From positions 1 through 34,025 of the IMG/VR virus record IMGVR_UViG_3300050821_009037: 34,025 bases of DNA. One strand, written 5' to 3'. Both the position numbers and the translations under genes were made by a program. The DNA is from a virus. Positions 1-34,025 of the stretch are shown here, piece after piece. How positions within the stretch are numbered: the stretch's first letter is position 1; the number at the start of each line of letters is the position of its first letter. The notes below the pieces were generated by a model that was not told where the DNA came from, ran no database searches, and was given only the letters and a program-made list of their open reading frames with translations.

Positions 1-3
1 TGC

Positions 4-276
4 TCAAGAGCGTTGATTGATTCCAAGCACGTCACGGATTTCCTTCTTGGCCGCATAGATGCCGCGCTCGAAGGCCTTCGCAAGCGCGGCTTCGAATCTG
101 TCCATATCGTACTTCTGTTCTGGCCACCTAAATTCGAATGTCGGGTAGGGCATTCCTGGTGCCCCGACCTCCAAGGTCGCTCTGGTAGCACCGTCTTCAT
201 CGCTGGCCACATTGCCATTCCAAAATGCGATGCTGTACGACTGGCCATATCGTCGGTGCGGCTTTTTGTCGTCCAT
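4..276 (-). CDS. Hypothetical small phage protein (90 aa)
   Basis: Not recognised. A 90-residue soluble protein whose C-terminal half (from about residue 50) is helical and charged, ending in an Arg/Lys/Glu-rich segment; the N-terminal half carries aromatic residues suggesting a small beta fold. The ATG at 276 has a GGAG sequence 8 bases upstream, and the junction reads GATGACTGATG, a variant of a junction motif repeated elsewhere in this operon. It is the most promoter-distal gene visible in the leftward operon, well beyond the integrase, so it is probably accessory. Function unknown. Confidence 0.7.
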   Translation of the reverse strand: MDDKKPHRRYGQSYSIAFWNGNVASDEDGATRATLEVGAPGMPYPTFEFRWPEQKYDMDRFEAALAKAFERGIYAAKKEIRDVLGINQRS

Positions 277-310
277 CAGTCATCTCCAATCATCGGTCAG
301 GAGTGGTGCA

Positions 311-454
311 CTAGATCGGCATTCTGAATAGCGTCCACCAATAAAGTCCGATCATCTTCTCGTCTGGCTCCCCGTACCACGTCGCGCCGCAATCGCATGT
401 ACGTAAACAGGGCACAAGAATCCTGTATCGGTCAATTGCCGGCCACCTACCCAT
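311..454 (-). CDS. Cys-containing microprotein (47 aa)
   Basis: Short reading frame starting ATG at 454 with GGAGAG about 6 bases upstream and ending TAG at 311-313. The product has a C-x3-C-D-C cluster around residues 16-22 followed by a Trp/Tyr-rich tail, which could be half of a metal site. It fills the gap between the neighbouring small genes in the same operon and orientation. The good ribosome site and the fit between neighbours support it; no family is recognised. Confidence 0.5.
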   Translation of the reverse strand: MGRWPAIDRYRILVPCLRTCDCGATWYGEPDEKMIGLYWWTLFRMPI

Positions 455-470
455 CAGCGCTCTCCATTCG

Positions 471-563
471 TTAGTGGCTGAAAACCCAACGCAGGAACAG
501 CCACCAGATCACGCCCAAGAATGAGAACCAAGCGATGATCCCGATGATTGTCAACGCGGTCAT
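471..563 (-). CDS. Single-pass membrane microprotein (30 aa)
   Basis: Thirty codons from an ATG at 563 that overlaps the stop of the upstream gene (ATGA). The product is almost entirely one hydrophobic segment (from about residue 2 to 27, rich in Ile, Leu, Phe and four Trp) and ends Phe-Ser-His. The ATGA coupling and a complete transmembrane helix support a real gene. Other microproteins of this type occur in this phage (10743-10847, 11696-11824). Role unknown; small inner-membrane phage proteins may act in superinfection exclusion or lysis, but nothing here says which. Confidence 0.55.
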   Translation of the reverse strand: MTALTIIGIIAWFSFLGVIWWLFLRWVFSH

Positions 564-769
564 TGGCGCTCCTGGCCTGGCACTTCTCGCCATTCTCTCT
601 CCGGCAATATCGTGATCGTTGGCATCAAACTGCCGTTGCCTATGAGCCACTTGCAAAGGTCGCCGATCCAGCGCTGATGCAGACGGCCGTTGATGAACTC
701 GATCTCGTTGGTGGGCCGCCAGCCGCCATCGGGGATCTTGGCCAGAAGGACCATGCCGTTAGTTGCCAC
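560..769 (-). CDS. Hypothetical phage protein (69 aa), GTG start
   Basis: Not recognised. The start is a GTG at 769, preceded by AAGGAG at 7-8 bases; the first internal ATG would remove only five residues but lacks that spacing. The protein is small, mixed polar/aromatic, without clear motifs. Its stop overlaps the ATG of the membrane microprotein gene downstream, so the two are translationally coupled. Confidence 0.6.
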   Translation of the reverse strand: MATNGMVLLAKIPDGGWRPTNEIEFINGRLHQRWIGDLCKWLIGNGSLMPTITILPEREWREVPGQERQ

Positions 770-787
770 CGGGTCGCTCCTTATTGA

Positions 788-970
788 TCAGTGAACTTCT
801 TCGACCACGACATCAAGCCATGGTTCGTCTTCGTATTGATCCCGGATGTCATCGACCTCTGCGGCCGTAACCTCGCTAAAATGCTTCACGACGTCGCCCT
901 GGTTGTTCCAGACATCAACATTGTAAAGCGGCTCGTCTTCGACATATGTCGGCTTTGGTTTGCGGCCCAT
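788..970 (-). CDS. Small acidic hypothetical protein (60 aa)
   Basis: Not recognised. A basic N-terminal Lys/Arg/Pro stretch is followed by a strongly acidic body (many Asp, Glu) with Val/Trp positions. The ATG at 970 sits in the junction motif TTGACTGATG and has TAGGG about 8 bases upstream. It lies in the distal part of the leftward operon. Confidence 0.6.
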   Translation of the reverse strand: MGRKPKPTYVEDEPLYNVDVWNNQGDVVKHFSEVTAAEVDDIRDQYEDEPWLDVVVEEVH

Positions 971-993
971 CAGTCAACCCTACTTGTCTGCAT

Positions 994-1362
994 TCAGCGC
1001 GTTTCAGCGAAATCGACACTCTCGCTGTAGTATCCATTGGACGATCCATGCCAGCGGATATCGACGCTGCCCTTGATCGTCCGCAGCTTATAGAAGGTCC
1101 AAGTCTGGCTTTCCGGCTGGTAATCATGCTTGTAGCCGGGCGGATCATCGTTACTGGTAGCTTCCTCAGCCAATAGGATTGGCACACCGACGAGGTCCGC
1201 AAGGTCGCCAGTAACCGACTCCACCGCGACGCTTTCGCAGCAATCCTGCGAATGGAAAAGCTCGTAAGCCTTTCCGTCGCCGACTTCGAACCGGATTCGA
1301 TCGTCTCCGATCTGTTCAACCTTGGTCAGGGTTTTGCCCTGCAAAATAGAAAAGTCCGTCAT
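994..1362 (-). CDS. DUF7448-like protein (122 aa)
   Basis: Resembles the DUF7448 family of small phage and bacterial proteins of unknown function. Visible hallmarks are the N-terminal L-x-G-K-T-L-T-K-V segment, a central HSQDCCESV cysteine pair (residues 37-45), and the C-terminal block WTFYKL followed by G-S-V-D-I-R-W and SNGYYSESVDF. Length fits the family. The ATG at 1362 has AGGAGCGAG just upstream. The family's biochemical role is not known to me; the conserved Cys-Cys pair could bind metal or form a redox site, which is inference. Confidence 0.7.
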   Translation of the reverse strand: MTDFSILQGKTLTKVEQIGDDRIRFEVGDGKAYELFHSQDCCESVAVESVTGDLADLVGVPILLAEEATSNDDPPGYKHDYQPESQTWTFYKLRTIKGSVDIRWHGSSNGYYSESVDFAETR

Positions 1363-1385
1363 CTCTCGCTCCTATGCCAGCAGCG

Positions 1386-1679
1386 TCAGGCTACCTTGAG
1401 TTTTTCAATATCGCGGTAGGCTTGGCCAACCCCATCCTCTCCGCTGATTCCCAGGCGAGCCGCCAAGAGACCGGCAAGAAGAATGTTCTCAGGTGACGGA
1501 CCATCCTTTCTCTTCAACCCCGCCATCTCATCTAGGAGCGACGTGACGATGCCGAGAGCGGCGGCGGCTCCGGCGAGGGCAACGGGAAGCCTCGGGTCAG
1601 GGCAGATCGCCAAGGTCCGTCCCATTGCCCTGGTCACGTCTTCGGCGATCTTCTCCATCAAGTCCTCTACAACACCCAT
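1386..1679 (-). CDS. Hypothetical phage protein (97 aa)
   Basis: Not recognised. Mostly helical, with a mildly hydrophobic Ala/Leu/Gly-rich central region (about residues 30-50) that is too polar to be a certain membrane helix. A strong GAGGAGGAGG sequence precedes the ATG at 1679, so translation is probably efficient and independent of the upstream gene, from which it is separated by 88 bases. Confidence 0.65.
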   Translation of the reverse strand: MGVVEDLMEKIAEDVTRAMGRTLAICPDPRLPVALAGAAAALGIVTSLLDEMAGLKRKDGPSPENILLAGLLAARLGISGEDGVGQAYRDIEKLKVA

Positions 1680-1767
1680 CCTGCCTCCTCCTCGCCGCCC
1701 TTAGCGGCCTTTGCAATTCACATGACTGTCACGCGTCAGTCAGATCAACGGCTGTCGACTAACGACC

Positions 1768-2034
1768 CTAGGACGCGGCGAGAGCCCGCTCGAGCTGGGC
1801 CATCTGCCACCTGATCATCCGTTGCAATGTCTGGCTATCGTGGGTTGCCCATTCAGGCTGCACGTAGCCTGGCAGATTCCGAAGCTGGCTGAGCATGGTT
1901 GTGCAATGGCGGCCGACCGCGCTCTTGGATCCGTGCTTCTCCCGGAGAGCACGGAGCGCATCGCCGGTAGCGCGAACGTCCAGCGAACAACCGTTTGCCA
2001 ATGGCTTGTCAATTTTCAAATCTGTTCTATCCAT
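1768..2034 (-). CDS. Hypothetical phage protein (88 aa)
   Basis: Not recognised. I chose the ATG at 2034 because AAGAGGG lies 7 bases upstream; an in-frame GTG six bases earlier is less well placed. The product is basic and helical with a central Arg/Lys segment (A-L-R-E-K-H-G-S-K) and a C-terminal Met/Gln/Leu helix. It is the first gene downstream of the integrase in the same orientation, about 115 bases from the integrase stop. Confidence 0.6.
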   Translation of the reverse strand: MDRTDLKIDKPLANGCSLDVRATGDALRALREKHGSKSAVGRHCTTMLSQLRNLPGYVQPEWATHDSQTLQRMIRWQMAQLERALAAS

Positions 2035-2148
2035 GTTCACCCTCTTTTGGCCCAGATCGTCAGGGCACTGAGAACCATTTACGTTGAAATCATTGGGGTT
2101 TTGCTCACGGGGCGGATCATCGAAATTCCCCCCGGACGGGTCTTCTCT

Positions 2149-3168
2149 TTATCCTAACCCCTTGATTTCGCTATCGTCGTCTTCAGTTTTTGACTGTGGT
2201 TTGTCAAAAAGCCTATTCGTCAGCGTGGCATCCTGGATCGCGTGCGCGTAGGTCGCGAGAACCTGATGCGCGGATTCCCAGCCGCCCAGCTTGGCGACCG
2301 TGACCACATCCATACCGTCCCGCAGGAGCTTGGTTGCGAACCCGTGCCGGCAGCTATGGAAAGTCAGGCGCACGAATCCCGAGTTGTAGGTGGCCGTCAC
2401 CGCGGCTACCTCATCCCAGAGGTTCCTCAGGGTGCTCTCGGAGCGATGGAAGGGCTTCTTCTCCCGAGGCAGATTAGCGAGCGCCACGAGCAGCCGCTGA
2501 GGCATATGAGGCAGCCTCTGGCGCTTGGTCTTGGTCTTGCGGATCAGGATCGTCTGCTGTTGAAAATCGATGTCTGCCCATTCCAGCCGACGCGCTTCGG
2601 AGATCCGGCAACCGGTCGCGAACAGGAAAGTTGCAAGCGCCCTGGTCATCGGATCGGCATAGGTGCAGAACTGATCGAGCCACTCCAGCGTCACCGGCTG
2701 CTTGATCTTCTTCTCGAAAGTGAAACGTCTCACCCGAATTGGCGCGCACAGTTCGAGCTCGGCGCAATGGTTGATGATCGCCTGCGTCGGCGTGATGACC
2801 TGGCGATTGCGCGTGGCACCGCTATCCTGCGGATAAAGGTCGATCGCACTCTGCCGAATCGCGCCGGCCGTCATCTCCTTGACCCTCGTATTTTTCCAAT
2901 GAGCGACGAGTTTTCGGATGTAGCGCTGCGAACGGACATCCGAGGCCTTGCCGGATTTCAGATAATAATCGACCGCTATAGGAAAGGTCAGGACTTCTTT
3001 CGGCCCATCAAGACGACGTTTGTGGTGCTGGTTTTCGATCTCGGAGACAAGACGCGCCGCGGTTTTTCGGTCATTTGTCTTAGTAGATCCTCGTAGCCTA
3101 TCTCCGGCAACTGTGCCTGTGTAGTACCAGATAGTACTTCCTTTAGGCCGGTAGAGCTTGAGGGGCAT
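2149..3168 (-). CDS. int: Tyrosine recombinase, phage integrase
   Basis: Catalyses site-specific integration and excision of the phage genome. From the ATG at 3168 the protein is 339 aa, a normal length. The N-terminal about 60 residues look like an arm-binding/SAM-like region, residues 60-150 a core-binding domain, and 160-315 the catalytic domain. Active-site residues are all visible: Arg188 (GCRISEARRLEW), Lys near 213 (KTKTKRQRLP), His271 and Arg274 (FHSCRHGFATKLL), Trp297 in the second His/Trp position (LGGWES) and nucleophile Tyr307 (ATYAHA). A longer upstream start at 3240 would add 24 unlikely residues inside the excisionase frame. The gene overlaps the upstream excisionase-like gene by about 180 bases in another frame. 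I could not identify attP or flanking att repeats. Confidence 0.93.
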   Translation of the reverse strand: MPLKLYRPKGSTIWYYTGTVAGDRLRGSTKTNDRKTAARLVSEIENQHHKRRLDGPKEVLTFPIAVDYYLKSGKASDVRSQRYIRKLVAHWKNTRVKEMTAGAIRQSAIDLYPQDSGATRNRQVITPTQAIINHCAELELCAPIRVRRFTFEKKIKQPVTLEWLDQFCTYADPMTRALATFLFATGCRISEARRLEWADIDFQQQTILIRKTKTKRQRLPHMPQRLLVALANLPREKKPFHRSESTLRNLWDEVAAVTATYNSGFVRLTFHSCRHGFATKLLRDGMDVVTVAKLGGWESAHQVLATYAHAIQDATLTNRLFDKPQSKTEDDDSEIKGLG

Positions 3169-3335
3169 GGCTTCGTCGCCTCCAATATTGTCTGAACGTC
3201 GTCGGGCGTTAGCACCATACGATTGCCCAAAATCCGGCAAGCGCCAAGCTGCTTCGCGAGCCGGCGCACACGTTTCGCGCCCCAGCCCATCCTGGCCGCA
3301 AACTTTTCAGGCGTGATGGTTTCGATCGCGATCAT
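2988..3335 (-). CDS. Excisionase-like HTH protein
   Basis: 115 aa from the ATG at 3335, which overlaps the stop of the upstream gene (ATGA). The N-terminal 55 residues (ITPEKFAARMGWGAKRVRRLAKQLG..., then G-N-R-M-V-L-T-P-D-D-V) have the layout of a winged MerR/excisionase-type DNA-binding fold: helix, turn, recognition helix, then a strand and a final helix. Immediate position upstream of int supports a recombination directionality factor. The C-terminal about 60 residues overlap the integrase start region out of frame and are low-complexity, so this tail may be constrained by the integrase sequence. It could alternatively be a general HTH regulator. Confidence 0.7.
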   Translation of the reverse strand: MIAIETITPEKFAARMGWGAKRVRRLAKQLGACRILGNRMVLTPDDVQTILEATKPCPSSSTGLKEVLSGTTQAQLPEIGYEDLLRQMTEKPRRVLSPRSKTSTTNVVLMGRKKS

Positions 3336-3568
3336 GACGCCTCGCAAACAAACCATCCGTTGCCGCCGCACGCCGAGCACGGATCCTCAACAGCATCCGG
3401 ATGGCTGAAGCCACATCCCGGCTCGTAAATATGAATCGTGCGCGCAATATAACCTTGGCCGTCGCAGGCCTCGCAATCGACCAGAAACTCCGGGGTGTGA
3501 TCTTCGCCTGTGAGCTGATTCAGCTTCTCGGCATCCGCCATGAGTGCGGCCATCATTTCCTTGTCCAA
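3332..3568 (-). CDS. DnaJ-type zinc-finger small protein
   Basis: 78 aa, start TTG at 3568 with GGAGG 8 bases upstream. Two CxxCxGxG repeats typical of the DnaJ central zinc domain are visible: C-E-A-C-D-G-Q-G at about residue 33 and C-S-A-C-G-G-N-G at about 66, followed by another Cys near the end. There is no J domain. An N-terminal Met/Ala/Leu helix precedes the zinc region. Such stand-alone modules are common in phage early operons, where the role is usually unknown. The stop overlaps the start of the excisionase-like gene. Confidence 0.65.
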   Translation of the reverse strand: MDKEMMAALMADAEKLNQLTGEDHTPEFLVDCEACDGQGYIARTIHIYEPGCGFSHPDAVEDPCSACGGNGWFVCEAS

Positions 3569-3570
3569 GG

Positions 3571-3822
3571 TCAGTCCTCCGGACTCTGTGTTTTAGGTGG
3601 GCGAAGTATACTCGCGCTTTCGAATGCTGGATCGTTGATAATGCGATTGAGCTCCGGATAGCACCTGGCTAGCTGACGAAGCGCACCAAGCGGCAAGCAC
3701 ACCATAACGGAATCGGAAGCTCCCTCAAATCTCTTCACAACATCATCGATCTCCAAGCCGTTAAGGGCGAGTTCAACATCGTTGATGGCGTTGCGCATCT
3801 GTTGGTGCTTAGACCGCCGCAT
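3571..3822 (-). CDS. Hypothetical helical protein (83 aa)
   Basis: Not recognised. Basic N-terminus (MRRSKHQQ), then helical segments with regular Leu/Val spacing and a Pro-rich tail. The ATG at 3822 sits in the motif GATTGACTGATG, shared with the next two upstream junctions, and lies four bases after the upstream stop, so it is probably read by reinitiation rather than from its own strong ribosome site. Confidence 0.6.
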   Translation of the reverse strand: MRRSKHQQMRNAINDVELALNGLEIDDVVKRFEGASDSVMVCLPLGALRQLARCYPELNRIINDPAFESASILRPPKTQSPED

Positions 3823-3825
3823 CAG

Positions 3826-4038
3826 TCAATCCCGTTCTGTTTTAGAGAGCGTCGAAGCTTTGATCATAGCTTCTAGCTGTTCGCCTTCGATTGGGTGCCA
3901 GTGGGGGCAACCGCGACCAAGCCACCCGGTTTTCAGACATCCCGGCCCCCAATAGCAAAGGTTGCGCGGCGTCTGAGGTCGATCGCAATGCCCATGGTGA
4001 TCGAGCAGATAGTCGATTAGTTCGTTGCGAGCCAGCAT
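3826..4038 (-). CDS. Cys/His-rich small protein (70 aa)
   Basis: Not recognised by name. Four cysteines (residues 18, 28, 34, 44) and nearby histidines (HHGHC, CPHWH) suggest a small metal-binding fold. The ATG at 4038 is in the GCGAGATTGACTGATG junction motif. Ends Lys-Thr-Glu-Arg-Asp and then the same motif again at 3822. Neighbouring genes also encode Cys-rich miniproteins. Confidence 0.55.
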   Translation of the reverse strand: MLARNELIDYLLDHHGHCDRPQTPRNLCYWGPGCLKTGWLGRGCPHWHPIEGEQLEAMIKASTLSKTERD

Positions 4039-4041
4039 CAG

Positions 4042-4290
4042 TCAATCTCGCTTCGCTTGAGGGAGTGTGCGAGCGCAACATGATGGGCACCGGCACATTT
4101 CGTTGTCGTCTGAATCCATGCGCATTCTCCAGCCCTTCTGAGACGCCTCAAATTCGCTGCGCCCCTCCGGCATCGGGACATCAGGAAACGTGTCTCTGCG
4201 CCCGCAGTCGTCGCACACGTAGCACCAAGCGGTAACGATAACCGACAGGTCGTTTATGGCAACGGCGCGCGCGATCTGATCAACCGGCAT
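4042..4290 (-). CDS. Zinc-ribbon-like small protein (82 aa)
   Basis: Two cysteine knuckles are visible: C-Y-V-C-D-D-C near residues 23-29 and C-R-C-P-S-C-C near residues 69-75, spaced by about 40 residues, as in a zinc ribbon. No enzymatic motif. The start at 4290 overlaps the stop of the HTH-A gene (TGATG), coupling it to the DpdA-like/HTH module upstream. Its role is unknown; nucleic-acid binding is plausible. Confidence 0.6.
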   Translation of the reverse strand: MPVDQIARAVAINDLSVIVTAWCYVCDDCGRRDTFPDVPMPEGRSEFEASQKGWRMRMDSDDNEMCRCPSCCARTLPQAKRD

Positions 4291-4481
4291 CAGTCAATCT
4301 CGCGTCGGAGTGAAAGCCACTGGCCTCGAAACTTGTGCCCGCGCTTGGCTCCTGCTTCCCTTATCCATCGTCCAAGTGTTGGACGTGGACGGTCGAACAC
4401 TTCTTCCAGATGCTTAAGAAGAGCGCCATCGGAGTAGAGGCGAACACATTCTTGGCGTTCCTTGGCTGTTCCGTGTCTCAT
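4290..4481 (-). CDS. Small HTH protein, copy A
   Basis: 63 aa from the ATG at 4481, which overlaps the stop of the DpdA-like gene A (ATGA). The sequence E-R-Q-E-C-V-R-L-Y-S-D-G-A...T-L-G-R-W-I-R-E-A-G has the form of a transposase/terminase-type helix-turn-helix, followed by a basic tail (AKRGHKFRGQW). It is a near copy of the protein at 5723-5920: about 53 of the first 58 residues agree, yet the DNA differs at many silent positions. Both copies directly follow a DpdA-like gene with the same overlap. It may guide or regulate the enzyme; this is inference from linkage only. Confidence 0.7.
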   Translation of the reverse strand: MRHGTAKERQECVRLYSDGALLKHLEEVFDRPRPTLGRWIREAGAKRGHKFRGQWLSLRREID

Positions 4482-5158
4482 GTCAATTCCATTTGCTCTG
4501 GCTGGGTTTCCCACGACGCCTTGCACTGGATGGCGTCCCAACGGTCAGCCATGCTACGTGGTGTGTTCTGAGGTCTGTTATGGTTCTGGGCTATGTCCGT
4601 GCTATCGACCGACGCAAAGGGCCAGCGAAGGCCGAGCGTTTGCATCCCGCGAAGCATATGGAGCCAAGGCATCCTAGAATGCCGCCTGGCAACTTCGTTG
4701 AAAATCTCATCCATGCGTCGTTTCCAAGAATCTGAAAGCACAACGGCATATTCTGCGGTCGATCCAATGCAGACTTTCGGCCATTTGTCGGTGAGCTGGA
4801 GAAGGCGGTTTAGAGGTTCGTCCATGTGCCAGACCGGAGCGCCGCGCTCCCCGTGTGGCCATTCTCGGATCATTGCGTCCTGCAACTGGGAACCTCCGTC
4901 GATCACGTCCGGGATAACTGCCCAGGTGGTCGGATAAGCCAGCCACTTATCGGCCCATGCATAAAAACCATTCCAATCGGTATCCTTCCCCGATTTCCAT
5001 TTGGAGAACGCGCCATTGTCCAACATGACTGACTGGCCGATCTGATGGCAGCGAGCCACGTCGTCAGGGCGAGCGAACGACACACAGAAATTCCGCCCCG
5101 CCAGATCATAGAGCGCAGTGATCGGAGTGATCGGCGTGCCGTGGTAATGCATGGTCAT
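4478..5158 (-). CDS. DpdA/TGT-like enzyme, copy A
   Basis: 226 aa. The pattern resembles the tRNA-guanine transglycosylase superfamily, nearest the phage DpdA branch, which swaps guanine for a 7-deazaguanine in DNA. Seen: V-M-L-D-N-G-A-F-S with Asp47 where TGT/DpdA has D-S-G-(G/A)-F; P-D-V-I-D-G (83-88); P-V-W-H-M (108-112); C-I-G-S (130-133); H-M-L-R-G-M (167-172); and F-A-S-V-D-S with Asp185 where DpdA has its second aspartate (S-A-D-S). It is shorter than typical DpdA (around 300-400 aa) and lacks the TGT zinc motif. GAAGGA abuts the ATG at 5158; the next in-frame ATG six bases on has better spacing and could be the true start. Family call is from motifs by eye. No preQ0 synthesis genes are in the window. 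Confidence 0.6.
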   Translation of the reverse strand: MTMHYHGTPITPITALYDLAGRNFCVSFARPDDVARCHQIGQSVMLDNGAFSKWKSGKDTDWNGFYAWADKWLAYPTTWAVIPDVIDGGSQLQDAMIREWPHGERGAPVWHMDEPLNRLLQLTDKWPKVCIGSTAEYAVVLSDSWKRRMDEIFNEVARRHSRMPWLHMLRGMQTLGLRWPFASVDSTDIAQNHNRPQNTPRSMADRWDAIQCKASWETQPEQMELT

Positions 5159-5168
5159 TCCTTCAGCA

Positions 5169-5393
5169 CTATCCACGCTCTGCCGGAGGGAGCGGGAGCG
5201 GCATCCAGTGGGTCGGGAAGCCGGGCTCCTGATAGTCAGTCCACGTGTCGCCTTGCGACTTTATCGCTGGCCCGTCGCATCCCATCGCAAGCCATCCCTT
5301 CTTGCCCTTGCGGGCCATGCAAACATCCCAAGAATCCCAGATCAGAACGTCTGTGTTCACCGGGGCCGTCTCGATCGGTTGCCAGTCAGTCAT
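5169..5393 (-). CDS. DUF551-type phage protein (74 aa)
   Basis: Matches the pattern of DUF551 phage proteins: N-terminal W-Q-P-I-E-T-A-P followed by a V-L-I-W-D block, a central Trp/Asp/Gly region and the C-terminal T-H-W-M-P-L-P-L-P-P. Length is usual for the family, whose function is unknown. The ATG at 5393 overlaps the end of the upstream gene by eight bases. It stands between the two copies of the DpdA-like module. Confidence 0.75.
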   Translation of the reverse strand: MTDWQPIETAPVNTDVLIWDSWDVCMARKGKKGWLAMGCDGPAIKSQGDTWTDYQEPGFPTHWMPLPLPPAERG

Positions 5394-5520
5394 GGTGCAC
5401 TGGTCCCACAGCAGCGATCAGCCTTGCGCGATGGCGTCTCTGCAATTTGGTGCTGTATCGCATGATCGAGAAGCGAAACTGAAAGTGCCGCCCGCGATCG
5501 TAGGAAAGCCAATATCTCAT
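5386..5520 (-). CDS. Basic microprotein (44 aa)
   Basis: Not recognised. The ATG at 5520 overlaps the upstream stop (CAATGAG) and its own stop overlaps the DUF551 start, so coupling at both ends supports it. The product is Arg/Tyr/His-rich (MRYWLSYDRGRHFQFRF at the N-terminus), with an Ala/Val segment near the end. A longer start at 5652 would run inside the upstream gene and is rejected. Confidence 0.5.
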   Translation of the reverse strand: MRYWLSYDRGRHFQFRFSIMRYSTKLQRRHRARLIAAVGPVHHD

Positions 5521-5726
5521 TGCTCGCTCTCCTGGGGCAAGTGATTGCGGTTCAATCGCTCCACGCTGGTCAAGCCGAGATTGAGCTTGACCATTTCCCA
5601 CAGCGTCAGCGCGTGAAAGCTCCCGTCGGTCACATAGAGGACCGGGCCGCACATGTTATCCCAGTCGATCTTCGGCTTGGGAATCGGGCACTTCTTGGTG
5701 CTTGCGGTGTATAGCGGGCTGCTCAT
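5517..5726 (-). CDS. Hypothetical phage protein (69 aa)
   Basis: Not recognised. Start ATG at 5726 overlaps the stop of HTH copy B (ATGA). Lys/Pro-rich N-terminus, then a W-D-N-M-C-G-P-V-L-Y-V-T-D-G block suggesting a small beta domain, and a C-terminal helix. Lies between the duplicated modules. Confidence 0.6.
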   Translation of the reverse strand: MSSPLYTASTKKCPIPKPKIDWDNMCGPVLYVTDGSFHALTLWEMVKLNLGLTSVERLNRNHLPQESEQ

Positions 5727-5920
5727 GGTTTTTGCTCCTGCGAAGGGAGCGAAAACCACTGACCACGAAACTTGTGGCCGCGCTTTGCTCCCGCTTCTCT
5801 GATCCATCGTCCAAGCGTCGGGCGCGGCCTACCGAACACTTCTTCCAGATGCTTGAGCAGAGCGCCTTCGGAATAGAGGCGAACGCATTCCTGACGCTCG
5901 ATGGTCGTTCCGTGCCTCAT
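5723..5920 (-). CDS. Small HTH protein, copy B
   Basis: 65 aa from the ATG at 5920, overlapping the stop of DpdA-like gene B (ATGA). Same helix-turn-helix and basic tail as copy A at 4290-4481, differing at only about five of the first 58 residues (for example Asp18 to Glu, Asp30 to Gly, Leu to Phe near the end) while the codons carry many silent changes. This points to selection on the protein after an old duplication or separate acquisition, not a recent copy. Linkage to a DpdA-like gene in both places suggests a joint function. Confidence 0.7.
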   Translation of the reverse strand: MRHGTTIERQECVRLYSEGALLKHLEEVFGRPRPTLGRWIREAGAKRGHKFRGQWFSLPSQEQKP

Positions 5921-6606
5921 GCGAAAATGTCCTGTTGTTTGAACACTTCGACCGGCCTCCATGGCGTCGTGCATTGGACCGAGTCTAGTCGCCGCGCCAT
6001 CCGCTCCGGGTCGGTATTGGTGTCCTTGAAATTACGAGCTACGTTTACCGAGTCGACGGAGGCGAACGGCCAGCGATCGCCGGAAAGGTTCATGCCGCGT
6101 AGCATGTGAATCCAGGGCAGGTGTTTGTGAGCCGCGGCGAGGGTATTGAAGGCTTCGTCCGCGCGCCGGCACCAGACGTCTGAGCCAATCTGCCAGTATT
6201 GAGCCGTCGAGCCAAAGCAGATGCGTGGCCATTCGTCAGCTAACTCAAGCAGGTAATCTATGGGCAACCCCATGTGCCAGACCGGAGCGGAGAGGGCGCC
6301 AGGAAAGGGCCATGCGACAAGCCCCTCACGTTGCTGATCCGGAGTGCCGTCGATCACGTCGGGCGGGATTGCCCAATGAGGGTGACGCAGCCGCGGTTCA
6401 AGAAACTTGATGTAGCCCGGCACATCCATCGGTTTGCCCTTGGTGAAGGCCGAGAACGCGCCATTGTCGAACATGACTGACTGACCGATCTGGAGACAGC
6501 GATCGGCATCCCTCGCATCGGAGAACGGCACGCAGAAGCATTTGCCGGCGAGATTAATCAACTCGCTAGTCGGCGAAAGCGGAGTGCCGTGGTAGTGAAG
6601 GGTCAC
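5917..6606 (-). CDS. DpdA/TGT-like enzyme, copy B
   Basis: 229 aa, start GTG at 6606 inside a GTGA overlap with the upstream gene. By eye about half the residues match copy A, and every putative functional block is kept at the same or nearly the same place: Asp47 in V-M-F-D-N-G-A-F-S, P-D-V-I-D-G (82-87), P-V-W-H-M (108-112), C-F-G-S (130-133), H-M-L-R-G-M (167-172) and Asp185 in F-A-S-V-D-S. As for copy A, the closest superfamily I can name is TGT/DpdA (base exchange in RNA or DNA), with the identity inferred from motifs. Conservation of both aspartates in both copies suggests that both are active and may have different substrates. Confidence 0.6.
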   Translation of the reverse strand: MTLHYHGTPLSPTSELINLAGKCFCVPFSDARDADRCLQIGQSVMFDNGAFSAFTKGKPMDVPGYIKFLEPRLRHPHWAIPPDVIDGTPDQQREGLVAWPFPGALSAPVWHMGLPIDYLLELADEWPRICFGSTAQYWQIGSDVWCRRADEAFNTLAAAHKHLPWIHMLRGMNLSGDRWPFASVDSVNVARNFKDTNTDPERMARRLDSVQCTTPWRPVEVFKQQDIFA

Positions 6607-7298
6607 TTGTCACCCCGCTGTGGGCGCGAGAGCGAGTGTTCGTACAGTCGAAGCGCTTTCGTCACGACCGGGTCCACCTTGATCCCGCCCTGCATCCACG
6701 TTTTGTAGGACTTGTAGGCGTGATTCATGCACGCGCCTGCGAGCAACATCAGCGCATCGTACAGCTCGCGCTCGCGGGCTGTGGCGCAGTCAGGATGGTC
6801 CTCGTCAGTCGGAATTACTTCCTGCGGTTCAGCGCGAAGCCGCTTGTTCTCGGCCTCCAATTCGGCAATGACAGCAGCGGCCTCCCGGCCTGTCTTGAGC
6901 GTCACAGGCGCGGCGAGCAGCCGATTGACCAAATCGCCAGTGCCGGTCGCTGCTTGCGGTGCAGCGTTAGAGGCCATCGCATCTCGGATCGCCTTGGCGA
7001 TATCCCGGCAAGCCTCATCGTAGTAATGACCTGCGAGCAAACGATCGCTTGCCGCGCCGACGTGGCTTTCTGCGATCCTGGCGCACTCCTCGACCGTGTC
7101 AGTCGCATGTGCACCTTGGGCAACATCAGGGATGACTGACCTGACCATTTGAATGTAGACCAGCACCTCTGCCAGCGCTTGGCGAGATACCATGACCATT
7201 ACGCCGTCTTCGTCGCACTGAACTTGATGGTTCGTTAGATGGACAATCGCGACCACCGGGAGTATTGGCGCGCTGCCAGGGGAAGAGCGTTCGGTCAT
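6603..7298 (-). CDS. Hypothetical early protein with coiled coil (231 aa)
   Basis: Not recognised by name. The middle holds V-E-E-C-A-R-I-A-E-S and C-R-D-I-A-K-A-I-R, a pattern common in phage early proteins of unknown function, followed by a coiled-coil segment (A-V-I-A-E-L-E-A-E-N-K-R-L-R, around residues 140-155). The C-terminal quarter is helical with Cys and Tyr. Start ATG at 7298 overlaps the upstream stop (ATGA); its own end overlaps the GTG of DpdA-like copy B. Confidence 0.65.
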   Translation of the reverse strand: MTERSSPGSAPILPVVAIVHLTNHQVQCDEDGVMVMVSRQALAEVLVYIQMVRSVIPDVAQGAHATDTVEECARIAESHVGAASDRLLAGHYYDEACRDIAKAIRDAMASNAAPQAATGTGDLVNRLLAAPVTLKTGREAAAVIAELEAENKRLRAEPQEVIPTDEDHPDCATARERELYDALMLLAGACMNHAYKSYKTWMQGGIKVDPVVTKALRLYEHSLSRPQRGDK

Positions 7299-7621
7299 GG
7301 CTTGGACTCCAGGTCGGCTAGGGCGTCACGCGCGATCAATTGGAAGCGGTCAGCCGCGACGTAAGCGTTCTTTGCCGACTGCTCTCGTGCGATCTCCCGC
7401 AGCGCTTCCACGAGGCGGTCGTGATTGTTGACGGCCTTGACAATTAGCGCGGCGTTGGCCTCAACCTCGGAGGCTGGGCGACGACCACGCAAATGGGTGT
7501 GGAACATTGAAAGGATGCTATCGCCCTTCGCATCCTTGATCTTTAACGCCTCTTCACTACTGGTGTGCCATGGCAGCAGAGAATGCGCGCTGTTAGGCTG
7601 AGATTGATCGGTCACTGTCAT
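7295..7621 (-). CDS. Phage protein of the LPW...NAALIVKAVN type (108 aa)
   Basis: A common early-phage small protein type: N-terminal L-P-W, a short beta region (I-K-D-A-K-G-D-S-I-L), then E-A-N-A-A-L-I-V-K-A-V-N-N-H-D-R-L-V-E-A-L, a signature seen in many phage proteins of unknown function. I chose the ATG at 7621 because it overlaps the upstream stop (ATGA) with AGGGGAG close by; an ATG at 7639 is less likely. Function unknown. Confidence 0.65.
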   Translation of the reverse strand: MTVTDQSQPNSAHSLLPWHTSSEEALKIKDAKGDSILSMFHTHLRGRRPASEVEANAALIVKAVNNHDRLVEALREIAREQSAKNAYVAADRFQLIARDALADLESKP

Positions 7622-7800
7622 GCTCCCCTGTCGCTGCACGTCACGATGAAATCACGCAGGCCGTCCGCCGCAACGAGCATCCGCACATTGCGCTCGCACA
7701 TCTCGCGGTTCTCGGCCTCGAAATGGCCGAAGACCAGCGCCGGCAACGAGCACACTGTCGAGTGAGCGACACATGCGATGATGATTGAAAAGCGGATCAT
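7618..7800 (-). CDS. Small protein with hydrophobic N-terminus (60 aa)
   Basis: Start ATG at 7800 overlaps the recT stop (ATGA). The first about 25 residues are hydrophobic (I-R-F-S-I-I-I-A-C-V-A...), consistent with a membrane anchor or signal, followed by a charged helix E-A-E-N-R-E-M-C-E-R-N-V-R-M-L. Longer starts would lie inside recT. Not recognised. Confidence 0.55.
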   Translation of the reverse strand: MIRFSIIIACVAHSTVCSLPALVFGHFEAENREMCERNVRMLVAADGLRDFIVTCSDRGA

Positions 7801-8816
7801 GCCGTCGCCCGCATGCTCTCGATCGCGCGCTTGACCTTGCTCTGCAATTTTATGAACTCGCCTGATGGCCATGCGATCATCTTCCGCTCGTCGGCCTCGC
7901 TATTCCATTTTGCGGTGAGCTGATCAGCGTTCGTGGCAGCTTCAATAAAACCGTTCCACCGCTCGACATATTCATCCGCCGACCCGGAGCCGGGTTGAAT
8001 ATCCGGGCCGGCGGAGTCCACCGCGATGGGCTGGTTGCGCGGTGAAAGCAATTCATCAGTGTTGCGTTGCTCGTGATTTATCCGCGGCGAGTCGTAGGCC
8101 TCACCATCTATCTGCAAGCCACGCGCAGGATTTATCCATGCGGCCTTGCCGCGCTCCTCGACGGCTTCCTCCATCGCGGCAGCAAGATGGAAGCGGGGAT
8201 CTGCGTTCAGAGGCATTGCGCGAGACAGCCGGCGCTTGGCAGACTTAGCAGCCATCGCTGGAAAGCCGATCATCATGTCCATCCACGGACTATCAGACCG
8301 ATTCCCGCCAGGCGACTTTGCCTTGATCGCCATGATATCGTCGATGCCGAGCACGGAAACGAGCGCCGGACGATGCAGCGATGAGGCAGTCGCCCATGCG
8401 GCGAGGATCGGGCCGCGATTGCCGAGCTTTGGCTTGTGGCGTACGAAACCTTTGTCGCCTAGCTCATAATCAAACTCGTCTCCCTCGCGCACGACCTCGC
8501 CCTGCACGGTGAAGCCGGAGCGTGCAGCTAGCGTGTTCATGCCTTTGTAGCCGATGACGAGCTGCGCCTGACCCTTGAACGGAATGAAGAAGGCTTGCCC
8601 GGTGACGCCATCAACTTCCAGGGCGAGGCATGCCGCCGACATCGATGCATTGAGCAGGCTCTGCCGGTTGGCCTCCAGAAGCTTGGGATTGCGTTCGAGC
8701 GACACCATGATCGATCGCATCAACCGCTCGACCGGGATTGTGCCAGCGAGTGCCTGCTCGAAATGCGGCGCGAGGGGGCGCAGCGTGTTTTCGAATATCG
8801 TTAGTTCGTTGCTCAT
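7797..8816 (-). CDS. recT: RecT family single-strand annealing protein
   Basis: 339 aa, a full-length RecT: it binds single-stranded DNA and anneals homologous strands, working with the 5'-3' exonuclease encoded just upstream. Family features seen are an N-terminal V-E-R-L-M-R-S-I-M...P-K-L-L block, S-L-L-N-A-S-M-S-A-A-C-L-A-L-E, G-Q-A-F-F-I-P-F-K-G-Q-A-Q-L-V-I-G-Y-K-G (about 75-95), then G-G-N-R-S-D-S-P-W...M-A-A-K-S-A-K-R-R-L, all typical of RecT/Bet-like annealases. The C-terminal about 100 residues are variable, as usual. Start at 8816 overlaps the exonuclease stop (ATGA). Confidence 0.92.
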   Translation of the reverse strand: MSNELTIFENTLRPLAPHFEQALAGTIPVERLMRSIMVSLERNPKLLEANRQSLLNASMSAACLALEVDGVTGQAFFIPFKGQAQLVIGYKGMNTLAARSGFTVQGEVVREGDEFDYELGDKGFVRHKPKLGNRGPILAAWATASSLHRPALVSVLGIDDIMAIKAKSPGGNRSDSPWMDMMIGFPAMAAKSAKRRLSRAMPLNADPRFHLAAAMEEAVEERGKAAWINPARGLQIDGEAYDSPRINHEQRNTDELLSPRNQPIAVDSAGPDIQPGSGSADEYVERWNGFIEAATNADQLTAKWNSEADERKMIAWPSGEFIKLQSKVKRAIESMRATA

Positions 8817-9745
8817 GCGCTAAAGCTTCCATCAATCTGTTGCGGAATGTGCGCCTTCACGGTGACGATCGTGCTCGGCTTGACTGCGTAGCCGGCTCGC
8901 GCCGAACGGATGATCTTGACGCTGATGCCCTGCGGCAGGTCGATTAAGACTGCATCCTTGGCGAGCCCAAGAAGCTTGGCCTTTGTTTCCTCCTCGAATT
9001 TCTCGGCCGAGAGCCGCTCGGAGCGGCGAGCATCGGCATCGACGACGCGCTGCGCGAGCTTGGTGGCCTCGACTTCGCCGAGCAGATCCACTGCGTTCAG
9101 AACCTCGCCAGACGGCACAGCGAAGATGGTTTTGAGCAGCGGAACCTCGACCGGCGAGCCAAACGGCTCTGGCTCATTCCCGGCGGCCACATCGGCGAAA
9201 AACTGGGCGGACTCTTTCTCGAACAACTCCCACAGGTCCGGCATCGGCTTGCGATGGAAATAGGTCATGTCGCCGCCACACCACAGCGCGATCGTGCCCC
9301 ATTCGTAGGACGTCACGCCGTCGCCGACATACATCTGCTGCTGGACTTGGATTTCATGCTGGCGAGGAGGGGTCTTGCCGCCGTCCCACTCCTGCATCAG
9401 GATCTTGTAATCGAAGCAGCATTTCGTTTCGAGCGCACCAGGCCCGCGCTGTGGATCGTAGATATCAGCGTCGCGCGAGCAGCCGAGCAGACCACGCCGA
9501 AGATAGACCTGCGAGCCATCGGGCTGGCGGTTGGTCTTGACCTCGAGCCGCAGATCGGCCGCGGCCTGCTCGAGCAGCAGCGGCTCCATCTTCAGGCCCC
9601 AATCCAGCCTGTTGTGATCGGGGCTAGGCGCTTCGATGCCCTTAGCAAAACGTTGGTAAAGCATCCAGCGCGTGCCGTAGGGCGAGACACCGAGCAGCAT
9701 TGACATCTCAGTGGCGCTGATCGTTTTTTTTGTCGGATCAGGCAT
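8813..9745 (-). CDS. YqaJ-like viral exonuclease
   Basis: 310 aa from the ATG at 9745, which has AGGAGAG about 6 bases upstream and overlaps the previous stop. The YqaJ/lambda-exonuclease-type core is visible: ATEMSMLLGVSPYGTRW near residue 12, D-W-G-L-K-M-E-P-L-L-L at about 46-56, the metal-binding G-C-S-R-D-A-D-I-Y and A-L-E-T-K (Glu and Lys of the PD-(D/E)xK centre) around residues 86-108, and H-E-I-Q-V-Q-Q-Q-M-Y as the conserved Gln helix. It degrades 5' ends of double-stranded DNA for RecT. The C-terminal part is helical and rich in Glu/Lys. The pair forms the phage recombination module. Confidence 0.88.
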   Translation of the reverse strand: MPDPTKKTISATEMSMLLGVSPYGTRWMLYQRFAKGIEAPSPDHNRLDWGLKMEPLLLEQAAADLRLEVKTNRQPDGSQVYLRRGLLGCSRDADIYDPQRGPGALETKCCFDYKILMQEWDGGKTPPRQHEIQVQQQMYVGDGVTSYEWGTIALWCGGDMTYFHRKPMPDLWELFEKESAQFFADVAAGNEPEPFGSPVEVPLLKTIFAVPSGEVLNAVDLLGEVEATKLAQRVVDADARRSERLSAEKFEEETKAKLLGLAKDAVLIDLPQGISVKIIRSARAGYAVKPSTIVTVKAHIPQQIDGSFSA

Positions 9746-10229
9746 GGATGCTCTCCTGTATTGCCTTGACGCGCGCCGCGAATGCCGGATCCGCAGCGAC
9801 GAGCCGCTCAATCTTGAGGACAGAGTGGCGCGCCGTGGTGTGGTCGCGGTCACCGAATGCTCGACCTATCGACGGCAATGATCGCGACGTCATCATTCGC
9901 GCGAGATACATCGCAATCTGCCGCGCGAGCGCGATCGGGTCAGACTTGCGTTCGGAGACCATGTCGAAGATCGAGATCTTGGTGGCTGCAGAAACGGCTA
10001 CCTTGATCTTTTCCATGGATACGTGCGGATAAGGCTCGGGCGGCCCGTACCACTTCACGCGTACCGCGCTGGCGGGAGTCGGTCCCGGTTCGTATGACGG
10101 TGGCAACGTTGTGATGACGGGCGCGATCACGACGGCCATGGGTTGCACGACAACGGGCGCCGTTGGCTTGGGTATCGACTTGGACGCGATGATGGCGCGA
10201 CGGAGCGCGGGATGAATCGCGGCGCTCAT
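9738..10229 (-). CDS. DnaA domain IV-like DNA-binding protein
   Basis: 163 aa from the ATG at 10229 (GAAGGA upstream, ATGA overlap with the small gene before it). The C-terminal about 90 residues match the DnaA DNA-binding domain: S-I-F-D-M-V-S-E-R-K-S, R-Q-I-A-M-Y-L-A-R, then the DnaA signature region F-G-D-R-D-H-T-T-A-R-H-S. There is no AAA+ ATPase domain; the N-terminal half is low-complexity, rich in Pro, Val and Ala. Such stand-alone domain IV proteins are known in Rhizobiales phages and probably bind DnaA boxes. It could redirect host initiation to the phage or repress host replication; the sequence alone does not decide. Confidence 0.85.
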   Translation of the reverse strand: MSAAIHPALRRAIIASKSIPKPTAPVVVQPMAVVIAPVITTLPPSYEPGPTPASAVRVKWYGPPEPYPHVSMEKIKVAVSAATKISIFDMVSERKSDPIALARQIAMYLARMMTSRSLPSIGRAFGDRDHTTARHSVLKIERLVAADPAFAARVKAIQESIHA

Positions 10230-10381
10230 GATGTCATTTCCTTCGCGACGTCGTGCAACTGCTGTTCGAACTCGTAATCTCTGCGGACCTCGTCGATCCG
10301 CTTGATGCGCTCGACTGGCGGGAGCGGCCACAGGAGCTGCCATTGAGCAAGGAGGATGTCGGCGAGCTGCTGGTTCGTCAT
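10226..10381 (-). CDS. Small helical protein (51 aa)
   Basis: Start ATG at 10381 overlaps the stop of the upstream gene (ATGA) and its own TGA overlaps the DnaA-like start, so it is coupled on both sides. The product is helical: Gln/Leu-rich N-terminus (M-T-N-Q-Q-L-A-D-I-L-L-A-Q-W), then V-E-R-I-K-R-I-D-E-V-R-R-D-Y-E-F-E. Not recognised. Confidence 0.6.
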   Translation of the reverse strand: MTNQQLADILLAQWQLLWPLPPVERIKRIDEVRRDYEFEQQLHDVAKEMTS

Positions 10382-10746
10382 GACGTCCATCCGTACAGTC
10401 CGTCGCGCTTCAGATCGCGCTCGCGATCGATAAGCATCCCGCGCATCCGCTCAAGGCTGGTTTCGAGCGACGCCGGCTCGGTCTGGCGATCGATGCGCGC
10501 CTGCTCGGCCTCGGCAAGGATTTCGTCGGTGACGTCGTGGCAGATGCCCTCGACCGGGTTGAGCTCCAGCACGGTGACGACGTTGGAGAGATTGCCGGTC
10601 CGGATGTGGTCGACCGTTGTGGCGCGGTCGGTGTCGCCGTCCTCGCGCTCGGCCCAGGCCAGGCAATCGCGGAATTGGCAGCGGACCAGATAGGCCATGC
10701 GGTCGGGTTTAGGGGCAGGCGCGCATTTGCCGGTCATAGCGATCAC
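10378..10746 (-). CDS. Hypothetical early protein (122 aa)
   Basis: Not recognised. I chose the GTG at 10746 because it overlaps the stop of the membrane microprotein (GGGTGATC); the ATG three codons later is the alternative. A Cys pattern near the N-terminus (C8, then R-C-Q-F-R-D-C) may bind metal; the C-terminal half is an acidic-to-basic helix (E-A-E-Q-A-R-I-D-R-Q, then E-R-D-L-K-R-D-G). Confidence 0.6.
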   Translation of the reverse strand: MIAMTGKCAPAPKPDRMAYLVRCQFRDCLAWAEREDGDTDRATTVDHIRTGNLSNVVTVLELNPVEGICHDVTDEILAEAEQARIDRQTEPASLETSLERMRGMLIDRERDLKRDGLYGWTS

Positions 10747-10847
10747 CCGAACAACGGGTTGAAGACGATCGCCGACAGCAAAATGCTAGGCGGCAGCGCT
10801 ATGAACCAGAATATGAGGCAGAGGATGAAAAAGCGGCGGTTGGACAT
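10743..10847 (-). CDS. First gene of the left operon: membrane microprotein (34 aa)
   Basis: ATG at 10847 with GAGGG 8 bases upstream; the TGA overlaps the next gene's GTG. The product starts M-S-N-R-R and then is one hydrophobic stretch of about 25 residues ending N-P-L-F-G, so a single-pass membrane protein. It is the first reading frame after P_L, about 20 bases from the expected transcript start, and is therefore probably the first early protein made on induction. Function unknown. Confidence 0.6.
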   Translation of the reverse strand: MSNRRFFILCLIFWFIALPPSILLSAIVFNPLFG

Positions 10848-10874
10848 GGGCAAGCCCTCGGTTGATCCGAGAGC

Positions 10875-10904
10875 ACCCTAGTTCGCATGGTGCGAACAGG
10901 TCAA
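10875..10904 (-). promoter_or_regulatory. P_L, left early promoter
   Basis: On the minus strand a -35 TTGACC (10904-10899) and a -10 TAGGGT (10880-10875) are separated by 18 bases. Operator O_L1 exactly occupies most of that spacer, so repressor binding should block polymerase. It drives the leftward operon. Confidence 0.65.
10881..10897. promoter_or_regulatory. Operator O_L1
   Basis: Perfect 17-bp palindrome GTTCGC-N5-GCGAAC (7-bp arms on a 3-base centre) lying between the -35 and -10 of P_L. It matches O_R1 in both 6-bp half-sites. Confidence 0.8.
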
Positions 10905-10907
10905 TAG

Positions 10908-11210
10908 TTATTTTCGCAGGGTGCGAACTTTTTTGTGCTCCTCGGGAGCCGGAGCGGGGCCGATCTCGAGCATGAGCGCCTGAGCGGCTGCTTGCATATC
11001 GCCGAATAGAAGCCAGTCCAGGGTAACGCCGAACCGTTTGCGGAGTCGGCGCGCCGACTCCATGGTTAACGGCCGCTCGCCGCTTTCATAGCCTGCGAGC
11101 GTGCTTTTTGCGACGTTGATCTCCTTCGCGAGCCTCTGCTGCTGAAGGTTGGCCTTAAGACGCAATGCGATGATCCGGCGCCCAACGGCCTGGTCTGAAT
11201 CCGGTTCCAT
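10908..11210 (-). CDS. CI-like lysogeny repressor (XRE HTH)
   Basis: 100 aa from the ATG at 11210. An XRE-type helix-turn-helix spans about residues 10-65 (Q-Q-R-L-A-K-E-I-N-V-A-K-S-T-L-A-G-Y-E-S-G-E-R-P), followed by a short helical C-terminus and a basic end. There is no LexA/CI-type protease domain, so it is not an obvious RecA-cleaved repressor; inactivation may need an antirepressor. It is transcribed leftward from the O_R region opposite the Cro-like gene, and four matching palindromes flank it. Starts upstream of 11210 would run through the operators and the divergent gene and are rejected. No clear Shine-Dalgarno sequence precedes the ATG. Confidence 0.82.
   Translation of the reverse strand: MEPDSDQAVGRRIIALRLKANLQQQRLAKEINVAKSTLAGYESGERPLTMESARRLRKRFGVTLDWLLFGDMQAAAQALMLEIGPAPAPEEHKKVRTLRK
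10912..10928. promoter_or_regulatory. Operator O_L2
   Basis: TTTCGC-N5-GCGAAC, one mismatch from the consensus in one half-site. It lies inside the last codons of the repressor gene, 31 bases from O_L1 (about three helical turns), suggesting cooperative binding. Confidence 0.65.
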
Positions 11211-11222
11211 AGGGCATATCGG

Positions 11223-11228
11223 AACATA
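11223..11228 (-). promoter_or_regulatory. Possible P_RM -10 for the repressor
   Basis: Minus-strand TATGTT lies 12 bases before the repressor ATG with no good -35; the -35 position would fall at the edge of O_R2, the arrangement expected for a promoter activated by the bound repressor. The predicted leader would be only a few bases, which fits the lack of a ribosome site. Weak evidence. Confidence 0.3.
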
Positions 11229-11245
11229 ATTTTTAGTAAAAGTCG

Positions 11246-11262
11246 TTTCGCATTGCGCGAAC
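11246..11262. promoter_or_regulatory. Operator O_R2
   Basis: TTTCGC-N5-GCGAAC, one mismatch from the palindrome consensus, 26 bases from O_R1, just upstream of the P_R -35. Confidence 0.65.
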
Positions 11263-11264
11263 CC

Positions 11265-11294
11265 TTGACTAGTTCGCACCACGCGAACTATGTT
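11265..11294 (+). promoter_or_regulatory. P_R, right early promoter
   Basis: TTGACT (11265-11270), 18-base spacer containing O_R1, and TATGTT (11289-11294). Transcription would begin near 11301, essentially at the ATG of the Cro-like gene (11302), so that gene is probably read from a leaderless transcript. Mirrors P_L in spacing and operator position. Confidence 0.65.
11272..11288. promoter_or_regulatory. Operator O_R1
   Basis: Perfect half-sites GTTCGC and GCGAAC separated by 5 bases, filling the P_R spacer. One of four copies of this operator around the repressor gene. Confidence 0.8.
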
Positions 11295-11301
11295 CGGCGC
11301 C

Positions 11302-11526
11302 ATGAAATCTTGGGATGAGATCATTTCAGGGCTGGGCGGGACGGCCGCGGTCGCCGAGGGACTGGAGCAATCCATGTCAACCGTGAGCGGCTGGAAGACG
11401 CGAGGCATCCCGGCGCCACACTGGGCATCTCTGGTGTCTTTGGCACAGTCCAAAGGCAAGCGCGGGATTTCTCTGGAAGCATTGGCGTTGCTGGCGGCTC
11501 GGAAGCTCGATGAGGCCCGCGCATGA
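11302..11526 (+). CDS. Cro-like HTH protein (carph-isopro type)
   Basis: 74 aa from the ATG at 11302. The sequence I-I-S-G-L-G-G-T-A-A-V-A-E-G-L...S-T-V-S-G-W-K-T-R-G-I-P-A-P-H-W fits the small Cro/carph-isopro helix-turn-helix family common in Alphaproteobacteria and their phages. As the first gene of the rightward operon opposite the repressor, it is expected to bind the same operators and favour lytic growth. An ATG at 11290 in frame is rejected because it lies inside the P_R -10. Predicted transcript start and ATG nearly coincide, so translation is probably leaderless. Confidence 0.8.
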   Translation: MKSWDEIISGLGGTAAVAEGLEQSMSTVSGWKTRGIPAPHWASLVSLAQSKGKRGISLEALALLAARKLDEARA

Positions 11527-11699
11527 AGCCACGGACCACGAATCACCCTTCCCATGTCGCCCCCTTAGCACGCTGGCACATTGCATTACCGGGGATGGCA
11601 TGCCGCAAGCGTGGCGGAAATGTGGCAAAAATTCACTCCCGCAGAAATTGTGATCGCCGTGTGACACCACGCGGTACCTCCGTAGGGAGGTCGGCATGA
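11523..11699 (+). CDS. Basic hypothetical protein (58 aa)
   Basis: ATG at 11523 overlaps the Cro-like stop (ATGA) and its own TGA overlaps the next ATG at 11696 in the same way. The product is Arg/His-rich with three potential Cys/His clusters and no hydrophobic core, so it may be a small nucleic-acid-binding protein or merely tolerated translation. The double coupling is the main support. Confidence 0.45.
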   Translation: MKPRTTNHPSHVAPLARWHIALPGMACRKRGGNVAKIHSRRNCDRRVTPRGTSVGRSA

Positions 11700-11824
11700 T
11701 CTTCCTGAAGATCCTCGGCATCTGGCTCGCTGCGTCGATCATTTGCGCTCCCCTGTTTGGCTTTTCTCTTCGTCGCGCACGTCGGGCGCAGACGGCTTCT
11801 CTTCGCGATCGCGCGCCCCAGTGA
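11696..11824 (+). CDS. Membrane microprotein (42 aa)
   Basis: ATG at 11696 preceded by GGGAGG 5-6 bases upstream, a strong ribosome site. The first about 24 residues form one hydrophobic helix (I-F-L-K-I-L-G-I-W-L-A-A-S-I-I-C...), followed by an Arg-rich cytoplasmic-type tail (L-R-R-A-R-R-A), giving N-out/C-in topology by the positive-inside rule. Function unknown. Confidence 0.6.
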   Translation: MIFLKILGIWLAASIICAPLFGFSLRRARRAQTASLRDRAPQ

Positions 11825-11910
11825 GTTTCAGGAACGCCACGACGTTCCGCACCAGCGTTTCGAGTTCGATCTGCATCCAACCACCCCAGTAACCGCGTGA
11901 GGACATGACG

Positions 11911-12249
11911 ATGGATTTCTTGTTCGACGATGCAGATGGGAGCTTTCCCAATTTCCTTGGGAGCATCTCGAATGCGTTGAAAGAACTGGCGTTGCCCAAG
12001 CCCGAGGACGACCGGGTAAAGCGCGCGATCGACCGCGCCGCGCGTGCGGCGGGCATCGATTACTGGCGAGCGTTTGATCTTTGGTACTGCAAGGCCCGGC
12101 GCGTTGATGCGCAAGAAGCCCTTAGAATTAGGGAGGCATTGCGCCTCAAGCGAGAAAGAGATTTGCAGCATGAATATCAGGAATTACGGACTCGGCTCGC
12201 CAAACTCGAAAGCCGGATGGTCAAGGACCACAAGGACTTTCGTCGCTAG
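11911..12249 (+). CDS. Hypothetical early protein, charged helical (112 aa)
   Basis: Not recognised. The ATG at 11911 has GAGGA at about 7 bases; an in-frame ATG at 11905 adds two residues and is too close to that site. The N-terminal part is acidic with Phe/Leu, the middle has R-V-K-R-A-I-D-R-A-A-R-A-A-G-I-D-Y-W-R-A-F-D-L-W-Y (two predicted helices), and residues 70-110 form a coiled coil. Probably a regulator or replication accessory; inference only. Confidence 0.65.
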   Translation: MDFLFDDADGSFPNFLGSISNALKELALPKPEDDRVKRAIDRAARAAGIDYWRAFDLWYCKARRVDAQEALRIREALRLKRERDLQHEYQELRTRLAKLESRMVKDHKDFRR

Positions 12250-12331
12250 AGGCCTTCTGCGCATCAGCAATGCCTACGCCAACCTCGCGGTGTGGGTCGC
12301 GCCATGGATCGCCGACGAGGTCGACCAATGA
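12170..12331 (+). CDS. Small hypothetical protein (53 aa)
   Basis: Supported mainly by its stop, which overlaps the next gene's ATG (CAATGAC). The C-terminal half (A-Y-A-N-L-A-V-W-V-A-P-W-I-A-D-E-V-D) is amphipathic; the N-terminal half overlaps the previous gene by 80 bases in another frame, so the true start may lie further in. Not recognised. Confidence 0.4.
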   Translation: MNIRNYGLGSPNSKAGWSRTTRTFVARGLLRISNAYANLAVWVAPWIADEVDQ

Positions 12332-12555
12332 CGACCGTGCTTCCCAACCCATTTGAATCCGTCGTCGACCCGCCGACGGACGAGCCGGCTGCTGCATCAA
12401 CGGATCGCCCCCCTCAAGATGCAGTGGCCGGCTCACCTCTGCGCGTCCGCTTGCCAGGTCTGCAGATCAGCCTCGCCGGGCATCAATTGGATGTCGTGAC
12501 GTTCATGGCCGAGCTCGGCGTGGTCGACGTGGAGTTCTTGCGGGGCGCCGCATGA
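12328..12555 (+). CDS. Small hypothetical protein (75 aa)
   Basis: ATG at 12328 overlaps the upstream stop, and the TGA overlaps the methyltransferase ATG. A Pro/Ala-rich, probably disordered N-terminal 38 residues precede a compact beta/alpha C-terminus (L-R-V-R-L-P-G-L-Q-I...D-V-V-T-F-M-A-E-L). Translationally coupled to the methyltransferase; function unknown. Confidence 0.6.
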   Translation: MTTVLPNPFESVVDPPTDEPAAASTDRPPQDAVAGSPLRVRLPGLQISLAGHQLDVVTFMAELGVVDVEFLRGAA

Positions 12556-13151
12556 CTTGGCCGTTCGGCGACCTCGAGCACGGCAGGTACGGGGCGATCC
12601 TCGCGGATCCGCCGTGGCATTTTGAAGCGTGGGCTTCGCCGCCATACGGCAAAGGCCGTGCTGCAGAGAGCCATTACGACACCATGAATGAAGCCGAGCT
12701 AAGCGCGCTTCCCGTGGCTGATCTGGCCGCGCCAGACTGTGTGCTTTTCATGTGGGCTTGTTGGCCGATGATTAAGCAGGCATTTCGGACCGTCGACGAT
12801 TGGGGCTTCAAATTCAAGACTTGCGCGTTCTGTTGGATCAAGGCCGACGCTACGCAAATCCAGATGTTTGACGAGGAAATCACGGCAGACATGCTCCTCG
12901 GATATTGGACGCGTTCCAACTCTGAAGTTTGCCTCCTCGCAACGCGAGGCAAGCCCAAAAGGATCGCTGCCGACGTTCGCCAAGCGATCATAGCCCCTAA
13001 ACGCGAGCACAGCCGCAAGCCGGACGGCATCCACGAGCGGATACAGCGCCTCGTCGCCGGGCCCTATTGCGAGATGTTTGCGCGCCAGAAGCGCCCAGGA
13101 TGGGACGTGTGGGGCAATCAGACCGACAAGTTCGCGGAGGCCGCGGAATGA
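12552..13151 (+). CDS. MT-A70 family adenine methyltransferase
   Basis: 199 aa. Transfers a methyl group from S-adenosylmethionine to the N6 of adenine, in phages normally in DNA. The catalytic D-P-P-W is at residues 19-22 after Y-G-A-I-L-A; further family features are A-E-S-H-Y-D-T-M, the L-F-M-W-A block, F-K-F-K-T-C-A-F-C-W-I-K, L-G-Y-W-T-R-S-N-S-E-V-C-L-L-A-T-R-G, and the C-terminal S-R-K-P-D-G-I-H-E-R-I and G-W-D-V-W-G-N. No cognate restriction gene is nearby, so it is probably a solitary, protective or regulatory methylase. ATGA overlap with the gene before; ends overlapping a microprotein ATG. Confidence 0.9.
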   Translation: MTWPFGDLEHGRYGAILADPPWHFEAWASPPYGKGRAAESHYDTMNEAELSALPVADLAAPDCVLFMWACWPMIKQAFRTVDDWGFKFKTCAFCWIKADATQIQMFDEEITADMLLGYWTRSNSEVCLLATRGKPKRIAADVRQAIIAPKREHSRKPDGIHERIQRLVAGPYCEMFARQKRPGWDVWGNQTDKFAEAAE

Positions 13152-13243
13152 TGATCGTGCGGCACTCATTCGCAAATCCGCTGTGGTGGTCGCTGCACCG
13201 CGCGCTGTGGGGTTGGCACTCGAAAAACGGTGTGAGGTACTGA
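13148..13243 (+). CDS. Trp/His-rich microprotein (31 aa)
   Basis: ATG at 13148 overlaps the methyltransferase stop (ATGA) and its TGA at 13241-13243 overlaps the resolvase ATG (TGATG). The peptide is short, with W-W and several His/Arg. The overlap at both ends argues for a translated link that keeps ribosomes running to rusA; the peptide itself may not matter. Confidence 0.4.
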   Translation: MMIVRHSFANPLWWSLHRALWGWHSKNGVRY

Positions 13244-13659
13244 TGCCTAGCGAGGTCGTGCTCACGCTGCCAATGCCCCCCACAACGAACAACCTGTTCG
13301 CTGGAACGGGCAGGCGGCGCATCAAGACGCGACAATACCAGGCTTGGGAAAATCAGGCCGGCTGGGCGCTGCTGCGCCAGCGCCCCCCGCACATCAAGGG
13401 CCCGGTAGCCGTCACCATTGAGGTCAGCGACGGCGAGAGCTCTAACACCTGGGATCTGTGCAACCGCGAAAAGGCGACCATGGACCTGCTCGTAACGCAC
13501 GGCGTGATCCAGGGCGACCACAAGCCGATCGTGCGTGAGTTCTTCATGCGCTGGAGTCCGGACATCACCGGCGTGCGCGTGATCCTGAGGCCGCTCACAC
13601 CGCAGACCGTCAACGATGTCCTGCGGGCGTCTGCCGAGAGATTGGAGGTCCAAGGTTGA
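13243..13659 (+). CDS. rusA: RusA-like Holliday junction resolvase
   Basis: 138 aa from the ATG at 13243, the usual RusA length (about 120-140). N-terminal L-P-M-P-P-T-T-N-N-L-F matches the RusA start (P-x-P-x-x-N); the central A-V-T-I-E-V block and the catalytic acidic stretch N-T-W-D-L-C-N-R-E-K-A-T-M-D-L-L-V-T-H-G-V-I-Q-G-D-H correspond to the conserved Asp-containing D-x-D-N...D-x-L...D-D-x-x region. It cuts four-way junctions from phage recombination and replication. The upstream long frame from 13078 overlaps the methyltransferase and is not its true start. Confidence 0.85.
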   Translation: MPSEVVLTLPMPPTTNNLFAGTGRRRIKTRQYQAWENQAGWALLRQRPPHIKGPVAVTIEVSDGESSNTWDLCNREKATMDLLVTHGVIQGDHKPIVREFFMRWSPDITGVRVILRPLTPQTVNDVLRASAERLEVQG

Positions 13660-14303
13660 CCCCGATTGCCAACATGGTGCTCGAAATGATCGCGCGAGGC
13701 GTCGATACCGAGGTCATCGGGATGGCCGTTTCGGCCGCCGAGCAGGTGCTTATTGAGGCCGCCCGTCACGTGACGTCACGGGACGAAAGCGTGACACATC
13801 GCCGAGAAAGCGACCGTTTACGAAAAAAACGGTCACGGGACCGTCTCGTGACAGAGCGTGACGTCACGGGACAGTCACAAGTGCCTCTCTCTAAGAGTTC
13901 TTTAGAAGAAGAAAAGAGAGAGGCACTGTCCGCGGACGTCACACCATGGTTTCCGGCCGATTCGGACTGGCAGAGCGCGGTTGATCTGCTGACCGAACCG
14001 ATTGCGAGTTCCGAGTTGACCAAGTTCAGGAATATCAACCGACGTCCGCCGGGGCCGCGCCGCGACGATGCCTGGCGCGTGTGGGTGCAGCGTGCGGTCG
14101 AGTACCAGGCGAAGATGAAGGCCGCCACAGCGGCGGCGACGAATGGCGCCGCCCTCGTCGAGGACGATAAGTTTTGGGAAAGCGCGATCAACTCGTGGAA
14201 GAAATTCGGGCGCTGGCCGGCGCAACACTGCGGGCCTGATCCGGAATCGCCAGCGTGCCGCTGCCCGCGCGAGGTGCTGGAAAGGCACGGTATATGCCCA
14301 TGA
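13656..14303 (+). CDS. Replication-region protein containing candidate origin
   Basis: 215 aa, start TTG at 13656 overlapping the rusA stop. Three parts are visible: an N-terminal helical region (about 1-40), a very charged Arg/Lys/Asp/Glu linker (40-90) whose DNA holds repeats and palindromes, and a C-terminal domain with W-R-V-W-V-Q-R-A-V-E-Y-Q and a final Cys cluster (C-G-P-D-P-E-S-P-A-C-R-C). Position between rusA and regulators is where phage replication initiators usually lie. I do not recognise a named family; the assignment as a replication protein is inference from context and from the repeats in its linker. Confidence 0.6.
   Translation: MTPIANMVLEMIARGVDTEVIGMAVSAAEQVLIEAARHVTSRDESVTHRRESDRLRKKRSRDRLVTERDVTGQSQVPLSKSSLEEEKREALSADVTPWFPADSDWQSAVDLLTEPIASSELTKFRNINRRPPGPRRDDAWRVWVQRAVEYQAKMKAATAAATNGAALVEDDKFWESAINSWKKFGRWPAQHCGPDPESPACRCPREVLERHGICP
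13769..13926. repeat. Iteron-like repeats and palindromes, candidate replication origin
   Basis: A 16-bp element CGTGACGTCACGGGAC occurs exactly twice (13769-13784, 13857-13872) and its GTCACGGGAC core a third time (13832-13841). Two inverted repeats sit between (13812-13819 with 13827-13834; CGGTC/GACCG at 13830-13843). They are followed by a 12-bp perfect inverted repeat (GTGCCTCTCTCT at 13881-13892 with its complement at 13915-13926) around an A/T-rich loop. Iterons beside an A/T-rich palindrome within a replication gene is the lambda ori layout. Origin function is inferred. Confidence 0.5.
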
Positions 14304-14494
14304 AGCCGCTCTCGCTCCGCCAGCGCGAGGTCTGCGTCATGGTCGCGCTCGGCCTGGCGACGAAGGAAATCGCCATCCGGCTGGGCCTCTCGCCGCGCAC
14401 GATCGAGCAGCACCTCAAGCGGGTTTTCGTCAAATACGAGGTCAAGGGCGTGCACCATCTGGCGCTCAAGCTGTACGCGGAGGCCGCGGAATGA
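14300..14494 (+). CDS. LuxR-type HTH regulator (DNA-binding domain only)
   Basis: 64 aa from the ATG at 14300 (ATGA overlap). The whole protein is a GerE/LuxR C-terminal domain: L-S-L-R-Q-R-E-V, G-L-A-T-K-E-I-A-I-R-L-G-L-S-P-R-T-I-E-Q-H-L-K-R-V-F-V-K-Y, with the usual Glu-Ile-Ala and Thr-x-x-x-His positions. There is no receiver or ligand domain, so its activity is set by amount. Probably regulates late phage transcription; inference. Confidence 0.85.
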   Translation: MKPLSLRQREVCVMVALGLATKEIAIRLGLSPRTIEQHLKRVFVKYEVKGVHHLALKLYAEAAE

Positions 14495-14495
14495 C

Positions 14496-14924
14496 ATGGG
14501 CGAGGACGACTGCATCACGTGCGCGATCTCAGCCGCAACGGATCGCATCATCGCATACCGGCTGGTCCGGCTGCTCGAGCAAGGGGATTTGAATTTGGAC
14601 AGGGTCACCGAGAAGCTCTTGAAGGCGCGTGGAGTCTCAGCGCGGGCGAACGCCAGCTTGGAGGCGGAGGCCGACCGGCTGCTTGCCCGCGAGGACGCAT
14701 TCGAAAAGCGCAAGATCGAGGCGTTTGCACCGCATCACGCCTTGCTCGATGCCCGGCACCGCGAGATGGATCAGGTCGAGGACGCGCTGAAGATCGTGGG
14801 CAACCATGACCCTTTGGACGGCTCAGGCGACGCTGGGGAGGTCGTGGAGAAGGGCGCGCCTGGGCCCGGTGCTGACACCTACCGCTCTCTGGCAGAGGCC
14901 CAGATCGCCGCGGGGAAGGTCTGA
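14496..14924 (+). CDS. Helical hypothetical protein (142 aa)
   Basis: Not recognised. Begins M-G-E-D-D-C-I-T-C (a CxxC near the N-terminus), then long charged helices suggesting a coiled coil (about 30-110), and a Gly/Pro-rich C-terminal tail. Start ATG at 14496 just after the LuxR-type gene's stop. Ends overlapping the XRE gene. Confidence 0.6.
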   Translation: MGEDDCITCAISAATDRIIAYRLVRLLEQGDLNLDRVTEKLLKARGVSARANASLEAEADRLLAREDAFEKRKIEAFAPHHALLDARHREMDQVEDALKIVGNHDPLDGSGDAGEVVEKGAPGPGADTYRSLAEAQIAAGKV

Positions 14925-15352
14925 TGCCCAAGCGCCGGCCCATGGACTTCCTGCGCAAGATCGGCAATCGCATCCGCTCGCGCCGCCTCCACCGCGGCCT
15001 GACTCAGCGCCACGTCGCCAAGCAGGCGGAGATCGCCACCGCGACCTATGCGCTCTACGAGAACGGGCAGGGCCACCCGCCGGCGGCGACGCTGCACCGG
15101 ATCGCCATGGCGTTGGGCACAAACACCTCAAAGCTGCTCGGCGAGCACGAGCGCCACGAGGGCAACCAACTGTTTGACGATCTTGCCAAATTATACAATC
15201 ACCCCACCATTGGAGAGGTCACCAGATCCATGCAAGATATGTCACCTCAGGATCGCCAGACACTGCAAGTAATCGCGAAAGCCCTTGCAGCGCGGCAGTT
15301 ACGGCGGCCGGAGAAGGCGCCGGTCATGCAGATGGCGGAGGCCGCACAATGA
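14924..15352 (+). CDS. XRE family transcriptional regulator
   Basis: 142 aa. An XRE/Cro-CI helix-turn-helix lies at about residues 12-68 (I-R-S-R-R-L-H-R-G-L-T-Q-R-H-V-A-K-Q-A...T-Y-A-L-Y-E-N-G-Q-G-H-P), followed by a helical C-terminus without a protease domain. It lies far from the immunity operators, so it is more likely a second regulator of late or host genes than the lysogeny repressor. TGATG overlap with the upstream gene, ATGA with the next. Confidence 0.82.
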   Translation: MPKRRPMDFLRKIGNRIRSRRLHRGLTQRHVAKQAEIATATYALYENGQGHPPAATLHRIAMALGTNTSKLLGEHERHEGNQLFDDLAKLYNHPTIGEVTRSMQDMSPQDRQTLQVIAKALAARQLRRPEKAPVMQMAEAAQ

Positions 15353-15573
15353 GCGAGATGGTTGAGCGAGTCATCGCGGTCCTTGAGACGTTTGATCTGG
15401 ACGGGGCCTCAGGCGTGTACCGGCAGAACGTGACGCTAGCAGCCCTCGCGGTGATCGCGGCTTTGCGGGAGCCGACACCGCGCATGGTGGACAAAGGAGA
15501 GGACCACAACGACTATGGCGGTGTCGACATCGCGGCCGCCTATCGCGCTATGATCGAGGAGGCCCTCAAATGA
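15349..15573 (+). CDS. Small phage protein (74 aa)
   Basis: A common small type in Rhizobiales phages: helix, A-L-A-V-I-A-A-L-R-E-P-T-P-R-M-V-D-K-G, and a C-terminal Y-R-A-M-I-E-E-A-L-K motif. Function unknown. ATGA overlaps at both ends. Confidence 0.65.
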   Translation: MSEMVERVIAVLETFDLDGASGVYRQNVTLAALAVIAALREPTPRMVDKGEDHNDYGGVDIAAAYRAMIEEALK

Positions 15574-15752
15574 ACGTCGCGCTGATGCTCGAGCTGTACC
15601 GCCGCGCCGCAGTGCCGTTCGTTCAGGAGAACATCCGCCTGTTCAAGGCCATGGCCCCCGCCGACCAGGCCGAGCTGCTGTTTTACATGATCATGGACAA
15701 TGCGAGCAACGCCGGCGGACCGGCCGTGCTCCAAGAGGGGAAGACGCAATGA
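15570..15752 (+). CDS. Small helical protein (60 aa)
   Basis: Not recognised. Mostly amphipathic helix with a Met/Leu-rich core (L-F-K-A-M-A-P-A-D-Q-A-E-L-L-F-Y-M-I-M-D). Coupled by ATGA at both ends. Confidence 0.6.
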   Translation: MNVALMLELYRRAAVPFVQENIRLFKAMAPADQAELLFYMIMDNASNAGGPAVLQEGKTQ

Positions 15753-16021
15753 ACCAGCAGGCCAAGCCACAGGAACAGTCGCTGTCCGGCCAGCAGATGC
15801 AGACCATGGCCGCGCGCTACGCCGACGAGCTCGGCAAGATCCGCAAGGACATCGATCTGCGCAAGCTGGCACTGGACCAAGCCTGCAACGTGATCGCCCA
15901 GACCAACAGCGTGCCGGGCAACCAAGTCACGTTCCATGACCCAATTGCCCTCGCCAAGGCCATGTACGACTTCCTCGTCGAGGGGGCTCTCACCCCCGAT
16001 AGCCGCAACGTGAGCACCTGA
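15749..16021 (+). CDS. Hypothetical protein (90 aa)
   Basis: Not recognised. Gln-rich N-terminus, then a helix (Y-A-D-E-L-G-K-I-R-K-D-I-D-L-R-K-L-A-L-D-Q-A) and a C-terminal helix (D-P-I-A-L-A-K-A-M-Y-D-F-L). Last gene of the rightward early operon; its 3' end overlaps by about 32 bases the convergent zinc-ribbon gene. Confidence 0.65.
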   Translation: MNQQAKPQEQSLSGQQMQTMAARYADELGKIRKDIDLRKLALDQACNVIAQTNSVPGNQVTFHDPIALAKAMYDFLVEGALTPDSRNVST

Positions 16022-16193
16022 AGCGGGGAGCCTTGGTGCTGTGCGGAATGCGGGCCCGGCCGATATGACCGCAGCGATCGCAGCGAACATTGCGGAATGA
16101 GGGCAGGTGCTTGACGCGAACGCCGTCAAGCCCGACCGCCTCATCGACCAGAATCTCGGCCTCCTGCCGCTGATACGCCTTCCTGCTCAGCAT
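15990..16193 (-). CDS. Zinc-ribbon small protein (67 aa)
   Basis: Two knuckles C-D-R-C-G-H and C-S-R-C-G-Y, 18 residues apart, form a canonical zinc ribbon at about residues 38-65, preceded by a helical, Glu/Val-rich N-terminus. Start ATG at 16193 is inside the 3' end of the upstream minus-strand gene (about 53-base overlap). Convergent with 15749-16021. Probably binds nucleic acid or protein; function unknown. Confidence 0.55.
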   Translation of the reverse strand: MLSRKAYQRQEAEILVDEAVGLDGVRVKHLPSFRNVRCDRCGHIGRARIPHSTKAPRFRCSRCGYRG

Positions 16194-16482
16194 GCTGTAG
16201 ATCCCATTGGCTCTTGGCCCGGCCCGCTATCCAGTGCAACAACTTCTTGCTCGGCCGCTTCCTGGGCGGCAACCCCGCTAGATAACGTTCCTCCCGCTCG
16301 TGCAGCTTTGCGATGTGCCGCAGCCGCATCTCCGCAAGGTCAATCTGCGCCTCCCGCAGCCAGCGGCACACCGTCTGCCGCGGCAGCGACCCGACCAGCA
16401 TGATTTCCTTCACTGTCGCAAAATCACCCCGCCTGATGCCACTCATGATGCGATTGCGAAGCGGATGACGAGGTGCGACCAT
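16141..16482 (-). CDS. HTH-containing protein (113 aa)
   Basis: V-K-E-I-M-L-V-G-S-L-P-R-Q-T-V-C-R-W-L-R-E-A-Q-I-D reads as a transposase/terminase-type helix-turn-helix at about residues 23-48, followed by a long basic region. A start at the ATG at 16446 is an alternative. It faces away from the plus-strand gene at 16670, leaving a 190-base divergent region with a palindrome and promoter-like sequence. Could be a regulator or a small-terminase-like protein; unproven. Confidence 0.6.
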   Translation of the reverse strand: MVAPRHPLRNRIMSGIRRGDFATVKEIMLVGSLPRQTVCRWLREAQIDLAEMRLRHIAKLHEREERYLAGLPPRKRPSKKLLHWIAGRAKSQWDLQHAEQEGVSAAGGRDSGR

Positions 16483-16541
16483 GCGTTACACATGGCATAA
16501 CTCTACGTTTCAGAGCAAGCAAACGCGCCCTTATGCTCACT

Positions 16542-16557
16542 TTGCTATAAGTAGCAA
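16542..16557. promoter_or_regulatory. Palindrome in the divergent region
   Basis: TTGCTATAAGTAGCAA is a perfect 6-4-6 inverted repeat between the minus-strand HTH gene and the plus-strand HTH gene, 24 bases upstream of a TTGACA. Candidate operator for one of the flanking HTH proteins. Confidence 0.45.
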
Positions 16558-16570
16558 TATCAATGTCTTA
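16552..16570 (+). repeat. Direct repeat, left copy
   Basis: TAGCAATATCAAT (16552-16564) followed by CTTA at 16567-16570. The same 13 bases and CTTA recur at 17005-17024, so the two copies flank the HTH gene at 16670. Confidence 0.55.
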
Positions 16571-16580
16571 CAAAAGCCTC

Positions 16581-16610
16581 TTGACAAGATACATGAAAAA
16601 GAGCGATTTT
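16581..16610 (+). promoter_or_regulatory. Possible promoter for the HTH gene
   Basis: A perfect -35 TTGACA (16581-16586) with a weak -10 GATTTT 18 bases later (16605-16610), the same spacing as P_L and P_R. About 60 bases of leader would precede the ATG at 16670. Confidence 0.35.
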
Positions 16611-16669
16611 CTCGCGCGTCGGCCACGCGTGTGCGCGCACCCCTTCTCTTCTTCTCTCCAGAAAGCAAG

Positions 16670-16948
16670 ATGCTCTCAGACGACGAGATCACGCGTCAGA
16701 TCAAAGAGGTCCGGCACTCCTCCCGCACCGATCGAAACGCCAGCCGCATCCTCTCGATCAACCACATCGCGCAGGCAACCGGCCTCTCCCGAGAAATCAT
16801 CTACCAAGTCGCGCGCGGTGCCAAACTCACAGGACGCGTCAGACAGAAATTGGCCGAGTTCCTCGCCTGTCAAGAAAACGAGAGGGTAAGATCCACCGTC
16901 TCCTCGACCAGCGGCGTCGGTTCCACGGCCGGTTCCACTGGTTCCTGA
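16670..16948 (+). CDS. Small HTH protein, possibly small terminase or regulator
   Basis: 92 aa from the ATG at 16670. H-I-A-Q-A-T-G-L-S-R-E-I-I-Y-Q-V-A-R-G-A-K-L is a helix-turn-helix, then a helix (R-V-R-Q-K-L-A-E-F-L) and a Ser/Thr/Gly-rich C-terminus. An upstream start at 16481 would add 63 residues across the palindrome and promoter and is unlikely. Its place just before the tRNA and terminase, with an HTH and short length, would suit a small terminase subunit, but no other evidence supports that over a regulator. Confidence 0.6.
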   Translation: MLSDDEITRQIKEVRHSSRTDRNASRILSINHIAQATGLSREIIYQVARGAKLTGRVRQKLAEFLACQENERVRSTVSSTSGVGSTAGSTGS

Positions 16949-17280
16949 CCCTGCCGCGCTCCACCTCCAACAGCGTCGTGTCCCCTCACGAGGGACAGTA
17001 TTCATAGCAATATCAATAGCTTAGTGGTTGCGCGTGTCAGTCGCGTGCCGCCGAGGGGTAGCGGGGGTGCCTGCCAATGGTTCCGGGGTACCGCGGCCGG
17101 CGCGCGCGGCGCCCGCCAGGTCGATGGGTCGCGCGAAGCTGAGCGGAGGGCGCCACCCACATCATCCACCCCAAAAAAAATGAAAACCCTCGTTGTTGCG
17201 AAGAAGTGGCTGTGTTACGGGGGTTTATGGAAATCCGGCGAGCGACCAGGCCCGAGATAACGAGCACACGCTAGGCTTTT
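16949..17280. other. Non-coding stretch before the tRNA
   Basis: About 330 bases with no convincing gene. It contains a TGTCCC/GGGACA hairpin near 16979-16997, a second copy of the repeat TAGCAATATCAAT (17005-17024), a GC-rich segment, and an A-run (CCCCAAAAAAAA near 17168) matching another after the tRNA. A 78-codon frame at 17024-17260 has no ribosome site and odd composition. Cleavage (pac/cos) signals often lie near here in phages, but none is recognisable. Confidence 0.4.
17005..17024 (+). repeat. Direct repeat, right copy
   Basis: TAGCAATATCAAT (17005-17017) followed by AGCTTAG; the left copy is at 16552. Lacks the upstream palindrome arm present at the left copy. Confidence 0.5.
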
Positions 17281-17357
17281 GCCGGCGTAGCTCAGGTGGC
17301 AGAGCGCCCCTTTTGTAATGGGGAGGTCGCGGGTTCGAATCCAAGCCGCTGGCACCA
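17281..17357 (+). tRNA. tRNA-Thr (anticodon UGU), degenerate
   Basis: Reads as a cloverleaf: acceptor GCCGGCG pairs with CGCTGGC (one G-U), D-stem GCTC/GAGC, anticodon stem CCCCT/TGGGG (one T-T mismatch), loop TTTGTAA giving anticodon TGT (codon ACA), T-loop TTCGAAT, and encoded ACCA at the 3' end. The T-stem is faulty: GCGGG faces CCAAGC, with one extra base and a mismatch. It may be a decaying tRNA, or an unusual working one. Position between phage HTH and terminase genes shows it is phage-borne. Confidence 0.75.
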
Positions 17358-17362
17358 TCTTA

Positions 17363-17390
17363 CCCCAAAAAAATTCCATAATCTTTGGGG
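17363..17390. repeat. Inverted repeat after the tRNA
   Basis: CCCCAAA (17363-17369) and TTTGGGG (17384-17390) can pair around a 14-base A/T-rich loop. It has no following T-run, so it is not a clear terminator; it could mark tRNA 3' processing. Confidence 0.4.
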
Positions 17391-17474
17391 AGCGCGTGAT
17401 AAGGCTACTGGCGCAGCGTGTTTCCAGGGAGCCATGTTAATTTTTGTGGTTCCATTTGAGGGGATTGCGGGCTG

Positions 17475-17603
17475 ATGACGAAGTGCAAAATCTGTGGCGC
17501 CCGAGCGATTGAGGGGTGCACGATCTGCTCGTTCGAATGCTGCGAGGTTGTTCGCGAGCGCCGGGATGAGGAAGTTTGGCGGCTTGGTCGGAAAGGGAAA
17601 TGA
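17475..17603 (+). CDS. Zinc-finger microprotein upstream of terminase (42 aa)
   Basis: ATG at 17475 with GAGGGG upstream; the TGA overlaps the terminase ATG (AAATGAC). Cysteines are arranged C-K-I-C-G at residues 4-7, then C-T-I-C at about 15-18 and C-C at 22-23, a likely zinc knuckle. A Glu/Arg helix follows. Coupled translation with terL suggests a packaging role or regulation; unproven. Confidence 0.6.
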   Translation: MTKCKICGARAIEGCTICSFECCEVVRERRDEEVWRLGRKGK

Positions 17604-19450
17604 CCGACTTCGACGTCAACGAGACCGAGGACGGTGCTTTCCGCTTGGAATACAAGGGGGTTGCACCGTTTCCGGTTGAGCGGTTCATGGCGTTCCTTGG
17701 TCGGCTGAAGGTTCAGAGCAAGGATTACGGGCTGGTTCCGTTCCGGCTGCTGGGGTCGCAGCGGTATGTGCTGGACAAGATCATTGACGGGTTGTCGCGT
17801 GGGGTGACGACGTTTGTGATTTTGAAGAACCGGCAGGCGGGGATTTCGACGTTTTTCCTGGCGCTGGACATGTTTTGGAGCTTTGAGCACAAGGGGTTGC
17901 TCGGGGTGTTCATGACGCATGAGGAGAATGCGCGGGACGATTTCCGGGCGACGGTGGAGGTTTTTTTTGCGGAGACGCCGGCGAAGTTCCGGATTCCGTA
18001 TGTGCGGCACAACCGGAATTTGCTGATCCTGAAGAACGGCTCGCGGTTCCGGTATCTGATCGCGGGGACCTCGGAGAACAAGAAGGGGGGGCTCGGGCGC
18101 GGCGGCGCGGCGAACTTCCTGCATTCGACCGAGACGGGGTTCTATGGCAACGGGGATGCGTTGGGCGAGTTTCGCTCGCAGATGTCGTCCTTGTATCCGC
18201 ACCGGCTGCAGATTTATGAGAGCACAGCGAACGGCTACAACCATTTCTTCGACATGGTCGAGGAGGCGAAGGACGACCCGACGAAGTGTTTTATCTTTGT
18301 TGGGTGGTGGCGGGACGAGCGCAACCAGTTTCCGGTGACGCACCAGTTTTTCAACGTCTACATGCCCTCCGGGATCAAGAGCACGCTAACGCCGCTGGAG
18401 CGCAAGCGGGTGCGCGAGGTGAGGGAGCAGTACAATTTCGAGATCTCGCTGCAGCAGATCGCCTGGTACCGCTGGCATCTGGAGTCGGAGAAGGGCGGCG
18501 ATCAGTCGCTGATGGATCAGGAGATGCCGTGGACGCCGGACGATGCGTTCCAGGCGACGGGGTCGAAATTCTTCACGGTGGAGGCGCTGACGGATTGCAT
18601 GCGCTACGCCAAGAAGCAGCGTTTCCAGACGTTCCGTTACAAACTCGGGATGAAGTTTGATGAGACCGAAGTCAGGCAGGTGAAAGATGTCCGAGCAGAG
18701 CTGCGCATCTGGGAGCACCCCTCCCGATTCGGCTACTATGCCCTTGCGTGTGATCCTGCTTACGGAAGCTCAGACGAGGCAGATAGAACTGTTATTAGCA
18801 TCTGGCGATGCTATTCCGATTGCCTTGTGCAGGTCGCCGAATATTGCTCAACCCAACCGTCCACTTATCAATGTGCCTGGGTTCTTGCTCATCTAGCCGG
18901 CTACTTCGGACTGACGTTCCTGATGCCGATCCTTGAGATGAACGGGCCGGGGCAGGCGGTGTTCGACGAGCTGAACAAGGTGCAGCGGATGGCGAGCGAG
19001 ATCCGGCCGCACGACGAGAACTATCACCTGCGCAACATCCTCGCCAACATGAAGCATTATTTCTATCGGCGCATGGACAACCCGGGTGGCGGCGAGCTGC
19101 TGTACCAGTGGAAGACGACGCACGAGCTCAAGACGCGAGCGATGAACCAGCTCAAGAACGGCATCGAGCTGCACCGCATGATCCCGCGCTCGATGCCGCT
19201 GCTCGAGGAGATGCAGCGCATCGTGAACGACGGCGGCACCATTGGCGCCGAGGGACGGAGCAAGGACGACCGCGTGATGGCGGCGGCGCTGGCGTACCAG
19301 GCATGGAACACGTGGATCATGCCGAAGGTGAAGCAGCTCGGGCTGTCGCTGGAAAAGAGCCACGAGATCGAGGAACGCGGCGGCACCCCGCCGACCGAGC
19401 GCGTGATCCAGAACTACCTCAAGCGGATGAACATCGTCGTCCCGCAATGA
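17600..19450 (+). CDS. terL: Large terminase subunit
   Basis: 616 aa from the ATG at 17600 (ATGA overlap). ATP-driven DNA packaging motor and headful/cos nuclease. Walker A-like L-K-N-R-Q-A-G-I-S-T at residues 75-84, a Walker B/E region around H-S-T-E-T-G-F-Y, then the RNase-H-type nuclease with A-L-A-C-D-P-A-Y-G (Asp385) and later conserved Asp. Length and order fit podovirus/siphovirus terminases. The stretch 18665-18900 (start of the nuclease domain) uses markedly more A/T-ending codons than the rest, which hints at recombination within the gene. No clear small terminase is present next to it. Confidence 0.93.
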   Translation: MTDFDVNETEDGAFRLEYKGVAPFPVERFMAFLGRLKVQSKDYGLVPFRLLGSQRYVLDKIIDGLSRGVTTFVILKNRQAGISTFFLALDMFWSFEHKGLLGVFMTHEENARDDFRATVEVFFAETPAKFRIPYVRHNRNLLILKNGSRFRYLIAGTSENKKGGLGRGGAANFLHSTETGFYGNGDALGEFRSQMSSLYPHRLQIYESTANGYNHFFDMVEEAKDDPTKCFIFVGWWRDERNQFPVTHQFFNVYMPSGIKSTLTPLERKRVREVREQYNFEISLQQIAWYRWHLESEKGGDQSLMDQEMPWTPDDAFQATGSKFFTVEALTDCMRYAKKQRFQTFRYKLGMKFDETEVRQVKDVRAELRIWEHPSRFGYYALACDPAYGSSDEADRTVISIWRCYSDCLVQVAEYCSTQPSTYQCAWVLAHLAGYFGLTFLMPILEMNGPGQAVFDELNKVQRMASEIRPHDENYHLRNILANMKHYFYRRMDNPGGGELLYQWKTTHELKTRAMNQLKNGIELHRMIPRSMPLLEEMQRIVNDGGTIGAEGRSKDDRVMAAALAYQAWNTWIMPKVKQLGLSLEKSHEIEERGGTPPTERVIQNYLKRMNIVVPQ

Positions 19451-19477
19451 AAAACCGCCCCCGGGAGGGAGGCGGTT
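19450..19477 (-). terminator. Rho-independent terminator of the portal operon
   Basis: Read on the minus strand: AACCGCC pairs with GGCGGTT (7 bp) and is followed by a run of T (TTTTT with the stem's own). On the plus strand no T-run follows, so it ends the leftward portal/micropeptide transcript just before it would meet terL. Confidence 0.7.
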
Positions 19478-19516
19478 GAGTTTGCGAAGTGGATGTATGC
19501 GTGTAGGCTGCGGGCC

Positions 19517-19561
19517 TTACTTCCGGCGGTGCTTGCGACCGCGACGATGCTTACGCTTCAT
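19517..19561 (-). CDS. Basic micropeptide MKRKHRRGRKHRRK (14 aa)
   Basis: A complete 15-codon frame, start ATG at 19561 and TAA at 19517-19519, preceded by a perfect AGGAGG 8 bases upstream, the strongest ribosome site in this part of the window. Twelve of 14 residues are Lys, Arg or His. It lies after the portal gene in the same operon and just before the terminator. Reminiscent of very basic ribosomal or DNA-condensing peptides; it may neutralise packaged DNA or bind RNA. Expression is unproven. Confidence 0.5.
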   Translation of the reverse strand: MKRKHRRGRKHRRK

Positions 19562-19643
19562 CTGTCAACCCTCCTGGTTAGAGTGGGCGGCACGGCCTCC
19601 GGTGCACACGGCGCCAGCCTAATGTTCCATAATCTAGCACGTC

Positions 19644-21416
19644 TCAGGCGCTGGCGCCATGCCCCTTGCCGTTGGGTTTGGCGCCAGGCTCCGGCATTCC
19701 CATCTTCTGGCGCATCGCGGCGGCCTGCGCGGCCTTCTTCTGCTTGGCGCGGAGCGCGTGGATCAGGTTGTCGCGGTTGGGCGGCGACAGCATCCGGATC
19801 AGGTTCTCCTGATCGAGGGCCTGGGCCTTGAACAGCATGCCGGCGAGTTCTCTCGTATCATCAGCGAACAGCGGCGAGTGCGAGTGGCCGGCGACGCGCA
19901 GATTATACTCCCCCGCCATCTGGGCGTAGAGGAACGGGTCGCCCGGCTTGCCGTCCTCCTTGGGGTCCGGAATGATTGGGTTGTCGTTGTTGCGGGCGTT
20001 GAGCTTGAAGGCGAGCTCGCCCATCCGCACCAGCGGCGCCTCAAGCCGCGTGGCGGCTTTCTTGATCCGGCCCGAGCCGGTGGAGGAGAGTTGCTTGGCG
20101 TGGTCCTTGGACCGCACGCCTGAGGTGCCCTTGCCCTGCAGCACCTCCGTCAGGCCTGAGGCCTCGATGAACAGATTGCCGATCGACATGTAGTCGGCAA
20201 AGATGTCCGGCGGCATTTCCGGATGCAGTTCCTTGATCTGGGCCTGCGGGAGCTGGTCCATCACCCACGTATCGGCGCCGCCGAAGGCCTCCATCTTCTC
20301 GTCGGACAGGCCCATGAAGCCGGATCCGACCCGTGGCGGGTACGCCTGGCGGTCGAGGATGTCGTGGATCTGCTCGAGCCGCTCGTTGCTCCACTCCTGC
20401 AGCGGGATCAGGCTCTCGATGTGGGCTTTTCCCCAGAAATATTCCCCGATGTGGTAGGGCCGCACCTGCACATAGGGGTGCTCCCTGGGGAAGAACGGGT
20501 TGCACGCGGTGTTGTAGAATTTATCCGCGTCCGAGACCTTGGCAATCTTGGCCTTGGCCTTCATCTCGCCGGCGCGCTTGAGCACGTCGATGGTCTTCTT
20601 GGAATCCGAGATGACGATGTCCGGCTCGACGACGAAGAACACCCGATAGTCCGCGCACTCGTCATCCCAGATCGTCAGCTCGTGGAAGGCGCACAGCGGC
20701 CGGTCGACCTTGGCCTGGTAGGTCGGCCGCGCGACATAGGACGGATTGACGTTGCCGGTGATGTTGCCCGAGAGGTTCTCGCCCGAGGTCGAGGCGATGA
20801 TCATGCGGGTGATCAGTTCGGGGAAGGGCGATTCGAACGGCGTGTTGACGACGTCCAGCATGGGGATCTTGTCGGCGAGGCCGGCGCGCTGCAGCCGCTG
20901 CTTCGCATTGTCGTAGTCGATATGGTAGGTGTGCACGAAAGCGGGCTGGCTCTCCAGCTCGGTGATCTCTTCCGAGAACACGCCGAACTTCCACGGCTCG
21001 ATCAGCGTGCAGGTGGCGTCGTCGTGCACGTCCGACCAGCCGATTTTCAGGAACATCGAATCGTAGGTCAGGGCGCCGATGATGGAGTCGCCGAAATAAT
21101 CGAACAGGCCGGCATCGCGGAAATCGTTGTTGAACGAATCCTGCGCGGCCATGTACTGCTTGACCTCCTCATCGCTCGCATTGAGCGGCGCCGAGAGCGC
21201 GAATTGCGCATGATCGGCCGAGTAGAGGAACGACGCGACGAGATCGAGGTGCGACTCGATGCGGTTGTAGATCGTCTCCTGATCGCCGGCGGTGCCGAAC
21301 AGCCAGAACTGCTTGCGGCGATCGTAGAGATCCTTGCGATCCTTCTTGGAGTTCAGGCAGATGTCGAGAACCCAGCGCAGAAATTCCGGTTGCTTGGCGC
21401 CCTCGGGGATGATCAT
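19644..21416 (-). CDS. Portal protein
   Basis: 590 aa from the ATG at 21416 (ATGA overlap with the zinc-ribbon gene). Forms the dodecameric vertex through which DNA enters. Portal-type features are an N-terminal W-L-F-G-T-A-G-D-Q-E...I-E-S-H-L-D-L-V-A region, a central domain with many aromatic/Asp residues, the wing/stem helices with P-L-Q-E-W-S-N-E-R-L-E-Q-I-H-D, and a C-terminal A-S-G-L-T-E-V-L-Q-G-K-G-T-S-G-V-R-S-K-D-H-A block, ending in a Lys/Gly tail. Longer starts would fall in the overlapping gene. It is on the opposite strand from terL and the capsid, which is unusual. Family identified by overall pattern and place. Confidence 0.82.
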   Translation of the reverse strand: MIIPEGAKQPEFLRWVLDICLNSKKDRKDLYDRRKQFWLFGTAGDQETIYNRIESHLDLVASFLYSADHAQFALSAPLNASDEEVKQYMAAQDSFNNDFRDAGLFDYFGDSIIGALTYDSMFLKIGWSDVHDDATCTLIEPWKFGVFSEEITELESQPAFVHTYHIDYDNAKQRLQRAGLADKIPMLDVVNTPFESPFPELITRMIIASTSGENLSGNITGNVNPSYVARPTYQAKVDRPLCAFHELTIWDDECADYRVFFVVEPDIVISDSKKTIDVLKRAGEMKAKAKIAKVSDADKFYNTACNPFFPREHPYVQVRPYHIGEYFWGKAHIESLIPLQEWSNERLEQIHDILDRQAYPPRVGSGFMGLSDEKMEAFGGADTWVMDQLPQAQIKELHPEMPPDIFADYMSIGNLFIEASGLTEVLQGKGTSGVRSKDHAKQLSSTGSGRIKKAATRLEAPLVRMGELAFKLNARNNDNPIIPDPKEDGKPGDPFLYAQMAGEYNLRVAGHSHSPLFADDTRELAGMLFKAQALDQENLIRMLSPPNRDNLIHALRAKQKKAAQAAAMRQKMGMPEPGAKPNGKGHGASA

Positions 21417-21874
21417 GCCTTGTGCACGCCTTCGATCGCGGTGTTGGAGCGCACGCCGGGGAATGATCCGTTGGGCGCGAGCCGCTCGCCGAGCTTGGCG
21501 CCGACCTTGAAGTCGACCTTGTTGGCGGTGGGCACGCACTGCGCGCCGACGGCCGGATTGATCGCCGCGGAGAAGCCGCCCTTGAAGGTGTGCACCGGCC
21601 CGCCGTTCGCCGGCTGTGCCTCTGGCAGCCGCACCTTCTTCGCCGCCTGGCCCTCCTGAGCGCTGTTCATGTCGGTCATCTTGAAGATGTCCGCGAGCGC
21701 GCGGAGCTCCTTCTCCGCGCCCTTGGCCGCGCCGCCGATGTGGCCGCCGGCGGGACGCCAACTGACGCGCACGCAGCCGCATTTGGGGCAGGCCGGGTTG
21801 GGTTCGTAGGAATCGAACCACTCCGAGCAGCGGGAATTTTCGCAGATCCACGACCGGATGATCATGGCGGTCAT
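21413..21874 (-). CDS. Zinc-ribbon protein upstream of portal (153 aa)
   Basis: N-terminal zinc ribbon: C-E-N-S-R-C (residues 11-16) and C-P-K-C-G-C near 29-34. A Gly/Ala-rich linker follows, then helical and basic segments. First gene of the inverted portal operon; its end overlaps the portal start. An alternative ATG three codons in is possible; no clear Shine-Dalgarno is seen. May be a head-assembly or DNA-binding accessory; unknown. Confidence 0.6.
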   Translation of the reverse strand: MTAMIIRSWICENSRCSEWFDSYEPNPACPKCGCVRVSWRPAGGHIGGAAKGAEKELRALADIFKMTDMNSAQEGQAAKKVRLPEAQPANGGPVHTFKGGFSAAINPAVGAQCVPTANKVDFKVGAKLGERLAPNGSFPGVRSNTAIEGVHKA

Positions 21875-21920
21875 TTAAGGCAGGATAGGCTATGTTGGCA
21901 ATATGTGGTTTTTCAGACAG

Positions 21921-21950
21921 TTGACGGAAGTACTTAAAGCAGCGTATTAA
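21921..21950 (+). promoter_or_regulatory. Virion operon promoter
   Basis: TTGACG (21921-21926), 18-base spacer, TATTAA (21945-21950). Transcription should begin about 7 bases on, within three bases of the ATG at 21960, so the first gene is probably leaderless; no ribosome site lies between. The same 18-base spacing as P_L and P_R. Confidence 0.6.
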
Positions 21951-21959
21951 GTTCCCCCC

Positions 21960-22379
21960 ATGGATGCACCCGCCTCACCGCTTGCGCCGCCCCCCGAATC
22001 TCCGGGCGGTGCGTCCTTGCCGAAGTCGCCTGTCGGCGGGCCGGCCGGTCCCGGGGGCTCCCCGATGCTCTCGCCCGGCGGCGGCGCCGGCAACAAGGCG
22101 GCCGCCGTCCAGCAGGTCAAGGCGGTGATGCCCGCGATCATGATGGCGATGATGGCCTTTGAGGCCGGCTCCAAGGAGCAGCAGGCCCTGAACCGCGCCC
22201 TCTCCGCACTCGGCCCGATCTTCGGCAAGGCAGAAGCGACCAACATGGTCCCGGCGGCCCTGGCCACGATGGCGCAAGCCAACAAACAGGGCCCGATGAG
22301 CGCGGCACCGCCGCCCGGCCTCGTCTCGAACAATTCGCCCCCGCCCGGCATGGGCGGCTCCCCAGGAGAAGCAGCATGA
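21960..22379 (+). CDS. Pro/Gly-rich protein, first of the virion operon (139 aa)
   Basis: Not recognised. Pro/Gly/Ala-rich N-terminus (about 1-45) and C-terminus, with a Met/Ala-rich helical middle (V-K-A-V-M-P-A-I-M-M-A-M-M-A-F-E-A, residues 53-69). No signal peptide. Sits just before the scaffold and capsid, so it may be a minor head protein. Begins at the ATG right after a predicted promoter. Confidence 0.65.
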   Translation: MDAPASPLAPPPESPGGASLPKSPVGGPAGPGGSPMLSPGGGAGNKAAAVQQVKAVMPAIMMAMMAFEAGSKEQQALNRALSALGPIFGKAEATNMVPAALATMAQANKQGPMSAAPPPGLVSNNSPPPGMGGSPGEAA

Positions 22380-22588
22380 CCGAGTACCTTCGCCCCAAGG
22401 TGCGTGTTGGCAATCTGTCGACCCGCCGCATGGAAGACGGCCAGTTCCGCAACCCGCCGACCTACACCGCCCTCGGCGGCTTCACCTCCGAGCAGAAGCT
22501 GACCGGCCCGAGCGGCCACCGCTACAAGACCGGAGCGCCGACGCTCGAGCGCGGTGGCCCGACCGCGGTGAAGGGCAAGCCGATCTGA
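22376..22588 (+). CDS. Small virion-operon protein (70 aa)
   Basis: Not recognised. ATGA overlap at 22376. Arg/Thr/Gly-rich, largely without hydrophobic core, ending K-P-I. TGATG overlaps the next gene. Confidence 0.6.
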   Translation: MTEYLRPKVRVGNLSTRRMEDGQFRNPPTYTALGGFTSEQKLTGPSGHRYKTGAPTLERGGPTAVKGKPI

Positions 22589-22713
22589 TGAATATACAGA
22601 TCCGAAAGCATCCGCGAAACCCATGGCCCGGTGCGTGGTTTTTGAAATTCGGGCGGTCGCTGACCGTTCGGATTTCGCCATTCGGATCGGTCTGGGCCAT
22701 GGTGCAATGGTGA
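22588..22713 (+). CDS. Trp-rich microprotein (41 aa)
   Basis: ATG at 22588 overlaps the upstream TGA. The product is basic and aromatic (five Trp, several Arg/Lys: R-K-H-P-R-N-P-W-P-G, then W-A-M-V-Q-W at the end) with a moderately hydrophobic centre. Five bases separate its stop from the scaffold-like ATG. Function unknown. Confidence 0.5.
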   Translation: MNIQIRKHPRNPWPGAWFLKFGRSLTVRISPFGSVWAMVQW

Positions 22714-22717
22714 ACCC

Positions 22718-23281
22718 ATGACCGACACCTTCCAGAACTTTCGCACCCGCCGCGGCCTCGACCGCGACACCGCCGCCGATCTCGCCGACCTGTTTCACGA
22801 GCTCAGCCACAATCCCGAGACGCGCGGCCAGGTCGGCAAGCTGGTGAAGAAGCTGAAGCCGAACACCCCGCACGCCGAGGCATTCCGCGACGTCGAGATC
22901 GAGGACCGCTTTGAGTCCTTCCGCGCCGAGCAGGAGGCCAAGGAGCTGAAGCGCCAGCAGGACGACATGCTGGCCCGCATGAACTCCGCGCGCGCCCGCC
23001 TGCTCACCGGCGACGAGGACGGCGGCGGCCGCAGATATTCCGAAGACGACGTCAAGGCGATCGAATCGCTGATGCAGAAGAAGGGCATCACCGATTACGA
23101 GGACGGCGCGACGCTCTATGCCGCGACGCTGCCGCCGGTCGACCCGCAGCCGCACGAGATCACCCCGCAGCACGGCTCCACCTGGGAATTTCCGAGTTGG
23201 GCCGAGTTCGGGCCCGACCCGATCAAGGCGTCGCGCAACGAAGCCCACAAGGCCATCACCGAGTTGATGCGCAAACGATAG
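22718..23281 (+). CDS. Putative scaffolding protein (187 aa)
   Basis: A charged, helical, coiled-coil-rich protein (residues 60-130: E-I-E-D-R-F-E-S-F-R-A-E-Q-E-A-K-E-L) directly before the capsid gene, the usual place and type of a head scaffold. Lys/Arg-rich C-terminal helix (N-E-A-H-K-A-I-T-E-L-M-R-K-R) could bind capsid. Assignment rests on position and composition. Confidence 0.6.
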   Translation: MTDTFQNFRTRRGLDRDTAADLADLFHELSHNPETRGQVGKLVKKLKPNTPHAEAFRDVEIEDRFESFRAEQEAKELKRQQDDMLARMNSARARLLTGDEDGGGRRYSEDDVKAIESLMQKKGITDYEDGATLYAATLPPVDPQPHEITPQHGSTWEFPSWAEFGPDPIKASRNEAHKAITELMRKR

Positions 23282-23296
23282 AAGGATCAATAGGTT

Positions 23297-24307
23297 ATGC
23301 CGCAATTTGGCCAGGGCGTAATTCCCGCTAGTGGTGCCATAGCCTCCGAACTTTCTTCGGTTGTGCGCCGCGCCTTCATGCCTCGCGTGTACGTCCAGCT
23401 CTGGAAATCGGCGCCCCTGATGGCGGCTCTGCTGTCCAGCGCGCAGGTCGCCTCCGGCGGTCTGTCGCCGATCACCGCGCCGCTGCAGGGCGCCCCGATG
23501 GTGAGCGGGCAGTGGGTCGACTACTCCGGCTCGTTCCAGCAGCCCGGCGTGCAGCCCGGCATCCAGAACGCCGAGTTCAACCTCAAGGCCTTTGTCTCAA
23601 CCATCCCGTTCCTGGGTATGGAAGGCCTGGTCCAGCTCGATTACTCGGTCGTGCCGCTGATCGAAGCGCGCATGAACGACTCGACCAACGTCACGATCGA
23701 CACCTTTGCGACCTCGCTGTTCAACAACGTCGCCAACCAGCAGCAGCTGATCGGCCTCCCGGCCGCGATCGATGACGGCACCTTCGCGGTGTCCTACGGC
23801 GGCGTGTCGCGCACCGCCAACGCGTTCTGGAAATCGACCTACGTGCACGGCGCCGGCAACGTGACGCCGACCCGCAACCTGATGCTGCAGTTCATCTCGC
23901 AGGTGTCCAAGACCACGGGCGAGATGCCGACCATCGGCATCATGGGTTTTGGCACATGGACGCTCCTGGCGCAGGATTTCACCTCCCAGGAGCGCTACAA
24001 CATCACCCCCGGCAACGCGTTTGGCGCCGACAGGAAGGTGGAATCGCTATTCCGCGCGCTCGATGTCGCGGGCGTGCCGTTCTACGCCGATCCGTACTGC
24101 CCCGAGGGCGTGCTGTACCTGATCAACACCAATTACCTATCGCTGTTCCTGCACGAGCGGGCGGCGTTCTCCTTCACCGGCTTCGAATCCACGCTGCCGA
24201 ACAACCAGCTTGGTTACATCGGCGCGATTCTGAGCCTGCTTGAACTCGTCGACGTCAAATGCAAGGCGCACGGCAAGTTTGACGGTCTTGCGTTCCTGAA
24301 CATCTGA
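23297..24307 (+). CDS. Major capsid protein
   Basis: 336 aa. N-terminal arm with A-S-E-L-S-S-V-V-R-R-A-F, then the HK97-like fold pattern: a P-domain region with I-P-F-L-G-M-E-G-L-V-Q-L-D-Y, a long helix (N-V-T-I-D-T-F-A-T-S-L-F-N-N), A-domain beta elements, and C-terminal strands (L-Y-L-I-N-T-N-Y-L-S-L-F). Length and position after a scaffold-like gene fit. Identified by place and pattern, since capsid sequences vary. Confidence 0.75.
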   Translation: MPQFGQGVIPASGAIASELSSVVRRAFMPRVYVQLWKSAPLMAALLSSAQVASGGLSPITAPLQGAPMVSGQWVDYSGSFQQPGVQPGIQNAEFNLKAFVSTIPFLGMEGLVQLDYSVVPLIEARMNDSTNVTIDTFATSLFNNVANQQQLIGLPAAIDDGTFAVSYGGVSRTANAFWKSTYVHGAGNVTPTRNLMLQFISQVSKTTGEMPTIGIMGFGTWTLLAQDFTSQERYNITPGNAFGADRKVESLFRALDVAGVPFYADPYCPEGVLYLINTNYLSLFLHERAAFSFTGFESTLPNNQLGYIGAILSLLELVDVKCKAHGKFDGLAFLNI

Positions 24308-24316
24308 GGATCACCC

Positions 24317-25216
24317 ATGCCCCAAATGCGCGGTGCATTTCCCTTTCCCTACGCCCAGGTTGCCGAGGGCGGCGGTGTCATCACGCTAGGCTCCGGCGGC
24401 GTGTGGTATCCCCCGCCCGGTGAATGGCTGCTGCAGACATCGGCCAATATATGCGTGCAGTGGTGGGACCCGATCGCCAACACCTGGCGCAATCAGGTCA
24501 GCAACAGCAACACCGGCGACTATTTCCCGACGGACGGCTACAACGTCCGCCTGTACAATATGACGGGCACGATCCTGTCGGCCCCGATCACCGCGGCGGG
24601 CTCGGGCGGCGTCAACGGCATTGGTTTTGCGGCCACCGGCGCCGCGATCGCGTTCTCCGCCGCGCCCGCCGGTGGCATCACCGCAACGGGCTATGTGATT
24701 GTCGGCGGCTCGGTTGCCGCGCCGACCATTACGCAGGCCGGTTCCGGCTTCCTGATGCCTCCGGTCGTCGTGATCGATGCCCCGCCGATTGGCGGCATCC
24801 AGGCCACCGCCACCGCCGCGCTGACCGCGGGCGGCGGCATCGCCTCGATCACGATGTCGAACGTCGGCGCCGGCTATGCGACCACACCGAACTTCTACCT
24901 GATCCCGCAGACGGCCTACTACCAGGGCGCGCCGTCCGGCGGCGTCGCCGCGGCTCCGATCCCGCCTCCCGGCCTGGTCTTCCCGGCCAATGCCGTTCCC
25001 GGCAACCAGAACACCTCGCCGGTCGGCGCGCAGCTCACGCCCGTTGCCCTCACCGGCTCCGGCACGGTGACCGGCTTGGTCATGATCAACAACGGCACGA
25101 CCTACACCGGCACGCCGACCGCGACCATCACCGGCGTCGGTGCCGCCACCTCGACGCTCGCTGCCGTGACGGCTGCTGCCGTCGCATCCGCATTCGTGCA
25201 ACCGCGCGTGCAGTAA
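24317..25216 (+). CDS. Virion protein with GxGY repeats (299 aa)
   Basis: N-terminal about 95 residues (G-S-G-G-V-W-Y-P-P-P-G, aromatic beta) followed by Gly/Ala/Thr-rich repeats of the form A-G-S-G-F...P-P-V-V-V-I and V-G-A-G-Y...P. Similar repeats occur in the proteins at 26542 and 27888. Probably a capsid decoration or head fibre with beta repeats. GAGGATC upstream of the ATG. Confidence 0.6.
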   Translation: MPQMRGAFPFPYAQVAEGGGVITLGSGGVWYPPPGEWLLQTSANICVQWWDPIANTWRNQVSNSNTGDYFPTDGYNVRLYNMTGTILSAPITAAGSGGVNGIGFAATGAAIAFSAAPAGGITATGYVIVGGSVAAPTITQAGSGFLMPPVVVIDAPPIGGIQATATAALTAGGGIASITMSNVGAGYATTPNFYLIPQTAYYQGAPSGGVAAAPIPPPGLVFPANAVPGNQNTSPVGAQLTPVALTGSGTVTGLVMINNGTTYTGTPTATITGVGAATSTLAAVTAAAVASAFVQPRVQ

Positions 25217-25227
25217 GGAACTCCGTC

Positions 25228-25470
25228 ATGGCTCCTCCGAAAACGAAATTGGAAGCGTCCCACACGATCATATCGCTGACCATGCTGGCGACCGGCCGCC
25301 TGATCCTGGCGACGGAAAAGCGGATGTACGAGCTCGTCAACAACGTCTGGACGCCGATGATCTTCGCCGACGACGAGCCGGAGCCGGAGCCGGAGCCGAC
25401 GTCCTCGACGCCCGCACCGGCACCGGAACCTGCGCCGTTCAGTGAGCCCGCCACGGAGGTCAAGCCATGA
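25228..25470 (+). CDS. Small virion-operon protein (80 aa)
   Basis: A compact N-terminal part (about 1-45, I-I-S-L-T-M-L-A-T-G-R-L-I-L-A) with helices, then a Pro/Glu-rich disordered tail (E-P-E-P-E-P-E-P). AAGGA 9 bases before the ATG. Not recognised. Confidence 0.6.
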   Translation: MAPPKTKLEASHTIISLTMLATGRLILATEKRMYELVNNVWTPMIFADDEPEPEPEPTSSTPAPAPEPAPFSEPATEVKP

Positions 25471-25826
25471 TCCGGCGGCTTGCACTCGCCGCGCTGGCAT
25501 CGTGCGCGCTTTCCGGCGCGGCGCTGGCGCAGAGCACCGTTCTCAGCCCGGTCACGAACACGTTTACGCAGACGACGACCGCGACGCTGGCCGCCATCCC
25601 GTCCAACCCTTCGCGCAAGCAGATCCAGATTTGCGGTCAGACCGCGACCAACACGTTGAACGTGACGTTCGGAACCATCGTCACCCCGACGTCGACGCTC
25701 GGAACATCCATTGCCGCGCAGTCGTGCACGCTGTTCACGCCTCCCGCCGGCAGCTATCTCGGGTCGCAGATCAATCTCATCGCCGTCACGGGAAGCGTCG
25801 TGGTTCTGTACACCGAGTATTTCTGA
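25467..25826 (+). CDS. Exported protein with signal peptide (119 aa)
   Basis: N-terminal M-I-R-R-L-A-L-A-A-L-A-S-C-A-L-S-G-A-A-L-A is a Sec signal peptide with the cleavage site A-L-A/Q at 21. A lipobox-like L-A-S-C at 10-13 is less likely because it is early. The mature part is Thr/Val-rich beta with two Cys that could pair. An exported protein inside a capsid gene cluster is unusual; it may act at the cell envelope, be a lysogenic-conversion factor, or be a virion protein. ATGA overlap with the upstream gene. Confidence 0.65.
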   Translation: MIRRLALAALASCALSGAALAQSTVLSPVTNTFTQTTTATLAAIPSNPSRKQIQICGQTATNTLNVTFGTIVTPTSTLGTSIAAQSCTLFTPPAGSYLGSQINLIAVTGSVVVLYTEYF

Positions 25827-25837
25827 GAGGTCCAGCC

Positions 25838-26047
25838 ATGGGCTACCGCTACGAGACCGAGGACCGCATCCTGGGCGGATCGATGGAGAGCCGGCTTGTC
25901 CCCAAGATCGCGCAGACCGGCCTGAACCAGAAGATCGGCGGCAGCATGCCGCAGCCGCTGGTGCACTGCAACGACAAGGCGGTGCCTGATCAGCAGGGCG
26001 GCCGCCGCGCGCGCGTCGGCCTGCCGAAAAAGCTTGAGGGGTACTGA
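25838..26047 (+). CDS. Small virion-operon protein (69 aa)
   Basis: Not recognised. Charged, with Gly turns, basic C-terminus ending K-K-L-E-G-Y. Follows the exported protein with GAGAGG upstream. Confidence 0.6.
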   Translation: MGYRYETEDRILGGSMESRLVPKIAQTGLNQKIGGSMPQPLVHCNDKAVPDQQGGRRARVGLPKKLEGY

Positions 26048-26052
26048 TTGTC

Positions 26053-26529
26053 ATGGAACCGCACGAGATCACCGCACCGGGCGTTCGTCTGCACTACGTG
26101 CGAGTTACCAATCGCGGTGACGTGCCCTTCACCGATCGGCATGACGGTGTGCCAGTGTCGATCCCCCCCGGAAAGTCGGACAACTTTCCCCTCGACATGG
26201 CCGCGCATTTCTTCGGCGACGTCACCGACCCGCAAGCCATGTTCCGTCACGTCTGCCGCCGGCAGGGCTGGAACACGCCGGCGCACCTGAAGCCGTCCGA
26301 GGACGTGCCCGGCAAGACTCTGGCCGAGGTGCTGTTCTCCAAGCTCGAGATCAAGCCGGTCGTCTACAAGATGGTTGAGGAAAAGCCTGACCTCGAGCAG
26401 CCGATCCCGGCTGATCCGCCCCCGCCGCCCATCAAGGCGGTGCCCGCGGCCGCTCCCGTCGTCTCCGAAAAGGAGCAGGACGAGGATGACGACGAGGACG
26501 ATCTCCCCGTGCGACGCCGCAAGGGCTGA
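26053..26529 (+). CDS. Virion-operon protein with acidic tail (158 aa)
   Basis: A beta-rich N-terminal domain (V-R-L-H-Y-V-R-V-T-N-R-G-D-V-P-F-T-D, about 11-28), a helical middle, then a Pro-rich segment and a very acidic stretch (E-D-D-D-E-D-D) ending R-R-R-K-G. The tail resembles disordered segments of head accessory proteins. Not recognised by name. Confidence 0.6.
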   Translation: MEPHEITAPGVRLHYVRVTNRGDVPFTDRHDGVPVSIPPGKSDNFPLDMAAHFFGDVTDPQAMFRHVCRRQGWNTPAHLKPSEDVPGKTLAEVLFSKLEIKPVVYKMVEEKPDLEQPIPADPPPPPIKAVPAAAPVVSEKEQDEDDDEDDLPVRRRKG

Positions 26530-26541
26530 GGTGGGTGATGG

Positions 26542-27486
26542 ATGCTGCTGTCCGATTACACCACGCAAGTCCAGTTTCTGATCCATGATCAGACCAACGC
26601 GGATTTCTCCCAGGCCGAGCTGACCAACGCCATCAACGACGCCCGCGAGGCGGTGGCGCTGGATTTTCACTGTGTGAGAAAGCTCTATATCTCGCCGCCG
26701 TTCAACGCCCCCTTCTCGTCTCTCTATAGTCCGGTCTCCGTCATCCAGAACGTCGAGGCCTATCCGCTTAAATCGGCCAACGGCACCAACTCGCAGATCG
26801 TCGGCGCCAACATCACGGCGGGCGGCACAGGCTACACGTCGATCCCAACGGTGACCTTTGCGGCCGGGCCCGCTGGCAGCGTGCTTGCGACCGGGGTTGC
26901 CGTCGTCACGTCAGGCGTGGTGACCGGCGTCAATATGACGGCATGGGGACAGGGCTACACGGCCGGCACGCTTCCCTCCGTCACGATCTCCGGCGGCGGT
27001 GGCAGCGGCGCGACGGCAACGGCGGTTGCGTTTAACAACGTTATCACCGTCGTTTCGATTTCGTACATCTGGAACAACCAGCGCTACATGCTTCGTTATC
27101 GCGGCTTCACGCTGTTTCAGGCCTACATGCGCTCGCTGCTGACCTTCAATCAGCGCGCTATGATCTGGACCATCCACGAGCAGACCGGCACCGTGTTGAT
27201 TCAGCCGCCGCCCGATCAGCCCTATACCTCTGAGTGGGACGTGATCGCGCTGCCGCTGCCGCTGGTTAATCCGACCGACGTAGATACCGACATCAATGCG
27301 CCCTACACGCGGGCCGTACAGTATTGGGCGGCGATGCTCTGCCTCAACAAGCTGCAGAACTTTGAGCAGGCCGATCACTACTTCAAGCTCTACTCCGCGC
27401 GCGTGCCCAAGATCATCGTCGGCGCTGGGGAAACTCGCATTCCAAATGTCTACCACAGGACATTCCAGAGACGCGTGTCGAGGTGA
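26542..27486 (+). CDS. Tail-neck (gp4-like adaptor) protein with inserted repeat
   Basis: 314 aa. The N-terminal D-Y-T-T-Q-V-Q-F-L-I-H-D and C-terminal part (W-N-N-Q-R-Y-M-L-R-Y-R-G-F-T-L-F-Q-A-Y, then Y-W-A-A-M-L-C-L-N-K-L) resemble podovirus gp4-type adaptors that join the portal to the tail. Residues about 92-170 form an inserted block of G-G-T-G-Y-T-S-I-P-T-V-T-F type repeats that also occur in two other virion proteins. Position after head genes and before the gp10-like gene fits. Confidence 0.6.
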   Translation: MLLSDYTTQVQFLIHDQTNADFSQAELTNAINDAREAVALDFHCVRKLYISPPFNAPFSSLYSPVSVIQNVEAYPLKSANGTNSQIVGANITAGGTGYTSIPTVTFAAGPAGSVLATGVAVVTSGVVTGVNMTAWGQGYTAGTLPSVTISGGGGSGATATAVAFNNVITVVSISYIWNNQRYMLRYRGFTLFQAYMRSLLTFNQRAMIWTIHEQTGTVLIQPPPDQPYTSEWDVIALPLPLVNPTDVDTDINAPYTRAVQYWAAMLCLNKLQNFEQADHYFKLYSARVPKIIVGAGETRIPNVYHRTFQRRVSR

Positions 27487-27489
27487 GAC

Positions 27490-27888
27490 ATGCCAGATCC
27501 GTCACAGACCTGCGGAAACTGCTTCTTCATGATGCCGCAGGTTCATCTCGGCAATGACGGCGTCAATACTAGCACGCCGTGCTGCCGCTTTGAGGTGCCG
27601 CAGACCACCAACACTATGCAGGGCATCCCAGCAAAATGGGCCGTGGTCGATCCAGTCAACGACTGGTGCGGCCACTGGTCTGGAACCGGCGTTGGCGTCT
27701 TCGGCAGCACCGGAGGGACCGGGACTGCGGGACCAAATTTCACCACGGGCACAGCGGCGCCCTCAGGCGGCAATAACGGAGACTGGTATTTGCAGACGGG
27801 AATTTCATTTGCCGGACAACCCAATGCGGCCTTCTGGCAGCGCCAGAGCGGATCATGGGTTAACGTCATCCAACTGATCGTGCCCTGA
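27490..27888 (+). CDS. Cys-rich protein with HiPIP-like pattern (132 aa)
   Basis: C8-G-N-C11-F-F-M, C31-C-R-F34, and W-C60-G-H-W recall the four-Cys iron-sulphur pattern of high-potential iron-sulphur proteins (C-x2-C ... C-x2-F ... W-C-x2-W), with longer spacers than usual. The C-terminal half is Gly/Thr-rich with a beta pattern (W-Y-L-Q-T-G...W-Q-R-Q-S-G-S-W-V), as in tail-associated domains. Lacks a signal peptide. May bind a cluster or zinc, or form disulphides in the virion. GAGGTGAG upstream of the ATG. Confidence 0.55.
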   Translation: MPDPSQTCGNCFFMMPQVHLGNDGVNTSTPCCRFEVPQTTNTMQGIPAKWAVVDPVNDWCGHWSGTGVGVFGSTGGTGTAGPNFTTGTAAPSGGNNGDWYLQTGISFAGQPNAAFWQRQSGSWVNVIQLIVP

Positions 27889-30044
27889 TGCCACCGCCCG
27901 GACAAGCCCAGCGAGCAGCTCAGAAGTTCATCGTCTTCGAACACTTCGAAAAGATGAACACGCAGAGCGTCCGACAGGCGCTCTCCGAGAAGGAAATGGC
28001 GTGGCTGGAAAACCTGCAGCCGATTGCGCCGAACAATTTCGTCGCGGTGCCGTCGCCGCTCTCGCCCGCGCTGGTCAACATCTCCGAAACGATTAAGTCT
28101 CAGTTTTTTGCCAACCTGGGAACGACTGACTACATCATTTCCTTCACGACCGTGGGCGGCGGCTGGTCCACCAACATCGCGACCGGAGTGACTTCAGAGT
28201 TTGCGCCGCCCGGCACTTTCACGGCGCCGGACCTGACCGTGTGGCAATCTCAGTACGTCCTGATCAACGATCTCACCTCCGGGTACACCTCTTGGAATGG
28301 AACGCTGTTCGTGCGCAGCGGTGGTGTCTCCCCGGTCATTACCCTGACCAACGGCGGATCAGGCTACACGTCAGTGCCCACCGTAACGATCAGCGGCGGA
28401 TCAGGCTCCGGCGCAACGGCAGTGGCCACGATCGGAACGCCGCAGGTCAACGCGGTCAACCTGATCGCAGGCGGCACGGGCTTCACTGTGCCGCCTGGCG
28501 TAGTGTTCAGTGGTGGTGGCGGCACCGGAGCCGCGGCCTTTACCACCATCGATCCGCGCGCCTTGACCTCGATCACGGTGACGAATAACGGAGAGTATTT
28601 CGCCTTTGCTCCTCCCACCAATGTGATTTTTTCGGGCGGCGGCGGCTCAGGAGCCTCGGCCCAACTTCATCTCGATGTGAACGGAGTTGGTCATTTCGTC
28701 GTATCGAGCATATCGATCGTAACGGCAGGGTCGGGATATTCATCCGCGCCAACCGTAACAGTCAATGGCGGCAGTGCGATCACTGTTGCGACAGCAACTT
28801 GCACGGTTGGAAACGGTCGCATCCTTTCTATCACGCTCACCAGCGGTGGATCAGGCTACACCTCCGCCCCCACGGTTACCCTTACGGGTGGTGGTGGGGG
28901 CACCGGCGCTGCAGCAGCAGCGACGATCGGCGGGACATCCGTCACTAGTATCACGCTGACCGGATCAGGGGCCGGCTACCTCGCCAGCGATGTCCTGACC
29001 GTGGCGTTTTCTGGTGGCGGCGGCACGGGTGCGGCGGCGAGCGCGCACGTCTGGCCATTCGTGACGGCAGGGACGACGCTCGCGGTGTTCGCGGGGCGCG
29101 TCTGGCTCGGCGGCAACAGACTGCTGCAATGGACGGGAACGCAGGGCTTTGACGATTTCAACGTCGCCAACGCATCCGGCGCGCTTACGATCGGAGATGT
29201 CGACCTGACCCACGCCATCACCGCGCTGCGCAACTACAACAATTATCTGTTCATCATGGGTGACCAGTCGGTCAAGCAGATCGGCAACATCTCCGTGTCT
29301 GGAAGCGCCACGCTGTTCACGATCGTTACGCTGTCGTCGGACCAGGGCACGATCTATCCGCTGTCATGCGGCTCCTACAATCGCGTGTTCATGTTCTGCA
29401 ATTCCAACGGCATCTATGCGGTGCTTGGCTCCAGTGTGCAGAAGATCAGCGACGACCTCGACGGCATCTTCAAGCTGATAGATTTCTCGCAGCAGCCGCA
29501 AGCCGCAATCATCGACATCAACGGCATTCACAACATCTGCTGGCTGGTGCGGTACAGGGACCCACTGTCCTCGACGCGATCAATCCTCCTGGTGTTTACC
29601 GGCAAGAAATGGTTCGTCATCTCGCAAGGAAACAGCCTGACATCAGTTGTCACGACATCGAAACTCTCGGCCGGCAGGACGCTGACCTTTGCCTCCTCCG
29701 GGCCCGACATCACGCAAATCGTCGGCGATGCCACCGTTCCTATCGCGTTCAGGGTGCAGACCGCACTCACACATCACGGCAACGCGGTGCAGCGCAAGAA
29801 AATCCTGCACGCTGGTGAGTCGGTGATTTCTACTGGGACCGGCTCACTCACGGTGACCGTCGACACCAATGAAGGATCGAATGTTTATGTGCGCTCTCTC
29901 GCAAACGGCTTCCAGTTTGACGGTTTTGGTGCCGATGGCTCCGGGGAATATATCGGCGTGACCATCACCGGCACGCTTGCTGGATTCACCTTCACCAACA
30001 CCTCGCTAGAATACCAGGAGATTTCGCGCCCATTCGCGAAATAG
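27888..30044 (+). CDS. gp10-like tail-neck protein with large beta repeats
   Basis: 718 aa, TGATG overlap. The N-terminal F-E-H-F-E-K-M-N-T-Q-S-V-R-Q-A and the C-terminal half with W-T-G-T-Q-G-F-D-D-F and repeated beta strands resemble the P22 gp10-type DNA stabilisation protein (beta-propeller tail hub). Residues about 145-390 contain at least five G-S-G-Y-x-x-x-P-T-V-T-x repeats each followed by G-G-G-x-G-A, far longer than in P22. This enlarged region could act in tail function or surface binding. Identity is from overall pattern and place. Confidence 0.6.
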   Translation: MPPPGQAQRAAQKFIVFEHFEKMNTQSVRQALSEKEMAWLENLQPIAPNNFVAVPSPLSPALVNISETIKSQFFANLGTTDYIISFTTVGGGWSTNIATGVTSEFAPPGTFTAPDLTVWQSQYVLINDLTSGYTSWNGTLFVRSGGVSPVITLTNGGSGYTSVPTVTISGGSGSGATAVATIGTPQVNAVNLIAGGTGFTVPPGVVFSGGGGTGAAAFTTIDPRALTSITVTNNGEYFAFAPPTNVIFSGGGGSGASAQLHLDVNGVGHFVVSSISIVTAGSGYSSAPTVTVNGGSAITVATATCTVGNGRILSITLTSGGSGYTSAPTVTLTGGGGGTGAAAAATIGGTSVTSITLTGSGAGYLASDVLTVAFSGGGGTGAAASAHVWPFVTAGTTLAVFAGRVWLGGNRLLQWTGTQGFDDFNVANASGALTIGDVDLTHAITALRNYNNYLFIMGDQSVKQIGNISVSGSATLFTIVTLSSDQGTIYPLSCGSYNRVFMFCNSNGIYAVLGSSVQKISDDLDGIFKLIDFSQQPQAAIIDINGIHNICWLVRYRDPLSSTRSILLVFTGKKWFVISQGNSLTSVVTTSKLSAGRTLTFASSGPDITQIVGDATVPIAFRVQTALTHHGNAVQRKKILHAGESVISTGTGSLTVTVDTNEGSNVYVRSLANGFQFDGFGADGSGEYIGVTITGTLAGFTFTNTSLEYQEISRPFAK

Positions 30045-30048
30045 CATC

Positions 30049-30399
30049 ATGCCGAATTTTCAACCCGATCAGGTAGCGTTTCAGGACATGCCCGGTTACG
30101 GCGCCTGGGACATCGGCCACTATCGCGAGCATCATCAGTTCATTCAGGTGTTCGCGGCGCAGTCGCCCGCCGTGCTCATTCCGGATTTCGACTTCCTGCA
30201 GTTTCTCACGGCCGGGCAAGCGCGTGCGTCGATCCTGCAGACGCACGCGCAGGCTCACGTGGCGCTGCGGGCCGCGCTGGGAATTACCGGGAACGATCTT
30301 TCCGTGGTAAACCTCGACGCGCAGGATGATTTTTATAACTGGCTCGGTATCCATGCCACCGAGCATGCGCAGATGCGGCAAGTCTTGGGAGTTCTCTGA
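30049..30399 (+). CDS. Hypothetical tail-region protein (116 aa)
   Basis: Not recognised. Helical, with several His (H-Y-R-E-H-H-Q-F, residues about 24-31) and aromatic residues. Between the gp10-like gene and the ejection genes, where P22 has gp26/gp14, but no clear match. Confidence 0.6.
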   Translation: MPNFQPDQVAFQDMPGYGAWDIGHYREHHQFIQVFAAQSPAVLIPDFDFLQFLTAGQARASILQTHAQAHVALRAALGITGNDLSVVNLDAQDDFYNWLGIHATEHAQMRQVLGVL

Positions 30400-30734
30400 T
30401 GTTCGGAAGCAACTTCTTTGGCCGGTTCGGCATTCCGGAAATGCCGTCGTTCCCCTATCAGGGCGTCGACCCGCAGGGCGGCATGCTGGCGCCAAACGCC
30501 CCCGTACAGTCCCCTATGAGTCAAAATGACGCGGGCTCCGGCGCGGCAACTCCGATCGCTGGGCAGCCATCACCGGCGGGACCGGCCGCCCTAGGGCCGT
30601 CCAGCCCGCTTTCGCCCGGTGTGCCGCCCGGCGCGGCAACTCCGGGGGCAATTCACACCTCCGACAATACGATAGAGCAGACCGCGCCGGCCGCCGGCAT
30701 CGCCTCGCAATTCGGGAGCCAACCCCATGGCTGA
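30399..30734 (+). CDS. Pro/Gly/Ala-rich tail-region protein (111 aa)
   Basis: Low-complexity, Pro/Gly/Ala/Ser-rich over most of its length, with F-F-G-R-F-G near the start. Likely disordered; in the slot before the ejection proteins. Not recognised. Overlaps the genes on both sides. Confidence 0.55.
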   Translation: MFGSNFFGRFGIPEMPSFPYQGVDPQGGMLAPNAPVQSPMSQNDAGSGAATPIAGQPSPAGPAALGPSSPLSPGVPPGAATPGAIHTSDNTIEQTAPAAGIASQFGSQPHG

Positions 30735-31437
30735 CGTTTCCCTCAGCGACCTCGGATCTTCCTCGAACCCGCTTCCGGGCCTCGATTCCTCCGATTACGA
30801 GGGCTTTGGCAGCGGCGGAAATATCAGCGGCTCCATCGGAGACCCCGGCAGTAGCAGCCTGTTCAGCGGCGCAGGGGCTTTGGGTATCGGCGCGCTCGGG
30901 CTCGGCAGTCTGCTGGCGCAGGGGCCGGGTCCGCTGCCGGCGCAGTTCGGCCAGATGCAGTCAGAGGTGCCGGGGATGTTATCCACAGGGCAGGGCCTGG
31001 TCAGCCAAGGGCAGGGGCTGGTCGGACAGGGGCAACAGGCCCTCGGAATGGCTCAGCGCGGCGAACTCACGCCCGAGCAGCAGGCGCAACTGAAGGTCTA
31101 TAGCGGCGGCCTGACCAACCAAGCTCGCCAGATGTATTACAACATGGGCACCAATCCGGACGCCAACACCTCATTCCTGAGCACGACCGCCGACATTGAC
31201 ACGAAGGTCAATGCGATGGCGCAGAGCCAGATCCAGAGCACGATACAGCTTGGGCTTGGCGAGATCAGCGGCGGCAACTCCCTGATCGGGGAAGGCCTTG
31301 GCTTCGACAACGCCGCCAACCAGATTTTGCTTCAGGCGGGGCAGGCGCAGTTGCAGCAGGACAAGAACTATAGCGACTCTCTCACCAGCGTGTTCAGCGG
31401 GATCGCTAAAATTGCAGGAGCCGCGTTCTCGCTATGA
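30727..31437 (+). CDS. Ejection (internal virion) protein, gp7-like
   Basis: 236 aa. Gly/Ser-rich N-terminus, a hydrophobic Gly/Ala/Leu stretch (A-G-A-L-G-I-G-A-L-G-L-G-S-L-L-A, about 50-65) and Gln/Ala-rich helices (G-Q-G-L-V-S-Q-G-Q-G-L-V-G-Q-G-Q-Q), typical of podovirus DNA-ejection proteins. First of three in a row, as P22 gp7-gp20-gp16. A perfect DnaA box TTATCCACA lies at 30979-30987, probably by chance. Confidence 0.6.
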   Translation: MADVSLSDLGSSSNPLPGLDSSDYEGFGSGGNISGSIGDPGSSSLFSGAGALGIGALGLGSLLAQGPGPLPAQFGQMQSEVPGMLSTGQGLVSQGQGLVGQGQQALGMAQRGELTPEQQAQLKVYSGGLTNQARQMYYNMGTNPDANTSFLSTTADIDTKVNAMAQSQIQSTIQLGLGEISGGNSLIGEGLGFDNAANQILLQAGQAQLQQDKNYSDSLTSVFSGIAKIAGAAFSL

Positions 31438-32978
31438 GCGAAACAGATGTCATCAATCCGACCGAGCCGTTCCGAATGCCGGATCAGGCCGCCGTCGACG
31501 ACTGGCGCCGCGGCACGCCGCCGCAGCCGGGCGGTTCTCCTGCGCTAGCCCCGCAATCGCCGCTGTCTGCCTTGGGCCCGCCGCCGGCGCCGACCGCGGG
31601 CGCGCCTCCTCAAGGTCATCTCAGCATGCCGCAAATGCCGCAAATGCCGCAGGAGCGGAAGCCGCCGCAGCCGCCCGACGCCAAGGACTACCAGAAGGAC
31701 GCCATGGCCTGGGCCTCGGCCTTCGCGGTGCTAGGCGCGGTCGCCGGCCGCTTCACGCGCATTCCCGGCGGCGCCGCCCTGGCCGCGTTTGGCGGTGCGC
31801 TCAAGGGCTGGCAGGACGGCAACCTGCAGGCCTACGAGCATGCCTCCCAGAAATGGGAGCAGGAAAACAAGGTCGCGCTCGAGAACAACCGGCAGGTGAT
31901 GGAGCAATACAAGCTTGCGCTCGAAAACCGCAGGATGAACATTGACGAGCAGATGCAGCAGATCCAGCAGGATGCGGCAAATTTTCACGACAAGATCATG
32001 TACGATGCGGCACAAGCTAAGAACTATACGCTGGTCGCGCATATCTACGAGAAGAATGCCGAGTACACACATAAGGCGCAGGAGGCCACCGCCAAGCTGC
32101 AGGAAAAGCGCGACGAGCAGAAGCAGAAGAACGAGCAGAGCGCGACCTATTGGCTGTCGCCCGAGGGTCAGGCGCGGCTGCCGACGCTGTCCCCCGCGCA
32201 GCAGGCCGGCGTCAAGCAGATGATCGACCTCTACGGCCAGAAGCTGCTCAAGGGCGGCATGCTGGGGCAGTTGGTCGGCAAGGAGAACCAAGAGCGGCAG
32301 GCCCGCGGCGAGGCGCCGATGACGGCGCAGGAGGAGATCGAATTCACCCAGAAGGCGCGGCCGCCGCGGTCCGCTGCCGGCATGTCCGTGGAAGCATTCA
32401 AGAACGACTTCAGGCAGAAAAATGGTCGAGATCCCTCAGGGACCGAGATCCAGGACTTTAACGCCCGGCAGGCCGAGGTGTCGTCGGCGGCGCGCACCAA
32501 GGGCGGCCGCGAGGCCAATCTGGACATCATCCTGCGCGTGACGGACTCGGCGATCCCGGCCGCGCTCGACGCGTCCGAGAAGGTGCCGCGCGGCAAGTGG
32601 GTGCCGATCAACCAGATAGTTCAGAAGGGACAGGTCAACGCCAGCGACACCAACACGATGCAGTTCGGCATGGCCAACCTGCAGCTTGCGGAAGGCTGGG
32701 CCCGTGCCATGAACCCAACCGGCGTGATGCGCGAATCAGACCGCGACAAGGCGCTGTCGTTCCTGTCCACCGCCACCAGCAAGGAGACCTACAAGAATCT
32801 GGTCGAGCAACTCCGGACGCAAATCCAGCGCGAGCGCGCGGCGATCGAATCCGGCAAGACCTCGACGATCTCGGCGCCCGGCGAGACCCCATCCGTCTCC
32901 GAAAGCACCGGAGCGGGCTGGACTGACATGGGCAAAGCCCCGGACGGCAGCACCATCCGAATCCGCGAGAAGCCTTGA
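31434..32978 (+). CDS. Ejection (internal virion) protein, gp20-like
   Basis: 514 aa, ATGA overlap. Disordered Pro/Gln-rich first 80 residues, a Gly/Ala-rich hydrophobic segment (A-S-A-F-A-V-L-G-A-V-A-G-R-F), then a long charged coiled-coil (about 145-260) and a mixed C-terminus. Composition and place fit the second ejection protein of P22-like phages, which form the DNA conduit across the envelope. Sequence identity with P22 would be low. Confidence 0.6.
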   Translation: MSETDVINPTEPFRMPDQAAVDDWRRGTPPQPGGSPALAPQSPLSALGPPPAPTAGAPPQGHLSMPQMPQMPQERKPPQPPDAKDYQKDAMAWASAFAVLGAVAGRFTRIPGGAALAAFGGALKGWQDGNLQAYEHASQKWEQENKVALENNRQVMEQYKLALENRRMNIDEQMQQIQQDAANFHDKIMYDAAQAKNYTLVAHIYEKNAEYTHKAQEATAKLQEKRDEQKQKNEQSATYWLSPEGQARLPTLSPAQQAGVKQMIDLYGQKLLKGGMLGQLVGKENQERQARGEAPMTAQEEIEFTQKARPPRSAAGMSVEAFKNDFRQKNGRDPSGTEIQDFNARQAEVSSAARTKGGREANLDIILRVTDSAIPAALDASEKVPRGKWVPINQIVQKGQVNASDTNTMQFGMANLQLAEGWARAMNPTGVMRESDRDKALSFLSTATSKETYKNLVEQLRTQIQRERAAIESGKTSTISAPGETPSVSESTGAGWTDMGKAPDGSTIRIREKP

Positions 32979-34025
32979 TGGGCACATTTGAGATTGAAAA
33001 GGGAGGCAAGACATACGAGGTGGATGCGCCGGACCAGGCTGCCGCGCTGAATGCCCTGTCTCAGCTCGAGGCGGGCGCGGTCGCGAAGCCCCAGCAGGGC
33101 GAAGGCATGTTGGCCCGGATCGGACACGGCCTTATGGACCCGATCCTGGGCGCGGCGCAGCTAGGCTCGCGCATGTCTGAGCCCGGCGAAGAGATGGGCG
33201 CGGCGCTGCTCGGCAAGACTGACGAGCTCGAGGCCCAGCGCAAGGGCCGGCAGGAGACGATCGACAAGACGATCAAGGAGCGCGAGGCCGAGATCCAGTC
33301 CAAGCGGCCGCTCGACCAGCGCGGCTCGACCGACTGGCTCCGGGTCGGCGGATCCATCCCCACGACCATGGCGCTCAGTCCTCCCGTTCCCGGCGGAATC
33401 GCGGGCGCGGTGGTAGGCGGCGCCGTCGGCGGCCTGGTCCAGCCGACCACGGACACCGAGAATTTCGCCTCTGACAAGGCGGAGGGCGCCGTTCTGGGCG
33501 GGGTGGGCGGCGGCGTGATTGGAGCCGGCGCCAAGGCGGCGGGGGCTGGTATTCGGGCGTTCGGGGCCTATCTCGCGCGCGAATACCCTGAAAACGTTAT
33601 GACCGCCGCCGTCAACAAGGTCCTGAAACGGGTGGGGCAGGACGAGAAGGCCGGCGGCCCCACCGCGCAGCAGGCTATCGACCTCATCAACGAGGCCAAT
33701 GCGGCGGGCAAGCCGATGGCGCTTGCCGATGTGGGCGGGGAGAACGTGCGCGCGCTCGGCGGCAATGTGGCGCGGCAGCCCGGCGAAAGCCGCAACGTGG
33801 CAACGCAGTTCCTGAACCAGCGCGACGAGGGGGCGGGCGCCCGCCTCGGGCAGGACATCGCCAAATACGTGCACGGCGGCGATTCCATGCACCGCACCAC
33901 GGCGGCGCTGGTCGAGGCTAGGAGCGGGGCCGGACGTCCGGCGTGGGACGCCGTGCGCAACATGGAGGGTGTCTGGAGCCCGCGGCTGCAGGAGTTCATC
34001 GACGATCCTTCCTTGCGCTCCGGAA
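32978..34025 (+). CDS. Ejection protein, gp16-like (partial at right end)
   Basis: TGATG overlap at 32978. The frame stays open to the window end (at least 349 aa), so its C-terminus is missing. N-terminal F-E-I-E-K-G-G-K-T-Y-E-V-D-A-P-D is a recurrent start in internal virion proteins; then helices, a Gly/Ala-rich hydrophobic region (G-G-I-A-G-A-V-V-G-G-A-V-G-G, about 140-153) that could enter a membrane, a second one near 175-195, and helical repeats. Third of the ejection set; may carry a peptidoglycan-degrading domain beyond the window. Confidence 0.6.
   Translation, partial: MGTFEIEKGGKTYEVDAPDQAAALNALSQLEAGAVAKPQQGEGMLARIGHGLMDPILGAAQLGSRMSEPGEEMGAALLGKTDELEAQRKGRQETIDKTIKEREAEIQSKRPLDQRGSTDWLRVGGSIPTTMALSPPVPGGIAGAVVGGAVGGLVQPTTDTENFASDKAEGAVLGGVGGGVIGAGAKAAGAGIRAFGAYLAREYPENVMTAAVNKVLKRVGQDEKAGGPTAQQAIDLINEANAAGKPMALADVGGENVRALGGNVARQPGESRNVATQFLNQRDEGAGARLGQDIAKYVHGGDSMHRTTAALVEARSGAGRPAWDAVRNMEGVWSPRLQEFIDDPSLRSG

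Follow-up and report, generated by a model that had tools for sequence, protein, structure and literature searches.

The window analysed here is the whole stretch of a phage record (34,025 bases), and this record may be incomplete, at 34 kb as compared with 41-43 kb in the longer relatives. It contains two enzyme-HTH gene pairs, both encoded on the minus strand, for which the annotated coordinates are correct. The genes of these pairs and those located between them are the following:

4290..4481, minus strand: HTH A, a predicted helix-turn-helix protein of 63 aa (differs from HTH B at 5 of the first 58 residues)
4478..5158, minus strand: enzyme A, a DpdA-type transglycosylase of 226 aa (phrog_887, E 9.2e-50; 50% identical to enzyme B; sister of the protein from locus L049)
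5169..5393, minus strand: a DUF551 protein between the two pairs (PF04448, E 1.5e-6)
5517..5729, minus strand: a protein of 70 aa, an open reading frame with a start that overlaps the stop of HTH B
5723..5920, minus strand: HTH B, a helix-turn-helix protein of 65 aa predicted from sequence (Pfam HTH_28, E 0.0012, below cut-off; three-helix model with pLDDT 66)
5917..6606, minus strand: enzyme B, a DpdA-type transglycosylase of 229 aa with a GTG start (phrog_887, E 4.8e-35; profile link to the DpdA of phage 9g; AlphaFold model with pLDDT 87)

In each pair, the stop codon of the enzyme gene overlaps the start codon of the HTH gene in an ATGA (positions 4478-4481 for pair A and 5917-5920 for pair B). 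An earlier note on this DNA had described two such pairs with the same overlap and an HTH protein of 63-65 aa, and both the coordinates and the overlaps are confirmed. The DUF551 protein is probably incidental to the pairs. The 70 aa protein has no family match in Pfam or PHROG. The stop-start junction CGAGATTGACTGATGC occurs repeatedly, at 3819-3834, 4035-4050 and 4287-4302, one of the copies having one mismatch. These are three adjoining minus-strand gene boundaries of the window, and the junction may act as a linker through which genes are shuffled.

Both enzymes match PHROG 887 (queuine tRNA-ribosyltransferase), with E 9.2e-50 for enzyme A and 4.8e-35 for enzyme B. The same PHROG is matched by the DpdA of Pantoea phage MED16 and by the experimentally tested DpdA of Enterobacteria phage 9g (PMC6884629). 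The family profile (131 relatives) retrieves 9g DpdA with E 6e-10 from about 49,000 ORFs, and hhalign of the family against 9g DpdA gives 94.7%. The signature histidine of DpdA, which is absent from DpdA2, is the conserved His196 in 9g (PMC6884629). It is aligned with His167 of enzyme B, a position that is 99% conserved in the family. In the profile alignment, Asp47, His111, Gly132 and Asp185 of enzyme B also match 9g DpdA. Asp47 and Asp185, which are invariant in the family and common to 9g DpdA, are putatively the two catalytic-type aspartates at the ends of barrel strands, as judged from the alignment and the model. The motifs of the window enzymes, Asp47 (in DNGAF), PDVIDG, PVWHM, HMLRGM and Asp185, are found where the earlier note had placed them.

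AlphaFold models enzyme B (pLDDT 87) as a barrel of eight strands, and the conserved residues lie at strand ends. Upon structural comparison, the top rows are Cap10 (9ntn, Z 14.3), arcTGT (13.9) and bacterial TGT (about 13). The model is thus a TIM barrel of the TGT type (Z 13-14 to arcTGT and TGT), but Z 13.1 is obtained as well with 1ho1, a TIM barrel that is unrelated, and the fold by itself is therefore no proof. A Foldseek search with the model returns phage queuine tRNA-ribosyltransferases with E of about 1e-8, and the result against the PDB alone is weak. For neither enzyme was a family found in Pfam (E up to 1) or NCBIfam, and there was no match to PF01702. A sequence search of solved structures with the enzymes returned nothing, and a profile search against four related canonical TGTs gave no match, the profile being shallow. 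The TGT link, therefore, rests on the fold and on the published HHpred result for MED16. Bacterial TGT has a CXCXXC...H zinc site; the CXCXXC motif is absent from both enzymes upon sequence inspection. The DpdA/TGT identification proposed in the earlier note is well supported by PHROG 887, the profile match, the conserved residues and the TGT-like model of enzyme B. Structure prediction and profile search, which had been suggested as checks, yielded the barrel for enzyme B and the match to 9g DpdA. The enzymes are of a known kind and are new members of a known family.

MED16 DpdA is homologous over its full length (31% identical to enzyme B), and the motifs DNGAF, PD-I, WH, H-LR and DS are common to it and the window enzymes. 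MED16 belongs to the singleton DpdA group and has no preQ0 genes; its dpdA is the only pathway gene, and dADG amounts to about 0.13% of G in its DNA (PMC8306585). Likewise, the window has no convincing match to the preQ0-pathway proteins tried. MED16 differs in having a single DpdA copy of 261 aa, the C-terminus of which is longer; an HTH gene overlapping it is not annotated. The 9g DpdA (317 aa) is, unlike the window enzymes, encoded together with FolE, QueD, Gat-QueC and QueE. This protein alone inserts preQ0 into E. coli plasmid DNA, and 9g dpdA failed to complement E. coli deleted for tgt (PMC6884629). The same subfamily includes dpdA-VUT pairs from alphaproteobacteria and phages (for example, Rhizobium phage RHph_N3_2 and Pseudanabaena phage Pam5), with 47-50% identity to enzyme B. 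There, a queuosine-precursor-type transporter (VUT/DUF165) is encoded directly or one gene downstream, whereas the window has an HTH gene at this place.

The VUT-family transporter is found within about 3 kb of dpdA in 89 of 123 related loci (some of them redundant). It is often directly downstream with a short overlap, and was confirmed as PF02592 in one example. YhhQ, a member of the VUT family, carries preQ0 (cited in PMC6884629). Other relatives have, instead of the transporter, a gene for QueD (PTPS) or for a QueE-like radical-SAM protein next to dpdA. In a Rhizobiales genome (L049, 2998-4613), queE and queD come after a dpdA that has a frame shift close to its start. These neighbourhoods are strong circumstantial support for 7-deazaguanine as the substrate. 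When capsid-related phages were searched with the same queries, the transporter was found only in G037, where a divergent DpdA-like gene directly precedes it. The DpdA-like protein of G037 has about 210 aa (L242, 8918-9772, minus strand).

The window, which may be part of an incomplete record, has no convincing match to the transporter or to the preQ0-pathway (Que) proteins tried, so that the base would come from the host. In lacking linked 7-deazaguanine genes, it resembles the published singleton DpdA phages; the linkage is present in relatives. Among related genomes tested, 6 of 6 have QueC and 5 of 6 have TGT. The use of host preQ0, as anticipated in the earlier note, is well supported. 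The very common pairing of dpdA with a transporter in relatives suggests that lone-DpdA phages obtain the base by salvage.

The locus had been read as one duplicated two-gene module. The two alike pairs are real, and the enzymes do share about half of their residues (50% identity over 217 residues, E 1e-78). Each is, however, closer to another protein than to its counterpart. The tree (103 proteins) places enzyme A beside the L049 protein and enzyme B beside L003 from a Bradyrhizobium embrapense prophage (support 100/96 in both cases), and a 100/98 branch divides the two groups. Since they belong to two distinct clades, both with strong support, the one enzyme did not arise by local copying of the other, and they are of separate ancestry. 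Each of 35 other records searched has one DpdA copy (two end pieces in one of them, G827, were read as one gene), and a search of the phage collection gave one DpdA place per record. To judge from names in a viral structure library, two such proteins may be present in Microbacterium phage Megan as well. Two DpdA in one phage, each coupled to a small partner gene, is an unusual, new arrangement.

The two HTH genes are much more alike in protein than in DNA. In their first 58 codons, 31 are identical, 22 are silently different and 5 have amino-acid changes, which agrees with the five or so differing residues and many silent differences reported before. The DNA match extends over 176 nt (83%, E 6e-50), and chance likeness is excluded. 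A three-helix HTH protein is weakly supported: the Pfam HTH_28 match (E 0.0012) is below its cut-off, and the model has three helices with pLDDT 66. The fold search with it gave no significant PDB match and is uninformative. A 113 aa protein encoded elsewhere in the window (16141-16482, minus strand) has a weak likeness to the HTH pair (E 0.077).

Fourfold sites are identical at 15 of 29 positions for the HTH pair, 24 of 55 for enzymes A and B, 31 of 75 for enzyme A and L049, and 34 of 82 for enzyme B and L003. With these small numbers, the value for the HTH pair is statistically no different from the enzyme comparisons. The HTH silent sites are about as diverged as those between an enzyme and its nearest relative; thus, both HTH copies appear to be old and under strong purifying selection. 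That the HTH pair is much younger than the enzymes is unsupported: every comparison shows strong divergence at silent sites, with no significant difference between them.

The earlier note had also proposed the HTH protein as an associated partner of the enzyme. The coupling by ATGA, seen twice, stands, but the HTH gene was found beside no other DpdA locus examined. The search for homologues covered phages, plasmids, viral and genome contigs, 392 Bradyrhizobium-family genomes and 397 genomes of the order; the contig scans used short peptide patterns, by which relatives can be missed. One clear homologue was found in the whole search (L243, 1450-1725, minus strand; 67% identity over 51 residues). 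It is solitary, beside chromosomal genes of a Bradyrhizobium-family genome in which no DpdA was detected. Of the weak order-level matches, those inspected were for the most part to sigma-factor region 4 or confined to short stretches. The module count in related phages that had been suggested gave 0 of 39 capsid-related contigs, which is little informative because these contigs differ entirely in their early regions and are in part incomplete. In the nearest relatives of enzyme B, the slot after dpdA is occupied not by an HTH gene but by one for a 69 aa AP2-like protein. It is found in L003 (4681-4890) and also in L005 and L025, and it matches the later part of HNH endonuclease PHROG 99.

We consider it probable (at roughly 0.75) that both enzymes are stand-alone phage DpdA-type DNA transglycosylases, which insert host-made preQ0 or a derivative into DNA, the HTH protein being a rare accessory. 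This explanation builds on observed homology, fold, conserved residues, gene order and separate ancestry. Both enzymes are assigned to a compact, MED16-like DpdA subfamily. The TIM-barrel enzyme would cut the glycosidic bond of guanine in DNA via the two conserved aspartates (47 and 185 in enzyme B), and the excised guanine would be replaced by a 7-deazaguanine, either host-made preQ0 or a derivative. DNA rather than RNA is the favoured substrate, by homology to the DpdA of 9g and MED16. The modification status of the singleton DpdA group is hard to predict (PMC6884629); here, the modification would likely be sparse, at limited sites, as in MED16. The modified phage DNA might be shielded from some host restriction, but no effect of MED16 dADG was seen with the restriction enzymes that were tried (PMC8306585), so that the protective role is a putative one. 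We infer that the two enzymes diverged long before they met in the phage genome, perhaps with different target sites. Each is apparently coupled in translation to the small HTH protein, presumably a lineage-specific accessory; the simplest role for it would be regulation, and help with DNA targeting is possible. Two diverged DpdA in one genome, each with a near-identical predicted DNA-binding protein, offer a clean genetic test of target choice. This touches the wider questions of how phage DpdA selects its sites and why many phages have a lone dpdA without the pathway.

For the HTH protein, it is slightly more likely than not that its gene encodes a small transcription regulator of the ordinary kind or is a phage gene that drifts, placed after both dpdA genes by recombination at short gene junctions. 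Such a regulator or passenger is a simpler reading than a targeting role. It agrees with the early region, which is almost wholly different among capsid-related phages, with the junction sequence repeated at three neighbouring gene boundaries, and with the existence of a solitary homologue. Still, that coincidence should have put it there two times, in both cases with an identical overlap and with the protein strongly conserved, is not the simplest of chance events. The coupling in both pairs and the 53 of 58 residues kept despite strongly diverged silent sites would also fit a DNA-targeting subunit that recruits the compact DpdA to a short sequence to which it binds. This would be a two-part, sequence-directed base-exchange system, present twice. 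The AP2-like protein fills the same slot in the relatives of enzyme B, which leaves such a role some plausibility. We regard it as unlikely, as the HTH gene is beside no other DpdA locus examined, its one homologue stands without a detected DpdA, 9g DpdA is active in E. coli without an HTH protein (PMC6884629), and the early regions of phages commonly contain small DNA-binding genes. It is tempting to speculate that two enzymes with nearly the same HTH reader perform sequence-directed exchange, with two chemistries or two steps at the same sites; this is more doubtful still.

Action on tRNA, by which true TGT function would alter translation for the phage, is suggested by the TGT-like fold and by the family annotation as queuine tRNA-ribosyltransferase. 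It is improbable, given that PF01702 and the zinc motif are missing from both enzymes, that the closest homologues with experimental data have a link to DNA modification, and that 9g dpdA did not replace tgt (PMC6884629). Duplication of the whole enzyme-HTH unit in place, with quick divergence of the enzymes thereafter, would account for the same order and overlap in both pairs and for HTH proteins that are about 90% identical over 58 residues. For the enzymes this is rejected by the tree, where both have closer, strongly supported relatives in other genomes, and the reading as a whole is very improbable. Least probable of all is binding or modification of a protein with 7-deazaguanine, as by Cap9/Cap10 of type IV CBASS: Cap10 has a TGT-family fold like the enzyme B model and is its top structural row, but its Z is tied with those of TGTs, it acts on protein together with Cap9 (QueC-like) and a CD-NTase (PMC11996544), no PADLOC or Gat-QueC match was found in the window, and the DpdA signature residues are kept.

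The enzymes favoured here as DNA transglycosylases may not be the only DNA-modifying enzymes of this phage. An MT-A70 family adenine methyltransferase, another possible one, is encoded at 12552-13151 on the plus strand of the window.
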